NCBI GenBank assembly: GCA_002162695.1
Contig: MAAM01000009.1
Coordinates: forward strand, 1-64,000
DNA from: Cycloclasticus sp. 46_120_T64
GTDB taxonomy: Bacteria; Pseudomonadota; Gammaproteobacteria; Methylococcales; Cycloclasticaceae
Direction of reading: 5' to 3'
DNA: 64,000 nucleotides
Made by a program: the position numbers and the translations under genes. Under the pieces are notes generated by a model, which had not been told where the DNA came from, searched no databases, and saw only the letters and a program-made list of their open reading frames with translations. The number at the start of each line of letters is the position of its first letter. Position 1 is the first letter of the stretch. Shown in pieces: positions 1 through 64,000 of this stretch.

Positions 1-83
1 GACTACAAGGTTGATAGGCACGGTGTGGAAGCGCAGTAATGTGTGAAGCTAACGTGTACTAATTGCCCGTGAGGCTTGACCAT
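1..83 (+). rRNA. rrl: 23S rRNA, 3' end (partial)
   Basis: The first ~83 bases match the conserved 3' end of bacterial 23S rRNA as I know it: the GACTACAAGGTTGATAGG segment, the GTGTGGAAGCGCAGTAATG helix and the terminal GGCTTGACC strand that pairs with the 5' end of the molecule. The gene starts upstream of the window, so only the tail is seen. The exact 3' end is uncertain by a few bases. The short open frame antisense to it is not a gene. Confidence 0.93.
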
Positions 84-178
84 ATAACACCCAAAAGGGT
101 TGTTGTATGAGTAAATAACGACTATATGAATAGATGTACAACTTTCTAAATTATTGCAGAGAAATCTGTATGCCGATT

Positions 179-296
179 TGCCTGGTGGCAATAGCGAGCG
201 TGTACCACCCGATCCCATCTCGACCTCGGAAGTGAAACCGCTTAGCGCCGATGATAGTGTGGCAGTAGCCATGTGAAAGTAGGGAACCGCCAGGCT
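179..296 (+). rRNA. rrf: 5S rRNA
   Basis: About 118 bases beginning TGCCTGGTGGCAATAGCG and ending with the complementary GGGAACCGCCAGGC. The terminal helix (GCCTGGTGG with CCGCCAGGC) pairs with one G-U. Internal landmarks such as GATCCCATC, GAAGTGAAACC and AGCGCCGATGATAGTGTGG are those of gammaproteobacterial 5S rRNA. It follows 23S by ~95 bases with no tRNA in the spacer. Confidence 0.96.
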
Positions 297-303
297 TTTA
301 CAC

Positions 304-335
304 CAAAAACCCGCTCAATGAGCGGGTTTTTTTTT
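304..335 (+). terminator. Rho-independent terminator of the rRNA operon
   Basis: An inverted repeat AACCCGCT-caatg-AGCGGGTT is followed by a run of nine T, 8 bases after 5S rRNA. No further rRNA or tRNA follows, so the operon ends here. Confidence 0.93.
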
Positions 336-576
336 GCCTGAAATAAATATATAACGGAATTAAGCGCTATTTTCTCAGGCTGAATGCTCTTCGCTTACTC
401 AAGGGATGGGGCTTATGGCTTGATTTTTAGCTTGTTGGATTATCTTTTACGTCATTAGTCATAAAAGACGGCTTTATTACGCTATTGTCGATGCCAAAAG
501 GCTGCCCCGTTTCTTTGTATTATGCGATTTTTTGTGACTTACCAAGTCGGTTTAATGTCGATGCCTTGTTTTAATT

Positions 577-604
577 GTTGAAATTCATATTTTCGTCCCC
601 ATAA
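577..604 (+). promoter_or_regulatory. Heat-shock sigma-32 type promoter of htpG
   Basis: GTTGAAA (577-583), 13 bases, then CCCCATAA (597-604), closely matching the RpoH consensus CTTGAAA-N11-16-CCCCATNT. It lies 40 bases upstream of the htpG start in an otherwise AT-rich 348-base gap (297-644) that holds only the rRNA terminator and this site. htpG is an RpoH target in E. coli, which supports the call. Confidence 0.8.
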
Positions 605-644
605 CTTTAGACAAGTAATAAAGTAAATTTGATGAGGGTTTTTT

Positions 645-2552
645 ATGGGTACGGTTAAAGAGCAAAGCGATAAGCAAACGCTTGGGTTTGAAGCAGAAAC
701 AAAGCAAGTGTTGAGCATGATGATTCACTCGCTTTATAGTAATAAAGAGATATTTTTACGTGAATATATTTCGAATGCATCTGATGCAGCCGATAAACTA
801 CGTTTTGCGGCGTTATCGGATGAGGCTCTCTATGAAGGCGATGGCGATTTAAAAATTCGTGTCAGTGTCGATAAAGAGGCGAAAACTTTAACCATTGCTG
901 ATAACGGTATTGGTATGAGTGCTGAAGAGGTGAAAAAGTATATCGGTACGATTGCTCACTCCGGCACTAAAAAGTTTTTTGAATCACTAACCGGTGATGA
1001 GAGTAAAGACAGTCAAATGATTGGCCAGTTTGGGGTTGGTTTTTATTCTGGCTTTATCGTTGCTGATAAGGTGAGTTTGGTAACGCGTAAAGCGGGTGCT
1101 GAAAGCTCATCGGCAGTCCGCTGGGAATCAACTGGTGAAGGCGAATATACTCTGGAGACTGTTGAAAAATCGGCTCGTGGTACAGAAGTAACCTTGCACT
1201 TGAAGGAAGAGGAGGGTGAGTTTTTAGAGTCTTATCGTCTACAGAGCATTATCCATAAGTTTTCTGAGCACCTAGATATTCCTATTTTGATGAAAAATGA
1301 GAATAAGGCTGAAGATAAAGAAGACGAGCCTGATGAAGTCGCTATTAATAGTGCGACGGCCATGTGGTCAAAAGCTAAAAATGAGTTAAAAGAAGAAGAC
1401 TATAACGAATTTTATAAACAAACCTCTAATGACTTTCAAGATCCTCTTGCGTATACACATAGCAAGGTAGAGGGAACTAATGAGTACACCTTATTGTTGT
1501 ATGTACCTGCTAAAGCTCCTTTTGATATGTGGGATAGGGAGTCTAAGACGGGCGTTAAATTATACGTAAAGCGCACATTTATCATGGAAGGTGGTGAGTT
1601 GATGCCGCGTTACTTGCGTTTTATCAAGGGTGTGATTGACTCAGACAGCTTGCCGTTAAATGTTTCTCGTGAATTATTGCAGCAAAGTAAGCAGATTGAT
1701 TCACTGAAAGCGGGCGCGGTTAAAAAAGTGTTGTCGCTAATTGAAGGTTTATCTAAGAAGCAGCCTGAGCAATATGCAGCTTTATGGGCTGAGTTCGGTG
1801 CGGTGCTTAAAGAAGGTCCTATTGAAGACGTAAAAAATAAGGATCGTGTTGCTAAGTTATTACGTTTTGCATCAACAAAAACTGATGGTAAACAAAGCTT
1901 AGGTTTGGCTGAATACATCGAGAATATGCAACAAGGGCAGGACAAAATCTACTACTTAACGGGTAGCGCGTATGCCACCGTTAAAAATAGTCCTCACCTC
2001 GAAGTCTTCAAGAAAAGGGGTATTGAGGTGCTGTTGCTTACGGACCATGTGGATGAATGGTTGGTTCAACATATGCCCGAGTTTGATGGCAAGTCACTAC
2101 AGTCAGTTGCAAAAGGTAATTTGGATCTTGATGGTGCTGATAATAAAGATGATGCTGATAAATCAGATGATGATAAGAAGGTCGAGGAGTCTTTAACTAG
2201 TGTTTTGGAGCAAATTAAGAAAGAGTTAGAGGGTAAGGTTAAAGAGGTGCGAATTAGTACGCGTTTAACAGACTCTCCTGCGTGTTTAGTTGCCGATGAG
2301 CATGAAATGGGTGCTCATATGGAACGGATTATGAAAGCAGCAGGCCAAGATATGCCGCCAACGTTGCCTACATTTGAAGTGAATGCTGAGCATGCCTTAA
2401 TTCAGCGCTTAAAAGATGAGGCTGATGATGAGAGGTTCGCGGATCTAGCTAACTTGTTATTTGAACAAGCCTTATTGAGTGAAGGTGGCCAGTTAGAAGA
2501 TCCAGCAACGTTTGTGCATCGTTTAAATAAATTGCTGCAATCGTTGTTATAA
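645..2552 (+). CDS. htpG: Molecular chaperone HtpG (Hsp90)
   Basis: Bacterial Hsp90, an ATP-dependent cytoplasmic chaperone. At 635 residues it has the family's normal length. The N-terminal GHKL ATPase carries the Glu40/Asn44 helix (ISNASDAADKLRF), the DNGIGM loop (86-91) and GQFGVGFYS (127-135). The middle domain has the conserved SRELLQ segment. A very acidic Asp/Lys-rich insert lies near residues 495-520, before the C-terminal dimerisation domain. The start follows GAGGG at a normal distance. The gene is monocistronic: heat-shock promoter in front and a strong hairpin terminator behind. Confidence 0.98.
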   Translation: MGTVKEQSDKQTLGFEAETKQVLSMMIHSLYSNKEIFLREYISNASDAADKLRFAALSDEALYEGDGDLKIRVSVDKEAKTLTIADNGIGMSAEEVKKYIGTIAHSGTKKFFESLTGDESKDSQMIGQFGVGFYSGFIVADKVSLVTRKAGAESSSAVRWESTGEGEYTLETVEKSARGTEVTLHLKEEEGEFLESYRLQSIIHKFSEHLDIPILMKNENKAEDKEDEPDEVAINSATAMWSKAKNELKEEDYNEFYKQTSNDFQDPLAYTHSKVEGTNEYTLLLYVPAKAPFDMWDRESKTGVKLYVKRTFIMEGGELMPRYLRFIKGVIDSDSLPLNVSRELLQQSKQIDSLKAGAVKKVLSLIEGLSKKQPEQYAALWAEFGAVLKEGPIEDVKNKDRVAKLLRFASTKTDGKQSLGLAEYIENMQQGQDKIYYLTGSAYATVKNSPHLEVFKKRGIEVLLLTDHVDEWLVQHMPEFDGKSLQSVAKGNLDLDGADNKDDADKSDDDKKVEESLTSVLEQIKKELEGKVKEVRISTRLTDSPACLVADEHEMGAHMERIMKAAGQDMPPTLPTFEVNAEHALIQRLKDEADDERFADLANLLFEQALLSEGGQLEDPATFVHRLNKLLQSLL

Positions 2553-2581
2553 GTCAACGACTAGCTAGTTTATAAAACAAT

Positions 2582-2610
2582 AAAAAGGCGGGTATTTCCC
2601 GCCTTTTTAT
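2582..2610. terminator. Bidirectional terminator between htpG and the His-rich gene
   Basis: AAAAAGGCGGG-tattt-CCCGCCTTTTT is a perfect stem with A-runs on one side and T-runs on the other, so it can stop transcription from htpG (plus strand) and from the convergent minus-strand gene ending at 2646. Confidence 0.92.
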
Positions 2611-2645
2611 TGCCGGTGGACTTCGTGGTATGACTATTTATCGGC

Positions 2646-3047
2646 CTAAAACCTCAAATAAATGCGTATTGGCTGATGGCGGGCATACGAATGTCGCTTG
2701 CTGCGTGATGTAGGGTAAGGGCTTGAGTAGTATTTGCTCGCTTGTAGGTGTGGATAGTAGTTCTGTTTCAGTGCCTTATGCTGCTGCCTACGTGCCTGGT
2801 GTGAGTAGTGTTTTGCATGCTTATAAGGCAAACTTTGCAGTATAGCGTTGGGATGATTGCTGTGCCGTGATGGGCGGTGATGATGTTTCCAGTGCCTGAT
2901 GGGCTTTGTCTGCTGCGTGTGGTGGAACGGGTGTTGATAGATTGAATGCTGCTTGGCCGATAAGAATGTTCGCGGGTCGCTTTGTGCAAGCAATGTAGGG
3001 CTGATGAAGATGAAACTGAAAAAGGCGCAAGTAACGAGTGTTTTCAT
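2646..3047 (-). CDS. Small exported His/Lys/Tyr-rich protein of unknown function
   Basis: Not recognised as any named family. The 133-residue product starts with a typical signal peptide (MKTLV, hydrophobic core, cleavage probably after LLAQ near residue 22). The ~111-residue mature part has about 17 His, 20 Lys/Arg and 10 Tyr but only one acidic residue, with clusters such as HWKHHH and KYYSSPYP. A longer upstream frame exists, but this ATG is preceded by AAAGGATAAG, a good ribosome binding site, and gives the signal peptide. It ends at the bidirectional terminator and lies 97 bases after queF on the same strand. Metal or polyanion binding is possible from composition only. There is no cysteine in the mature part. 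Confidence 0.7.
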   Translation of the reverse strand: MKTLVTCAFFSFIFISPTLLAQSDPRTFLSAKQHSIYQHPFHHTQQTKPIRHWKHHHRPSRHSNHPNAILQSLPYKHAKHYSHQARRQQHKALKQNYYPHLQASKYYSSPYPTSRSKRHSYARHQPIRIYLRF

Positions 3048-3060
3048 GATCTTATCCTTT

Positions 3061-3092
3061 AACTGCGCTAACGGTATTATTAGCGTGCAGTT
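3061..3092 (-). promoter_or_regulatory. Imperfect inverted repeat in the leader of the His-rich gene
   Basis: AACTGCGCTAA (3061-3071) and TTAGCGTGCAGTT (3080-3092) are complementary apart from a 2-base bulge. The element lies 13-45 bases upstream of the start codon at 3047, just ahead of the ribosome binding site. It could be an operator or an RNA hairpin. There is no T-run, so it is not a terminator. Confidence 0.45.
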
Positions 3093-3144
3093 AAAGAATA
3101 AGTTATTGCGATGAATACGAGCTGAATACCAGCCCTTGGTATAA

Positions 3145-3534
3145 TTAAGGGAGTTGTACAGGCGTGGCTGGCAGCCAATCAGCCGCTTTATGTTCGGCAA
3201 CAACGGTTGTGTAAACCCCTCCACGGACATTAAACTCGGCAGATAAACGCATAAACCGAGGTTCGCAGGCTTTTACTAAGTCATTAAGAATCTCATTGGT
3301 AACTGCTTCATGGAATGCGCCTCTATCACGGTAAGACCATACATAAAGTTTAAATGATTTAAGCTCAATGCAGCTTTCATTGGGCACGTATTCTAGTGTC
3401 AGTGTGGCGAAATCAGGCTGACCTGTTTTAGGACATAAGCAGGTGAACTCTGGGGTGTCGATGCGAATGGTGTAATCGCGTTCGGTATTAGGGTTTGGGA
3501 ATGTTTCAAGGTCGGTGTTTGCTTGTGTGCTCAT
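3145..3534 (-). CDS. queF: NADPH-dependent 7-cyano-7-deazaguanine reductase
   Basis: QueF reduces preQ0 to preQ1 in queuosine synthesis for tRNA. The 129-residue length fits the short, unimodular class (YkvM type) rather than the ~280-residue E. coli class. The signature CPKTGQPDF is present with the nucleophile Cys34 and Asp41 at the same 7-residue spacing as in the B. subtilis enzyme, followed by a Glu-rich [13 protein letters not shown] segment. No other queuosine gene is nearby. Transcription may run on into the His-rich gene, since no terminator is visible between them. Confidence 0.95.
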
Positions 3535-3901
3535 TTTATTTAACTGGCTTTGTCATAAAGCGCTAATTTTACAATGAATTGGTATAGGGGGCAGATTAAA
3601 TCTGTGCTCTCTTTGGGCTTTGCTGATTCTGCACTTTTGGACGTTATAATTTGATGAAAATATATAAAAGAAGCGTAGTTTGTTGTAGCTGCCTTTTGAT
3701 ACAGTTATGATTTTGTTCGAACGATAATGTTATCGGCGGTATTGTTTTACTTTGGGTAGGCTTGTTTTATATGTTTGCTGGGTGTGATGGCTGCGGGTAG
3801 CTGTTTCTGCATGCAATATGAGTTGAATTATTCAGTTTGGCTAGCCTGAGGCTCCGCGAATACGGTAGTGATTAAAAATGATTATTTTAGGAAGAGTATA
3901 A
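3535..3901. other. Intergenic region between queF and zipA
   Basis: A 367-base AT-rich gap between divergent genes. It holds a perfect TATAAT at 3645-3650 without a convincing -35 at normal spacing (TTGCTG at 3620-3625 would give a 19-base gap) and a small palindrome CGATAA-tg-TTATCG at 3722-3735. The latter could be an operator for either divergent unit. No open frame with coding character is visible, and no preQ1 riboswitch was recognised. Confidence 0.4.
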
Positions 3902-6687
<2,786 letters not shown>

Positions 6688-6693
6688 GGATGC

Positions 6694-7842
6694 ATGATTA
6701 TGGACGATAGCTTGGAAACTCAGGTTTGTATGTTGGAAAGCCACATGGATGGCATGATTGAGCGAGCGAAAAAAAATGAAGAGATGCTGAAGCGCTTTCA
6801 GGATTTGGATATGCGTTTGTTATCGCTCAATTCCTTGCGTGAATTGGTTGAGCATATTCACGATGATGCCAAGTTGGTGTTTAAACTGACGTCCTTATCG
6901 CTGGTGTTGGCGGATGCTAGCGGCGAAATCCAGCAATTCTTAGCCGAAGATGGTTTTAAATTTGATGAATTTAGCAGTGTTATCTTGTTGTCTGAGGTGG
7001 CGCTGTTTAAAGCTAAATTGGGTTTGTCGCCAAGCGTGTTACTGGGTGAGGCCGAGCGGGTTTTACCGAAAGAATTTTGGCCGTCGAGCGTGCCTATGCC
7101 AACAACGGTGGCGGTTATTCCCTTGCTGCGAAGAGGGGTTTATTTAGGCTGTATGGTATTCGGTAGTGAAGATAAGGTGCGCTTTCAGGTGGATATGGCG
7201 ACCTATTTTTTAGACCGCTTAGGTCGGGTGCTGAGTGTTTGCATGGAAAACACCCTGAATTACGAACAGTTAAGGCGCAGTAGCTTGTTTGATACTCTCA
7301 CAGGGATTAATAACCGGCGTTTTTTTGAACAGCGTATTGATGAGGAATTATTGCGTTCGATTCGGACCGGCGATAGTTTGACCTGTCTGTTTATTGATAT
7401 CGACTGGTTCAAAAAGGTCAATGATAATTACGGGCATCAAGTGGGTGATACCGCACTACGGCACGTGGCGACGGTGTTGCGGGAGCAATTAAGGAGTAAT
7501 GATATTTTGGCGCGTTATGGCGGGGAGGAGTTTGTTGCCCTGTTGCCAACGGCGAATGAGCGAAAAGGTGTTGAGGTCGCGGAAAGAATGCGTGCCGCGG
7601 TAGCGAGTTCGCTCGTTAAACTGTTGGATGAACAAGAGTTAAGTATTACCGTGTCAATTGGGGTATCCACCTGTGTGGTTGATGAAATCGGTGTACTCAG
7701 TCCGATTGATCGTACGGTTTTGATTGGGGTGGCTGATGAAGCCTTGTATCGGGCAAAAGATGCGGGGCGTAATCGAGTAATGAGTGGTGGTGAAGTAAGT
7801 ATCTCCTCGCAACGGGGTGTCGCCACAGTTAATTCAGCCTAG
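6694..7842 (+). CDS. DUF484/GAF-like diguanylate cyclase
   Basis: Predicted cytoplasmic enzyme making cyclic-di-GMP from two GTP. Residues 1-60 form a helical, probably coiled-coil segment; residues ~60-185 resemble DUF484/GAF sensory domains; the GGDEF domain spans ~196-370. The active site is GGEEF (276-280). An RxxD inhibitory site (RSND, 267-270) lies exactly five residues upstream, so product feedback is expected. No membrane segment is seen. There are two in-frame ATGs (6694 and 6700); AGGGA upstream suits either. The gene follows ligA by 6 bases. The signal sensed is unknown. Confidence 0.9.
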   Translation: MIMDDSLETQVCMLESHMDGMIERAKKNEEMLKRFQDLDMRLLSLNSLRELVEHIHDDAKLVFKLTSLSLVLADASGEIQQFLAEDGFKFDEFSSVILLSEVALFKAKLGLSPSVLLGEAERVLPKEFWPSSVPMPTTVAVIPLLRRGVYLGCMVFGSEDKVRFQVDMATYFLDRLGRVLSVCMENTLNYEQLRRSSLFDTLTGINNRRFFEQRIDEELLRSIRTGDSLTCLFIDIDWFKKVNDNYGHQVGDTALRHVATVLREQLRSNDILARYGGEEFVALLPTANERKGVEVAERMRAAVASSLVKLLDEQELSITVSIGVSTCVVDEIGVLSPIDRTVLIGVADEALYRAKDAGRNRVMSGGEVSISSQRGVATVNSA

Positions 7843-7930
7843 AAAAACGGTTCTTTTTGACGGGGGGAATCCTTTTAAGTGTGGGCCGGTGTCGGCTCGT
7901 CGGCGCTTTATGTCCGAAGCGTAAACAAAG

Positions 7931-7960
7931 TTATCAAGCATGGGTATCTTAGGGTATAAT
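7931..7960 (+). promoter_or_regulatory. Candidate sigma-70 promoter of gyrA
   Basis: TTATCA (7931-7936), 18 bases, TATAAT (7955-7960). The -10 is perfect and the -35 matches 4 of 6 positions. It would give a ~107-base leader before the gyrA ATG at 8074. Confidence 0.55.
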
Positions 7961-8073
7961 TTCGGCTTTATTTTTCATTAATTTTTAGGCGATTGGCAAC
8001 GATGTAAGAGTTGTGCTGTATTACCTTTTCTGTAGTTTTTTTGAATCATTTGCATCTAAGGGGATACCGGCAC

Positions 8074-10680
8074 ATGGCAGAGCTCGTAAAAGAAACGATA
8101 CCAGTCAATATTGAAGACGAAATGCGTCAGTCCTATTTGGACTATGCAATGAGCGTTATTGTTGGTCGAGCATTACCTGATGTGCGTGATGGTTTGAAAC
8201 CCGTGCATCGTCGTGTTTTATTTGCCATGCACGTGCTGAATAATGATTGGAATAAACCCTATAAGAAATCGGCGCGTATCGTCGGTGACGTAATCGGTAA
8301 GTATCACCCGCATGGCGATACCGCTGTTTATGACACCATCGTGCGGATGGCGCAGCCTTTTTCAATGCGCCATATGTTGGTTGATGGTCAAGGTAACTTT
8401 GGCTCGGTGGATGGTGATTCTGCAGCGGCGATGCGTTATACCGAAATTAGAATGGCTAAGTTATCGCATGAGATGCTGGCCGATATCGATAAAGAAACGG
8501 TCGATTTTAACGCCAACTACGATGAGTCCGAATCGGAACCTGCCGTGTTTCCAGCGCGTGTTCCGATGTTATTGATTAATGGTTCATCCGGTATTGCGGT
8601 GGGCATGGCGACCAATATTCCGCCACACAACCTAGCTGAAATTACTAACGCTTGCCTACGGTTGATTGATAACCCAGAAATAACCATCGATCAATTAATG
8701 GAGAGTGTGCCGGGGCCCGATTTCCCTACGGCGGGTATTATTAACGGTGCGGCAGGCATTCGTGAGGCTTACCATACGGGCCGAGGAAAAATTTATTTAC
8801 GTGCTCAATACCACGTTGAGGGCCAAGAAAACACCAATGGCAAGCTGTCTATTGTGGTGACAGAGCTGCCTTATCAGGTTAATAAGGCGCGTTTATTAGA
8901 AAAAATTGCCCACTTGGTAAAAGATGCTCGCTTAGAAGGTATCTCTGGTTTACGCGACGAGTCTGATAAAGACGGTATGCGGATGGTCATCGAGCTGAAA
9001 CGCGGCGAGGTACCCGAGGTTATTATTAATAACCTGTATCAGCAAACGCAGTTGCAGAACGTGTTTGGCATCAATATGGTGGCCTTGATCGATGGTCGAC
9101 CTAAGTGTTTAAACCTAAAACAAATTTTAGAAGCCTTCGTTGATCACCGACGCGAAGTGGTAACCCGTAGAACAATTTATGATTTACGTAAAGCACGTGA
9201 GCGTGCGCACACCCTTGAAGGTTTAGCGGTTGCCTTATCCAATATTGATGAAATGATTGCTTTGATTAAGGCCGCGAAAACACCGGCTGAAGCGAAGGTG
9301 AGTTTGTTGGCCCACGCTTGGCAGCCGGGTCTGGTGTCTGAGTTGTTATCGAAGTCAGATTCTAATCGTTCTCGCCCGGATAAATTAGACGATCATTATG
9401 GTTTGGTTGCGGCTAACTATCACCTGTCACCGGCACAAGCGCAGGCTATTTTAGAACTGCGTCTACACCGTTTGACTGGGCTTGAGCAAGATAAAATATT
9501 ACAAGAATATAGAGACCTGATTCTAGTGATTGATGAGTTGCTGGAGATTTTAGGCAGCCGAATTCGTTTGATGGAAGTGATTAGTGGTGAACTGATTAAG
9601 CTCATTGAAGAATACAAGGAAGATCGTCGTACGCAGATCGTTGATAAATTCCTTAACTTAACCGCCGAAGACTTAATTACCGAAGAGGACATGGTGGTTA
9701 CCTTGTCGCATGAGGGTTATGTTAAATCTCAGCCGTTAACGGCTTATGCGGCGCAGCGTCGTGGTGGTAAGGGCAAAACCGCTGCCAATACGAAGAACGA
9801 AGACTTTATTGAAAAGCTATTTATTGCCAATACGCATGACACCGTGTTGTGCTTCTCAAGTAAAGGTAAGGTGTATTGGTTACGTGTATTTAACTTGCCG
9901 GTGGCGAGTCGGATTGCACGTGGTAAGCCGATTGTGAACCTATTGCCGTTAGAGGCAGATGAACGGATTAATGCTATTTTGCCGATTCGTCAGTTTAATG
10001 AAGATGAGTACATATTCATGGCAACTGAGTCAGGCACGGTGAAGAAGACCTACATTAAAGAATTTGAAAAGCCTCGTGCAAATGGCAAAATTGCCATCGA
10101 TTTACGTGAGGACGATACCTTGGTTGGGGTGGCGGTGACCGATGGCGAAAAAGAAGTCATGTTATTTGCCAGTTCGGGTAAGGTTGCTTCCTTTAAAGAA
10201 TCCGATGTTCGGGTGATGGGCCGTACTGCCAGTGGTGTTCGTGGTATGCGTTTGAAGGACGATGAACGAATCATTTCGTTGATTATTTCGCAACCAGGAA
10301 CCGTGTTGACCTTAACTGAAAATGGTTACGGTAAACGCACCCAGATTGAAGAATACCCTATTCATAAACGTGGTGGCCAAGGTGTTATCGCGATGCAAAC
10401 CAGCGAACGTAACGGAGCTTTGGTAGGGGCGGTGCTTGTTGATGATAGCGATGAGCTGATGTTGATTACCGATGGCGGTACCTTGGTTAGAACGCGTACC
10501 GCAGAGATTTCAATCCTAGGTAGAAACACCCAAGGTGTGCGAGTGATCCGCCCGGCGGATAATGAAAAAGTGATCGGCCTAGATAGAATTGCTAATTTGG
10601 CTGATGAAAATGAACAAGATGGCGATGAAAACGAAGCAGAAGGTTTAGCTAGCGACGATTCAGCGGCAGATGAAATTTAA
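8074..10680 (+). CDS. gyrA: DNA gyrase subunit A
   Basis: Breakage-reunion subunit of gyrase, 868 residues. The start at 8074 follows AAGGGGA at good spacing and gives the conserved [18 protein letters not shown]-terminus; an upstream TTG in the same frame is not credible. The catalytic tyrosine is Tyr122 (AAMRYTE). The quinolone region reads [10 protein letters not shown] with Thr83 and Asp87 in E. coli numbering; Thr83 is also the natural residue in Pseudomonas aeruginosa. The C-terminal beta-pinwheel has the GQGG-type box (KRGGQGV) and the protein ends in an acidic tail. It leads the serC-rpsA gene run. Confidence 0.98.
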
Positions 10681-10706
10681 AGATTAATTGTTTAAAGGAG
10701 ATTTGA

Positions 10707-11789
10707 ATGTCCCGCGTTTATAATTTTAGTGCAGGCCCAGCGGCCGTGCCGCAGGAAGTGTTAGAGACGGCTCAAAAAGAGATGCTTGATTGGAATGGAT
10801 CAGGTATGTCGGTCATGGAGATGAGCCATCGTGGGAAGGAATTCGTATCGATTGCCGAAAAAGCTGAGGCTGATGTTAGAGAATTAATGAATATACCTTC
10901 AAACTATAAGGTTTTATTCTTACAAGGTGGTGCTACTACACAATTCTCAATGGTGCCAATGAACCTATTACGTGGCAATAATAAAGCCTGTTACGTGAAT
11001 ACGGGCGCATGGTCTAAGAAGGCGATTAAAGAAGCTAAAATTCATTGTGATGTGCAAGTTTCTGCTAGCTCAGAAGACGATAATTTTATGTCTATCCCTG
11101 CGCAAGATAGCTGGAATATCGACCCAAACGCGGCCTATTTACATTACACCAGTAATGAAACGATTGGTGGTGTTGAGTTCCAAAATATCCCTGATGTGGG
11201 TGATATTAATTTGGTCGCTGATATGTCGTCTAATATTCTTTCAAGAGAGATTGATGTTAGCAAGTTTGCCGTTATTTATGCAGGTGGACAAAAGAACATG
11301 GGGCCATCCGGTATTGCTTTAACCATCGTACGTGACGATCTCATTGGTGAGACGATGGCTGGTACCCCCTCTATGCTAGATTATAAAAACCACGCAGATG
11401 CGGATTCAATGTTCAATACCCCGGCTACTTATAGCTGGTACTTAATGGGTTTGGTATTTGATTGGATCAAGAAAAATGGTGGTGTTAAAGGTATCGAAGA
11501 AAGAAATATGCGTAAAGCGGCCAAACTGTATGCGGCCATTGATGGTTCTGACTTTTACGCAAACCCGGTTGAAGTATCCGTGCGATCACGTATGAACGTG
11601 CCGTTTACCTTGGCAAACAGCGAATTAGACGCGTTGTTTTTAAGTGAAGCAAAGACTGCGGGTTTAGTGACCTTAAAAGGTCATCGCTCAGTGGGTGGAA
11701 TGCGTGCAAGTATTTACAATGCCATGCCTGGAGAAGGTATTGATGCGTTAATCAGCATGATGGCTGAGTTTGAAAGAACCAAAGCATAA
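10707..11789 (+). CDS. serC: Phosphoserine aminotransferase
   Basis: PLP enzyme converting 3-phosphohydroxypyruvate to phosphoserine (serine synthesis) and serving in pyridoxine synthesis. The 360-residue length is normal. The N-terminus MSRVYNFSAGPAAVP and the PLP lysine motif GGQKNMGPSG (Lys near residue 197) are diagnostic. AAAGGAG precedes the ATG. It sits 26 bases after gyrA and is followed by the serA-type gene, so two consecutive serine-pathway steps are adjacent. Confidence 0.97.
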   Translation: MSRVYNFSAGPAAVPQEVLETAQKEMLDWNGSGMSVMEMSHRGKEFVSIAEKAEADVRELMNIPSNYKVLFLQGGATTQFSMVPMNLLRGNNKACYVNTGAWSKKAIKEAKIHCDVQVSASSEDDNFMSIPAQDSWNIDPNAAYLHYTSNETIGGVEFQNIPDVGDINLVADMSSNILSREIDVSKFAVIYAGGQKNMGPSGIALTIVRDDLIGETMAGTPSMLDYKNHADADSMFNTPATYSWYLMGLVFDWIKKNGGVKGIEERNMRKAAKLYAAIDGSDFYANPVEVSVRSRMNVPFTLANSELDALFLSEAKTAGLVTLKGHRSVGGMRASIYNAMPGEGIDALISMMAEFERTKA

Positions 11790-11821
11790 AATCAATTTAG
11801 ACAATATTAAAGGTTAGTAAA

Positions 11822-12985
11822 ATGTATAAAATTCAAACATTGAATAACATCTCAGTGAAAGGCTTGGAGAAATTTCCAAGAGATAAATATGAAGTAGCGT
11901 CAGAACTTCAGTCTCCTGATGCGTATATGTTGCGTTCATTAAAACTGCACGATGCGGTTATTCCTGAGAGTGTACTGGCTATTGGCCGTGCTGGCGCGGG
12001 GGTGAATAACATCCCAATTGAAAAAATGAGCGCACTTGGGGTTCCTGTGTTTAATGCACCTGGCGCGAATGCCAATGCAGTGAAAGAGCTCGTATTAACG
12101 GGTATGTTATTGGGTTGTCGTAATATTTGCCAAGCTTGGGAAAGCGCTAAGCAACTTGAAGGTAGTGACGAGTCAATCGCGAAAGAAGTCGAACAGATTA
12201 AAAAGAACTTCGTGGGGTTTGAATTACCCGGTCGTACTTTAGGTGTTATTGGCCTTGGGGCGATTGGCACATCCGTGGCGAATGCTGCACAAGGTCTGGG
12301 TATGGACGTTGTTGGTTTTGACCCAGCGATTACTGTTGAACGTGCATGGCAGTTATCATCATCAATTGAGTCAGCTAATACGGTTGATGAGTTATTATCG
12401 CGTTCAGACTTCGTGACGGTTCACGTACCGTTAAATGATGCAACTAAGGACTTAATCAACGCCAGACGTTTGGCTACGATGAATGATAATGCGATCATCT
12501 TGAACTTCTCAAGAAATGGCATCGTTAACGATGAAGACGTGGTTGCAGCCTTGGATTCAGGCAAGCTGTATGCGTATATCTGTGACTTCCCAAGTAACTT
12601 ATTGAAAGATCACCCGCGTGTTATTACCTTGCCTCACTTAGGTGCGTCAACCGCCGAAGCTGAAGAAAACTGTGCGGTGATGATTGCTAATCAGTTAAAA
12701 GACTTCTTGGAAAATGGCAATATTACCAACTCTGTTAACTTCCCAGCGGTAAAAATGCCACGTGTTACTGGTTTCCGTTTAGCGATTGCAAACTCTAACG
12801 TGCCAAATATGGTAGGGCAGATTTCTAGCGTTTTGGCAGAAACAGGGCACAATATTTTAGACCTGCTAAATAAATCTCGTGGTGATATTGCATACACATT
12901 GCTTGATGTTGATACTGAAATAACTGATGAGGTTGTTCAGCAAATCAAAGCGATTGAAGGTGTTTTATCCGTTAGAGCTATTTAG
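11822..12985 (+). CDS. serA: D-3-phosphoglycerate dehydrogenase, short ACT type
   Basis: Predicted first enzyme of serine synthesis, oxidising 3-phosphoglycerate with NAD+. The 387-residue protein belongs to the D-2-hydroxyacid dehydrogenase family: split substrate domain, Rossmann domain with GLGAIG (144-149), Arg231 and His272 of the catalytic set, and a C-terminal ACT domain (about 318-387) for serine feedback. The catalytic Glu expected shortly after the DFP motif appears to be Asn259 (DFPSN). It lies between serC (32 bases) and pheA (8 bases). Another family dehydrogenase activity cannot be excluded, but the neighbour serC favours SerA. Confidence 0.85.
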   Translation: MYKIQTLNNISVKGLEKFPRDKYEVASELQSPDAYMLRSLKLHDAVIPESVLAIGRAGAGVNNIPIEKMSALGVPVFNAPGANANAVKELVLTGMLLGCRNICQAWESAKQLEGSDESIAKEVEQIKKNFVGFELPGRTLGVIGLGAIGTSVANAAQGLGMDVVGFDPAITVERAWQLSSSIESANTVDELLSRSDFVTVHVPLNDATKDLINARRLATMNDNAIILNFSRNGIVNDEDVVAALDSGKLYAYICDFPSNLLKDHPRVITLPHLGASTAEAEENCAVMIANQLKDFLENGNITNSVNFPAVKMPRVTGFRLAIANSNVPNMVGQISSVLAETGHNILDLLNKSRGDIAYTLLDVDTEITDEVVQQIKAIEGVLSVRAI

Positions 12986-12993
12986 GACTGTAT

Positions 12994-14079
12994 ATGAGTG
13001 TTGGTAAGACATTACCCGAGCTAAGAGATGCTATCGATCAACTGGATAGTGAATTATTAACACTTTTTAATAAGCGTGCGGGCTTAGCAAAAGAGGTGGC
13101 GACGGTAAAAATTGCCTCTGGTGAAAGTGCTGATTTTTATCGCCCTGACCGTGAAGCCTCGGTTTTACGGCGGGTGCAAGATAAAAACCAAGGGCCATTG
13201 CAAGGTGAGCACGTGGCAAAGATTTATCGAGAATTGATGTCTGCCTGCTTGGCGCTAGAAAAACCATTAACAGTGGCTTTTTTAGGGCCGGCGGGTACTT
13301 TCACCCAAGAAGCCGGGTTAAAACACTTTGGTCATGCGGTTAATACACTTGAAACGACGAGTATTGCTAATGTCTTTCAAGCGGTTGAAAACGGTGAGGC
13401 AAATTATGGTGTCGTGCCGGTGGAAAATTCAACCGAAGGTGTCATTAGCCATACCCTAGACACCTTCATGAATACCTCATTACAGATTTGTGGCGAAGTT
13501 GAGTTGCGAATTCATCATCACCTTTTGTCTAATGCTGAATCTTTACAGCAGATAAAGCTGGTGTACTCTCATCAGCAATCCCTTGGCCAGTGTCGTCAAT
13601 GGTTGCAGTCGCATCTACCCGATGTGGAAACGGTGGCGGTTAGCAGTAATGCTGAAGCGGCTCGCATGGCGGCGGCTGAAACGGGTGTCGCGGCGATAGC
13701 GGGTGAAATGGCGGCGGAGCTGTATCAGTTAACAAAATTATCCAGCCATATTGAAGATGAGCAGCATAATACGACGCGCTTTTTAGTGATTGGTAAACAG
13801 CATGTTCCTGCCAGTGGCGATGATAAAACCAGCATGATGATTTCGACTAAAAATGTGGCGGGTGCCTTGCAAGGTGTATTAGCCCCGTTTGCCTATGCCG
13901 GAATCAGCTTGAATAAAATTGAGTCTAGACCAACCCGGCAGGGTGCTTGGGAATACGTGTTTTTTGTCGATATTGATGGGCATCAAGATGATTCAAAGGT
14001 AGCTGCCGTTTTGCAAGAACTTGAGCCGAACGTTAACGCGCTAAAAGTCTTAGGATCATACCCGAGAGCCGTTATTTAA
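12994..14079 (+). CDS. pheA: Bifunctional chorismate mutase/prephenate dehydratase
   Basis: P-protein that converts chorismate to prephenate and on to phenylpyruvate for phenylalanine. The 361 residues comprise an AroQ chorismate mutase domain (about 5-90, LRDAIDQLDSELLTLFNKR), prephenate dehydratase (about 92-275, with the catalytic NTTRF motif) and an ACT regulatory domain (about 280-361) with the ESRP motif that binds phenylalanine. It belongs to the aromatic supraoperon; hisC follows by 34 bases. Confidence 0.97.
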   Translation: MSVGKTLPELRDAIDQLDSELLTLFNKRAGLAKEVATVKIASGESADFYRPDREASVLRRVQDKNQGPLQGEHVAKIYRELMSACLALEKPLTVAFLGPAGTFTQEAGLKHFGHAVNTLETTSIANVFQAVENGEANYGVVPVENSTEGVISHTLDTFMNTSLQICGEVELRIHHHLLSNAESLQQIKLVYSHQQSLGQCRQWLQSHLPDVETVAVSSNAEAARMAAAETGVAAIAGEMAAELYQLTKLSSHIEDEQHNTTRFLVIGKQHVPASGDDKTSMMISTKNVAGALQGVLAPFAYAGISLNKIESRPTRQGAWEYVFFVDIDGHQDDSKVAAVLQELEPNVNALKVLGSYPRAVI

Positions 14080-14113
14080 TTAGCTAACGTACTTAATATA
14101 GTGAGTCATTACT

Positions 14114-15244
14114 ATGTCTACAATAAATACCCCCTGTGACTTAGCGCTAGATGCTGTTAAGGCGCTGTTACCCTATCAACCCGGTAAACCTATAGACGAG
14201 TTAGAACGCGAACTTGGTTTAACGAATATCGTTAAATTGGCTTCTAACGAGAACCCATTAGGTCCGAGCTTGCTTGTTAAACAAGCGATTGAAAAATCCA
14301 TCGATGAGGTGTCACTTTACCCTGATGGCAATGGTTTTGCGTTAAAACAAGCCCTAGCCAATAAACACGGCATTACGAGTGAAATGATTACCTTAGGTAA
14401 TGGCTCTAATGATGTCTTGGATATTATTGCACGGGTGTTTTTAAACGAAGGGCGTGAAGCAATATTTTCAGAGTATGCTTTTGTCGTTTATGCGATCGCG
14501 ACTCAGGCGGTTAATGCGACTGCTCGGGTAGCCAAAGCAAAACCACTCGGTGGGGATGATGCCTATGGCCATGACTTAGCGACGATGGCGGAGTTGCTGA
14601 CGGATAAAACCGCGGTGATCTTTATTGCCAATCCAAACAACCCGACGGGCACGTGGTTAGAACCTGCCGAATTAGAAACGTTTATCGCCAGTGTATCGAA
14701 GCATATCGTGGTGGTGCTGGATGAAGCTTATTGTGAATATTTACAGCCAGAAACTGCGTTTGATTCAATGCAGTGGTTGGCGCATTTCCCTAATTTGATT
14801 ATTACTCGTACCTTTTCTAAAGCCTATGGTTTAGCGGGTTTAAGGGTGGGATATGCGGTGAGTCAGCCAGCCGTGGCCGATTTACTCAATAGAATTCGCC
14901 AGCCGTTTAATGTGAACTCAATTGCCTTGGCGGCAGCCGAAGCGGCATTGAGCGACCAGGCTTATATCGAACAAAGCCGAGAGCTAAACCAGCAAGGTTT
15001 ACAGCAACTGGCGGATGGTTTTGATCGACTTGGTTTAGCTTATATCCCCTCTGTCGGGAACTTTATCTGTGTAGAAGTTGGCGGCAATTCAGCCGATGTG
15101 TATCAGGGTTTGTTAAAGCAGGGTGTTATTGTGCGCCCCGTTGCCGCTTATAATATGCCTCGACACTTGCGTGTGTCGGTCGGCCTAGCGGAACAAAACA
15201 TTGCCTTATTGGAAGCACTAGAAACGGTGTTACAGGGTGTTTAA
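14114..15244 (+). CDS. hisC: Histidinol-phosphate / aromatic aminotransferase
   Basis: PLP-dependent class I/II aminotransferase of 376 residues. Lys236 in TFSKAYGLAGLRVGY is the Schiff-base lysine, and NPNNPTGT (173-180) and DEAY are conserved. The family transaminates imidazole acetol phosphate. In this aromatic-gene context it probably also or mainly makes phenylalanine and tyrosine from their keto acids, as proposed for the homologous pseudomonad gene. Its end overlaps the tyrA start by 8 bases. Confidence 0.92.
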   Translation: MSTINTPCDLALDAVKALLPYQPGKPIDELERELGLTNIVKLASNENPLGPSLLVKQAIEKSIDEVSLYPDGNGFALKQALANKHGITSEMITLGNGSNDVLDIIARVFLNEGREAIFSEYAFVVYAIATQAVNATARVAKAKPLGGDDAYGHDLATMAELLTDKTAVIFIANPNNPTGTWLEPAELETFIASVSKHIVVVLDEAYCEYLQPETAFDSMQWLAHFPNLIITRTFSKAYGLAGLRVGYAVSQPAVADLLNRIRQPFNVNSIALAAAEAALSDQAYIEQSRELNQQGLQQLADGFDRLGLAYIPSVGNFICVEVGGNSADVYQGLLKQGVIVRPVAAYNMPRHLRVSVGLAEQNIALLEALETVLQGV

Positions 15245-16106
15245 AAAAATCTGCATTATCGGTGTAGGGCTGATTGGTGGCTCTATCGCAAGAGCGTCGC
15301 GGGCGAATGGTTTGGCCCAAGAAATTGTTGGGGTGGGCCGGCAAACGCCGAATTTGCAGCGCGCGGTTGAGTTAGGCGTTATCGATAGCTACGAACTGGA
15401 TATTGCAACCGCCGTTGGTGGGGCTGACCTAGTCGTACTATGTACGCCGGTCGGGACATTCGAAGCCATTTTTAAGCAATTAAAGCCCGTCTGGTCAGAG
15501 CAATGCCTGTATACCGATGCGGGTAGCACCAAGCAAAGCGTGATTGATGCGCTGAAATTAGTTTTTAAGCAAGTCCCCGTTAATTTTGTCGCCGCGCACC
15601 CGATTGCAGGCTCAGAGAACAGTGGTGTTGAAGCGTCAAAAGAAGACTTGTTTATCGGCAAGCGAGCGATTATAACCGCCGAAAAACAGACCGCCGCCTG
15701 GGCTACAAAGGCGTGTGAGGCGTGGTGGCAAACAATGGGCGCGAAAGTATCAATGATGGATGTGCAGCACCACGATGAGGTGTTTGCCGCAACCAGTCAT
15801 TTACCGCATATTTTGGCCTACTCATTAGTCGAACTATTAAAAAACAAACAAGATGAGCGAGAGATCTTTGAATACGCGGCAGGTGGGTTTAAAGACTTTA
15901 CGCGTATAGCCTCTAGCGACCCTGAAATGTGGTCAGATATTTGTTTGGCGAATGGCTCGCAATTAGTCAAATTAATGCAAGATTTAGCGCAGATCAATCA
16001 GCAAATAGTCGGCTTGATTGAAGCGAATGATAAACAAGGCTTGCTTGATATATTCAAATCCGCGCAAGGCGCACGAGAATATTATTTAAACCTTCAAGAG
16101 ACGTAA
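15237..16106 (+). CDS. tyrA: Prephenate (arogenate) dehydrogenase
   Basis: NAD(P)-dependent oxidation of prephenate or arogenate toward tyrosine. The 289-residue protein starts with a Rossmann motif GVGLIGGS (9-16) and has the conserved AAHPIAGSENSG segment bearing the catalytic His. It starts at GTG inside the end of hisC. It is a free-standing dehydrogenase with no fused chorismate mutase or EPSP synthase. aroA starts 6 bases later. Confidence 0.95.
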   Translation: MFKKICIIGVGLIGGSIARASRANGLAQEIVGVGRQTPNLQRAVELGVIDSYELDIATAVGGADLVVLCTPVGTFEAIFKQLKPVWSEQCLYTDAGSTKQSVIDALKLVFKQVPVNFVAAHPIAGSENSGVEASKEDLFIGKRAIITAEKQTAAWATKACEAWWQTMGAKVSMMDVQHHDEVFAATSHLPHILAYSLVELLKNKQDEREIFEYAAGGFKDFTRIASSDPEMWSDICLANGSQLVKLMQDLAQINQQIVGLIEANDKQGLLDIFKSAQGAREYYLNLQET

Positions 16107-16112
16107 TTAACC

Positions 16113-17414
16113 ATGAATACAATGATATCAAACCCAAGTAAGGGCTTAACGGGGACCTTTCGTGTGCCTGGCGATAAGTCAATCTCACACCGTTCGGTGA
16201 TGTTGGGTAGTTTAGCCGAAGGCGTCACCGAGGTGAGCGGCTTTTTAGAGGCCGAAGATGCCTTGGCAACGCTAAAAACCTTCCAGAGCATGGGGGTGAA
16301 AATCGAACGCCCTGCCACGGGTTGTTTGCGCGTGCACGGGGTCGGCTTGCACGGTTTGAAACAGCCTTGCGAAGACTTGTATGTTGGTAACTCTGGCACA
16401 TCAATGCGCTTATTGTCAGGTATTCTTGCCGGACAAAACTTTGATAGCGTACTCACTGGGGATGCCTCGTTGACGAAACGTCCGATGCGCCGGGTATTAG
16501 ACCCTTTAGCGCTGATGGGGGCGAAGGTTGAGAGTACGGAAAAAGGCACTTCGCCATTAAAAATATCTGGCGGAGCCCCTTTAGCGGGCATTGAATACAA
16601 GATGCCGATGGGCAGTGCGCAAGTGAAATCCTGTTTATTATTGGCGGGTTTATATGCCGAGGGCACCACGACGGTGATCGAACCCGCGGTAACGCGAGAC
16701 CACACCGAACAGATGTTGCGTGGTTTTGGTTACCCCGTTACTACCGACGGCGATACCGTATCCATTCAAGGCGGAGGCACATTACAAGCTACGACTATCG
16801 ATGTGCCGGCGGATATTTCATCAGCGGCTTTTTTCTTGGTTGCGGGCTGTATTACACCTAATTCAGATATCACCTTGCAGCACGTCGGTATTAATCCAAC
16901 GCGTACCGGGGTGATTGATATCTTGTTACAAATGGGTGGCAAGATCAGTTTATTAAACAAGCGGATCGTCGGTGGTGAAAAAGTTGCTGATATTCGTGTG
17001 CAAAGCAGTCAGTTGAAAGGTATTGCGGTGCCTGATGAGTTGGTTGCTTTGGCGATTGATGAATTTCCGGTTATTTTTGTGGCGGCCGCTTATGCGGACG
17101 GGCAAACGGTGGTAACCGGTGCCGAAGAATTACGTGTTAAAGAAAGCGATAGAATTCAAACGATGGCCGACGGTTTATTGTCCTTAGGTGTCGACGCTGA
17201 AGCAACTCCCGACGGGATGATTATTAATGGCGGTAAGGTCGCCGGTGGCGAGATAGAAAGTTTTGATGACCACCGCATTGCAATGGCCTTTGCGGTAGCC
17301 GGCTTGCAGGCCGAGGGCGCGATTACGATTAATAATTGCGAGAACGTGAGTACTTCCTTTCCTTCTTTTGTCACCTTGGCTGCGGGTTGTGGTTTTGAGC
17401 TGAGCGCAAAATGA
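16113..17414 (+). CDS. aroA: 3-phosphoshikimate 1-carboxyvinyltransferase (EPSP synthase)
   Basis: Transfers enolpyruvyl from PEP to shikimate-3-phosphate in chorismate synthesis. The 433-residue sequence has PGDKSISHRSVML (19-31) and GNSGTSMRLLSG (92-103). These resemble class II enzymes (Bacillus and Agrobacterium CP4 type) rather than the PGSKSVSNR/GNAGTAMR of E. coli. The glycine at the glyphosate-contact position (GNSGT) is kept rather than Ala. It overlaps cmk by 4 bases (ATGA), so translation is coupled. Confidence 0.96.
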   Translation: MNTMISNPSKGLTGTFRVPGDKSISHRSVMLGSLAEGVTEVSGFLEAEDALATLKTFQSMGVKIERPATGCLRVHGVGLHGLKQPCEDLYVGNSGTSMRLLSGILAGQNFDSVLTGDASLTKRPMRRVLDPLALMGAKVESTEKGTSPLKISGGAPLAGIEYKMPMGSAQVKSCLLLAGLYAEGTTTVIEPAVTRDHTEQMLRGFGYPVTTDGDTVSIQGGGTLQATTIDVPADISSAAFFLVAGCITPNSDITLQHVGINPTRTGVIDILLQMGGKISLLNKRIVGGEKVADIRVQSSQLKGIAVPDELVALAIDEFPVIFVAAAYADGQTVVTGAEELRVKESDRIQTMADGLLSLGVDAEATPDGMIINGGKVAGGEIESFDDHRIAMAFAVAGLQAEGAITINNCENVSTSFPSFVTLAAGCGFELSAK

Positions 17415-18085
17415 ATCAGCAAGCAGAGGTGATACCGGTCATCACGGTCGATGGGCCGAGTGGTTCGGGTAAGGGGACTATTTGTAAGCTACTTGCAGAG
17501 CAATTGGGCTGGCATTATTTAGATAGCGGGGCAATCTATCGTGCATTGGGCATCGCCGCGATTGAACGGAATGTTGATATTCATGATGAGGATAGGGTCG
17601 CTGGTTTAATTGCACAAATTGATTTGGAATTTAAGCGTAATGAAGATAATTGCTGGGGTGTCTTCCTCGATGGGGTGGAGGTTCAGCAGCAATTACAAGC
17701 AGAAGATGTTGGGCGAGTGGCGTCTATTATTGCGGTGTACCCGAAAGTTCGACATGGTTTATTACTGAAGCAGCAGTCTTTTCAGCAAAAGCCCGGCCTA
17801 GTGGCCGATGGGCGAGATATGGGTAGTGTGGTTTTTACGCAGGCACAGCATAAGGTGTACTTAACCGCGAGTGCGGAAGAACGCGGAAAAAGGCGTTATA
17901 AGCAGTTGATGGAGAAAGGAATAGATGCTATTCTGGCAAATGTTATTGATGAAATAGAACAGCGGGATTCGCGGGATAAAAACCGTATGGCGTCCCCTTT
18001 AGTCGTTCCTAAGGGTGCACTGCTAATCGACTCTTCGTCGAAAAGCATTGCCGAGGTCGTACAAGTCGTTCTGCAATCGTTGTAA
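17411..18085 (+). CDS. cmk: Cytidylate kinase
   Basis: Phosphorylates CMP and dCMP. The 224-residue protein begins with the P-loop GPSGSGKGT (residues ~14-22), and has the NMP-binding YLDSGAIYR, the DGRDMG segment and the RDSRDKNR lid. The order aroA-cmk-rpsA is conserved in gammaproteobacteria. The start lies in the aroA stop codon. Confidence 0.97.
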   Translation: MNQQAEVIPVITVDGPSGSGKGTICKLLAEQLGWHYLDSGAIYRALGIAAIERNVDIHDEDRVAGLIAQIDLEFKRNEDNCWGVFLDGVEVQQQLQAEDVGRVASIIAVYPKVRHGLLLKQQSFQQKPGLVADGRDMGSVVFTQAQHKVYLTASAEERGKRRYKQLMEKGIDAILANVIDEIEQRDSRDKNRMASPLVVPKGALLIDSSSKSIAEVVQVVLQSL

Positions 18086-18159
18086 TAACATTAAAGAGTA
18101 ACAAACTGAAAGCGGTTTGGGCCTAGCGCGTTCAAACCTTATTATAAACCTAACCCTTT

Positions 18160-18177
18160 AAAGACTTTCGGGTCTTT
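18160..18177 (+). promoter_or_regulatory. Hairpin in the rpsA leader
   Basis: AAAGAC-tttcgg-GTCTTT, 23 bases upstream of the rpsA ATG. rpsA of E. coli is autoregulated through hairpins in its leader, so this stem is a candidate for the same role. Only one stem is obvious here. Confidence 0.35.
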
Positions 18178-18199
18178 GAAAATACATAAAGAGAACGTC

Positions 18200-19867
18200 A
18201 TGAGCGAAAATTTCGCAGAACTATTTGAAGAGAGTATCAGAGCAGCTGAGTTAATACCTGGTACCCTAATTACTGGCCAAGTTATTGATATTACGAACGA
18301 TACCGTTATCGTAAACGCTGGTCTAAAATCAGAAGGCAATATTCCACGCTGGCAGTTTATTAGCAGCAACGGTGAGCTTGAAGTTGCTATCGGCGACGAA
18401 GTTGAAGTTGTTTTAGACATGATCGAAGATGGTCTAGGCGCAACCCTCTTGTCGAGAGATAAAGCTAAGAAAGCTGCCGCATGGAGATTCTTAGAAAAAG
18501 CAGCTGAAGAAAAAGAAACAGTTACTGGTGTTATTACAGGAAAAGTACGCGGTGGTTTCACTGTGGAAGTGGGCGGCTTAAGTGGCTTCTTACCTGGTTC
18601 ATTGGTTGACGTTCGTCCTTTAAGAGATACAACCTTCTTAGAAGGTAAAGATCTAGAATTTAAAGTTATCAAGCTTGATGAAAAACGCAACAACGTTGTT
18701 GTTTCTCGTCGTGCGGTGCTTGAAACAGAATACAGTGCAGAGCGTGAAGCATTGTTAGAAAACTTGAAAGAAGGCGCTATCTTAAAAGGTATGGTGAAAA
18801 ACCTAACCGATTACGGCGCGTTTATCGATCTTGGTGGTGTAGATGGTCTATTGCACATTACCGATATGGCTTGGAAGCGTGTTAAACATCCTTCTGAAGT
18901 TATTGAAATCGGCCAAGATATCGAAGTATTGGTATTACGTTACGACGAAGAGAAGAAACGTGTATCACTGGGTATGAAACAATTGGGTGAAGATCCTTGG
19001 GTGAACATCTTAGATCGTTACCCAGTAAACTCACGTCTAATGGGTCGTGTAACAAACCTAACTGACTACGGTTGCTTTATTGAAATCGAAGACGGCATTG
19101 AAGGTTTGGTTCACGTTTCTGAAATGGATTGGACTAACAAAAACGTTAACCCTGCAAAAGTTGTATCGTTGGGTGATGAAGTTGAAGTTATGGTTCTTGA
19201 AATTGACGATACACGTCGTCGTATCTCATTAGGTATGAAGCAGTGTAAAGGAAATCCTTGGGAAGACTTCTCAGCAATCCACAGAAAAGGCGATAAAATC
19301 AAAGGCCTTATCAAGTCAATTACTGACTTTGGTGTGTTTATCGGCTTGGATGGCGAAATTGATGGTTTGGTTCATTTATCTGACATCTCATGGGATGACA
19401 AAGGTGAAGAAGACTTATTGAAATACAAAAAAGGCATGGAAATCGAAACGGTTATTCTTGCTATTGATTCTGAACGTGAAAGAATTTCACTCGGTATCAA
19501 ACAGCTTGAACAGGACCCATTCCAAGAGTTCTTGGGCGCTAACGAGAAAAACAGCCTTGTTAAGGGTACTGTGAAAGAAGTTGATGCTAAAGGTGCCGTT
19601 ATTGTCTTAGCTGATGGTATCGAAGGTTACTTACGTGCTTCTGAATTAAGCCGTGAACGCGTTGAGGATGCAAGAACTATCCTTACTGAAGGCGATGCTA
19701 TTGAAGCTAAATTTATTGGTATTGATCGTAAGAGCAAAACACTGAACTTGTCTATTAAAGCGAAAGACGATGATGAAGAGAAAGCTGTATTGAGTGATTA
19801 CTCATCACAAAATGCGAGCGCACCAACTCTAGGTGATATCTTCAAAAACTCGATGAAAGATAAGTAA
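18200..19867 (+). CDS. rpsA: 30S ribosomal protein S1
   Basis: Six-S1-domain RNA-binding protein that helps mRNA load on the 30S subunit. The 555-residue protein begins [13 protein letters not shown]; an upstream TTG in frame is less likely because AAAGAGA precedes this ATG. S1 repeats lie at roughly 20-86, 105-170, 190-258, 275-345, 362-432 and 449-518, with the recurrent KxTDYGAFI and RISLGMKQ motifs. A hairpin follows, then ihfB, the usual order. Confidence 0.98.
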
Positions 19868-19877
19868 GACTGTTTAC

Positions 19878-19910
19878 AAGTAGGCGGGAAATCAATTTCC
19901 CGCCTTACTT
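19878..19910 (+). terminator. Hairpin between rpsA and ihfB
   Basis: AAGTAGGCGGGAAA-tcaa-TTTCCCGCCTTACTT forms a 14-pair stem with one bulged base. The T-run after it is poor, so it may be a partial terminator or mRNA-stabilising hairpin rather than a complete stop. Confidence 0.7.
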
Positions 19911-19925
19911 CAGTTTAGGTGACAC

Positions 19926-20228
19926 GTGACAAAATCAGAATTAATCGAAAAATTAGCAGAGCAGCAAGTACATCTTCCATATAAGGACGTTGAATTAGCC
20001 ATAAAGTGTGTGCTCGAGAGTATGAGCCGAGCGTTAGCTTCGGGTGATAGAATCGAAATCCGCGGATTTGGTAGTTTCTCTTTACACTACCGCCCACCAA
20101 GAATAGGTCGAAACCCTAAAAATGGTGAATCGGTGGCCTTATCGGGAAAGTATGTTCCGCACTTCAAACCGGGCAAAGAACTACGAACTCGGGTTGATGA
20201 TGCTAAAGATCAGTATCGAATTAAATAA
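19926..20228 (+). CDS. ihfB: Integration host factor subunit beta
   Basis: DNA-bending protein that pairs with IhfA and acts in sigma-54 activation, recombination and replication. The 100-residue HU/IHF fold has the conserved [20 protein letters not shown] core and the GRNPKNG arm tip with the intercalating proline. The start is GTG (19926) after AGGTG. The position behind rpsA is typical and separates it from HU. A strong terminator follows. Confidence 0.97.
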
Positions 20229-20260
20229 TAAAAAAAGCTCCTAATAAGGGGCTTTTTTTA
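20229..20260 (+). terminator. Rho-independent terminator after ihfB
   Basis: AAAAAAGCTCC-taataa-GGGGCTTTTTTT: a GC stem with an A-run before it and seven T after it, directly after the ihfB stop codon. Confidence 0.92.
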
Positions 20261-20289
20261 TGCCTAGTAAAATAAACACGAACAAGTCT

Positions 20290-20298
20290 TGTTATAAT
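20290..20298 (+). promoter_or_regulatory. Extended -10 promoter for lapAB
   Basis: TGTTATAAT is a perfect extended -10 (TGnTATAAT), 36 bases upstream of the lapA ATG and just after the ihfB terminator. No -35 is evident, which is acceptable for an extended -10. Confidence 0.6.
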
Positions 20299-20333
20299 CG
20301 TTAAAGCAGTAAATCACTTTTTAGAGGCTGAAT

Positions 20334-20624
20334 ATGAGAGTTTTATACGTCACATTATTTGTTGTATTTTTAGTGCTTGGCTTTGTGTTATCCATTTTGA
20401 ATTCAGCGCCGATTAATATAAATTATTATTATGGCTGGATTGAACTGCCATTGTCATTTGCCCTATTGATCGCGTTTATCAGCGGAACGCTGATTGGCCT
20501 TAGTACTAAGATTTGGAGCAACTTGCTGTTAAGGCAGCGTAATTCTTCTTTATCGAGGCGTGCGCGGCTGAGTGAAAAAGAAGTTTCCAGCTTAAGAACA
20601 TCACCCGTCAAGCGTATTAACTAA
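20334..20624 (+). CDS. lapA: Lipopolysaccharide assembly protein A (DUF1049)
   Basis: Small inner-membrane protein of 96 residues with two membrane segments (about 4-23 and 42-62) and a basic cytoplasmic tail, as in the LapA/YciS family. In E. coli it works with LapB in coupling lipopolysaccharide synthesis to transport. lapB begins on the base after its stop codon. Confidence 0.9.
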   Translation: MRVLYVTLFVVFLVLGFVLSILNSAPININYYYGWIELPLSFALLIAFISGTLIGLSTKIWSNLLLRQRNSSLSRRARLSEKEVSSLRTSPVKRIN

Positions 20625-21764
20625 GTGCCTCAGTTGCTCCTCTTGTTGCTGCCATTTGCTGCTGCCAGTGGTTGGTACTTTGCCTATAAGCATTATCACC
20701 TACCCGAGAAGTCTTCGGCGAGTGAGCAGGCAGGGTATTTCAAAGGTTTAAATTATTTATTAAATGAGCAGCCAGATAAGGCGATCGATGTTTTTATTGA
20801 GCTATTAGAGGTCGATGATGAAACACTTGATATTCACTTGGCGCTAGGTACTCTATTTAGGCAGCGGGGGGAGGTGGAGAAGTCCATCCGGATTCATCAA
20901 AACCTTATTGCTAGACCGCAAATTACCGAAGAAACGCGTTTCTCGGTGCTCAATGAGCTGGGTTTGGATTATATGCGTGCCGGTCTGTTAGACCGGGCGG
21001 AGAATATTTACTTAGAACTTGAGGCGGTGAAGTCACATGAGATGGCCGCTATTAAACAGTTATTGGCGATTTTTCAACAAGAAAAAGAATGGTTAAAGGC
21101 GATCGAGTACGCCTTAAAACTTGAAGTTATTAGTCAGGCTAAAACCCCAGTCATACTCGCGCATTTACACTGTGAAATGGCACTGGCGAATCAGCAGGAA
21201 GACGTTAATGTGGCGACAAATTATCTGCGAAAAGCATTAAAGATAGATCCCTTATGCGTACGAGCTAATGTACTTAGCGCCGAAATCTCAATGGCTGCCG
21301 AAGATTATAAATCAGCGCTGAAGGTGTTGATGAAAATCGACGAACAAGACCCGCATTTTACCCCGGTTTACCTAGATATGCTGATAGATTGTTTTGATCG
21401 GCTAGGAAAAGCGAAGCAAAAATTCGACTTCTTAAAGGGATTGCAAGCGACGCATGCATCAAGTTTGGTGTTTCAACGTTTTGTTGAAGCCTTGTTAGTA
21501 AAAGAGGGCCGTATTGAGGCGGTAAAATTTATGCGCAGTAGACTGGCGAAGTCTGCGCAGCATAATCACTTAAAACTGTATGCTCGGCTGGCTTTAGTCG
21601 ATTCTGTAGATGCGGAGGACGCTTTCCTTTGTGGTGTGCTGAAGCAGCTTGATGATGATATTTCTAGCTTTCAATGCCAGCAGTGTGGGTTCACCTCGAA
21701 TAATCTAAATTGGTGTTGTCCGAGCTGTAAGCAGTGGGGGGAGAGCGAACCGTGTTTAGCATGA
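20625..21764 (+). CDS. lapB: Lipopolysaccharide assembly protein B (TPR/rubredoxin)
   Basis: Membrane-anchored regulator (YciM) that in E. coli directs FtsH to degrade LpxC. The 379-residue protein has an N-terminal membrane segment (about 2-17), TPR repeats through ~50-335 and a C-terminal rubredoxin-like zinc site (CQQC and CPSC near residues 350-370). The GTG start directly abuts the lapA stop, so coupling is likely. Confidence 0.95.
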   Translation: MPQLLLLLLPFAAASGWYFAYKHYHLPEKSSASEQAGYFKGLNYLLNEQPDKAIDVFIELLEVDDETLDIHLALGTLFRQRGEVEKSIRIHQNLIARPQITEETRFSVLNELGLDYMRAGLLDRAENIYLELEAVKSHEMAAIKQLLAIFQQEKEWLKAIEYALKLEVISQAKTPVILAHLHCEMALANQQEDVNVATNYLRKALKIDPLCVRANVLSAEISMAAEDYKSALKVLMKIDEQDPHFTPVYLDMLIDCFDRLGKAKQKFDFLKGLQATHASSLVFQRFVEALLVKEGRIEAVKFMRSRLAKSAQHNHLKLYARLALVDSVDAEDAFLCGVLKQLDDDISSFQCQQCGFTSNNLNWCCPSCKQWGESEPCLA

Positions 21765-21887
21765 GCGATAAGGACTAAGCTATGGCTTACAGAACATTCA
21801 GCATATGCGTATTTAATTTTTAACGCGTAGATAGGATAATTGCTCGGTGGTCGTAATATGTTTTTTTCTTAACTAAAAGGGACTTTT

Positions 21888-22151
21888 ATGAAATATCGAA
21901 TCAAATTACTTGCGGGGCTGTGCTGCTTAGGGTTTTCACTATCGGCCGCGGCGGTTAATATTAATACCGCTGCTGCGGAACAAATTGCAAAAGAATTAAA
22001 GGGTGTGGGTACCGCGAAGGCTGGTGCGATTGTTTTATATAGGGAGCAACATGGAGCCTTTAAGAGCCTGAAGGAACTCAGTAAGGTGAAGGGCATCGGA
22101 GTCGCTACGATTGATAAAAATCGTGAAAATATTCAGCTAGACATAGAGTAG
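21888..22151 (+). CDS. Exported ComEA-like helix-hairpin-helix protein
   Basis: An 87-residue protein with a signal peptide (about 1-22, cleavage near SAAA/VN) and two helix-hairpin-helix motifs (LKGVGTAKAGAIVLYR and LSKVKGIGVATIDKNRENI), as in the DNA-binding domain of ComEA. Such short periplasmic proteins bind double-stranded DNA and can help DNA uptake. AAAGGGA precedes the ATG and a terminator follows, so it is probably monocistronic. No other competence gene is nearby, so a DNA-uptake role is inference. Confidence 0.88.
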   Translation: MKYRIKLLAGLCCLGFSLSAAAVNINTAAAEQIAKELKGVGTAKAGAIVLYREQHGAFKSLKELSKVKGIGVATIDKNRENIQLDIE

Positions 22152-22174
22152 TCATAATTCTCCTTTTAAGCGCA

Positions 22175-22201
22175 AAGCCCTGGTTTACCAGGGTTTTTTT
22201 A
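22175..22201 (+). terminator. Rho-independent terminator after the ComEA-like gene
   Basis: AAGCCCTGG-ttta-CCAGGGTTTTTTT, an exact stem with a T-run, 24 bases after the stop codon. It also faces the end of the minus-strand fatty-acid block. Confidence 0.92.
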
Positions 22202-22214
22202 TTGTTGTTTAGGA

Positions 22215-23999
22215 TTAAAATTGGCTCTCCTTTAAAGCCATAACGGAGTCACCGCCGAGCATGATGCTGGCTGATAAAGCGGTGGTTTGCGGTAATAAAT
22301 GCTGCATATAGAATAGCCCCGTGACTAGCTTGGCGTCATAAAATTCCGCAGCCATATCGCCCTGACGGGTATCGATTTTTTGGGCCATTTGTGCCCACAT
22401 ATAAGCCACGACGACGAGGCCAAATAATTTAAGGTAATCACTCGCCACGCTTGCGGCTTGTTCGGGATTTGTCAGCCCTTGTTGGGCGATATATAGGCTG
22501 GCATTTTGTAGCCGGGTGAATGATTTTGCTAAGGGTCTGATATAGGCTGCCAGCCGTTCATTGTCTTTATGATCCTCAATAAAGGCAGACAATGGATGGA
22601 AAAAGTGTCGGCAATAACGACCCATATGGGCGGGGAGTTTTCTGCCGATGAGGTCTAAGGCTTGGATTCCGTTACTGCCCTCATACAGCTGGCAGATACG
22701 CGCATCTCGCAAGTACTGCTCCATGCCATTTTCGCGGATATAACCGTGTCCGCCATAGATTTGGATGCCGAGACTGCTCACTAATTCGCCCATATCGGTC
22801 AGAAATACCTTAAATACCGGGGTTAATAAAGACACCAGTTCATGCGCTTGCTGCCGCTGAATTAAATCGTCGCAGTATTGTGATACATCTAATTGAAAGG
22901 ATAACCAGCTGCTAAAGGCGCGAGCTCCTTCGGTATAAGCCTTCATCGTCATCAGCATGCGCCTAATGTCTGGGTGGACGATGAGCGGGTCTGCGGCTAA
23001 CTCGGGGTATTTACTACCGCTGATAGAACGGCTCTGTAAGCGGTTTTTCGCGTAATCTAGCGCGCCACTATAGGCGGCGTGTGCCAGCGCTAAACCCTGA
23101 ATTCCGACGTGGATACGGGCGCTGTTCATCATTACAAACATGGCTTGCATGCCCTTATGTAAGTCTCCGATTAAATAACCGGTTGCACCGTCAAATTGCA
23201 TCGCGCAGGTCGCCGAGGCCTTGATGCCCATTTTATGTTCAAGTCCGCTACAGCTGACATTATTGTTTTGGCTGAGCTGTGATTTTTTGTCGAGCAGGAA
23301 TTTAGGAACAAGGAATAGACTAATCCCCTTAATTCCAGCCGGTGCGGATGGTGTTCTAGCGAGTACTAAATGAATAATGTTTTCGCTAAGGTCGTGTTCA
23401 CCGGCGGAGATAAATATTTTGCTGCCGGTTATTTTATAAGCCCCAGCGCCATCGGCTATCGCATTGCTGCGAATTAACCCTAGGTCTGTGCCACAATGCG
23501 GTTCGGTTAGGCACATGGTGCCGCTCCATTTACCGGACACCATCGCGGGTAGGTACTGCTCTTTTATCTGCTCGCTGGCAAACTGTTCGATCGCGTGATA
23601 CGCGCCGATGGTTAAACCTAGGTAAATGGTGAACGACATATTGCCGGCAATCAGCATTTCATCCACCGCATTGGCTAGGTAATGGGGGAGACCTTGCCCG
23701 CCATACTCTGTTTTACAACTCAAGTTACCCCAGCCTGCGGCGGTTAGTTGCTGGTAGGCTTGTTTAAAGCCATCCGGGGTTTGTACTTGACCCTTGTTAT
23801 ATGAGCAGCCTTGTTCATCACCGCTGCGGTTTAATGGGAATAAGACGTTTTCTGCAACCTTGCTCGCTTCATCGAAAATAGCCTGAGTGGTGTCATCGTT
23901 GAGCTCGCTCAGTAAGGGACTGTTTTTTAATAAAGAACGGTCTAAAAATTCGCAGTTTAGATACTTGATGTCATCAATAGGCGTGTTGAATCGGGCCAT
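22215..23999 (-). CDS. Acyl-CoA dehydrogenase (FadE/DmdC type)
   Basis: FAD enzyme introducing the 2,3 double bond into acyl-CoA. The 594-residue length, with an extra N-terminal segment and a C-terminal extension (about 460-594), fits the large family that includes DmdC and Bacillus FadE. CLTEPHCGTDLG (163-174) and ISAGEHD are FAD/substrate motifs, and Glu440 in YEGSNGIQALDL is the likely catalytic base. It is the last gene of a run fadA-fadN-this gene, with 2 bases between it and the preceding gene. Chain-length preference cannot be read from sequence; a 3-methylmercaptopropionyl-CoA role is possible but not supported by neighbours. Confidence 0.9.
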   Translation of the reverse strand: MARFNTPIDDIKYLNCEFLDRSLLKNSPLLSELNDDTTQAIFDEASKVAENVLFPLNRSGDEQGCSYNKGQVQTPDGFKQAYQQLTAAGWGNLSCKTEYGGQGLPHYLANAVDEMLIAGNMSFTIYLGLTIGAYHAIEQFASEQIKEQYLPAMVSGKWSGTMCLTEPHCGTDLGLIRSNAIADGAGAYKITGSKIFISAGEHDLSENIIHLVLARTPSAPAGIKGISLFLVPKFLLDKKSQLSQNNNVSCSGLEHKMGIKASATCAMQFDGATGYLIGDLHKGMQAMFVMMNSARIHVGIQGLALAHAAYSGALDYAKNRLQSRSISGSKYPELAADPLIVHPDIRRMLMTMKAYTEGARAFSSWLSFQLDVSQYCDDLIQRQQAHELVSLLTPVFKVFLTDMGELVSSLGIQIYGGHGYIRENGMEQYLRDARICQLYEGSNGIQALDLIGRKLPAHMGRYCRHFFHPLSAFIEDHKDNERLAAYIRPLAKSFTRLQNASLYIAQQGLTNPEQAASVASDYLKLFGLVVVAYMWAQMAQKIDTRQGDMAAEFYDAKLVTGLFYMQHLLPQTTALSASIMLGGDSVMALKESQF

Positions 24000-24001
24000 G
24001 A

Positions 24002-26326
24002 TTAATTCCTCAGAGGTTTACCCGTTTCCAGCATATGCTCGATACGCTGGAGGGTTTTATCTTGCTTAATTAAATTAAGGAAGGCGTTATGTTCTAGCTT
24101 TAATAGGTGGTTGCTGCAGCTGGGTTCAGATATGTCGACTTGATCGCCACTTAGTACGGTAGCGAGCTGTTCGCCGACGATGGCGTCATAGTTCGTTGCC
24201 TTGCCGCTTTGCATAAAGCCGCTAAGCGCTAGCGTTAAGGCGGTTTTAGCGGTAGCGCCGGGCAGTGTAAGGCTTAAGCTTTCTTTTGGATAATAGCCCG
24301 CTAGCAGTGAGAGAGCCTTGTGTTTGGCATCAAATAATAGCCGTTCACGGTTCATCGTAATGCCATCGCTGGGGGCTAAAAATAACTGTTCTTTTGCACC
24401 CTCGGCGGAGTGAGATACTTGAGCGGTGGCGATTAACTCGAATACTTTACTGATCGCTGGCATTGGTCCATTGGCGCAGCGTGGGTTTGATAACCAGCGA
24501 GATAATAACTCGGTACAGCCGCCCCAAGCAGGAATCAGGCCGACGCCAACCTCGACTAGGCCGATATAACTTTCGGCGTGGGCTTGAATGGCATCGCAGT
24601 GCAGTAAGACTTCGCAGCCACCGCCTAAAGCCATGCCTGATGGTGCGCCGACCACTGGGAAAGGCGCGTGTTTGAGTGCCTGATAGGTCTGTTGACCGCT
24701 TTCTAGCATCGCTTCGATGTGTGACCAAGCCGCGATATTGGCGGCGAATAGGGCGAGGCCGATATTGGCACCAACAGAAAAGTTATCGGCCTCGTTGTAA
24801 ATCACTAGGGCTTTATAGTGTTCTGAAACAAGGCTGATACTGGCATTAATGAGGCTCAAAATATCGGCGTCAATGGCGTTCATTTTGCTATGGAACTCTA
24901 AGCAGAGTACACCATCGCCGATATCCCATACACTCGCCGACGGGTTATGCAGCAGGGCATGTTGTTGACGTTTGATATCCGTTAGTGACAGCACCCCCAG
25001 CTTGCTTACTATGTCGGTATAGTCACCGTTTAAGCTCAGCCTTTGTCTGCTGTGCTCATTTGTGCGGTACAGCGTTTTACCGGCGGCGGTAGCGAGTAGG
25101 ACGGGGACCGCGAGCTGCTGATCCTCAAATTTTTTAATTAACCAATCGACGCCTAAGCGATCCACCAGCTCAAACGGGCCGTATTTCCAGTTGTAACCGA
25201 GTTTCATCGCGCGATCAATGGCGTTAATATCATCGCTGATCTCGGGCACTAAGCTTAGTGAGTAGCTGAGCACCTTCAATAAGACCGAACAAGCGTATTG
25301 ACCGCCTATATCGGGGTGGTTGAGGAGCTGGCGTAGGTCTTTTGCGATGGCGGGTGCTAAGGAGGCAAGCTTGGCTGTTTGGCTATCGGCATAACAGCCG
25401 CTGGTTAAATTGATCGATTGCTTGGACTTCTGCCCCTTGCTTTTATCTATTCGGTAAAACCCACCCTTGCCTTTGCGTCCGGTATAGCCATCGGCAATCA
25501 TCGTTCTGATCAGTTCGGGAATGTTGCTTTGCTGTTGAAAAGCGTCGTTCGCCGGTAAGGCGTGAACCATCGATGACAACACCTGTGGCATGAGGTCGAT
25601 ACCTACTAAGTCCATTAAAGCAAACACACCGGTTTTAGGAATTCCCATCGGTGGGCCGCAGATGGCATCAGCTTGCTCCACACTGAGACCTAGGCGAAAT
25701 GCTTCTAACATTGCGGTTTGCATCCAATACGCGCCAATTCGATTGGCAATAAAACCGGGGGTATCTTTGCAATGGATGAGACTCTTGCCGAGCTGTATTT
25801 CGCAAAAATCACTTATTTTAGTGAGTGTCTCGGCGCTGGTTTTTACCCCAGCTACCAGTTCGATTAAGCGCATATAACGCGGTGGGTTAAAAAAGTGGCT
25901 GATCACAAAGTCTTCGCAGAAACTATCGCTCATGCCCGCGGTTAAAGCACTCAGCGCTAAGGTCGAGGTATTGGAGGACACGATGCTACCTGGTTTACGC
26001 ACCGCGTCGATACGAGGGTACAGCGCTTGTTTGACCTCTAAGCGCTCGATAACTACCTCGATGATCCAGTCGGCTTCTGCCAGCTTGGAAAAATCATCTT
26101 CAAGGTTACCTAGGACGATATGTTTTGCGTTGCGCGGGTGCATTAGCGCGGCAGGTTGCGAGCTTAATATTTTTGTTAATGCCCGCTGGCTGAGGATGTT
26201 TCGCTGGTCGGCACCGTCTGGGATTATATCCAGTAAATACACTTTTTTACCGGCATTGGCTATTTGAGCAGCGATTCCACCGCCCATTACGCCGGCGCCA
26301 ATAACGGCGACGGTTTCAATATTCAT
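24002..26326 (-). CDS. fadN: 3-hydroxyacyl-CoA dehydrogenase/enoyl-CoA hydratase (FadN type)
   Basis: Bifunctional beta-oxidation enzyme of 774 residues. The dehydrogenase part comes first (NAD motif GAGVMGGGIAAQIA near residues 9-22, then HFFNPPRYM and the C-terminal 3HCDH domains). The enoyl-CoA hydratase/isomerase fold comes after it (about 470-680, with NFSVGANI and ALGGGCEVLLHCDA). This order is that of Bacillus FadN and the reverse of E. coli FadB. The start at 26326 overlaps the fadA stop by 4 bases (ATGA); a longer frame reading into fadA is not needed. Confidence 0.92.
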   Translation of the reverse strand: MNIETVAVIGAGVMGGGIAAQIANAGKKVYLLDIIPDGADQRNILSQRALTKILSSQPAALMHPRNAKHIVLGNLEDDFSKLAEADWIIEVVIERLEVKQALYPRIDAVRKPGSIVSSNTSTLALSALTAGMSDSFCEDFVISHFFNPPRYMRLIELVAGVKTSAETLTKISDFCEIQLGKSLIHCKDTPGFIANRIGAYWMQTAMLEAFRLGLSVEQADAICGPPMGIPKTGVFALMDLVGIDLMPQVLSSMVHALPANDAFQQQSNIPELIRTMIADGYTGRKGKGGFYRIDKSKGQKSKQSINLTSGCYADSQTAKLASLAPAIAKDLRQLLNHPDIGGQYACSVLLKVLSYSLSLVPEISDDINAIDRAMKLGYNWKYGPFELVDRLGVDWLIKKFEDQQLAVPVLLATAAGKTLYRTNEHSRQRLSLNGDYTDIVSKLGVLSLTDIKRQQHALLHNPSASVWDIGDGVLCLEFHSKMNAIDADILSLINASISLVSEHYKALVIYNEADNFSVGANIGLALFAANIAAWSHIEAMLESGQQTYQALKHAPFPVVGAPSGMALGGGCEVLLHCDAIQAHAESYIGLVEVGVGLIPAWGGCTELLSRWLSNPRCANGPMPAISKVFELIATAQVSHSAEGAKEQLFLAPSDGITMNRERLLFDAKHKALSLLAGYYPKESLSLTLPGATAKTALTLALSGFMQSGKATNYDAIVGEQLATVLSGDQVDISEPSCSNHLLKLEHNAFLNLIKQDKTLQRIEHMLETGKPLRN

Positions 26327-27462
26327 GAGATCGCCTCTAGGATGGTGGCGATGCCTTGCCCCCCCCCAATGCATTGAGTGGCGAGTGCGTATTGTTTGTT
26401 GTTACGCTGTAATAAAGCTGCCGCCTTACCGGTGATCCGCGCGCCGGTTGCACCCAAGGGGTGGCCTAGGGCGATGGCGCCACCATCGATATTGACCCGT
26501 GTGTTATCTATCTTCAGTTGTTGAATGCAAGCAATGGCTTGGCTGGCGAAGGCTTCATTGATTTCGACGATGTCAATATCTGCGATCACTAAACCCGCAC
26601 GCTGGAGGGCTTTTTCGCTGGCGAGGATGGGCCCTAAACCCATCGTTTCGGGTGCGCAGCCCGCCGTCGCGATACTCTTTATCCGAGCTAACGGAGTTAA
26701 CTGGTGGCGTTTAGCGTAGTCCTCACTGCACACTAAAGTTGCCGAGGCACCATCACTTAGCGGTGATGAATTGGCGGCGGTCACCGTGCCGCTGGTCAAG
26801 AAGGCCGGTTTCAGCTTCTGTAAATCTTCACGGCTGCTGTTAGCGCGGATGCAGCCATCGCTGTGGAGGTCTGCGTGGGGGGTGTTGATCGGTATTATTT
26901 CATCCTTGAAATAACCGTGTTGTTGCGCGGTGTTAGCTTTTTGCTGGCTGTGCAGGGCAAAGTCATCTTGTTGCTGCCGCGATAGTTTGTACAGCTCGGC
27001 GACGTTTTCTGCCGTTTCACCCATGCTGATATAGGCCTGTGGCAGACGTGCAAACAGCGCTGGGTTTGGCATAGGGTTGTAGCCGCCCATTGGCGTGCGG
27101 CTCATCGATTCGACACCGGCGCAGATAAAAGCCTCGCCGGCGTTCATTTGAATGGCGCCGGCCGCCATATGAATAGCTTGCATGGATGAACCACAAAAGC
27201 GGTTCACGGTGACCCCGCTGACCGTTTGTGGGAGGCCGGCCATCAGGCCGATTAAACGCGCTATATTGAGTCCCTGTTCGCCCTCGGGAAACGCGCAGCC
27301 GACGATGAGGTCTTCTAGGGTATTGGGGTCGATGGCCGTTTTAGCGAGTAGCCCAGTAACAACTTGGGCCGCCATCGTGTCGGCCCTCACCTTGCTCAGC
27401 CCGCCCTTGAAAGCGAAAGTTTGCGGGGATCGAGCGTACGCAGCGATGACAACACTTTTCAT
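26323..27462 (-). CDS. fadA: Acetyl-CoA acyltransferase (3-ketoacyl-CoA thiolase)
   Basis: Cleaves 3-ketoacyl-CoA to acetyl-CoA and a shortened acyl-CoA. The 379-residue thiolase has the nucleophile Cys in NRFCGSSMQAIH (near residue 90), GGAIALGHPLGATGAR and the C-terminal CIGGGQG catalytic loop. Three GGG codons in that loop form a run of nine G (26359-26367 on the plus strand as C). GGAG precedes the ATG. It is the first gene of the fadA-fadN-acyl-CoA dehydrogenase operon. Confidence 0.95.
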   Translation of the reverse strand: MKSVVIAAYARSPQTFAFKGGLSKVRADTMAAQVVTGLLAKTAIDPNTLEDLIVGCAFPEGEQGLNIARLIGLMAGLPQTVSGVTVNRFCGSSMQAIHMAAGAIQMNAGEAFICAGVESMSRTPMGGYNPMPNPALFARLPQAYISMGETAENVAELYKLSRQQQDDFALHSQQKANTAQQHGYFKDEIIPINTPHADLHSDGCIRANSSREDLQKLKPAFLTSGTVTAANSSPLSDGASATLVCSEDYAKRHQLTPLARIKSIATAGCAPETMGLGPILASEKALQRAGLVIADIDIVEINEAFASQAIACIQQLKIDNTRVNIDGGAIALGHPLGATGARITGKAAALLQRNNKQYALATQCIGGGQGIATILEAIS

Positions 27463-27554
27463 GGTGACTCCATTGGTTAACCGTAGCGATTCGTATGACT
27501 GCTAATTGTTAAGCGTGCTTGTCCTCCAAAGTATAGCTGGCTTCTGCGTTTGGT

Positions 27555-29231
27555 CTACAGGGTGGCAGAGGAAGGCGTACGCAATTCACGACGCAATACC
27601 TTGCCGACATTTGTTTTGGGTAGTTCCGCAATAAAGACGATCTCGCTGGGAGTTTTGTAGCCGGTGAGGTTTTCCTTGCAGTAACTCAATAAGGCTTGCT
27701 CGCTTAAACTGTCGTCCTTGCGCACCACGAAGGCCTTCACTGCTTCACCCGACTGTGGGTCGGCAACACCAATCACACCACATTCCAGCACGGCGGGGTG
27801 TTCAACGATGACACTTTCAATTTCATTCGGGTAAACGTTGAAACCGGAGACTAAAATCATGTCTTTGATCCGGTCGACGATATAAAAAAAGCCATTGTCG
27901 TCCATCTTGGCGATATCTCCTGTTTTTAACCAGCCATCGCTAGAGAGTACTTCGGCGCTTTCTTCGGGACGCTTCCAGTATTCGCGCATCACTTGTGGGC
28001 CCTTGATGCAAAGCTCGCCGGCATCACCATTAGTGACAGGTTTTCCGTCACTGTCGATTAAGCGACAATAGGTGGAAGGAATCGGTAGGCCGATACTGCC
28101 GTTGTACTGTTTGAGGTCCAAGGGATTAATGCACGCGGCGGGCGACGTCTCGGTGAGGCCGAATGCCTCGACTAGGGTGCAGCCGGTCACTTGTTTCCAC
28201 TGCGCAGCGACGGCCGCTTGCACCGACATGCCACCACCTAAGCTAATTTTCAACTGAGAAAAATCAATATCGGCAAACCCCGGGGTATTTAATAAGGCGT
28301 TGAATAGGGTGTTAACACCGGTGATCGCGGTAAAACGGGTGTTTTTTAGTTCCTTTACGAAGCCTGGAAAGTCGCGTGGGTTGGTGATTAAGACATTTTC
28401 TGCGCCGGCTTCCATGAAGACCAAGCCGTTGGCGGTCAAGGAAAATATATGATACAGCGGCAGCGCGGTAATAATGACTTCCTGGCCGGGTCGCACATCA
28501 TTTTTAATCCACTCCGATGCTTGCAGCATATTGGCGACCATATTTTTATGGGTTAGTACGGCACCCTTCGCGACCCCAGTGGTGCCGCCGGTATATTGTA
28601 AAAAAGCGACGTCTTGGTGATCCAGTGAAACTATATCAAGGTGTTGTTTGCTGCCGCTTAGCAGCGCGTGTTTAAACGTAATCGCTTGTTCTAGCGAGTA
28701 CTTGGGTACCATTTTTTTCAGATATTTGACCGCCAGGTTGATCAGTAGCGACTTGGGGAAATCGAGCATATCACCCATTTTTGTCACGATGACGTGTTCG
28801 ACCTCGGTGTCGGCGATCACCTCTTGCACGGTATGGGCGAAGTTTTCAATCACGATAATGGCTTTCGCGCCCGAATCTTGCAGTTGGTGGCGTAGTTCAC
28901 GTGCGCTATAGAGCGGATTGGTGTTGACGACGCTGAGCCCAGCTCGTAATGCGGCAAAAATAGCAACCGGGTTTTGCAGTAAGTTTGGCAACATAATGGC
29001 GATTCTATCGCCTTTTTTTAGTCCGAGAGTCTGCTGTAAAAAGGCCGCCAGCGAGCGACTGGCTTGCTCAAATTCGCGGTATGTGAGGCTTTTACCAAAA
29101 TTACTGAAGGCACGGTGATCGGGGTATTGTTCGACGCTTTGCTGAAAAATCTCCACCACGGAACGGTATTGCTGGATATCAATATCGGCGCTAACGCCAT
29201 CGGGGTAGCTGCTTAACCAAGGTCTGTCCAT
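27555..29231 (-). CDS. fadD: Long-chain-fatty-acid--CoA ligase
   Basis: Activates fatty acids to acyl-CoA with ATP. The 558-residue ANL-superfamily protein has the AMP-binding loop YTGGTTGVAKGA, the EAFGLTETSP motif and the FACS signature DGWLKTGDIAKMDDNGFFYIVDR, followed by the C-terminal lysine in KTNVGKVLRRELR. It is transcribed from a divergent region shared with the crotonase gene and lies 92 bases upstream of fadA on the same strand, so it could share transcription with the fad operon. Confidence 0.95.
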   Translation of the reverse strand: MDRPWLSSYPDGVSADIDIQQYRSVVEIFQQSVEQYPDHRAFSNFGKSLTYREFEQASRSLAAFLQQTLGLKKGDRIAIMLPNLLQNPVAIFAALRAGLSVVNTNPLYSARELRHQLQDSGAKAIIVIENFAHTVQEVIADTEVEHVIVTKMGDMLDFPKSLLINLAVKYLKKMVPKYSLEQAITFKHALLSGSKQHLDIVSLDHQDVAFLQYTGGTTGVAKGAVLTHKNMVANMLQASEWIKNDVRPGQEVIITALPLYHIFSLTANGLVFMEAGAENVLITNPRDFPGFVKELKNTRFTAITGVNTLFNALLNTPGFADIDFSQLKISLGGGMSVQAAVAAQWKQVTGCTLVEAFGLTETSPAACINPLDLKQYNGSIGLPIPSTYCRLIDSDGKPVTNGDAGELCIKGPQVMREYWKRPEESAEVLSSDGWLKTGDIAKMDDNGFFYIVDRIKDMILVSGFNVYPNEIESVIVEHPAVLECGVIGVADPQSGEAVKAFVVRKDDSLSEQALLSYCKENLTGYKTPSEIVFIAELPKTNVGKVLRRELRTPSSATL

Positions 29232-29342
29232 GTTGTTTCCTGCGTCTAGCTTGTATGAGTTGACCGACCATCGTACCTAAAAGTTCTGCGGGATGGGACA
29301 TAAGCTTGTGTGTTCAGCGCCGGTTGGGTGGGTGAGACAAGC

Positions 29343-29360
29343 ATTTTGCGCTTGCAAAAT
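29343..29360. promoter_or_regulatory. Perfect palindrome between fadD and the divergent crotonase
   Basis: ATTTTGC-gctt-GCAAAAT is an exact 7-base inverted repeat with a 4-base centre, placed in the 177-base gap between divergent starts, 49 bases before the crotonase ATG. This is where a shared repressor would bind. It does not match the FadR or PsrA operator consensus that I know. Confidence 0.5.
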
Positions 29361-29408
29361 AAATAAATAACGGCAGTATGTGAGGCTTTATAGTCCACTG
29401 GAAAAAAT

Positions 29409-30200
29409 ATGTCATCTGTACGAATTGAACGAGAAGGGGCGGTAGCCTGGCTTATCCTAAACAGGCCGGAAAAACTGAATGTATTAGGTGCGGAAATGCC
29501 GGCTGACTTGAAGCGTTGTACCGAGGAACTTAAGCAGGATGACAGCATTCGTTGCGTGATCCTAAAGGGAGCCGGTGATCACTTTATGGCCGGCGGCGAT
29601 ATCGATTATTTTAAATCCTTAGCCGATGCTTATGAAGAACAGGGTGAGTCCGCTTTTCCTGCCGGCATGTTTGCCTTATTGCATGAGGCTATCTTTAATA
29701 TCCATAGCATGGGTAAACCGGTAATCGCCAGTGTGAAAGGCGCGGTGGCGGGTTTTGGTTTAAGCCTGATGCTGGCCTGCGACTTGGTGTTGGCGGCTGA
29801 TGACGCGGTCTTCTCGGTGGCGTACTGCAAGATTGGCACGACGCCAGATGGCGGCATGACCTATTTCTTACCGCGTGCGGTCGGGCAGAAGAAGGCGATG
29901 GAGCTGTCGTTAACCGGCAAACGTTTTTCAGCCGAAGAAGCTGAGCGTTGGGGAATGCTGAATCAAGTGGTGACGAAGGCTGAAGTGGACGCGGCAAGCT
30001 TGAAACTCGCCAGTTCGCTGAGTGCTGGGCCCTGCGATGTATTGGCTAGAACCAAGGCATTATTAAATCAAACCTTTGATGTTAGTTTGCAGCAGCGTTT
30101 AGATGAAGAGGCGGAAAATTTTCGCCTGAGCATGTTGCAGCCAGATTTCGCCGAAGGGGTCGGGTCTTTTTGTGAAAAACGCCGAGCAAAGTTCCAATAA
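29409..30200 (+). CDS. Crotonase-family enoyl-CoA isomerase (PaaG-like)
   Basis: A 263-residue enoyl-CoA hydratase/isomerase superfamily protein. The oxyanion-hole segments DHFMAGGDI (57-65) and GAVAGFGLSL (111-120) are present. The two catalytic Glu of true hydratases (rat Glu144 and Glu164) align with Ser119 and Tyr139. Asp147 in IGTTPDGG matches the Asp used by PaaG-type isomerases. A delta3-delta2-enoyl-CoA isomerase acting on unsaturated or aromatic-derived acyl-CoA is therefore more likely than a hydratase. It is divergent from fadD. Confidence 0.85.
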   Translation: MSSVRIEREGAVAWLILNRPEKLNVLGAEMPADLKRCTEELKQDDSIRCVILKGAGDHFMAGGDIDYFKSLADAYEEQGESAFPAGMFALLHEAIFNIHSMGKPVIASVKGAVAGFGLSLMLACDLVLAADDAVFSVAYCKIGTTPDGGMTYFLPRAVGQKKAMELSLTGKRFSAEEAERWGMLNQVVTKAEVDAASLKLASSLSAGPCDVLARTKALLNQTFDVSLQQRLDEEAENFRLSMLQPDFAEGVGSFCEKRRAKFQ

Positions 30201-30355
30201 ACGGGCATTGCAAATTCCAATATCTCAACTATCTTAAGGGTTAGGCTTATACCGTGTGAGCTGAATATGAGCCTCAGTGTCGAGCTTAGCGTCGTATAAG
30301 AAGGATTATGTACTTCGCTATGCTGGACGATGAATAACCTATATGGGTATGAGCT

Positions 30356-31504
30356 ATGTGGTTTTCTAAAGGTAAAAACGGCAATGACGACAGTCAGCCA
30401 GCTGCTGCGGTTAAAACACTGCGGCGGCAGTTAGATGATAAAGAACGCGAGCTAGAGCAGAGTCGAACGCAATTAAGCACGGCGCAAAATGAGGCGGCCA
30501 CGTTGCAAAAACGGCTGTTATCGTTGCACCAATCGGGCTGTTTATTGCTCTCCTCGAGCGAGTTGTTACGGGTGATTGGCGGCAAGGCGGCGGCCGGTTC
30601 GCAGAAAATGTTTGATGAGCACGTACACCTCACCGAGGCCTCGTCGTTGTTCAAACAAAGTGCGATGCTGCTGGCCGAGGTCAAACAAGGCGCACAGCAC
30701 CTGTCGGCACAAACGACGGATAATAAGCAATCGATCGATAACCTCGAGCAGGCGAGTCAAACCATTGCCAAATTCACCGAAACCATCGCCAGCATATCAA
30801 GCCAGACGAATCTGCTGGCGTTGAACGCGGCGATTGAAGCGGCGAGAGCGGGTGAGCATGGACGTGGTTTTGCGGTGGTGGCCGATGAGGTGCGGGCGTT
30901 GGCGGGGAAAACCGAAGACGCGACCAATGAAATTCGTGAATATGTGTCGGTGATTACCGATAATGCGGAAAAAACTCGGGTAGGTTTTGCCGAGATGACC
31001 AGCTCGATTGACGATGTGAATGTCAGCGCGGAGACGATTGATACGGCGATCGGTGATGTGGTGGGTATCTCGACGCATATGATGGATGCGCTGGGGGAAA
31101 GCACGGCGGAAGCCTTTATCGAAAGTATTAAAACTGACCACCTGTTGTATAAGGTGGCGATCTATGAAGTGGTGTTTGGGCTGTCCGATAAAACGGAGGC
31201 CGACTTTAAAAACCACCACGAGTGCCGTTTAGGTAAATGGTATTTTGCGGGGGATGGGCAGAAGTACTTGGCCAGCTTGCCGGCGTTTCAGCAGCTGAAT
31301 ACGCCGCATGAGGCGGTGCATAAGGAAGGCGCAGCCGGTTTAGTGGCGTTTTCTCAGCAAAATTACGAACTGGCCAATCAGCACCTAGCGGCGATGGAGG
31401 CGGCGAGCGTGAAGGTGACGGATCTGTTAGATAAAATGAAGGTTGAATACGTAAAGGTATTGAACAAGATCCGGGAAGGTATGGGGGATGTGGAGTTGTT
31501 TTAA
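30356..31504 (+). CDS. Soluble chemoreceptor with C-terminal CZB zinc-binding domain
   Basis: A 382-residue methyl-accepting-type protein with no membrane segment. It has an N-terminal coiled coil (about 18-60), a compact MCP signalling hairpin (about 110-245) with the conserved tip [34 protein letters not shown] (split here by residues 147-180), and a CZB domain (about 255-375). The CZB zinc set appears complete: His262, Cys290, His318 and His322. Family members such as TlpD sense oxidants or zinc through this cysteine. No chemotaxis gene is adjacent; it should act with the flagellar system encoded further along. Confidence 0.92.
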
Positions 31505-31700
31505 GCCTAAGCGCAGTTTATTGTCGGCTAGCGAGCGATGCTGCCGAGGCAAGGGTTTGCAGTTTTACGCTGATAAGCTGCTAGTGGCCGAGGCTGGCGT
31601 GCCTAACCATGTAGCACGGGGGTATTTGCTACGTTTAAGGTTGCAAACTGTACTGATGGGCATTAGGCTTGTCGACCTCGTCTGACTAATACCCTATCCC

Positions 31701-33983
31701 GTGTCAAAAAAGAAATTTCACAAAAAAACATCCAGCGAAAAAACGCTAAGCCTGAGCGATCCCGAGTCGATCAGTAAAACGCAGTTGCTTGAGTTTTTAG
31801 CAGCGCAACAAGCCCCGCAAGGCTGGCTAGAAATTGTTGCCGCCTTCGGCGTCGACTCGAAACGAATCAAAAAATCGCTGTCGCGACAGTTATCGGCGAT
31901 GCTGCACTCTGGCGAGTTGTTATTTAACCGCAAAGAACAATACTGTTTGGTAGAACAAACGGATTTGGAAACGGGCCTAGTGATTGGCCACGCCGATGGT
32001 TTTGGTTTCTTAAAACGCGACGCGGGCGGTGACGATATGTTTATTCCGCCGCGTGAAATGCGTGGGTTGATGAACGGTGACCGGATTGTTGCCAGCCATG
32101 GCAAGTTGAACCGCCAAGGGAAAATTGAAGCCCGTGTGGTAGAAGTATTAGAACGCAAAGTTAAAACCGTGGTCGGGCGCTTTTTCAATGTGATGGGCGT
32201 GTTCCACTTGGAAGCCGAAAATAAACGTATTTTCCAGCATATTTGTATTCCTGCCGATTCAACCCTAGGGGCGAAAGACGGTCAAATTGTGATGGCGGAG
32301 ATGACACGTTATCCCTCGTCGCGTAGCCAAGCCTTCGCCAAGGTGATTGAAGTGATGGGTGACCATATGGCGCCGGGAATGGAAATTGACATGGCGATTC
32401 GTTCTTACGACCTACCTACGGAATGGTCGCAAGCGGTGCTCGACGAGGCGCAGTGTTTCAAGGCAGAGCTGAATGAAGATGATTTAGCCGCTAGAACCGA
32501 CCTGCGGAAGTTACCATTTGTTACTATCGATGGTGCCGATGCACGAGATTTTGATGACGCGGTATATTGCAAAAAAACCGCCAAAGGCTGGAAACTCTAT
32601 GTCGCCATCGCCGATGTAGCGCATTACGTAAAAGCGGGCAGTGCGATTGATCAGCAGGGCCACGAACGGGGTAACTCGGTGTATTTCCCCGAGCAGGTTA
32701 TTCCGATGTTGCCGGAGGTGTTATCGAATGGCTTGTGCAGTTTGAACCCTCACGTCGACCGTTTATGCATGGTCTGTGAGATGCGCTTGGATGAGGATGG
32801 CACGGTTAAGAGTAGTCGTTTTTATGAAGCGGTGATGCACTCGCACGCACGCCTGACCTATGATGAGGTTGGGGCTATTTTTGATCAGAGCTCGCCAGCC
32901 TTGATCGAAAAACATCAAGCTTTATTGCCGGACTTGCAGGCGCTGCGAGGCCTGTATGAATTAATGAAATATGCCGCTGATGCACGGGGTGCGTTGGAGT
33001 TCGATACCTTCGAAACGCGTTTTGTATTCGATGAGCAACGTAAAATAAAGGCGATAGAGCCGGTTATTCGGCACGATGCACACCGTTTGATCGAAGTGTT
33101 TATGATCGCCGCCAATGCCGCCACCGCGCGTTTCTTGGTGAAAAGTAAAATACCTAATTTGTTGCGAATACACGATGGGCCGAGTGTTGATCGTTTGCTG
33201 AAGCTGCGTGGTTTCTTGGGTGAGCTAGGGCTACATTTAGACGGTGCTGATGAGCCGGAACCGTATCATTACAAACAATTGATTGCCAGTATTCAACAGC
33301 GGCCGGATGTGCACCTGATTGAAACGGTGATGTTGCGTTCAATGTCGCAGGCGATGTATAGCCCCGAGCAGAAAGGCCATTTTGGTTTGGCCTTGGAGCT
33401 GTATGCGCACTTTACTTCACCGATTCGTCGTTACCCAGATTTGTTAACCCATCGGGCGATTAAACACCTAATTAAGGGCTCAAAACCGACTAAATTCATC
33501 TACTCCGATGCGGATATGGTGCAGTTTGGCGAACATTGCTCGCAGTGTAGTCGCCGCGCCGATGAGGCCACGCGCGACGTCGGCAGTTGGCTGAAGTGTG
33601 AGTTTATGATGGATAAGATTGGTGATGAATTCAACGGGGTGGTGTCTGCAGTGACCTCGTTTGGTTTGTTTGTTGAACTGGAAAAGGTGTTCATCGATGG
33701 TCTGGTACACGTTACCTCCTTGGGTGATGATTATTATCACTTCGACGCGGCTAAACACCGTTTACAGGGAGAACGTAGCAATCGCTCATTCCGTTTAGGT
33801 GACCGCTTACGGGTTAAGTTAGTGAAGGTTAATTTGGACGACAAAAAAATCGACCTTGCGTTGGTGACCGAGGATAACGATCAGGCGGAGTCGAGTCGGC
33901 GTAAAAAGCCGCGCAAGTCGGTGAGTAAAAATATTAAAAGTAAGGGTAAACCTAAAAGCAAGACTAAAAGGAACAAACGATAA
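31701..33983 (+). CDS. rnr: Ribonuclease R
   Basis: Processive 3'-5' exoribonuclease that degrades structured RNA. The 760-residue protein has an N-terminal winged-helix (about 22-85), cold-shock domains, the RNB catalytic domain with the metal-binding DGADARDFDDAVY, an S1 domain (about 640-720) and a Lys/Ser-rich basic tail. It starts at GTG (31701) with a weak ribosome binding site. Its stop codon overlaps the rlmB start (TAATG), the classic rnr-rlmB pair. The 196 bases upstream hold no convincing tRNA or ORF. Confidence 0.97.
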   Translation: MSKKKFHKKTSSEKTLSLSDPESISKTQLLEFLAAQQAPQGWLEIVAAFGVDSKRIKKSLSRQLSAMLHSGELLFNRKEQYCLVEQTDLETGLVIGHADGFGFLKRDAGGDDMFIPPREMRGLMNGDRIVASHGKLNRQGKIEARVVEVLERKVKTVVGRFFNVMGVFHLEAENKRIFQHICIPADSTLGAKDGQIVMAEMTRYPSSRSQAFAKVIEVMGDHMAPGMEIDMAIRSYDLPTEWSQAVLDEAQCFKAELNEDDLAARTDLRKLPFVTIDGADARDFDDAVYCKKTAKGWKLYVAIADVAHYVKAGSAIDQQGHERGNSVYFPEQVIPMLPEVLSNGLCSLNPHVDRLCMVCEMRLDEDGTVKSSRFYEAVMHSHARLTYDEVGAIFDQSSPALIEKHQALLPDLQALRGLYELMKYAADARGALEFDTFETRFVFDEQRKIKAIEPVIRHDAHRLIEVFMIAANAATARFLVKSKIPNLLRIHDGPSVDRLLKLRGFLGELGLHLDGADEPEPYHYKQLIASIQQRPDVHLIETVMLRSMSQAMYSPEQKGHFGLALELYAHFTSPIRRYPDLLTHRAIKHLIKGSKPTKFIYSDADMVQFGEHCSQCSRRADEATRDVGSWLKCEFMMDKIGDEFNGVVSAVTSFGLFVELEKVFIDGLVHVTSLGDDYYHFDAAKHRLQGERSNRSFRLGDRLRVKLVKVNLDDKKIDLALVTEDNDQAESSRRKKPRKSVSKNIKSKGKPKSKTKRNKR

Positions 33984-34729
33984 TGGCGGAAACGCAAACG
34001 GTATATGGTATCCACGCGGCGCAATCGCTGCTTAAGTCGAACCCGGGGCGAATTCTCAATGTCTGGTTGGACCGTCAGCGTAACGATCAGAAATTGCAGC
34101 AGATTAAACAAAGCATCGATGAGCTAGGTATCCGAATCGAATACGCCGATAAAAAAACACTCGAGAAGCTCTCCGCGGGTGGCAATCACCAGGGGGTGTT
34201 AATGTCGGTTCGCTTGCCTCAGGAACTGACCGAGCAGGCCTTGAAAAAAGCCGTTACCGAGCACGCGGGGAATGCCTTTTATTTGGTGTTAGATCAAGTC
34301 ACCGACCCGCATAATCTAGGCGCTTGTCTGCGTACGGCCTTAGCCGCGGGTGTGCAAGGTATTATTGTGCCGAAAGATAATGCATGTCGACTGAATGCGA
34401 CGGTCTGTAAGGTGGCCAGTGGTGCTGCCGATGTATTGCCGGTATACCGAGTGACTAACTTGGTGCGGGTGCTGAAATGGCTTAAATCGGCCGGAGTTTG
34501 GTTGAGCGGTGCGGCGGGGGAAGCCGAGATGACCGTATTTGATGCCGAATTAACCGGTTCGGTGGCTATTGTGATGGGTGCCGAGGGCAAAGGTTTGCGG
34601 CAGTTAACCCAGCAGCAGTGTGATCAATTAATTAAAATCCCGATGGCTGATAGTGTCGAAAGTCTGAATGTGTCAGTGGCCACTGGGGTTATTTTGTATG
34701 AGGTGCTACGACAGAATCGTTCTGTTTAA
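33983..34729 (+). CDS. rlmB: 23S rRNA (guanosine-2'-O-)-methyltransferase RlmB
   Basis: SPOUT methyltransferase acting on G2251 of 23S rRNA. The 248-residue protein has an N-terminal substrate-binding domain and the SpoU motifs LDQVTDPHNLGACLRTA, MGAEGKGLR and SVESLNVSVATGV that form the knot. The ATG shares one base with the rnr stop codon. Confidence 0.96.
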   Translation: MAETQTVYGIHAAQSLLKSNPGRILNVWLDRQRNDQKLQQIKQSIDELGIRIEYADKKTLEKLSAGGNHQGVLMSVRLPQELTEQALKKAVTEHAGNAFYLVLDQVTDPHNLGACLRTALAAGVQGIIVPKDNACRLNATVCKVASGAADVLPVYRVTNLVRVLKWLKSAGVWLSGAAGEAEMTVFDAELTGSVAIVMGAEGKGLRQLTQQQCDQLIKIPMADSVESLNVSVATGVILYEVLRQNRSV

Positions 34730-34766
34730 GTAGCCATAGTCAATTTTATTAAATGCAGGAAAAAAC

Positions 34767-35288
34767 GTGTCGACGATTACTTATAGCCTAAGAAAGATAG
34801 ATTTATTTGAGTTTAACGAACACCACGCCAAAATGACGACCGCGTATGGCAAAAGCCTGACCCGGCATCAGTTAATTTGGCCTGCGCTACTGGCGGTGAT
34901 CGCGGTGTTTATCGTGTCTTCAACCCGAGACGTTTTATTGGGGATGTTTTTAATCACCATGGCGGTATTGTGGTCGACCTTGGTTTCTGGCTGGATAAAA
35001 AAGCGTTTTTATAAACATATTATGGACAGTATCTCCGATGAGGATGCGGCTAGCGTCGTTGGCCAATATAGCATTGCATTAAACGATGCGGGATTGCTGG
35101 AAACTAAGCCAGTGGGTGAGTTGCAGATTAACTGGGACAGTATCGTCAAACTAGAAAAATCGAGAAGCCATTTGTATATCTATATCACCGAGGATGCGGC
35201 GATTATTATTCCGAAAGAAACGGTGACCGAGAAGGCGAGCTTAAAATCTTTTTATAAAGAGCTGCTGACCGCGCTGAAGAAAAACTAG
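34767..35288 (+). CDS. YcxB-like membrane protein of unknown function
   Basis: A 173-residue protein with two adjacent membrane segments (about 36-52 and 55-72) and a soluble C-terminal domain that resembles the YcxB-like family (pattern INWDSIVKLEKSRSHLYIYI followed by IIPKE). The start is GTG (34767) with GCAGGA upstream. It follows rlmB by 37 bases and precedes the rpsF promoter. The function is unknown. Confidence 0.8.
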   Translation: MSTITYSLRKIDLFEFNEHHAKMTTAYGKSLTRHQLIWPALLAVIAVFIVSSTRDVLLGMFLITMAVLWSTLVSGWIKKRFYKHIMDSISDEDAASVVGQYSIALNDAGLLETKPVGELQINWDSIVKLEKSRSHLYIYITEDAAIIIPKETVTEKASLKSFYKELLTALKKN

Positions 35289-35305
35289 ACATCGGCGTGG
35301 TGAAC

Positions 35306-35334
35306 TTGAATTACTCGTGTTAACCCTGTAAAAT
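35306..35334 (+). promoter_or_regulatory. Sigma-70 promoter of the rpsF operon
   Basis: TTGAAT (35306-35311), 17 bases, TAAAAT (35329-35334): five of six matches at each box with ideal spacing. This predicts a leader of about 85 bases before rpsF. Confidence 0.78.
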
Positions 35335-35377
35335 CGCGCGTTCGAAATTGTAGCTATTGTATGAGGTTGCAATCCTT

Positions 35378-35403
35378 GCCTTACCTACCTTAAGTGGGGA
35401 GGC
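35378..35403 (+). promoter_or_regulatory. Stem-loop in the rpsF leader
   Basis: GCCTTACCT pairs with AGTGGGGAGGC-side bases (GCCT/AGGC plus an inner CC/GG), with one mismatch. It ends 22 bases before the rpsF ATG. S6:S18 autoregulate this operon in several bacteria through a leader hairpin containing a CCG element. I do not see that element clearly, so the role is uncertain. Confidence 0.35.
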
Positions 35404-35425
35404 TATTAATCCTGAAGGAGAAGAA

Positions 35426-35830
35426 ATGAGACATTACGAAGTTGTATTTTTGGTTCACCCGGATCAAAGTGCGCAAGTACCTGCGATGATCGAGCGTTAT
35501 AGCGCAATGATTGAAGAAGGTAAGGGTAAAATTAACCGTTTAGAAGATTGGGGCAGAAGACAGCTTGCTTACCCAATCAATAAAATCCACAAAGCACACT
35601 ACACCTTGATGAATATCGAATGTAGCCAAGCTGTTTTGGATGAGTTAGAAGGCGCGTTCCGCTTTAATGATGCAGTGATCAGAAACATGATTATGCGTCG
35701 TGATGATGCTGACGTAGATGTGACCCCGTTGATTAAATCAAATGATAAAGAAACGGCTAAGCCTTACGTGAAACCAGTTGAAAAAACTGAAGCACCTGCG
35801 CCTGCTGTTGCCAAAGCAACAGAAGAATAG
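35426..35830 (+). CDS. rpsF: 30S ribosomal protein S6
   Basis: Small-subunit protein that pairs with S18. The 134-residue product begins [15 protein letters not shown], placed by GAAGGAG upstream; the frame remains open 69 bases further 5' but that part is leader. The core ends near residue 105 and is followed by a Lys/Glu/Pro/Ala tail, as in other S6 proteins that can be glutamylated in E. coli. Confidence 0.97.
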
Positions 35831-35860
35831 ACTCATACAACTACAGATTAAGGAATAGAG

Positions 35861-36097
35861 ATGGCTTTTGATAAAGGTTTTAGACGTCCACGTTACTGTC
35901 GTTTTACTGCAGAGAACGTTAAAGAGATTGATTACAAAGATTTAGATACATTAAAAGAATACATGACTGAGACAGGAAAAATTATTCCTGCTCGTGTGAC
36001 CGGTGTTAAAGCAAAGTATCAACGTCAGTTAACCGCCGCTATTAAGCGTGCTCGTTTTCTTTCTTTGATTCCATATTGCGACGCACACGAACGTTAA
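35861..36097 (+). CDS. rpsR: 30S ribosomal protein S18
   Basis: 78-residue RNA-binding protein with the conserved [15 protein letters not shown] and the basic [16 protein letters not shown] end. It follows rpsF by 30 bases in the standard rpsF-rpsR-rplI operon. Confidence 0.98.
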
Positions 36098-36136
36098 AGG
36101 TATTTCGCGAGTATTCGCGAATAAGGCCCAGCTGAC

Positions 36137-37045
36137 ATGAAAGCATTAGCATCATTTATTATGCAGGGCGGGCGGCAAGCCACGATTGTGGTTGCGACGA
36201 TGGCGATTTTGTCATTGTTAATGCCGCCGTTAGTCATTATTAGTGTGGCGGCTGTTTGCTTGCTGACCTTGAGAAACGGTTATATCGACGGTCTACGGGT
36301 GTTAATTGGCGCGACGGTAGCGACTGCATTAATAGGTTATATCGTGTTGGGAACCTCCGTGGTGGCCTTCACTTATTTATTAATGATGTGGTTGCCGGCC
36401 TATTTAGTTTCCTTGGTGTTACGTGAAACCAGGCAGCTAAATCTAGCCTTAGAGTGTTTGGTAGTGCTAGGAATGGTTGCCGTTGTAGGTGTTTATTCGG
36501 CGATTGATGATCCTGCTCAACTTTGGGCCGCGGGCATACAAAATGCACTGGCTGCATTGAGTGAGCAGCAGCCCTTGCCAATTAGCAGCGAGGAGTTGCA
36601 AGTTGGAGTCGAATTGTGGTCACACTATGTGACTGGCTTGGTCGTTGCTGGTACCCTGCTGAGCATATTGATGAGTCTGTTATTGGCTCGTTGGTGGCAA
36701 GGTTTGTTGTTTAATGCGGGCGGCTTCGATGAGGAGTTTCGTAGCTTTAGGTTGTTACCGAGAGACGGTGTGTTGTTTATTGCGCTGATGGTGATCGCGG
36801 TTGTATTCGATGGTTGGCCAGCAGAGTTGATGTGGAACTTAGATATACAGTTGTTATTGTTGTTCCTTATCGTCGGTATATCGGTCGTACACGTGGTGAT
36901 TAAAAGTAAAAGCAGTAGTAAATATCTACTCTTTGCCTTTTATGTAATGGTTTTTTTTGTACCACATTTGATATTGCCCCTAATTGTCATTGGGCTGTCA
37001 GATGTTTGGATGAATTGGCGTCAACGCTTTATAACAAAAACGTAA
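36137..37045 (+). CDS. DUF2232 membrane protein
   Basis: A 302-residue integral membrane protein with about eight hydrophobic segments spread along its length and no soluble domain. Proteins of this family (YybS/DUF2232) are commonly encoded between rpsR and rplI in gammaproteobacteria. The function is not known. It is 38 bases before rplI and in the same operon. Confidence 0.85.
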   Translation: MKALASFIMQGGRQATIVVATMAILSLLMPPLVIISVAAVCLLTLRNGYIDGLRVLIGATVATALIGYIVLGTSVVAFTYLLMMWLPAYLVSLVLRETRQLNLALECLVVLGMVAVVGVYSAIDDPAQLWAAGIQNALAALSEQQPLPISSEELQVGVELWSHYVTGLVVAGTLLSILMSLLLARWWQGLLFNAGGFDEEFRSFRLLPRDGVLFIALMVIAVVFDGWPAELMWNLDIQLLLLFLIVGISVVHVVIKSKSSSKYLLFAFYVMVFFVPHLILPLIVIGLSDVWMNWRQRFITKT

Positions 37046-37083
37046 CGCTGGGTTAAATTTAAAAAATATATAGGATAAGTAAG

Positions 37084-37533
37084 ATGAACATTATTCTTCT
37101 AGAAAAAGTAGCAAACCTAGGTAACCTAGGTGATAAAGTGTCAGTGAAAGCTGGCTTTGGACGTAACTATTTAGTACCAACGGGTAAAGCTGTATTAGCG
37201 ACACCTGATCGTATTAAAGAATTTGAAGCGCGTAGAGCAGATCTTGAAAAAGCGGCTGAAGAACGTTTAGCGGCAGCACAAAAACAAGCTGACGTGGTTA
37301 ATGCGTTAAGCTTAAGCATTACTCACCAAGCCGGTGAAGAAGGTAAATTGTTTGGTTCTGTTGGTTTAACTGACATTATTAAGGCGAGTGCTGAAGCGGG
37401 TGTAGAGCTTAATAAATCAGCGGTTAAATTATCTGACGGTGCGATTAGGCAGGTTGGCGAATTTGAAATCCCTGTGCATTTGCACACGGACGTTATCGCG
37501 ACACTTAAATTAGCGGTAGTTGCTGAAGACTAA
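37084..37533 (+). CDS. rplI: 50S ribosomal protein L9
   Basis: 149-residue protein with the conserved N-terminal MNIILLEKVANLGNLGDKVSVKAGFGRNYL rRNA-binding fold (residues 1-30), the long connecting helix (about 41-75) and a C-terminal domain. AGGA precedes the ATG. It closes the ribosomal operon, with a terminator directly after. Confidence 0.98.
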   Translation: MNIILLEKVANLGNLGDKVSVKAGFGRNYLVPTGKAVLATPDRIKEFEARRADLEKAAEERLAAAQKQADVVNALSLSITHQAGEEGKLFGSVGLTDIIKASAEAGVELNKSAVKLSDGAIRQVGEFEIPVHLHTDVIATLKLAVVAED

Positions 37534-37549
37534 GCTTATATAAGTTAGA

Positions 37550-37580
37550 AAGGCCGGTGTCTTGGCACCGGCTTTTTTTT
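37550..37580 (+). terminator. Rho-independent terminator after rplI
   Basis: AAGGCCGGTG-tcttgg-CACCGGCTTTTTTTT: a strong stem with eight T, 17 bases after the rplI stop codon. It separates the rpsF operon from dnaB. Confidence 0.94.
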
Positions 37581-37633
37581 GCCTGAAGAAAACTCCTGTA
37601 CAATTAAATATTACTTAATTTAACGATTCGCCG

Positions 37634-39031
37634 ATGACTGAACCCCAATTTGATTACGATATGCCCGCGGACGAAAGCGAGATGTTACGCGTGCCCCCTC
37701 ATTCGTTGGCCGCCGAGCAGTCTGTTTTAGGTGGCTTGATGCTGGATAACCAGTGTTGGGATAATGTCGCCGATAAGGTGTCGGTGGAGGATTTCTATCG
37801 CAAGGATCATCGTTTAATTTACGAAACCATCGCCGAACTGGCTAAGCGAGATGAACCCTTCGACGTGATCACGATTTCCGAGTTGCTCGGTCAGGCCGGT
37901 GAGTTAGAGACGGTGGGTGGTTTGGCTTACTTGGGTGCGTTGGCTAAGGATACGCCGAGTGCGGCTAATATCCAGAGTTATGCGGGTATCGTGCGTCAGC
38001 GTTCGGTGCGTCGTCAATTGATTCATATCGGTAATGAAATATCCGACTCAGGTTTCGATACCGAAGGCCGTGATATAAACGAATTACTCGACTCCGCTGA
38101 AAGTAAGGTATTTAAAATCGCCGAGCAAGGTGCTAAAGGCGACAAGGGTTTTGAATCGATTAAAGACCTGCTGGGGGTGGCGGTCGATAAGATTACTGAA
38201 TTGCACGAAAACCAAAGTTCGATTACTGGGGTTAGCTCGGGTTTTGTCGATCTCGATGCGATGATGTCGGGTTTACAACCGGCTGATTTGATTATCGTGG
38301 CAGGGCGACCTTCTATGGGTAAAACCAGTTTTGCGATGAATTTGGTGGAAAATGTCGGTATCCAAAGCGGGATGCCGGTTGCTGTGTTCAGTATGGAGAT
38401 GCCGGGTGATTCATTGGCGATGCGGATGATGTCATCTCTCGGGCGAATTAACCAACATAACGTCAGAACGGGGCAATTGGAAGATGATGAGTGGCCACGA
38501 ATGCAGTCGTCTATTAACTTGCTCGCTGAGGCGAAGATTTTTATTGACGATACTGCGGCGCTAAGCCCGATGGAAGTACGCGCCCGTTCACGGCGCTTGA
38601 TGAAGGAGCACGGGCAACTGGGTTTGATTGTGCTCGATTATTTACAGCTGATGCAGTCACCATCAGCGAGTGAGAGTCGAGTCGCAGAGATTTCCGATAT
38701 TTCACGGTCCTTGAAGGCGCTGGCAAAGGAATTGAATGTGCCGGTGATCGCGCTCTCGCAGCTGAACCGTAACCTTGAGCAACGGCCGAATAAACGGCCG
38801 GTGATGTCAGACCTTAGGGAGTCAGGCAGTATCGAGCAGGATGCCGACGTGATCATCTTTATTTACCGCGACGAGGTGTATAACGACGACTCGGAGTCGA
38901 AGGGTGTGGCGGAAATCATCATCGGTAAGCAGCGTAATGGGCCGATTGGCACCTGTCGTTTGTCTTTCTTGGGGCAGTATACCCGTTTTGAAAACTACGC
39001 GGGTGATGCGTTCATGGATGATGAATACTAA
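37634..39031 (+). CDS. dnaB: Replicative DNA helicase DnaB
   Basis: Hexameric 5'-3' helicase at the replication fork. The 465-residue protein has the N-terminal DnaG-interaction domain (about 20-125), a linker, and the RecA-type domain with Walker A GRPSMGKTS (about 224-232), Walker B LIVLDYLQLM and the QLNR switch segment. No intein interrupts it. TACAAT at 37599-37604 is a possible -10. Confidence 0.98.
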   Translation: MTEPQFDYDMPADESEMLRVPPHSLAAEQSVLGGLMLDNQCWDNVADKVSVEDFYRKDHRLIYETIAELAKRDEPFDVITISELLGQAGELETVGGLAYLGALAKDTPSAANIQSYAGIVRQRSVRRQLIHIGNEISDSGFDTEGRDINELLDSAESKVFKIAEQGAKGDKGFESIKDLLGVAVDKITELHENQSSITGVSSGFVDLDAMMSGLQPADLIIVAGRPSMGKTSFAMNLVENVGIQSGMPVAVFSMEMPGDSLAMRMMSSLGRINQHNVRTGQLEDDEWPRMQSSINLLAEAKIFIDDTAALSPMEVRARSRRLMKEHGQLGLIVLDYLQLMQSPSASESRVAEISDISRSLKALAKELNVPVIALSQLNRNLEQRPNKRPVMSDLRESGSIEQDADVIIFIYRDEVYNDDSESKGVAEIIIGKQRNGPIGTCRLSFLGQYTRFENYAGDAFMDDEY

Positions 39032-39078
39032 GCTGAACTGGGTGTTTATTTACCGCAAGTGTTATTAGTGCCGCTGTT

Positions 39079-40173
39079 ATGTCTTTAGGCACTTCGGTTG
39101 TTATCGATTTGGCGGCGCTTAGGCATAATTTTATCCTGGCGGCGCGAGCGGCGCCGAATTCAAAATTAATGGCGGTGATCAAGGCGAACGCCTATGGCCA
39201 TGGCATTTTAGAGGTCGCTGCGGCCCTCGATACCGCCGATGGTTTTGCGGTGGCTCGCTTGGATGAGGCGATTAGACTTAGAGATGCCGGCAGTGATAAA
39301 ACTATTTTAGTGCTTACCGGTTTCAATGATGAGCGCGAGTTGCGCGAGTTCTCGTATTACGACCTCGATGCGGTCGTTCATAGTGAGTATCAAGTGGAAT
39401 TACTGGAAGCTTGCACGGGCATTTCACCCATTTCGGTTTGGTTGAAAATTAATACCGGGATGAATCGCTTAGGTATTGAAGCCGCTGATTTATCACGTAT
39501 TGCCGACCGAATACAGTTATCGGCGAAGGTTCGCCTGCCGTATAAATTGATGACTCACTTCTCCTGTGCTGATGATATGGCGAGTGATGTCACTCAACAG
39601 CAAATCAATTTATTTGATGAGAGTGTCGCCGGGCATGCGGGCGAGCAAAGTCTTGCCAACTCGGCTGGTTTGCTGGGCTGGCAATACGCGCAGCGGCATT
39701 GGGTTCGGCCGGGCATTATGTTGTATGGCGGGAGTCCCTTTTATGCAAGAAAAGCCAGTGATGATCAGCTCAAGCCGGTAATGACCTTTAGTAGCCGAGT
39801 TATTTCACTACGGCAGTTAACTAAAGGGCAGTGTGTGGGGTATGGCGCTAGCTGGGTTGCGCCGAGCGCCTGTTTGATCGCGACGATTGGGGCGGGTTAT
39901 GGAGATGGTTATCCGCGGCACGCAAAAACAGGTACGCCCGTTCTTATTAATGGGGTGCAAGTCCCGGTAGTCGGCCGGGTATCGATGGATTCGATGACGG
40001 TCGATGTCAGCCAATGTGTTGGAATCAAGCTAGGTGACAAGGCTGTGTTATGGGGTGAAGGTTTGCCGATTGAGCAAGTGGCGGCTGACAGTAGTACCAT
40101 TTCGTACGAACTAATGTGTGGAATTACTGAACGGGTGAAAAGAATTTATCGGAGCGCAGGCAATGGCGAGTAA
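39079..40173 (+). CDS. alr: Alanine racemase
   Basis: PLP enzyme making D-alanine for peptidoglycan. The 364-residue protein has the PLP lysine Lys35 in VIKANAYGHG and the second-domain tyrosine in VGYGASWVAP. It follows dnaB by 47 bases, a common gammaproteobacterial order, and overlaps radA by 11 bases. Confidence 0.97.
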   Translation: MSLGTSVVIDLAALRHNFILAARAAPNSKLMAVIKANAYGHGILEVAAALDTADGFAVARLDEAIRLRDAGSDKTILVLTGFNDERELREFSYYDLDAVVHSEYQVELLEACTGISPISVWLKINTGMNRLGIEAADLSRIADRIQLSAKVRLPYKLMTHFSCADDMASDVTQQQINLFDESVAGHAGEQSLANSAGLLGWQYAQRHWVRPGIMLYGGSPFYARKASDDQLKPVMTFSSRVISLRQLTKGQCVGYGASWVAPSACLIATIGAGYGDGYPRHAKTGTPVLINGVQVPVVGRVSMDSMTVDVSQCVGIKLGDKAVLWGEGLPIEQVAADSSTISYELMCGITERVKRIYRSAGNGE

Positions 40174-41530
40174 GGGCAAAAAAAATTATCACTGTACGGC
40201 CTGTGGTGCGAGCAGCACTAAGTGGGCCGGGCAGTGTCAGGACTGTGGTGATTGGAACACCTTGGATGAAAGCGAGGGTTCTGGCTCAGCAAAAGAAAAT
40301 CGTTTTAAGGGTTATGCCGATCAAGGCAGTTCTTCGACGAAGGTGCAAATACTCTCTCAGGTCGAATCGACTCGGCTCGAGCGTATAGATAGTGGTTTAA
40401 CGGAGCTGGACCGAGTGCTCGGTGGTGGCATCGTGCCGGGTTCTGCGATTCTGATTGGTGGTGATCCTGGGATTGGTAAATCAACCTTGATCTTACAAGC
40501 GTTGGCGAGTTTAAGTCAGCGGATTAATACCCTATATGTGACCGGTGAAGAATCCGCGCAGCAGGTGAGTATGCGTGCTAGTCGTTTACAGTTAACCGTC
40601 GATAAGGTGCAGATTCTTTGTGAAATATCATTAGAAACCATTTTGGCGACGGCTGAAAAAATCTCCGCCGATCTGTTGGTGATTGACTCCATCCAAACCG
40701 TTTTTAGCGATGAATTACAATCGGCACCTGGCTCTGTTGGGCAGGTGCGTGAGTGCGCCGCGCGCTTGGTGCGTTTTGCGAAACGCACCAATACCACTAT
40801 TTTCTTGGTGGGCCATGTTACTAAAGAAGGTGCTATCGCGGGGCCCCGCGTGCTGGAACACATGGTTGACTCGGTATTGTACTTTGAAGGTGACTCCGGC
40901 AGCCGTTTTCGCATTATTCGAGCAATAAAAAATCGTTTTGGTGCGGTCAATGAATTGGGTGTTTTTGCGATGACCGAAAAAGGTTTACGTGAAGTCGCCA
41001 ACCCGTCGGCGATCTTCTTATCGCGGCACGAGGAAGATGTTCCTGGTAGTGTGGTGATGGTGACGCGAGAAGGCTCTAGGCCGCTATTGGTTGAGGTTCA
41101 GGCCTTGGTTGATGAGGCGGGGCAAGGTGCGCCTAGGCGGGTTACGGTGGGGATGGACCAGAACAGGTTGGCCATGTTGCTGGCGATTATGAATCGGCAC
41201 GGTCAGTGTTCTTTATTAGATCAAGACGTCTTTGTGAATATCGTGGGTGGTTTTCGGGTGATGGAAACCGGCGGGGATCTAGCGGTGGTAGCCGCCTTAT
41301 TATCGAGCTTGAAGGCAAAAAATATTCCGAAAGACTGGGTGGTGTTTGGGGAGCTGGGTTTGTCGGGCGAGGTGCGCCCAGTACCGAATGGCGAGGAGCG
41401 CCTGCGAGAGGCGGCAAAACATGGTTTTAAGTTCGCCTTGGCGCCTAAGGGCAATATCCCTAAGGGCGGTATTGATGGCTTGGAAATTCAGCCTGTTAGT
41501 GTGTTACGTGATGCACTACAGTTTTTCTAG
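40163..41530 (+). CDS. radA: DNA repair protein RadA
   Basis: RecA-like branch-migration helicase in recombination. The 455-residue protein has the N-terminal C4 zinc finger (CTACG and CQDCG, about 10-31), Walker A GDPGIGKST (about 95-103), the family KNRFG motif and a C-terminal Lon-like domain. The start lies inside the end of alr. Its TAG stop lies in the CTAG shared with the convergent PilZ gene. Confidence 0.97.
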   Translation: MASKGKKNYHCTACGASSTKWAGQCQDCGDWNTLDESEGSGSAKENRFKGYADQGSSSTKVQILSQVESTRLERIDSGLTELDRVLGGGIVPGSAILIGGDPGIGKSTLILQALASLSQRINTLYVTGEESAQQVSMRASRLQLTVDKVQILCEISLETILATAEKISADLLVIDSIQTVFSDELQSAPGSVGQVRECAARLVRFAKRTNTTIFLVGHVTKEGAIAGPRVLEHMVDSVLYFEGDSGSRFRIIRAIKNRFGAVNELGVFAMTEKGLREVANPSAIFLSRHEEDVPGSVVMVTREGSRPLLVEVQALVDEAGQGAPRRVTVGMDQNRLAMLLAIMNRHGQCSLLDQDVFVNIVGGFRVMETGGDLAVVAALLSSLKAKNIPKDWVVFGELGLSGEVRPVPNGEERLREAAKHGFKFALAPKGNIPKGGIDGLEIQPVSVLRDALQFF

Positions 41531-41922
41531 TCTGGGTTGGTATCTTTTACCGAGCCGAGGGCGTGGAGGTTTCTTTCTAACATCAGACTATCACCCATAT
41601 TGAGTTCGACTAAGCGCCTGAGGGTGGTGACACTATCAATGTCTATTTCGTCAAATTGCAGGCCAATATGACCGTCTTTGCCAATAAAGGCGATATGGGC
41701 GCAGGTTTTAATGGCCAGTTCATCGGCCAATATAATGCTCACATTAATACGGTCGCTCACTTTATACAGCGGTTTTTCTTGCTGCTTGCTGATTAAACAA
41801 CCATTGAGTGAGATATCTAATAGCTTGCACTGTATTTCGACCGAGTTTTGATCTTTTAAACGAATGTTTGCGTCATGAAAAATTCGATCAAAGCGCCTTT
41901 TTTCATTATGGAGGGTGTTCAT
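41527..41922 (-). CDS. PilZ-domain cyclic-di-GMP binding protein
   Basis: A 131-residue single-domain PilZ protein. Both ligand motifs are intact: RRFDR (RxxxR, about residues 9-13) and DISLNG (D/N-x-S-x-x-G, about 36-41), so it should bind cyclic-di-GMP. It is the last gene of a minus-strand group (CNNM, FHA, PilZ) beside fleQ, and follows the FHA gene by 9 bases. Its target is unknown; motility or envelope control is inferred from context. Confidence 0.9.
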   Translation of the reverse strand: MNTLHNEKRRFDRIFHDANIRLKDQNSVEIQCKLLDISLNGCLISKQQEKPLYKVSDRINVSIILADELAIKTCAHIAFIGKDGHIGLQFDEIDIDSVTTLRRLVELNMGDSLMLERNLHALGSVKDTNPD

Positions 41923-41931
41923 ATTAGGGCC

Positions 41932-42555
41932 CTATTCAATAAAGAAAGTATATTTGTTTGTGCCAATGTTGATTTTTGTATTGTTGTCCAGTTTGGTTTC
42001 GGTGGCAAACGGCTGACCATCAATACGGATATCAGTATCATCACTCATTCTTGAGATAAAGTAGCCGCTTGGCCGCTTGGCAATAATGGCGGGGATTGTG
42101 TCGGCTATTTTAAGCTCGGTGACGGCCTTATTTAGTGCGATGACTCGGCCAATATCCGCACCGTTCATTATTTGTAAATGGCCACTTTTAGCCGGATTCA
42201 CCTCGCCAGCGGGTTTTGTCTGAGTGTTGCCCTCGCTAGCTGCGAGTCGTGTAGAAAAATCGATATTCTCGCTGCTCGATAAGAGCAGTGTGTGTTTGCC
42301 TAAGCTGACTGTTTCGCCCTGATGAAGTACTTGGCGTTGGATCGGCTTGCCATCGACTAAGGTGGGGAATTGTTCGCTCAGGCTTTCGATAAAACATTCA
42401 TTCGCGATCAGAGATATTTTGCAATGCTGCGGGGCAACCGCCAAACTGTCGATGCTAAAGGTGTTTTGTGAGGCGCGCCCAATGGTCGATTCTGCTTGAT
42501 CGAGATGGAAGGTATCAATCGTTTTGTGATGAAAAAAAAGTGTTAGCTTGTACAT
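41932..42555 (-). CDS. FHA-domain protein
   Basis: A 207-residue soluble protein. The N-terminal half is a forkhead-associated domain: STIGRASQNTFSID (24-37), APQHCKI with the conserved His, and the following Gly-containing strand VDGKPI. The C-terminal half (about 125-207) looks like a second, degenerate FHA repeat (TELKIADTIPA, SGYFISR, IDGQPF). FHA domains bind phosphothreonine, but no Ser/Thr kinase gene is in the window. It has 9 bases to the PilZ gene, so the two are probably cotranscribed. Confidence 0.82.
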   Translation of the reverse strand: MYKLTLFFHHKTIDTFHLDQAESTIGRASQNTFSIDSLAVAPQHCKISLIANECFIESLSEQFPTLVDGKPIQRQVLHQGETVSLGKHTLLLSSSENIDFSTRLAASEGNTQTKPAGEVNPAKSGHLQIMNGADIGRVIALNKAVTELKIADTIPAIIAKRPSGYFISRMSDDTDIRIDGQPFATETKLDNNTKINIGTNKYTFFIE

Positions 42556-42610
42556 TATGTGTATTCCGTTATTTACTCAAGTATAGATCACTGAGTGAAA
42601 TGGGTGATTT

Positions 42611-43873
42611 TTATAGGCCTTTATTGAGGTGAAACTTGGCGAGTTTAACCGTGTTTCCTTCCATTTGCACAATTTCGATGGGGTGTTCATAGAGTTTCAG
42701 GCTGGTGCCTTGTTTAGGGATGGATTCTAGGTACTCTAAAATGAGACCGTTGAGGGTTTTGGGCCCATCGGTCGGTAACTGTAAGTCCAGTGCGCGGTTC
42801 AATTCTCTGATGGTGATGTTGCCACTGATAAATAATGAGCCATCGGCCTTTTTCTGAATGTCTGGTGAGCTATCCGATGGGTCGGTAGTGAATTCCCCGA
42901 TGACTTCTTCAAGCACGTCTTGCAGGGTAATGAGTCCAAGGATATTGCCGTACTCATTGACTACGAGGGCAAGGCGTTGCTTTTTTTGCTGGAAGTTAAG
43001 TAACTGCTGATATAACGAAGTGTTATTGGGAATGAAGTAGGCTTCACGCTGCAATAAAATTAACTTTTCTCGGTCAAAATCCTCGTTGTTGAGTAAGGGA
43101 AATACATCTTTGGTTCTTAGAAAGGCTTGAGCGCTGTCAACATTGGTATTAAAGATAGGTAAGTTTGAATAGGGGGCATTCAGTAGCTGCTTCTTAATTT
43201 CGCTGAAGTCGTCGTCTAGGTCGATGCCGTGGATTTCACTGATCGGGGTCATGATGTCTTCAACACTGGCTTTTTCTAGGTCTAAGATACCAATTAACAT
43301 GTCTTTATGTGCCTTGGGGATGAGTTCGCCGGCTTCGGTGACCACCGTTATCAGTTCCTCGTGTTTCATCGATGACTCGGAACTATGTAGTGGGTCGATT
43401 CTTAAGGCCTTGAGCAGCAGGTTCGATAGGGTGTTGATCGCCCAGACTAATGGGTATAGGGCTTTTAATAAAGGGGTGTAGATCGCTGACGCGAGGAAAG
43501 CGAGTTTTTCGGGGTGACTGGCGGCCCAGGTTTTCGGCGCCACTTCGGCAAAAATCAAAATAACGAAGGTGAGTAAACCGGCTGCTGCGGCGATACCCGC
43601 CTCACCATATAAACGTAAGGCGATGATGGTGGCGATCGAGGAGGCAAAAATATTGATGAAGTTATTGCCGAGCAGAATGAGGCCGATCAGTCGGTCGGGT
43701 TTTTGTAATAGCTTATGGGCCATTTTTGCCGCCTTATGCCCATTCTTCACTAAGTGTAATAAGCGGTAACGGTTTAAACGCATCAGTGCCGTTTCCGAAC
43801 CTGAAAAGAAGGCCGATAAGACAATAAGTAGGGCTAATAGGCTAAAAAGTAGCTCGAGTGAAAGGTTGCTCAC
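42611..43873 (-). CDS. CNNM/CorC-family transporter with CBS domains
   Basis: A 420-residue membrane protein with an N-terminal DUF21/CNNM domain of four membrane segments (about 1-150, including SGSETALMRLNRYR), a CBS pair (about 200-325) and a C-terminal CorC/HlyC domain (about 340-420). It resembles E. coli YfjD. Family members are tied to Mg2+ or Co2+ efflux. It is the first gene of the minus-strand CNNM-FHA-PilZ group, divergent from fleQ across 162 bases. Confidence 0.9.
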   Translation of the reverse strand: MSNLSLELLFSLLALLIVLSAFFSGSETALMRLNRYRLLHLVKNGHKAAKMAHKLLQKPDRLIGLILLGNNFINIFASSIATIIALRLYGEAGIAAAAGLLTFVILIFAEVAPKTWAASHPEKLAFLASAIYTPLLKALYPLVWAINTLSNLLLKALRIDPLHSSESSMKHEELITVVTEAGELIPKAHKDMLIGILDLEKASVEDIMTPISEIHGIDLDDDFSEIKKQLLNAPYSNLPIFNTNVDSAQAFLRTKDVFPLLNNEDFDREKLILLQREAYFIPNNTSLYQQLLNFQQKKQRLALVVNEYGNILGLITLQDVLEEVIGEFTTDPSDSSPDIQKKADGSLFISGNITIRELNRALDLQLPTDGPKTLNGLILEYLESIPKQGTSLKLYEHPIEIVQMEGNTVKLAKFHLNKGL

Positions 43874-44035
43874 AGATAATTATGTTAATAGTGGATTGAA
43901 GCCTACTTTCTAAGACTTGAGCGCTGCGCTGTCAAGTTAAATGTATCGAACAAAATAATGAATAAACATGCAATAGTGACGTTTTTTTGACATACTGCGG
44001 AAATAGTTCAATTTTAATCAATTAGGTTCGTTTTT

Positions 44036-45472
44036 ATGGCGCTGCAAAAAGTATTTGTAATTGATAGTGATGAAGCGCGTTGTACGCAGATTTCAACGGT
44101 GCTGAGTTTTCTTGATTATAAGGTGAAGCCACTAAGCCTAGATAAATTACCGGCGGCGATAGCTAAGGGTGAGTCATCGTTGGTACTTTTGTCTGAGAGC
44201 GTGGATTTTTCGGCGGCCGATATTCATCAGTTCTTCGCTGAGCATAAAAATCAAAGTCCTTTTTTATACGTTCATAATAAAGGTAAGGCGGCAAAAATTC
44301 CGAAAGCCTTACAGAGTTATTTGCTGCCCTTGGAGTGGCCGACGAGATATCAAGACTTTATCGATAGTATCCGTAAGCTGCAGTCGGCGGGGCATTCGTT
44401 GAATGAGGAAACCTCGCGCCGAGCGGCCGAGCTGTTTCGGAGTTTGGTTGGTAATAGTCAGGCCATCAAGGAGGTGCGTCAGCTTATCCAGCAAGTGTGT
44501 CTATCTGACGCGACGGTGCTCATTCTTGGCGAGTCGGGCACTGGCAAGGAAGTGGTGGCGAGAAATATTCATTATCATTCGACGCGCAGGGAGCAAGCCT
44601 TTGTGCCGATTAACTGCGGCGCTATACCCGGCGAGTTGCTGGAAAGTGAATTGTTCGGGCATGAGAAGGGCGCATTTACCGGTGCGATAACGGCGAGGAA
44701 GGGTCGCTTCGAGTTGGCCGATGGCGGTACCTTATTTCTGGATGAAATCGGCGATATGCCGATGCAAATGCAGGTCAAGTTGTTACGTGTATTGCAGGAA
44801 AGCGTATTTGAGCGGGTCGGTAGCAATAAGCAGATTAAGTGCAATGTGCGGGTGTTAGCCGCAACCCATCGAGATTTGCAACAAGAGATAGTCGACGGTA
44901 ATTTTCGTGAAGATTTATTTTATCGTTTGGATGTTTTCCCTATTACGATTGCTCCGCTTAGGGATCGGGTTGATGATATTCCGATGTTGGTGAGTGAGCT
45001 TGTGCAACGCATCGAGCGAGATAAAAAAGGTTCGGTACGTTTCACCTCCGCAGCGCTCATGGCCTTATGCCAACATACTTGGCCGGGTAATGTGAGGGAG
45101 CTGGCGAATATGGTGGAGCGCTTAGCGATCATTCATGCTTATGGTTTGGTCGACGTGAAGGACTTGCCTGAAAAGTTTCACCAATATGTGGATGCTAGTT
45201 TACTGCTTGATAATGAATCGCCTGCAGAGCTCGTTGATATCGACGATGGGGGGGCGCAGCCAAGTCGTTTAGCGGTTACTCCGCCGGCGGGTTTGTTGCC
45301 AGAGCAAGGGATTGATTTAAAGGAACACCTAAATACCTTAGAGTTGTCGCTAATTCAACAGGCCCTCGATGATAGCGCTGGGGTGGTTGCGCATGCGGCA
45401 AAGAAGCTAAATATGCGCCGTACCACTTTGGTTGAAAAGATGCGAAAACACCATATTCAGCGCGCAGATTGA
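44036..45472 (+). CDS. fleQ: Flagellar master regulator FleQ (sigma-54 activator)
   Basis: Enhancer-binding protein at the top of the polar flagellar cascade and a cyclic-di-GMP receptor. The 478-residue protein has a FleQ-type N-terminal receiver-like domain (about 5-115), the LFRS motif (133-136) that contacts cyclic-di-GMP in P. aeruginosa FleQ, an AAA+ domain with Walker A GESGTGKE (165-172), GAFTGA for sigma-54 contact and Walker B LFLDEIGD, and a C-terminal Fis-type helix-turn-helix. A perfect TTGACA lies at 43987-43992, but its -10 is unclear. Confidence 0.95.
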   Translation: MALQKVFVIDSDEARCTQISTVLSFLDYKVKPLSLDKLPAAIAKGESSLVLLSESVDFSAADIHQFFAEHKNQSPFLYVHNKGKAAKIPKALQSYLLPLEWPTRYQDFIDSIRKLQSAGHSLNEETSRRAAELFRSLVGNSQAIKEVRQLIQQVCLSDATVLILGESGTGKEVVARNIHYHSTRREQAFVPINCGAIPGELLESELFGHEKGAFTGAITARKGRFELADGGTLFLDEIGDMPMQMQVKLLRVLQESVFERVGSNKQIKCNVRVLAATHRDLQQEIVDGNFREDLFYRLDVFPITIAPLRDRVDDIPMLVSELVQRIERDKKGSVRFTSAALMALCQHTWPGNVRELANMVERLAIIHAYGLVDVKDLPEKFHQYVDASLLLDNESPAELVDIDDGGAQPSRLAVTPPAGLLPEQGIDLKEHLNTLELSLIQQALDDSAGVVAHAAKKLNMRRTTLVEKMRKHHIQRAD

Positions 45473-45539
45473 GTGACGAATGTTTGACGTTCTCTTGTCG
45501 CGTCGATCCAAGATATTGATTTTAAACATCTAATTAACT

Positions 45540-45555
45540 TGGCACGTTTTTGGCA
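45540..45555 (+). promoter_or_regulatory. Sigma-54 promoter upstream of fleR
   Basis: TTGGCACG-tttt-TGGCA with GG at 45541-45542 and GC at 45553-45554, exactly 12 bases apart, matching the -24/-12 consensus TGGCACG-N4-TTGCW. FleQ is encoded just upstream and is the natural activator. The predicted transcript start is near 45567. Confidence 0.82.
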
Positions 45556-45589
45556 TTGTCTGTAATAACTTTAAAAAAGATTGCAGATA

Positions 45590-45844
45590 ATGACGCTATT
45601 TTCGACCAACAGATGGATTAACCACGCTAGCCCACTTCGTGCGGCTACTGAGGTGTTTAAACACTCTTCTAAGTGCTTAATTAATCGATTTATTCAGCCA
45701 CGGGTTGAATGTTCTTTACCCTGCCTAGCGTCGCAGCTTTGTTCATCTGCTATCTACCGTCACAAAACAATCATGGAACTGACTGCATTGACGGATCAGC
45801 CGAAGGCTGCTCGTGCGGAATTTCCAACTGGGAGTGCTAGATGA
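45590..45844 (+). CDS. Small ORF between fleQ and fleR (uncertain)
   Basis: An 84-codon frame of unknown function in the place usually held by the sensor kinase fleS. For it: a sigma-54 promoter lies just upstream, and its TGA overlaps the fleR start (ATGATG), which would couple translation. Against it: no good ribosome binding site before the ATG and no resemblance to FleS or any family I recognise. The predicted protein has four Cys and is mildly basic, with no membrane segment. It may instead be a transcribed leader of fleR. The rest of the 368-base gap holds nothing else clear. Confidence 0.35.
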   Translation: MTLFSTNRWINHASPLRAATEVFKHSSKCLINRFIQPRVECSLPCLASQLCSSAIYRHKTIMELTALTDQPKAARAEFPTGSAR

Positions 45845-47178
45845 TGAAAAAAATTGATGTATTAATTGTTGAAGATGACCTGTCTTTTCAAGCCGTTGTG
45901 GCAGATGCATTGAGCCAGCAAGGTTATCAAGTGACGTGTGTGACAGATGGTACGGCGGCTTTAAAAGCGTTGGAGTCGTGTCAGGCGCGTTTGGTCGTGA
46001 GTGATGTGAAAATGCAGCCGATGGATGGTCAGCAATTGCTTGAAACCTTGAAGGCGCGTTTCCCGAGCTTGCCGGTCTTGCTGATGACGGCTCATGCCAG
46101 CGTTGAAAAAGCGGTTAAGGCGATTCAGGCGGGGGCGGCTGATTATTTGAGTAAACCCTTGGCGATCGAGACCTTAATTAGTCGCGTGGAAGAAACTATT
46201 GCGCCAGAGGCCAGTAGTTTTGGTGAGCTGCCGAGCAATGATAGCAGTATGAAAGACATCGTGGCGTTGGCCGGTCGAGTGGCTAAAAGTGAAGCAACGG
46301 TGCTGATTCAAGGCGAAAGCGGCACTGGGAAAGAGGTGTTATCTCGTTTTATTCATAAAAACTCGAGCCGTAGCAAGCAGCCCTTCATCGCGATAAATTG
46401 TGCAGCGATTCCTGAAAATATGCTGGAAGCGATGTTGTTTGGTTATGAAAAGGGAGCCTTTACCGGCGCTCACCAAGCGTCACCGGGAAAGTTTGAGCAA
46501 GCGCAGGGCGGCACTATTTTGCTGGATGAAATTTCGGAAATGAATATTTTATTGCAGGCGAAGTTATTACGGGTCTTGCAAGAGAAAGAAGTGGAACGCT
46601 TAGGTGGCAGAAAAACAATTTCACTCGATGTGCGGGTGCTGGCGACGACCAATAAAGACTTGCGGGAGCTGGTCGATGACGCTAAGTTTCGAGAAGATTT
46701 ATTGTATCGAATTAATGTGTTCCCACTGAATATCCCGCCGTTACGCGAGCGTAGAGCCGATATTTCTGCGTTGGCAAAAACGATGGTCGTTAGGCATTAT
46801 GCGGGCGAAAAATCGACGCCAGTATTATCTGCATCGGCGGTAAAACAATTGGAAAACCACCCTTGGCAAGGCAATGTCCGTGAGCTGGAGAATGTTATTC
46901 AGCGTGCGTTGATCATGGCTAATGGTGGCGTGATAGCCGACACCGACTTGATTTTCGAGATGGGGCGGCCTGCAGTCCCCGTTGCAGCAGTAAAAGTAGA
47001 AGCGGACAGTGGCTTGAATGAAGGGGTTAGGGCGGTAGAAGATAAATTGATTCTTGATACCTTGGTTACTGCTAAGGGAAGTCGTAAAAACACCGCGGAG
47101 AGGCTGGGCATTAGCGCTAGAACCTTGCGTTATAAGATAGCGCGGATGCGAGATGCTGGGGTACAGATTCCAGCGTAA
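45841..47178 (+). CDS. fleR: Flagellar two-component response regulator FleR (FlrC)
   Basis: NtrC-type activator that turns on the middle flagellar genes with sigma-54. The 445-residue protein has an intact receiver (phospho-acceptor Asp55, Thr83, Lys105), an AAA+ domain with GESGTGKEVL, GAFTGA and LLDEISE, and a Fis-type DNA-binding end (RKNTAERLGISARTLRYKI). GGGAG lies before the ATG. The cognate kinase gene fleS, normally directly upstream, is missing here. fliE follows by 43 bases. Confidence 0.94.
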   Translation: MMKKIDVLIVEDDLSFQAVVADALSQQGYQVTCVTDGTAALKALESCQARLVVSDVKMQPMDGQQLLETLKARFPSLPVLLMTAHASVEKAVKAIQAGAADYLSKPLAIETLISRVEETIAPEASSFGELPSNDSSMKDIVALAGRVAKSEATVLIQGESGTGKEVLSRFIHKNSSRSKQPFIAINCAAIPENMLEAMLFGYEKGAFTGAHQASPGKFEQAQGGTILLDEISEMNILLQAKLLRVLQEKEVERLGGRKTISLDVRVLATTNKDLRELVDDAKFREDLLYRINVFPLNIPPLRERRADISALAKTMVVRHYAGEKSTPVLSASAVKQLENHPWQGNVRELENVIQRALIMANGGVIADTDLIFEMGRPAVPVAAVKVEADSGLNEGVRAVEDKLILDTLVTAKGSRKNTAERLGISARTLRYKIARMRDAGVQIPA

Positions 47179-47221
47179 TGGATCGATCTTATACATTGGC
47201 GATATTGTTAGGAGAATAACG

Positions 47222-47539
47222 ATGAGTAGCATGGAAATTAATAGTGTATTAGCACAGATGCGGGCGATGTCGACGCAAGCGAAAAGCCCTTTAGAGCAGA
47301 CCTCAGCGGCTAAACCGACGGAGTTTTCGGCGATGTTGAGCCAGTCTATTGAGGCGGTGAATAAAACCCAGCAGCAAGCGGGGGCCTTATCAACGGCGTT
47401 TGTAAAGGGTGAGACTGATGCCAGTTTGGCGGAAGTGATGGTGTCGATGCAGAAAGCGAATTTATCCTTTCAAACGGTGTTGCAAACTAGAAATAAGCTG
47501 GTTGAAGCGTATAAGGATGTTATGCGCATGACCATGTAG
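47222..47539 (+). CDS. fliE: Flagellar hook-basal body complex protein FliE
   Basis: Links the MS ring to the rod. The 105-residue product starts MSSMEINSVLAQMRAM after AGGAG; the open frame runs further upstream into fleR but that is not coding. The conserved C-terminal half (SLAEVMVSMQKANLSFQTVLQTRNKLVEAYKDVMRM, about 72-104) is typical. It heads fliEFGHIJ. Confidence 0.96.
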   Translation: MSSMEINSVLAQMRAMSTQAKSPLEQTSAAKPTEFSAMLSQSIEAVNKTQQQAGALSTAFVKGETDASLAEVMVSMQKANLSFQTVLQTRNKLVEAYKDVMRMTM

Positions 47540-47596
47540 CTTTTGCTCTAAGATACACGTCGAGTTCAGATATAAAATATAAATAGGTATACACAG

Positions 47597-49276
47597 ATGG
47601 CGACTCCAGCTCAGCAAGCAATACAAGTTTCTCAAACCAATACGATGTTACGCCAGCTAGGCGTGATGGTCGCTTTGGCGGTGAGTGTCGCTTTAGGTGT
47701 GGCGGTTGTGTTGTGGTCGCAAACGCCCAATTATAGTTTGTTGTATAGCAACCTCGGTGACCGAGAGCTGAGTGTAGTGGTGTCGGGTTTACAGCAATCT
47801 GGGGTGGAATATAAGCTGGATGCTGGTTCGGGTGCTGTTTTAGTGCCGTCCTCGCAGGTGGACGAATTGCGTTTGAAAATGGCGGGCCTAGGGCTGCCTC
47901 GTGGCGGCGGTCAGGGTTTTGAGTTGTTGGAGAAAGATACCGGTTTTGGGGCCAGTCATTCCATTGAAAAAGTACGTATCCAGCGCGCCCTAGAAGGGGA
48001 AATTGCCCGTTCCATTGTGACTATCCAAAGCGTGCGTTCAGCGCGGGTTTTGTTGGCTGTACCGAAACAATCGGTGTTCTTGAGGCACCGTAAAAAACCG
48101 AGTGCCTCGGTGGTCGTCGATATGCACCAAGGGCGCAGCCTGCAAAAGGGCGAAGTTGCAGCTATTTTGCACTTAGTTTCTTCTGCTGTCCCGCAGCTAG
48201 ACGCGACGCAGGTGACGATTGTTGACCAAAAAGGAACCTTGTTGAGTTCGCGGGTGTCAAATGATTCGATGGCGATGACCAGTAATCAATTTGAGTATAA
48301 ACAAGGCGTGGAAAATCACTTGATTGATCGCGTTGAGGGTATTTTGCTGCCGATTGTTGGTTCCGGTGCGATCCGTGCATCGGCATCGGTCGATGTGGAC
48401 TTCACCGTTACCGAGCAAACTCAGGAACAATATAACCCAGACTTGCCTTCATTGCGCAGCGAGCAAGTAACCGAAGAACAAAGCAGTTTGGCTGGAGCGA
48501 TGGGAATTCCCGGAGCGTTATCGAACCAGCCGCCCGCCGGTGGTGTTGCACCCGAAGAAGCCACGGCTGAGGGCGCTAATGAAGCAGCGACGGGTTCGAT
48601 GAATATCAATAAGCGGGCGATTAAGAACTATGAGTTAGATAAGAAGGTGAGTCATACTAAATTATCGACTGGGCGTTTAAAGCGGGTTACCGTGGCGGTG
48701 GTGATTGATCATAAACAGGCGGTGTCGGCGGAAGGCGTGGTTAGCGCAGAGGCTTATACGGATGATGAGTTGGCAAAACTAACCGCCCTGGTTAAGGAGT
48801 CAATTGGCTACAATGAATTGCGCGGTGATAGCGTGACGGTGACGAACTTGAAGTTTAAACAGCCCGAGGTGCCTGCGCCGTTACCAGAAATACCTTTAAT
48901 GGAGCAAGCTTGGGTATTGGATGCGGCCAAGCAGGCGGTCGGTGTGGTGTTTGCCTTAATTCTGATTTTTGTGGTGTTAAAACCTACTATTAAAAGTTTA
49001 TTGGCAAAACCAACGGTTGCTATGGCGGCTAACCAAGAAGGCATGGTAGGCGCCGATGGGATGCCTATGCTGACTGGCGGTGCTGGAAACCCTAATATGG
49101 CGGCAGGTCAAGCCGGAGCGGATGGCATGTTAGCGCTGGAAGATGACGCTGAGCTGATGAAATTAGAAGCACCTAAAAGTTATGAACAACGCTTAGAAAT
49201 GGCACAAAAAATAGCGGGCGAAGACCCTAAACGAGTGGCGCAAGTCATGAAAACGTGGATACAAGATAATGGCTGA
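47597..49276 (+). CDS. fliF: Flagellar MS-ring protein FliF
   Basis: Inner-membrane ring on which the basal body is built. The 559-residue protein has membrane segments near residues 24-44 and 442-462, the YscJ/FliF domain with LLYSNLGDRE and the ring-building periplasmic part between them, and a C-terminal FliG-binding tail. It overlaps fliG by 8 bases. Confidence 0.97.
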   Translation: MATPAQQAIQVSQTNTMLRQLGVMVALAVSVALGVAVVLWSQTPNYSLLYSNLGDRELSVVVSGLQQSGVEYKLDAGSGAVLVPSSQVDELRLKMAGLGLPRGGGQGFELLEKDTGFGASHSIEKVRIQRALEGEIARSIVTIQSVRSARVLLAVPKQSVFLRHRKKPSASVVVDMHQGRSLQKGEVAAILHLVSSAVPQLDATQVTIVDQKGTLLSSRVSNDSMAMTSNQFEYKQGVENHLIDRVEGILLPIVGSGAIRASASVDVDFTVTEQTQEQYNPDLPSLRSEQVTEEQSSLAGAMGIPGALSNQPPAGGVAPEEATAEGANEAATGSMNINKRAIKNYELDKKVSHTKLSTGRLKRVTVAVVIDHKQAVSAEGVVSAEAYTDDELAKLTALVKESIGYNELRGDSVTVTNLKFKQPEVPAPLPEIPLMEQAWVLDAAKQAVGVVFALILIFVVLKPTIKSLLAKPTVAMAANQEGMVGADGMPMLTGGAGNPNMAAGQAGADGMLALEDDAELMKLEAPKSYEQRLEMAQKIAGEDPKRVAQVMKTWIQDNG

Positions 49277-50285
49277 AGAAGAAGAGAAAGAGCTAAACGG
49301 TGTCTCGAAGGCGGCGGTTCTATTGTTATCCTTAGGTGAGGAACACGCCGCTGGGGTGATGAAACATATGGGGCCAAAAGAAGTGCAAATGGTGGGCGCT
49401 GCGATGGCGTCATTGGAAAATATCACCACTGAAACATTAGATGTGGTTGTTGGGCACTTTATCGGTACTATTGGTGGGCAAACCGCCTTAGGCATCGACT
49501 CAGATAAATACATTAAAAATGTGCTGACCAATGCCTTGGGTGCCGATAAGGCCGGCGGTGTTATTGATCGTATTTTATTGGGGCGTAACTCGAAGGGGTT
49601 GGAGCAGCTGAAGTGGATGGACCCTCGTTCAATTGCCGACTTAATTCGTTTGGAGCACCCGCAAATTATTGCGATTGTTTTATCTTACTTAGACAGTGAT
49701 CAAGCAGCGGAAACCCTGAGTTTCCTAGCGCCTAGGTTGAGGCCTGATGTGTTGATGCGGGTGGCGGTGCTGGAGGGTGTGCAGCCGGATGCCTTACAGG
49801 AATTAGATACGATCATGGAGAAACAGCTGTCGGGCAATACCGGGGCGCAATCGGCGACCATGGGCGGGATTCAAACGGCGGCTAATATTTTGAACTTTAT
49901 GGAAGGTTCGGTCAGTGGTGAGTTAATTGATGCGGTGGTTGAGGCCGATGAAGAGGTCGGGCAAAAAATTCAAGATAAAATGTTTGTATTTGCTAACCTG
50001 CTGGACGTCGATGATCGCGGAATTCAGGGGTTGTTAAAAGAAGTGTCGACGGATGTGTTAACACTGGCACTGCGTGGTGCCGAAGGAGAATTAAAAGAGA
50101 AAATTTTTGCTAATATGTCGAAACGCGCTGCGGAAATGCTGCGTGACGATATGGAAGCGGCGCCACCGGCTAAAATCACCGATGTGGAAGCCGCACAAAA
50201 AGAAGTGTTGATTATTGCTAGACGTTTATCTGACTCAGGTGAAATCTCATTAGGTGGTGCTGGCGGAGGTGAGGCTCTTGTCTAA
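49269..50285 (+). CDS. fliG: Flagellar motor switch protein FliG
   Basis: Rotor protein that meets the stator and the switch. The 338-residue protein has the N-terminal FliF-binding part (LNGVSKAAVLLLSLGEEHA), the EHPQ motif (LEHPQIIAIVL) and a C-terminal torque domain with the charged helix residues (LRGAEGELKEKIFANMSKRAAEML). The start lies within the end of fliF. Confidence 0.97.
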   Translation: MAEEEEKELNGVSKAAVLLLSLGEEHAAGVMKHMGPKEVQMVGAAMASLENITTETLDVVVGHFIGTIGGQTALGIDSDKYIKNVLTNALGADKAGGVIDRILLGRNSKGLEQLKWMDPRSIADLIRLEHPQIIAIVLSYLDSDQAAETLSFLAPRLRPDVLMRVAVLEGVQPDALQELDTIMEKQLSGNTGAQSATMGGIQTAANILNFMEGSVSGELIDAVVEADEEVGQKIQDKMFVFANLLDVDDRGIQGLLKEVSTDVLTLALRGAEGELKEKIFANMSKRAAEMLRDDMEAAPPAKITDVEAAQKEVLIIARRLSDSGEISLGGAGGGEALV

Positions 50286-50919
50286 TTCAGAGTTTAATGA
50301 AGAAAACGATGTTAAGAGCTGGGCATTCCCAGCCTTTTCTGCGGGTGAGTCGGTGGAGGTTGACCTGGCTCAAGTGCGAGCGCCGACTGCAGGTGACCTA
50401 GAACAACTACAGCAACAAGCTAAGCAGGAAGCGTCGGCGAAGGGTTATGAAGAAGGCTTGGCTAAAGGTTTGCAGGCCGCCGAGTCGCAGGTCGCGCAAA
50501 CATTGAATACGTTTGACTCGGTGATGCGTTCCTTGGCGGTGCCTTTTGACGAGTTTGATGAGCGTGTTGAAAATGAAATTGCCGGTTTAGCGGTGCAGAT
50601 TGCTCGACAATTGGTCCGGCGCGAATTAAAGGCCGATTCTGGCGAAGTGGTTGGGGTGGTTAAAGAAGCACTGGCGGCACTACCTTCAAGTTCACAGCAT
50701 ATCCGTTTGTTTTTGCACCCCGACGATAGTTCGATTGTTAAGTCGGCCTTATCGTTAGAGGGCTCCGATGATGCGCGTTGGACGGTGCTGAATGACCCGA
50801 CGGTGAGTCGGGGTGGTTGCCGAGTCGAGACCGATGCCTCAACAATTGATGCCAGTGTGGAAAATAGATTGGCAGCGATTATTGCTCAGGCTCTGGGTGA
50901 TGAGCGGTCAGGGTCATGA
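50278..50919 (+). CDS. fliH: Flagellar assembly protein FliH
   Basis: Negative regulator and stalk partner of the export ATPase FliI. A TTG at 50278 is the best start: GGAGGTGAGG lies 4 bases before it, whereas upstream GTG codons in the same frame have no such site and lie within fliG. This gives 213 residues, overlapping the fliG stop by 8 bases. The protein has a Glu/Gln-rich helical N-terminal half and a C-terminal V-type-ATPase-E-like domain (VQIARQLVRRELKADSGEVVGVVKEALAALP, about 110-140). Confidence 0.9.
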   Translation: MSNSEFNEENDVKSWAFPAFSAGESVEVDLAQVRAPTAGDLEQLQQQAKQEASAKGYEEGLAKGLQAAESQVAQTLNTFDSVMRSLAVPFDEFDERVENEIAGLAVQIARQLVRRELKADSGEVVGVVKEALAALPSSSQHIRLFLHPDDSSIVKSALSLEGSDDARWTVLNDPTVSRGGCRVETDASTIDASVENRLAAIIAQALGDERSGS

Positions 50920-52304
50920 AGCAGCCTGATTTTGTAACACGACGTGCCGATAAGTGGCGCAGTCGTCTGCAGGATTATACGCAACGCATTGCCAAACCGA
51001 AGCCGATGCTGGTTGAAGGGAAATTAACTCGAATGGTTGGGTTGACCTTGGAAGCGATTGGTTGTCGCTCGACTATTGGTGGTCGCTGCATGATTGAAAC
51101 CGTGGATGGTCGCCGCATCGAGGCGGAGGTGGTGGGCTTTTCCGGTGAGCGCTTGTTTTTAATGCCAACGGGCGATATCAGGGGGCTGGAGCAAGACTGT
51201 CGGGTCATTCCGCTGGGGCTGACGAGTGTCGCGCATGTTGGGCCTGCGTTGCTCGGCCGAGTCATCGATGGCGGCGGCAAACCATTGGACGGGGGTGGCG
51301 CTATTCATACTACCGATACCATGCCCTTGCACGGTCGGTCGATAAACCCTTTGGGGCGAAAGCCGATAGATGAACCCTTGGACGTTGGGGTTCGGGCAAT
51401 TAATTCATTACTCACAGTGGGGCGAGGTCAGCGCTTGGGTTTGTTTGCCGGCAGTGGGGTGGGTAAAAGTGTGTTACTAGGGATGATGACGCGTTATACC
51501 AAGGCCGATATTATCGTCGTGGGTTTAATTGGCGAAAGGGGACGGGAGGTTAGCGAGTTTGTACGAAAAACCTTGGGCCCAGAAGGCATGGCGCGCTCGG
51601 TGGTGGTTGCTTCGCCGGCCGATGATCCGCCGTTGATGCGGATGCATGGTGCGATGTTAGCAACTAGCATCGCTGAGTATTTTCGCGACCAGGGTAAAAA
51701 TGTTTTATTGCTGATGGATTCTCTAACCCGTTATGCACAGGCGCAACGAGAAATAGCCTTGGCGATTAATGAGCCACCGGCAACGAAGGGTTATCCGCCG
51801 TCTGTGTTTAGTAAATTACCGAGCCTGGTGGAACGAGCGGGTAACTCTGATGTGGGTGAGGGTTCGATTACCGCCTTTTATACCGTATTAACTGAAGGTG
51901 ACGACGCGAATGATCCCATTTCAGACGCTAGTCGAGCGATTCTTGATGGCCATGTGCACTTGTCGAGGGGCTTGGCCGAAGCGGGGCACTTCCCGGCGAT
52001 AGATATGGAGGCTTCGGTCAGCCGCTTGATGAACGAAGTGGTGCCATTGGAGCACCAAGATATGGCGAGGACGTTTAAAAAGGTTAATTCAACGTATCAA
52101 CAAAATGTTGATTTAATTAATGTGGGGGCGTACCAAGCGGGCTCTAACTCGCTGGTCGACCAGGCGATAGGCATGCATACGCCGATGTTGGACTTTTTAC
52201 AGCAAGGGGCGCATGAAGCGGTAGACTTTTCACAAAGCCTTGCTGGGTTGCAGCAAGTGCTGGAACGAGGTCAGGTGTTAACACCGCCTGAAAATAGATC
52301 ATGA
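50916..52304 (+). CDS. fliI: Flagellum-specific ATPase FliI
   Basis: Drives type III export of flagellar parts. The 462-residue F1-beta-like protein has Walker A GSGVGKS (about 184-190), the GLIGERGREV segment and Walker B LLLMDSLTR. It overlaps fliH and fliJ by 4 bases each (ATGA), so the three are translationally coupled. Confidence 0.97.
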   Translation: MKQPDFVTRRADKWRSRLQDYTQRIAKPKPMLVEGKLTRMVGLTLEAIGCRSTIGGRCMIETVDGRRIEAEVVGFSGERLFLMPTGDIRGLEQDCRVIPLGLTSVAHVGPALLGRVIDGGGKPLDGGGAIHTTDTMPLHGRSINPLGRKPIDEPLDVGVRAINSLLTVGRGQRLGLFAGSGVGKSVLLGMMTRYTKADIIVVGLIGERGREVSEFVRKTLGPEGMARSVVVASPADDPPLMRMHGAMLATSIAEYFRDQGKNVLLLMDSLTRYAQAQREIALAINEPPATKGYPPSVFSKLPSLVERAGNSDVGEGSITAFYTVLTEGDDANDPISDASRAILDGHVHLSRGLAEAGHFPAIDMEASVSRLMNEVVPLEHQDMARTFKKVNSTYQQNVDLINVGAYQAGSNSLVDQAIGMHTPMLDFLQQGAHEAVDFSQSLAGLQQVLERGQVLTPPENRS

Positions 52305-52747
52305 CGACAAAGCTAAAAAAATCCAAGCGCTTTCAGCCGGTGAAACAAATTGCGGAACATAAAGAGGCCGCCGCGGCCACCCAGATGCAACAATCAGCGC
52401 AAGCGCAGCAGGCATCTGTGCAACAGCTAAATCAATTGCAAGCCTATCGAGAAGACTATGTTTCGCAGTTTAAGACGAAAGGGAAGTCTGGTATGTCGGC
52501 GATGATGTTGCATGAATATCAGTCTTTTGTGCAAAAACTCGATCGGGCGATTGATGAGCAAACAAAGCACGTTAGTCAGGCTGGACAGCAGCTTGATGGG
52601 CATAAACAAGCGTTTAAACATAGCCATAGTCGGCGAAAAGTTGTCGATAAGCTCATTCATAAATCAAAAAAAGAAGAGGCCTTTGCCGCCGATAAGCAGG
52701 AGCAAAAGGTGGCCGACGACAGGGTTATTAAGGGGCGTCCACGTTAG
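52301..52747 (+). CDS. fliJ: Flagellar export protein FliJ
   Basis: Soluble export chaperone of 148 residues, predicted to be a long antiparallel coiled coil rich in Gln, Lys and Ala, starting KSKRFQPVKQIAEHKE as in other FliJ proteins. The identification rests on this N-terminus, size and position after fliI. The usual downstream genes fliK and fliLMNOPQR do not follow; the oad operon does. Confidence 0.9.
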   Translation: MTTKLKKSKRFQPVKQIAEHKEAAAATQMQQSAQAQQASVQQLNQLQAYREDYVSQFKTKGKSGMSAMMLHEYQSFVQKLDRAIDEQTKHVSQAGQQLDGHKQAFKHSHSRRKVVDKLIHKSKKEEAFAADKQEQKVADDRVIKGRPR

Positions 52748-52887
52748 CCATAAATACGGCTGATTTGCTTGTAGGGCACTGCTGGTCAGGGTTTTCGCGG
52801 TTATCTTTGGTTATTATCTGCGGCTATAAATTACTTCAGCTATCAGCTAAAGCTGCCCTCGATTAGAATTCTCCATGGAAAATGGCT

Positions 52888-52893
52888 TATAAT
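52888..52893 (+). promoter_or_regulatory. Candidate -10 element directly upstream of oadG
   Basis: A perfect TATAAT ends 6 bases before the probable oadG ATG at 52900, and no ribosome binding site is visible. If used, the transcript would start at or next to the ATG and be leaderless. No good -35 accompanies it. An alternative TATAAA at 52825-52830 with TTATCT at 52801-52806 (18-base gap) is also possible. Confidence 0.35.
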
Positions 52894-52899
52894 GCGCCG

Positions 52900-53133
52900 A
52901 TGAATATTTCAAATTTAATAGATCAAGGCCTTAACTTAATGATGCTTGGGATGGGGATGGTATTCTTCATCTTAGGTTTGTTGGTGATTATCATTAAAGT
53001 GGTTTCAAATATCCTTATGCGATATGAACCTACGGTAACTGGACCACAAGTTAAAACTCAAGGACCCGCCAAAATTGATGATGATGTCGTGACCGCGATA
53101 TCTATTGCCATTCAACGTTTTCGTTCTAAATAA
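52900..53133 (+). CDS. oadG: Oxaloacetate decarboxylase gamma subunit
   Basis: Small membrane subunit that assembles the alpha and beta subunits of the sodium-pumping decarboxylase. The preferred start (52900) gives 77 residues: a membrane segment (about 10-32), then a cytoplasmic tail. The frame also has an ATG at 52882 (83 residues); neither has a clear ribosome binding site, but other OadG proteins start just before the membrane segment. It lies 9 bases before oadA. Confidence 0.88.
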   Translation: MNISNLIDQGLNLMMLGMGMVFFILGLLVIIIKVVSNILMRYEPTVTGPQVKTQGPAKIDDDVVTAISIAIQRFRSK

Positions 53134-53142
53134 TAAAAAATT

Positions 53143-54927
53143 ATGACTAATCCATTAAAAATCACCGATGTTGTGCTGCGTGACGCGCATCAATCTTTGT
53201 TTGCAACGCGCCTGCGCATTGAGGACATGTTACCTATCGCCGAAAAGCTGGATAAAATTGGCTACTGGTCACTTGAAACCTGGGGTGGCGCAACGTTTGA
53301 CGCCTGCATTCGTTATTTAGGCGAAGACCCATGGGAGCGTTTGCGGTTACTGAAACAAGCGATGCCTAATACCCAGCAGCAAATGTTATTACGTGGGCAA
53401 AACTTACTGGGTTATCGGCATTATGCTGATGACGTGGTGAATAAATTTGTTGAGCGTGCGGCAGACAATGGGATGGACGTTTTCCGTATCTTTGATGCGA
53501 TGAATGATGTGCGTAACCTCGATACCGCGATCAAGGCAACAGTGGCTGTAGGTAAACACGCGCAAGGCACAATTTCTTATACCGAGAGTCCGGTACATAC
53601 CCTCGATGGGTGGGTGACGATGGGCAAACAATTAGAAGATGCCGGTTGCCATTCGATTGCGATTAAAGATATGGCGGGTTTGTTGAAACCGTACGACGCG
53701 GAAGAATTGGTTAAACGTTTAAAAGCTTCGTGCGACGTACCTATCGCCCTGCATTGTCATGCGACGACAGGAATGAGCGTGGCAACATGTTTAAAAGCGG
53801 TCGATGCTGGACTAGACATGCTAGATACGGCGATCTCTTCAATGAGTATGACCTATGGTCATTCGCCGACCGAGACCTTCATTGCGATGTTAGAGGGTAC
53901 GGACCGAGCAACTGGCTTAGATATTGAGAAAGTGGAAGAAATTGCCGCTTACTTTAGAGAAGTACGGCCTAAATATGCACAGTTTGAAGGTTCACTGAGA
54001 GGTGTAGACTCTCGGATTTTAATTGCTCAAGTGCCTGGTGGTATGTTGACCAACCTTGAAAGTCAGTTAAAACAGCAAAATGCAGGCGACAAGATTGATG
54101 AGGTGTTAGCCGAAATTCCAGCGGTGCGTAAAGACTTAGGTTATTTACCGTTGGTAACACCCACTTCACAGATTGTTGGCACTCAAGCGGTGATGAACGT
54201 GCTGATGGGTGAACGTTATAAATCGATCAGCAAAGAAACGGCCGGTGTATTAAAAGGCGAATATGGTTTAACTCCAGCGGCGGTGGATGCAGAATTGCAA
54301 ACACGGGTTTTAGAAGGCGCCGAGGCGATTACTTGTCGCCCAGCTGATCTGATTGATGATGAATTAGATCAATTGCTTGTCGAGTTGGAAACCAAGGCAA
54401 AAGAAGACAGCTTGGAGCTTGCCGAGCACGTCATCGATGATGTGCTGACCTATGCTTTATTTCCGCAAGTGGGTTTGGACTTCATTAAAAATAGAAATAA
54501 CCCAGATGCGTTCGAACCTGTGCCAAGTGGTGTGACGACGGTTAGCAGCGAAGCTAAGGCGAATGAAAACTATGATGTTGAGGTTAATGGCAAGCTTTAT
54601 CAGGTCGAAGTCGGCCCGAGTGGCAGCATTGAAAACCTAGTCGCGGCGCAGTCAGCGATACCCGTTGCCGCTCCGGCTCCGAGTCAGCCTGCGCCAGCGG
54701 GCCCTTATTGCCAGAACGACCCATTAATCTCACCGATGGCGGGCAATATCATCAGGATTGCAGTCGCTAGAGGCGATGATGTGCATGAAGGTGACGTGGT
54801 GATTATTCTGGAAGCGATGAAAATGGAAACGGAAATAAGGGCTCATATGGAAGGTCAGATTTCAGATATTTTTGTTAAAGAAGGCGAGTCCATTCCAGCG
54901 GGCGCACCTTTAATTCTAATTTGCTAA
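53143..54927 (+). CDS. oadA: Oxaloacetate decarboxylase alpha subunit (biotin carboxyltransferase)
   Basis: Transfers CO2 from oxaloacetate to biotin. The 594-residue protein has an HMGL-like TIM barrel starting [16 protein letters not shown], the conserved [12 protein letters not shown] region, a Pro/Ala-rich linker (about 500-525) and a C-terminal biotinyl domain with the target lysine in EAMKMET. Close relatives serve as pyruvate carboxylase subunit B, but oadG and oadB on either side show this is the sodium pump. Confidence 0.96.
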
Positions 54928-54938
54928 GGTAAATAAAA

Positions 54939-56075
54939 ATGGACAGTGGTGTACTACAAATTTGGCAATCAACAGGGATTGCTAATTTCGAATGGGGTAA
55001 TCTGTTAATGATAGCCATCGGCTTATTGTTAATATACTTGGCGATTGCTAAGAATTTTGAACCCTTATTATTATTGCCGATTGGTTTTGGTGGGATTTTG
55101 GCCAATATTCCGATTGCCGGTATCAGTGGGCCGGATGGTTTGCTGGGTATTTTGTACCATATGGGGGTTGATACGGGCTTGTTTCCGCTATTAATCTTCA
55201 TGGGGGTTGGGGCCTTAACCGACTTCGGGGCCTTGATCGCGATGCCGAGCCTATTGGTGCTTGGCGCAGCAGCCCAGTTTGGTATCTTTGCGACCTTGAT
55301 CGGTGCTTTGGCGATGAACCTCATTCCAGGCATGGAGTTTAGCTTGTCCGATGCCTCCGCCATTGCCATTATTGGTGGTGCCGATGGACCGACGGCAATT
55401 TTCTTAGCCTCGAAACTAGCCCCTGATTTATTGGGTGCTATTGCGGTAGCTGCTTACTCTTATATGGCCTTAGTGCCGCTGATTCAGCCTCCTATTATGC
55501 GAGCGCTGACCACCGAGGCTGAGCGTAAGGTTGAAATGAAGCACTTACGCCACGTGAGTAAGAAAGAACGAATCGTCTTTCCGCTTATCGTACTCACCGT
55601 GGTTATTTTGTTTTTACCCGCGTCGGCACCGTTGATTGGTATGTTGGCCTTCGGTAATTTAATGCGTGAAAGTGGGGTGGTCGATCGTTTGAGCTCAACC
55701 GCGCAGAATGAGTTAATTAATATCGTGACGATTTTCTTAGGCCTAGCAGTCGGCTCTAAATTGTCGGCTGATAAATTCTTAAATGCTGAAACACTGGGTA
55801 TCTTGGTGCTGGGTATGGCGGCGTTTTCAATTGGTACCGCCGGTGGTCTGTTGATGGGTAAAGTGATGCATAGACTTACGGGTGGCCGAGTTAATCCGTT
55901 AATTGGTGCGGCTGGTGTGTCGGCGGTTCCTATGGCGGCTCGAGTCGTTAATAAGGTTGGTCAGGAATCGAATCCGCATAACTTCTTGTTAATGCATGCG
56001 ATGGGGCCTAACGTGGCTGGAGTGATTGGCTCCGCGGTTGCGGCGGGTGTGTTATTAGCGATTGTTGGTGACTAA
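54939..56075 (+). CDS. oadB: Oxaloacetate decarboxylase beta subunit (Na+ pump)
   Basis: Integral membrane subunit that decarboxylates carboxybiotin and exports Na+. The 378-residue protein has about ten hydrophobic segments and the family motifs [24 protein letters not shown] (with the Asp implicated in Na+ transport) and [20 protein letters not shown]. It follows oadA by 11 bases and ends the operon. Confidence 0.96.
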
Positions 56076-56086
56076 GGCTTAACGAA

Positions 56087-56126
56087 CCAACATTAGACCC
56101 GCATCACTAAGCGAGTTTAATGTTGG
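56087..56126 (+). terminator. Stem-loop after oadB
   Basis: CCAACATTA (56087-56095) and TAATGTTGG (56118-56126) are exactly complementary around a 22-base loop that itself contains CGC/GCG. It starts 11 bases after the oadB stop codon but lacks a T-run. It may be a 3' stabilising hairpin or a Rho-dependent end. The rest of the 264-base gap to dusA shows nothing clear. Confidence 0.45.
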
Positions 56127-56339
56127 AGAAGTCTGCTTCTGCCGCTATCTGGATTGCTGTCAATGACGTGACGCTCATTTAGCTAGCGGTTTGTGCTGAT
56201 GACGACCGCCTTTTTCGTATGTGGCGAATGATGGCAATAAAAACCCATACTTGATGATGTCAGTACGCCAACAATAATGGCGCACTAATATACGATTAAT
56301 TAATCCGCTAACGCATGAACATAATACGTCTCGCCCCTC

Positions 56340-57347
56340 GTGAATAAAACAAACTGTATACATACGCTATCTGTTGCGCCGATGATGGAGTGGACGGATC
56401 GACATTGCCGTTATTTTCACCGAATTTTATCGCCAAACTCTTTGTTATACACCGAGATGGTCACCACTGGTGCTTTGTTATACGGTGATCGGCAACGCTT
56501 TTTATTACGTGATGACTTTGAGCAAAGCGTCGCCTTGCAGCTAGGCGGTAGTGACCCTGCAGCGATGACTATGTCGGCTAAATTTGCTCAGGATGCCGGC
56601 TTTCACGAGGTGAATATTAATGTTGGCTGCCCGAGTGATCGGGTGCAAAGCGGTCGCATTGGCGCGTGTTTGATGGCCGAAGCCGAATTAGTGGCGCAAT
56701 GCGTGGCTGAGATGCGCGCGAAGGTGGATATACCGATAACGGTTAAAACGCGTATTGGTATCGATGACGAGGACTCACTGCAGTTTTTGTTGGACTTCGT
56801 TGGCACGGTTAGCGAGGCTGGCTGTGATACCTTTATTATTCATGCCCGCAAGGCGATTTTACAAGGTTTATCGCCGAAGGAAAATAGAACCATACCCCCG
56901 TTGAATTATCCGCGCGTTTATCAGCTGAAAGCGACGTTTCCCGAATTAACGGTGGTGCTCAATGGAGGGGTCAATAGCATAGACGGCATTCAGCAGCACT
57001 TGCGCTTACTGGACGGGGTTATGATTGGCCGTGAAGCCTATCATAACCCGTTCTTTTTGACCCAGGTCGAGCAACAGTTGTTTGCGCAGGCACCTACGAC
57101 AAGGCTGGCGGTACTCGAACGTTTTATCCCTTATATCGAACGACAACTGAGTTTAGGGGTTCGTTTGCAGAATATCACCCGACATATTCTCGGTTTGTTT
57201 GCTGGTCAAGCCGGCGGTAAGCACTGGCGTCGCTACCTAAGCGATCACGCTCGATTGAAAAACGCTGGTCCAGAGGTGTTGTTAGAGGCGTTCGATGCAA
57301 TGAAACCCCATAACTCCGATTTAGACGCTGGCGCTAGCAGTAATTAA
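56340..57347 (+). CDS. dusA: tRNA-dihydrouridine(20/20a) synthase DusA
   Basis: FMN enzyme reducing uridine in the tRNA D-loop. The 335-residue protein begins just before SVAPMMEWTDRHCR, the DusA hallmark, and carries the catalytic Cys in NVGCPSDRVQSGRIGACL, plus HARKAILQGLSPKENR. The GTG start has no good ribosome binding site, but the conserved N-terminus requires a start at or near here. Confidence 0.95.
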   Translation: MNKTNCIHTLSVAPMMEWTDRHCRYFHRILSPNSLLYTEMVTTGALLYGDRQRFLLRDDFEQSVALQLGGSDPAAMTMSAKFAQDAGFHEVNINVGCPSDRVQSGRIGACLMAEAELVAQCVAEMRAKVDIPITVKTRIGIDDEDSLQFLLDFVGTVSEAGCDTFIIHARKAILQGLSPKENRTIPPLNYPRVYQLKATFPELTVVLNGGVNSIDGIQQHLRLLDGVMIGREAYHNPFFLTQVEQQLFAQAPTTRLAVLERFIPYIERQLSLGVRLQNITRHILGLFAGQAGGKHWRRYLSDHARLKNAGPEVLLEAFDAMKPHNSDLDAGASSN

Positions 57348-57408
57348 TTAGCTCGAAGCGAACGATTAAACGGTATACTTTTTAACATTATTAATTTTAT
57401 TTAGACGC

Positions 57409-57957
57409 ATGGAAAAACTGTACAAACAAATTATTTCTGATATCGGTGAAGATGTAGAGCGCCAAGGCTTAGTGGATACACCGAAACGGGCGGCAAAAGC
57501 GATGTCATTTTTAACCAGCGGCTATGGTGAAAGCTTGGATGACATCGTCAATGGCGCCGTTTTTGATTCCGCTGCGGATGATATGGTGATCGTTAAAAAT
57601 ATCGAATTGTATTCGATGTGTGAACACCATTTACTGCCATTTATTGGTAAGTGTCACGTCGCATACTTACCCGACGGTAAAGTGTTAGGCTTATCCAAGG
57701 TCGCGCGTATCGTTGATATGTATGCACGACGGTTGCAAATTCAGGAACAACTCACCACCGAAATAGCCGACTCAATTCTACAAGTGACCGAGGCTAAGGG
57801 AGTGGCGGTTGTCGTTGAAGCGCAGCACTTATGTATGATGATGCGAGGAGTAGAAAAACAAAACTCACAAATGACAACCTCAAGCATGTTAGGGCAATTT
57901 CGGCATAATTCTGAAACCCGCGCAGAGTTCTTGAGCTTGCTTAGGATGGGACAATAA
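57409..57957 (+). CDS. folE: GTP cyclohydrolase I
   Basis: Converts GTP to 7,8-dihydroneopterin triphosphate for folate, and also supplies the queuosine pathway in which queF (3145-3534) acts. The 182-residue zinc enzyme has the metal ligands in CEHHLLPF and [10 protein letters not shown], and the substrate motif [15 protein letters not shown] at 57374-57379 is a possible -10. hemH follows by 12 bases. Confidence 0.96.
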
Positions 57958-57969
57958 AGGCAAGCCTAT

Positions 57970-58968
57970 ATGCAAAAGACAGCCGTTGTACTGATTAATT
58001 TAGGAACGCCAGAAGCACCGACCGAAGAGGCTGTTCGAGAATACTTACGTGAGTTTTTATCAGATCCACGGGTGGTGACCATTCCGCGCTTCATTTGGTG
58101 GTTCATCCTTAATTTTATCGTATTAAAAAAGCGACCGGCTATATCGGCTAAGGCTTATCAGTCCATTTGGACGGATCAAGGTTCGCCGCTGATGTCGAAT
58201 TCTAAGGCGATTAGAGACGGCCTGCAGAACCAGGCTGATCAGCAAGCGGCAGGGGAATATGAATTTACCCTAGCGATGCGCTATGGGCAGCCATCGATTA
58301 GCTCTGCGATAGAAACGATTAAGCAACAAGGTGCCGATAAGCTCATCGTGTTACCGCTATATCCGCAATACGCCACGTCTAGTACAGGTACGGCCTTGGA
58401 GGCATTTAAGCAAGGTTATGAGTCGTGGCCGGATGCACCGACGAGTCATAGTGTGGTGGAGTATCACGCGGATCAGGCTTATATTGCTGCTTTGGCGGAT
58501 AGCATTCAGCGCTCTTGGGCGGATCATGGTCGTGCCGAGTGTTTGCTGATGTCGTTTCACGGCGTGCCTGAGCGGACAATTACCCAAGGTGATCCTTATT
58601 TGGCACAGTGTCGGCAAACGGCGCAATTATTGGCTGATAAATTGGCTTTGAAACCAGCGCAGTGGCGCTTGGTTTTTCAATCGCGTTTTGGCCGGGCCAA
58701 GTGGATTCAGCCCTATTGTGTGGAAACCTTGCAGCGTTTGCCGCAAGAAGGGATTAGCAGTGTCGACGTGGTTTGCCCAGGTTTTGCCGCTGATTGTTTG
58801 GAAACCTTGGAAGAAATGGCTTTACAAAATCGTGAGGTGTTTATGCAGGCTGGTGGTGAGGGCTATCGTTATATTCCAGCTTTGAATGATGATGTTAAGC
58901 ATATCGGGGCACTTTTTGCCTTGGTAGCTAGTCATAATGATAAAAGCCATAAACAGGAGAGCGCGTAA
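57970..58968 (+). CDS. hemH: Ferrochelatase
   Basis: Inserts Fe2+ into protoporphyrin IX, the last step of heme synthesis. The 332-residue protein has the N-terminal LINLGTPEAPT, the active-site His in MSFHGVPERTITQGDPY and the CPGFAADCLETLEE segment with the conserved Glu. Its stop overlaps the next ORF (TAATG). Confidence 0.97.
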   Translation: MQKTAVVLINLGTPEAPTEEAVREYLREFLSDPRVVTIPRFIWWFILNFIVLKKRPAISAKAYQSIWTDQGSPLMSNSKAIRDGLQNQADQQAAGEYEFTLAMRYGQPSISSAIETIKQQGADKLIVLPLYPQYATSSTGTALEAFKQGYESWPDAPTSHSVVEYHADQAYIAALADSIQRSWADHGRAECLLMSFHGVPERTITQGDPYLAQCRQTAQLLADKLALKPAQWRLVFQSRFGRAKWIQPYCVETLQRLPQEGISSVDVVCPGFAADCLETLEEMALQNREVFMQAGGEGYRYIPALNDDVKHIGALFALVASHNDKSHKQESA

Positions 58969-59168
58969 TGTCTAAGTTTTTTGGTCGAGGCTCTGACTGT
59001 GCTTTTTGCCGGATGATGCGCAGCATGTCATTTAGTGGCATTGGGGCGGCATTGGGCGCGGGTATCGGTTACTTATTAGAGTTGCCCAAGGCGGATGTCT
59101 GGATGTGTGCTATTGGCGGGGCTTTTGTGATGGTGTTTTTGGTGTTAAAAAAATTGGAGAAGTTATGA
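58968..59168 (+). CDS. Small membrane protein with N-terminal CxxC
   Basis: A 66-residue protein of no family I recognise. It has a CxxC pair (Cys11, Cys14) in a basic N-terminal segment, then two hydrophobic helices (about 22-39 and 42-60), the first glycine-rich (SGIGAALGAGIGYLL). The ATG shares one base with the hemH stop codon and its own TGA overlaps the next gene's ATG. Such tight packing argues it is real and cotranslated. The CxxC next to ferrochelatase invites a metal, heme or redox idea, but that is only inference. Confidence 0.75.
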   Translation: MSKFFGRGSDCAFCRMMRSMSFSGIGAALGAGIGYLLELPKADVWMCAIGGAFVMVFLVLKKLEKL

Positions 59169-59437
59169 GGTTACTACTGCTGGTTGCGGTTCTTTTACTC
59201 AGTGTAGGCTGTTCGGAAGAACAACAAAATAAAATTTCACGTTTTGGTGTTAGCTGGTTGGAAGGTGACTATAAGGTGACTTTTTATGAAGGTTCGCATA
59301 AAAAAGAATGGTTGTTACTGGATGGTAAAGTGACCTCTGATCCTCAGAAGGGTTATTACTTTTTCTGGGTGAAAGTCGGCGGAAAGAGTAAGTACGTACA
59401 GGTGCCTATCTCCCGTACCACGATAGAAGAGATATAA
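59165..59437 (+). CDS. Small predicted lipoprotein
   Basis: A 90-residue protein with a lipoprotein signal: hydrophobic start and lipobox LSVGC with the lipidated Cys at about residue 16. The remainder is a small beta-rich domain (FGVSWLEGDYKVTFYEGS, YYFFWVKVGGK). The ATG at 59165 overlaps the preceding stop; the frame extends upstream within that gene but without a signal sequence. Not recognised. It lies 9 bases before the amidotransferase gene. Residue 2 after Cys is Glu (CSEE), giving no inner-membrane Asp+2 retention signal. Confidence 0.8.
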   Translation: MRLLLLVAVLLLSVGCSEEQQNKISRFGVSWLEGDYKVTFYEGSHKKEWLLLDGKVTSDPQKGYYFFWVKVGGKSKYVQVPISRTTIEEI

Positions 59438-59446
59438 GCCTAAACG

Positions 59447-60226
59447 ATGTGTGAATTACTGGGCATGAGTGCCAATGTGCCGACCGATATCTGTTTCAGT
59501 TTTAGTGGTCTGGTGAAGCGAGGTGGTGATACGGGCGTGCATCGTGATGGTTGGGGTATTGCCTTTTATGAGGGTAAGGGTTACCGCTCTTTTCATGACC
59601 CCATTGCCAGCGTGGACTCTGAGGTTGCTAAGTTCATTCAAAGTTATTCAATTAAGAGTAGCCAAGTGATCTGCCATATTAGAAAGGCCAACCGGGGGCG
59701 TGTGAGTCTGGAAAATACTCACCCATTTTCACGTGAGTTATGGGGGCAAGTGTGGTCGTTTGCCCATAATGGTCAGCTCAAAGGCATTAAGAAAAAACAG
59801 CTGTTGAATTACCTGCCTGTTGGTAGTACCGACAGCGAACACGCGTTTTGTTGGGTTCTTGGGCGCTTACGTGACGAGTTTCCAGTTAAGCCTAAGAGTA
59901 AGGTGGCGTTACGGCGTTGTATCCAACGCCTGTTTCGAGAGTTGGCCCAGCTCGGGGTTTTTAACGTGCTGATGAGTGATGCGCAGAGCTTATACACGTA
60001 TTGCAGCACAAAACTGTCGTGGTTAACGCGTCAGGCACCGTTCGACAGCGCACGTTTACTGGACGCGGATGTGTCGATCGATTTTAAGCAAGAGACATCG
60101 TCTAATGATGTCGTAACGGTGATAGCAACCGAACCGTTAACCTCGAACGAACAATGGACGCAGATGGTGGTGGGCGAGTTTAGCCAGTTCCGCCTGGGCC
60201 GTAAAGAGTTTACTCAACTCAGCTAG
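59447..60226 (+). CDS. Class II glutamine amidotransferase (YafJ type)
   Basis: A 259-residue N-terminal-nucleophile amidotransferase. Cys2, exposed after Met removal ([10 protein letters not shown]), is the catalytic residue, and RRDGWG-like [12 protein letters not shown] and SFAHNGQL complete the glutaminase site. It resembles E. coli YafJ, whose substrate is not established. It is the last gene of the hemH run and ends on the CTAG shared with the convergent HDOD gene. Confidence 0.9.
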
Positions 60227-61074
60227 TGACCAAAGAATAGTTGTTGGGTGATGCTGAGCTCTTGTTGTACTTCATTGCTGATAAGAGGAAGTAGTCTGTA
60301 AGGTATTCCTAGCTGTAACCACTGAGGGTCTTCGGGGGGGAGTTCGAGCATGATGCTCTGCTCAGAGCTTGTGTCGAGTCGACTGAGTCTATTGGCAAGG
60401 TGAATGATTAGTGTTTCTTCGAGGTGATTGGTTGCCAATTCCGGCTGGTGATGGAATTCGGCCGCAGATTGAATCGATTCTGGGATTTTCCATAGATCTA
60501 GCAAGGCACCGCCAACCTCGGCATGGTTGAAACCAAAGGTGCTTTTTTCTGCCTCAAGTTCACTGCCCGATTTGGCTTCGGCTAATAAAGCCGCCGCACG
60601 AGCTAAGTCAGGCGCTTTGCTATACATGATCAATCGTCCAATATCATGTAATAAACCGCTGACAAATGCCGATGATAGTTGGCGTTTCTTGGGGTGTTCG
60701 TTGGCGAGGTGCTTGGCAAATAAAGCCGTTTCTAGGCTATGTGTCCAAAATGCATCCATGTCGAAGGTCGTGTGCGGGATGTTTGAAAACTGATCCACGA
60801 CACTGGTGCTCATGACCAGTAAGCGTATTTCACTACCGCCCATAATTGTAATGGCATGGTCGATAGATTTGACTGTCGCTGGGAAACCAAAAAAAGCTGA
60901 GTTCACTATTTTTAGCATGCGAGCAGATAAGGCGGGATCTTGTTGAATGATGGCAGCTATATCGGCGGCATTATTATTTTCATCGTCTAGCGCTTGGCTT
61001 ATCCGCATAAATATTGCGGGTGGGGAAGATAATTCAATATCGCCAGCTAAAAAGTCTTTAATGCTTGCTGTCAT
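60223..61074 (-). CDS. HDOD-domain protein
   Basis: A 283-residue cytoplasmic protein with an HDOD domain (about 10-205), a degenerate HD fold found in signalling and stress regulators. [15 protein letters not shown] keeps an HD pair, and [17 protein letters not shown] is the family's N-terminal signature. AGGA precedes the ATG. It is divergent from the GGDEF-EAL gene, and HDOD proteins often accompany cyclic-di-GMP enzymes. The exact function is unknown. Confidence 0.9.
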
Positions 61075-61232
61075 CTAGGTTGTCCTTTGACAATTATAAG
61101 TAGTTAATACGGTTAATTCCTGAAAATAGGCTAGTCTTCGGGGTGCTTACTAAAGATGTTCATTATGGGCTACATTCTATGGGGTTGTGATCAATAGAAT
61201 CAAGTGCTTGAGTGAGTTTTGTAATGTTTTTG

Positions 61233-61260
61233 TTGACAGGCTGTCTAGGCAACCTATAAG
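61233..61260 (+). promoter_or_regulatory. Sigma-70 promoter of the GGDEF-EAL gene
   Basis: A perfect TTGACA (61233-61238), 16 bases, TATAAG (61255-61260). It lies about 95 bases before the ATG at 61358 in the divergent gap. Confidence 0.7.
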
Positions 61261-61357
61261 GTGATTGTTAGGAAATGATTTCCTATGGTTTTCGTTCAGG
61301 ATGAGCAGGTGGTTTCGTTGAGAGGTTTTGGCGGTTTTGAATGAGAGATTATGTGAA

Positions 61358-63199
61358 ATGATACAGATCGAGCGATTGAAAACACAGCATATTTTACTTG
61401 TTGAGCACGATGCTGAGCGTTTATCTACCTTACAAAATATATTATCCGCAGCCGGTTACCGAAAACTGCTATGTGCCTCAAGCCAAGACGAGGTCTTTGC
61501 GTTGGTACGCCCTTTTCAAGGGAGGGTTCATGAGCTGGGCGCAATCTTATTAAATTATGAGCTGCCACAATCAAATACCTTAAAGCTCTGTCAGATCCTG
61601 ACAACACTGGATGGGCACGAGGGTATTCCGTTGATTTTTCTGGCGGATGAAAATATTAATCTCGATGATGATCTTATCAGTACCTGCCATAAGGCTAATG
61701 CAGCCACCATTGTGCACCACCCTGCCGAAGCAAAAGATTTAACGCCATTAATTAACCTAGCCTTATCGTTAAAAAGTGAACGTGATGAGCGTATTACGAA
61801 TGAAGAAAAGTTGCTGCATGAATTATCCGAGCGGCGCATTATGGAAGCTCGCTTGCAATACTTAGTGGCGCACGATGAGCTCACCGGGCTATCGAATCGT
61901 AGCGGTCTAGAAAAGGCAGTCGATTTTGCTATTTTGCGCTGTAATAACTTTAAGCAGCATGGCGCTTTGTTGGATATTGATTTAGATCAGTTTAAGGTGG
62001 TCAATGATATCGAAGGGCATGAAACCGGCGATTGTTTGTTGGTTGAAATAGCGACCTTGATTCGTTCTACTCTGGACGCTGATGCCTTTATTTCTCGTGT
62101 AGGCTCAAATCTGTTTCAGGTGTTATTGAGTAAGACCTCCGAACAAGAGGCCTTAGATATCGCTGAGCGCCTTAGACTAAAGATTGATGAGTTTGACTTT
62201 AAGGCGGGCAGCAATGTTTATAATGTTTCGGCGAGTATTGGGGTGGCAATTTTAGCGCCCATGAAAAAAATAAGGCGGCCGAGTGAGCTGATGTCAAAAG
62301 CCGATCATGCTTGTTATACCGCGAAGACCTTAGGCAGAAATAGAGTGAATTTGTTTGAGGGTGAAAATGAACAGCTAGCTAGTTTACGAGATGATGCTCA
62401 ATGGGTGCCGAGGATTAGACGAGCCTTAAGAGAGGATGCGTTTCAATTAGTGTTTCAGCCGGTTGTCAACGCGAGTGATGGGCATATTTCGCACTATGAA
62501 ACGTTGTTGCGAATGATCGATGATAGCGGTGAGTTATTAAGCCCCGTGAAGTTCATTCCGGTTGCGGAAAGGATGGGCTTGATAAACCAAATTGATTTAT
62601 GGGTGGTTTCTCACGTGATCGATTATATTGCTGGTTTAGATAAAGATCAGGAAGATGTTTGTTTTACGGTTAATTTATCAATCCATGCCCTACAAGGAGA
62701 TTTTTTGTTGCCAGCGTTGCGGCAGAAACTAGAAACGAGTTGGATTTCTCCTGCGCGTTTAACCTTTGAAATTACCGAAACGGCGGCGGTCTCAAATTTT
62801 GAAAAGACCCGAAAAATGGTGTCTAGGATACGGGCATTAGGCTGCCGGTTTGCTCTAGATGATTTCGGTGCGGGTTTTAGTTCATTTAATTATTTGAAGA
62901 ACTTCCCTGTGGACTATTTGAAAATAGATGGGCAGTTTATTAATAACTTGGCGCTAGACCCGGCGGATCAAGTATTAGTGAAGTCGATGATCGATATTGC
63001 TCATAGCTTGGGTAAAAAGGCAATTGCCGAGTATGTGTCGAATCCTGAGATACTGAGGATCTTACAAGAGTTTGGTGTTGATTATGTACAGGGTTATTTG
63101 TTAGGTAAGCCAGAAAAGGAATTGTTGGCAGAAAAATACATTAGCTTACATGAGCTAATGAATCAGCCCTTGGATGTGAAGGAATTACTCGCCACCTAG
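61358..63199 (+). CDS. Degenerate receiver-GGDEF-EAL protein (putative c-di-GMP phosphodiesterase)
   Basis: A 613-residue protein from this ATG; a TTG at 61328 would add ten residues. The receiver-like domain (about 8-140) has Asn66 where the phospho-acceptor Asp belongs and His instead of the conserved Lys. The GGDEF domain (about 170-335) reads GSNLF (249-253), so it should not make cyclic-di-GMP. The EAL domain (about 355-605) keeps ETLLR (381-385), VNLS, EITET and DDFGAGFSSFNYLKNF-PVDYLKID, so hydrolysis is plausible. The degenerate GGDEF may act as a GTP-binding or regulatory unit. No membrane segment is seen. Confidence 0.9.
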   Translation: MIQIERLKTQHILLVEHDAERLSTLQNILSAAGYRKLLCASSQDEVFALVRPFQGRVHELGAILLNYELPQSNTLKLCQILTTLDGHEGIPLIFLADENINLDDDLISTCHKANAATIVHHPAEAKDLTPLINLALSLKSERDERITNEEKLLHELSERRIMEARLQYLVAHDELTGLSNRSGLEKAVDFAILRCNNFKQHGALLDIDLDQFKVVNDIEGHETGDCLLVEIATLIRSTLDADAFISRVGSNLFQVLLSKTSEQEALDIAERLRLKIDEFDFKAGSNVYNVSASIGVAILAPMKKIRRPSELMSKADHACYTAKTLGRNRVNLFEGENEQLASLRDDAQWVPRIRRALREDAFQLVFQPVVNASDGHISHYETLLRMIDDSGELLSPVKFIPVAERMGLINQIDLWVVSHVIDYIAGLDKDQEDVCFTVNLSIHALQGDFLLPALRQKLETSWISPARLTFEITETAAVSNFEKTRKMVSRIRALGCRFALDDFGAGFSSFNYLKNFPVDYLKIDGQFINNLALDPADQVLVKSMIDIAHSLGKKAIAEYVSNPEILRILQEFGVDYVQGYLLGKPEKELLAEKYISLHELMNQPLDVKELLAT

Positions 63200-63275
63200 G
63201 CATCGGTTTATGACATGATGGAGTTCGTGTTTCACGGGTTTTACTGTGACACTTTGTTAACCAGTAAACCTGATG

Positions 63276-64000
63276 ATGGCCAAGCCAAAAAGTAAACCGA
63301 AAAAAGCAAAAAAAAACCTTAGCCACAGTGCTGTTAAACAAGATCGTCGTTTATTCAAGCGCCTGTTTGCTTGTTTGTTGATAGGATTTTTGTTGGTTTT
63401 TTCCATCTACAGTGCTTACCTCGATAATATCGTTAAAACTCAGTTTGAAGGTAAGCGTTGGGAGTTAGCGGCGCGTGTTTATGCCAACCCGGTTGATATC
63501 TATCAAGGCTTAACACTCTCAGCTAGTCAGCTTGAGTCCTTATTAAATGATCTGCACTATCAATACTCTAACAAGCTCCCATCGACTGGAACATACTATC
63601 GTTCTGGCGATGTTTTTAGTATTAGAACACGGGGCTTTGAGTTTTTTGATGGTCGAGAAGCGTCCAGCCGTATTCGCATTCGCTTGCAAGATAATATGGT
63701 GTCATCGATAAGGAAGCTGGGTTCGGCTACCGATGTGGCTTTGCTGCGTTTAGAACCGGTGCAAGTTGGCAGTTTTTACCCCAAGCATAAAGAAGACCGC
63801 TTATTAGTAAAAATAAGCGAGGTGCCGCGAACCCTAATTGATGGCCTTATTACGATCGAAGATCGAGATTTTTATCAGCATTATGGGATATCTATAAAAT
63901 CAATTCTCCGTGCGCTTTGGGTCAATATTCAAGCCGGCGGCGTAGTTCAAGGGGGGAGTACGTTAACTCAGCAGTTGGTGAAGAACTTTTACCTGAGTTC
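63276..64000 (+). CDS. mrcB: Penicillin-binding protein 1B (5' part)
   Basis: Bifunctional peptidoglycan glycosyltransferase/transpeptidase, cut by the window end after about 241 codons. A Lys-rich cytoplasmic N-terminus (about 1-28) is followed by one membrane segment (about 32-50), a UvrB-like UB2H region, and the start of the GT51 domain with the catalytic Glu in [13 protein letters not shown] and [15 protein letters not shown]. There are ATGs at 63273 and 63276; the ribosome binding site is weak for both. Confidence 0.95.

Follow-up and report, generated by a model that had tools for sequence, protein, structure and literature searches.

A small open reading frame at 2646..3047 on the minus strand of the window (the whole stretch of 64,000 nucleotides of Cycloclasticus sp. 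46_120_T64 analysed here) is almost certainly a real gene. Its product would be a small Sec-exported, probably disordered, polycationic protein rich in His and Tyr. The gene would be activated by an OmpR-family response regulator (RR), encoded in an operon with a PepSY-like protein and a histidine kinase (HK), an arrangement of the DbfQRS/BqsRS kind. The RR may act through a direct-repeat box, TTCAG-N6-TTCAT, located 10 bp upstream of the -10 hexamer. The overall reading, a regulator-switched, read-through-locked, exported polycationic protein that coats lipopolysaccharide (LPS) and can bind metal, is given a probability of about 0.4.

The open reading frame encodes 133 aa. The signal peptide covers residues 1-21 (2985..3047, minus strand), with the cut after LLA set by eye. 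The mature part was counted as 112 aa, and contains 17 His, 20 Lys+Arg, 10 Tyr, a single acidic residue, and no Cys (pI 11.0). The Shine-Dalgarno (SD) core AGGA (3055..3058, minus strand) starts 11 nt 5' of the ATG. A preliminary description of this DNA had reported the frame with its signal peptide, good ribosome binding site, unusual composition, and shared terminator; all of these are present as described. The terminator is a bidirectional intrinsic fold at about 2578-2612 (-23.8 and -25.3 kcal/mol; z about -7.5 on both strands), common to the small gene and its convergent neighbour. A consensus terminator scan missed it, probably because its T run lies inside the stem. The convergent neighbour, which we take to be htpG (645..2552, plus strand), is a synteny marker; the upstream gene on the same strand, presumably queF (3145..3534, minus strand), is a possible source of read-through transcripts. 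The end of an rRNA operon was seen by eye at 181-297, with an apparent 5S gene just ahead of htpG. An overlapping 194-aa open reading frame from 3230 was rejected, since it runs through the end of queF and the promoter. The length of the small frame is only mild evidence for a gene: when the bases of the 592-bp intergenic stretch were shuffled, 12 of 2000 shuffles reached a frame of 133 aa. Conservation is the stronger proof.

Orthologues were located by synteny, using queF as the marker, after single-sequence searches gave nothing convincing (no relative in the genus below E 0.05; best 0.058). queF was found in 16 of the 18 genus genomes, giving 17 loci, and htpG is adjacent in 16 of these loci (15 genomes, with G007 counted twice). 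A same-strand open reading frame lies between htpG and queF in all of the 16 adjacent loci, and so in 15/15 genomes with this adjacency. Fifteen of the frames are unbroken. They encode proteins of 105-167 aa (pI 10.0-11.4), each with a signal peptide, whose hydrophobic N-terminus is kept throughout, and a Cys-free body rich in His, Tyr, Asn, Lys, and Arg. An Ala in the region of the signal-peptide cut is invariant in these 15 proteins. The shortest protein (105 aa) is that of G003, a genome 80% complete. At the locus on the second contig of G007 (L037) the open reading frame is at the same place with its frame broken; the two versions of the htpG-queF locus in this one assembly (L028 and L037) probably reflect mixed strains. 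The G002 (73% complete) and G006 (58% complete) genomes gave no htpG or queF match, and were placed outside the locus counts. In G016 queF is located elsewhere and the small gene has been lost; 3' of htpG (L074), inspection by eye showed only broken sequence with remnants that resemble transposases.

The orthologues share 17-26% identity with the window protein. In the closest pair (L034 and L035), dN was 0.043 and dS was 0.212 (dN/dS about 0.2), and the changes at the three codon positions numbered 5, 11, and 19, which shows purifying selection in this pair. The sequence changes fast, but the composition and the two ends are kept. Conservation of the frame in close relatives and the dN/dS of the frame had been named beforehand as checks in the preliminary description; both came out in favour of a gene.

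The small gene appears confined to Cycloclasticus among the genomes searched. An order-wide profile search of 311 genomes found it in 15 of the 18 genus genomes, and gave no convincing relative in the 293 other genomes of the order. Weak profile matches in three of these 293 genomes were rejected as orthologues; by eye they are low-complexity lookalikes. One is a His-rich part of an efflux-type protein, and the others are two exported proteins, one rich in Arg and Ser and one short and Gly-rich. A scan of genome contigs with the window protein gave no match, and the same scan with the protein of L028 gave one locus, L076, at 100% identity. The locus DNA had no match in the phage collection. 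The small protein was not described in the titles or abstract openings of the Cycloclasticus literature covered, in part, by the search. The earlier remark that no similar family is known also held, as the Pfam and NCBIfam searches with the 15 members and the PDB search with the window protein gave no significant match. The best NCBIfam match was OmpX (E 0.0088, in one of the 15 members); the best Pfam match had E 0.094 in one member, and PFF1_TM was matched in six of the 15 (best 0.13). The best PDB match had E 1.1. AlphaFold2 modelling with the 15 sequences gave a mean pLDDT of 55 and a pTM of 0.18, with helices at residues 3-15 and 83-95 only. The model, which was built from a shallow alignment, suggests that the small protein is probably disordered.

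The C-terminus was not part of the preliminary description. It forms a conserved amphipathic strand, PIRIYLRF in the window protein (2649..2672, minus strand) and GLNxYLRF in the genus consensus. It is the most conserved part of the 15 orthologues besides the signal peptide, with hydrophobic residues at alternate positions and Phe as the last residue in 14/15 (Leu in the G003 copy). We take this strand to resemble the outer-membrane beta-signal. It could mimic the tail of an outer-membrane protein, engage BamA or proteins of the DegS/DegP type, and modulate outer-membrane assembly stress. However, the remainder of the protein looks too polar and too short for a barrel; by eye only the last strand fits an outer-membrane beta-barrel, and the low-confidence AlphaFold model contains no strands, there or elsewhere. 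Such tail mimicry is considered very unlikely. Under the preferred reading of an exported coat protein, the strand may instead dock the protein to the outer membrane or to the machinery that assembles it.

The body of the protein is conserved in character rather than in detail. The "almost acid-free" composition noted for the window species (one acidic residue) is less pronounced in the relatives, in which the mature parts contain 2-11 acidic residues. Conservation of the His clusters in related genomes had been named as a finding that would support the gene. The His-rich basic composition is indeed kept genus-wide, but the number of His varies from 8 to 29 per mature protein, with strongly variable spacing and 0 to 10 HH/HxH pairs. 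The mature proteins also contain 15-28 Lys+Arg, and none of the 15 has Cys. Binding of metal or LPS, or a part in a structural matrix, as proposed earlier, is possible as judged by composition alone. One alternative is a periplasmic metal buffer or sink (for Zn, Cu, Ni, or Fe) with no surface role. The abundance of His without Cys would suit such a function, and a two-component system encoded next to PepSY proteins, BqsRS, is responsive to Fe(II) according to the available parts of two reports (PMC4682146, PMC12714742). A buffer would not explain the Lys and Arg residues present in every orthologue. The His count and clustering vary widely, and the flanking htpG and queF are not metal genes. 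A dedicated metal buffer is therefore regarded as quite unlikely. In the coat reading, the exported protein would coat or bridge the anionic LPS, and its histidines could bind divalent metal. From this composition and the class of the regulator, a cationic, metal-capable LPS coat induced by envelope or cation stress is the favoured but tentative proposal.

The region upstream of the small gene contains a promoter-like element of fixed geometry. The direct-repeat box TTCAG-N6-TTCAT (3111..3126, minus strand), a putative site for an OmpR-family RR, is followed after 10 bp by the predicted -10 hexamer TATTCT (3095..3100, minus strand; TATYCT in the genus). From this geometry, transcription is predicted to start at 3088 on the minus strand, 7 nt after the -10 hexamer. 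The arrangement TTCAG-N6-TTCAT-N10-TATYCT was found upstream of the gene in 15 of the 16 loci; the letters in the gaps vary while the spacing is fixed. The exception is G003, in which the box has decayed.

The genomes were searched with patterns of different stringency. The strict spelling gave 16 matches in 15 genomes. Fifteen of them are at the small-gene locus (on both contigs in G007), and the remaining one (G003:C165) lies inside a coding gene read as lon. A relaxed-geometry search gave 38 matches, 15 at the small-gene locus and 23 elsewhere, with 7 in the reversed control. The off-register control (N10 instead of N11 after TTCA) gave 24 matches, none at the small-gene locus, with 6 in its reversed control. 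Since 23 matches compare with 24 for the off-register spacing, the relaxed box is not enriched outside the locus, and most of the other matches must be taken as background; 18 of the 23 were inspected. In this relaxed search the two-component operon of G012 was matched before the box was sought there. When two mismatches were allowed, 93 matches were found, mildly above the reversed control (48), and 14 of the 93 were at the small-gene locus. Two one-mismatch matches (in G005 and G013) lie 48 and 47 nt 5' of the PepSY-like gene. Finally, a pattern covering both sites gave 37 matches across 18 genomes, of which 15 fell at the small gene, 14 at the operon, and 8 elsewhere; the reversed control gave 8. 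This pattern was composed after both sites had been seen, and its matches there are partly by construction; the informative parts are therefore the equality of the remainder with the control (8 versus 8) and the lack of any other recurrent place. By coordinates, no third place recurs among these matches (one of the eight others, G003:C165, was inspected).

Some further matches were noted. A promoter of the form TTCA-N7-TTCA-N11-TATAAT lies 5' of pedF-like genes in six genomes (L077, L079, L080, L081, L082, and L085). The G000 protein was identified as PedF (cytochrome c-550) by NCBIfam TIGR04494 (197.8 bits; cut-off 122), and the other five were assigned by likeness; these genes are mostly followed by one for a solute-binding-like protein. 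The pedF promoters possibly represent a third member of the regulon, or another regulator. In one genome only (L089, G011:C120), a relaxed box lies about 150 nt 5' of a gene whose product carries the KCGExKCG repeat of HvfA-like RiPP metallophores; this protein passed the domain model and scored below the cut-off of the full HvfA model. In the window's own genome, a relaxed box (L078, G000:C3:29353-29384) lies 5' of a gene for a 229-aa exported protein, of which the 160 residues searched gave no NCBIfam match.

The second recurrent place of the box is an operon in which a gene for a small exported PepSY-like protein is accompanied by those for an OmpR-family RR and a kinase. In G012 the three genes are side by side (L084), and the RR and HATPase domains were found. 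The PepSY-like protein was identified in 16 of the 18 genomes, with the RR beside it in 15 of these 16; in G013 the contig ends. The Pfam PepSY match is weak (15/16 members at E<=1, best 2.7e-4). From its sequence, the operon fits the DbfQRS-like layout, with a PepSY-domain protein next to the RR and the HK. TTCAG-N6-TTCAT is present upstream in all of the 16 operons, and the first in-frame ATG downstream of it follows at a distance of 26-106 nt. The chance of such a box in a 300-nt stretch is about 3 in 10,000 per strand with equal bases, and somewhat higher in AT-rich DNA. A hexamer TANNNT follows at N10 in 13/16 operons (TAAACT in eight of them), and this geometry resembles that of TATYCT at the small gene. 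The boxes of the G000 and G008 operons are variants outside the pattern covering both sites. Because the box precedes its own operon, the RR is the candidate to bind it. On sequence evidence, the small gene probably belongs to the regulon of this PepSY-like/RR/kinase system, a connection that goes beyond the preliminary description. The G016 genome (98% complete) gave no match to the small gene or the PepSY-like protein, and no RR was found there at 1e-25; as this is a reduced genome, the joint loss may reflect general decay. The search of G003 (80% complete) yielded no PepSY-like gene and, as the best RR match, a 49% paralogue; this genome still has the open reading frame of the small gene.

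The same regulon could also serve a different purpose, in which the small protein is a periplasmic signalling partner that feeds back on the kinase or on the PepSY-like protein. The two recurrent homes of the box, the two-component operon and the small gene, are as expected of a dedicated feedback loop, and a small periplasmic protein that tunes a kinase is known from DbfQ and DbfS (available text of PMC12714742). The body of the small protein is, however, of low complexity, predicted to be disordered, and fast-evolving, unlike a specific protein ligand. By analogy, the PepSY-like protein already fills the role. A feedback ligand is accordingly judged unlikely.

Folding of the leader identified a hairpin that covers the SD, also beyond the preliminary description. 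The palindrome spans 3051..3102 on the minus strand; the SD is in its right arm (...GGATAAG), the pairing partner of the left arm (CTTATYC...). The window hairpin has an MFE of -26.4 kcal/mol (z -8.3), and those of the relatives have z values of -2.3 to -7.0. When the leaders were folded from the left arm onward, the pairing probability of the SD was at least 0.75 in 16/16. Four leaders (L023, L028, L032, and L037) carry about 50 extra nt with further hairpins, while the outer stem and the box are kept; in L036 the outer hairpin pairs are broken. RNAalifold gave 13 pairs, none with a compensatory change, and covariation therefore does not prove the hairpin. A covariance model of the leader (R1) found the small-gene locus in 15 genomes and otherwise two places (E 0.37 and 0.83), with 150 of the 719-1517 first-look candidates scored per genome.

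The -10 hexamer is located in the left arm of the palindrome, so a transcript started at this promoter would be without most of the arm, and its SD would be much cheaper to open. Transcripts entering from queF would carry the hairpin in full, and would be poorly translated. The calculated cost of opening the SD (8 nt) had a median of 13.2 kcal/mol in read-through RNA versus 2.9 kcal/mol in promoter-started RNA, and the cost was lower from the predicted start in 15/15 loci with the box (differences of 1.0 to 13.7 kcal/mol). In promoter-started RNA, pairing of the SD remains the more probable state in 12/15 loci (median unpaired probability 0.34); the unpaired probability is below 0.05 in L022, L023, L024, L025, and L030. 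The gain in unpaired probability over read-through RNA exceeds 0.05 in 10/15 loci. The consensus scan found no minus-strand terminator between queF and the small gene, although the same scan had overlooked the one downstream. A lock against read-through from queF is a plausible function of the hairpin, at somewhat less than even odds. The partial pairing of the SD in promoter-started RNA counts against this lock and the overall explanation, and in favour of an alternative in which the hairpin is a regulatory RNA (a thermometer, a riboswitch, or an sRNA target) acting on a full-length leader that starts upstream of 3102. The consistent pairing of the SD, also in the four leaders whose insertion keeps the outer stem, agrees with such a switch, and a second AACTGC copy, seen by eye, could form an alternative hairpin. 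Yet the spacing from the direct-repeat box to the left arm is exactly 10 bp and the arm reads like a -10 hexamer, and a similar geometry of box, N10, and hexamer is present 5' of the two-component operon. Moreover, the leader (3045-3104) has no Rfam match up to E 10. An RNA switch is considered fairly unlikely.

Under the preferred reading of a regulator-switched coat protein, the kinase would, by analogy, probably sense envelope damage or cationic/metal stress. In its most specific form, a DbfQRS-type sensor would have one dedicated genus-wide output besides its own operon, a disordered polycationic "shield". The shield would be made only when the sensor fires, and read-through mRNA would be hardly translated, because a single palindrome has the -10 hexamer in one arm and the ribosome binding site in the other. 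This specific form is doubtful. If true, the two recurrent homes of the box, one of them a secreted protein, would provide an unusually clean target for what a DbfQRS-like sensor switches on. It would also represent a compact promoter design, with the -10 hexamer and the SD as the arms of one palindrome. For the oil-degrading marine Cycloclasticus, the system may be relevant to the way in which the envelope withstands hydrocarbons or metals. For BqsRS/CarSR of Pseudomonas aeruginosa, we know of no His-rich secreted target of such kind.

The closest likeness is to DbfQRS of Vibrio cholerae and its relatives, whose operon likewise combines a small PepSY-like exported protein with an OmpR-family RR and a kinase. 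As stated in the accessible parts of a 2025 study (PMC12714742), DbfQRS of V. cholerae is activated by outer-membrane perturbation, DbfQRS-like modules occur in many bacteria, across phyla, and neither the signals nor the DbfR regulon had been defined before that study. The small protein studied there, as far as those parts describe it, is the PepSY protein DbfQ encoded beside the two-component system; in Cycloclasticus, the operon's box is shared by a second, unlinked, non-PepSY exported protein. BqsRS, which the same text likens to DbfQRS, has in common with the Cycloclasticus system a direct repeat of pentamer-N6-pentamer and PepSY proteins adjoining the two-component system, and it mediates defence against cationic stressors (available sections of PMC4682146 and PMC12714742). 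The BqsR box is reported there as TTAAG-N6-TTAAG, whereas the Cycloclasticus pentamers are TTCAG and TTCAT, which sets the box apart from that of the BqsR regulon. Among curated families, PhoPQ (NCBIfam NF008078/NF008077) scored best for the G012 RR (221.5 bits against PhoP; cut-off 336) and for the C-terminal part of the kinase (187 bits against PhoQ; cut-off 497); PhoPQ membership was rejected, as both scores are far below the cut-offs. The CreB box is TTCAC-N6-TTCAC. Its half-sites also start with TTCA and have equal spacing, but the G012 RR scores 160 bits against CreB, below its score against PhoP. In the transposase genes of IS10 and IS50, an inverted repeat hides the SD only in transcripts started upstream. 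The SD-hiding repeat described here would be similar, but would guard a chromosomal, signal-controlled gene.
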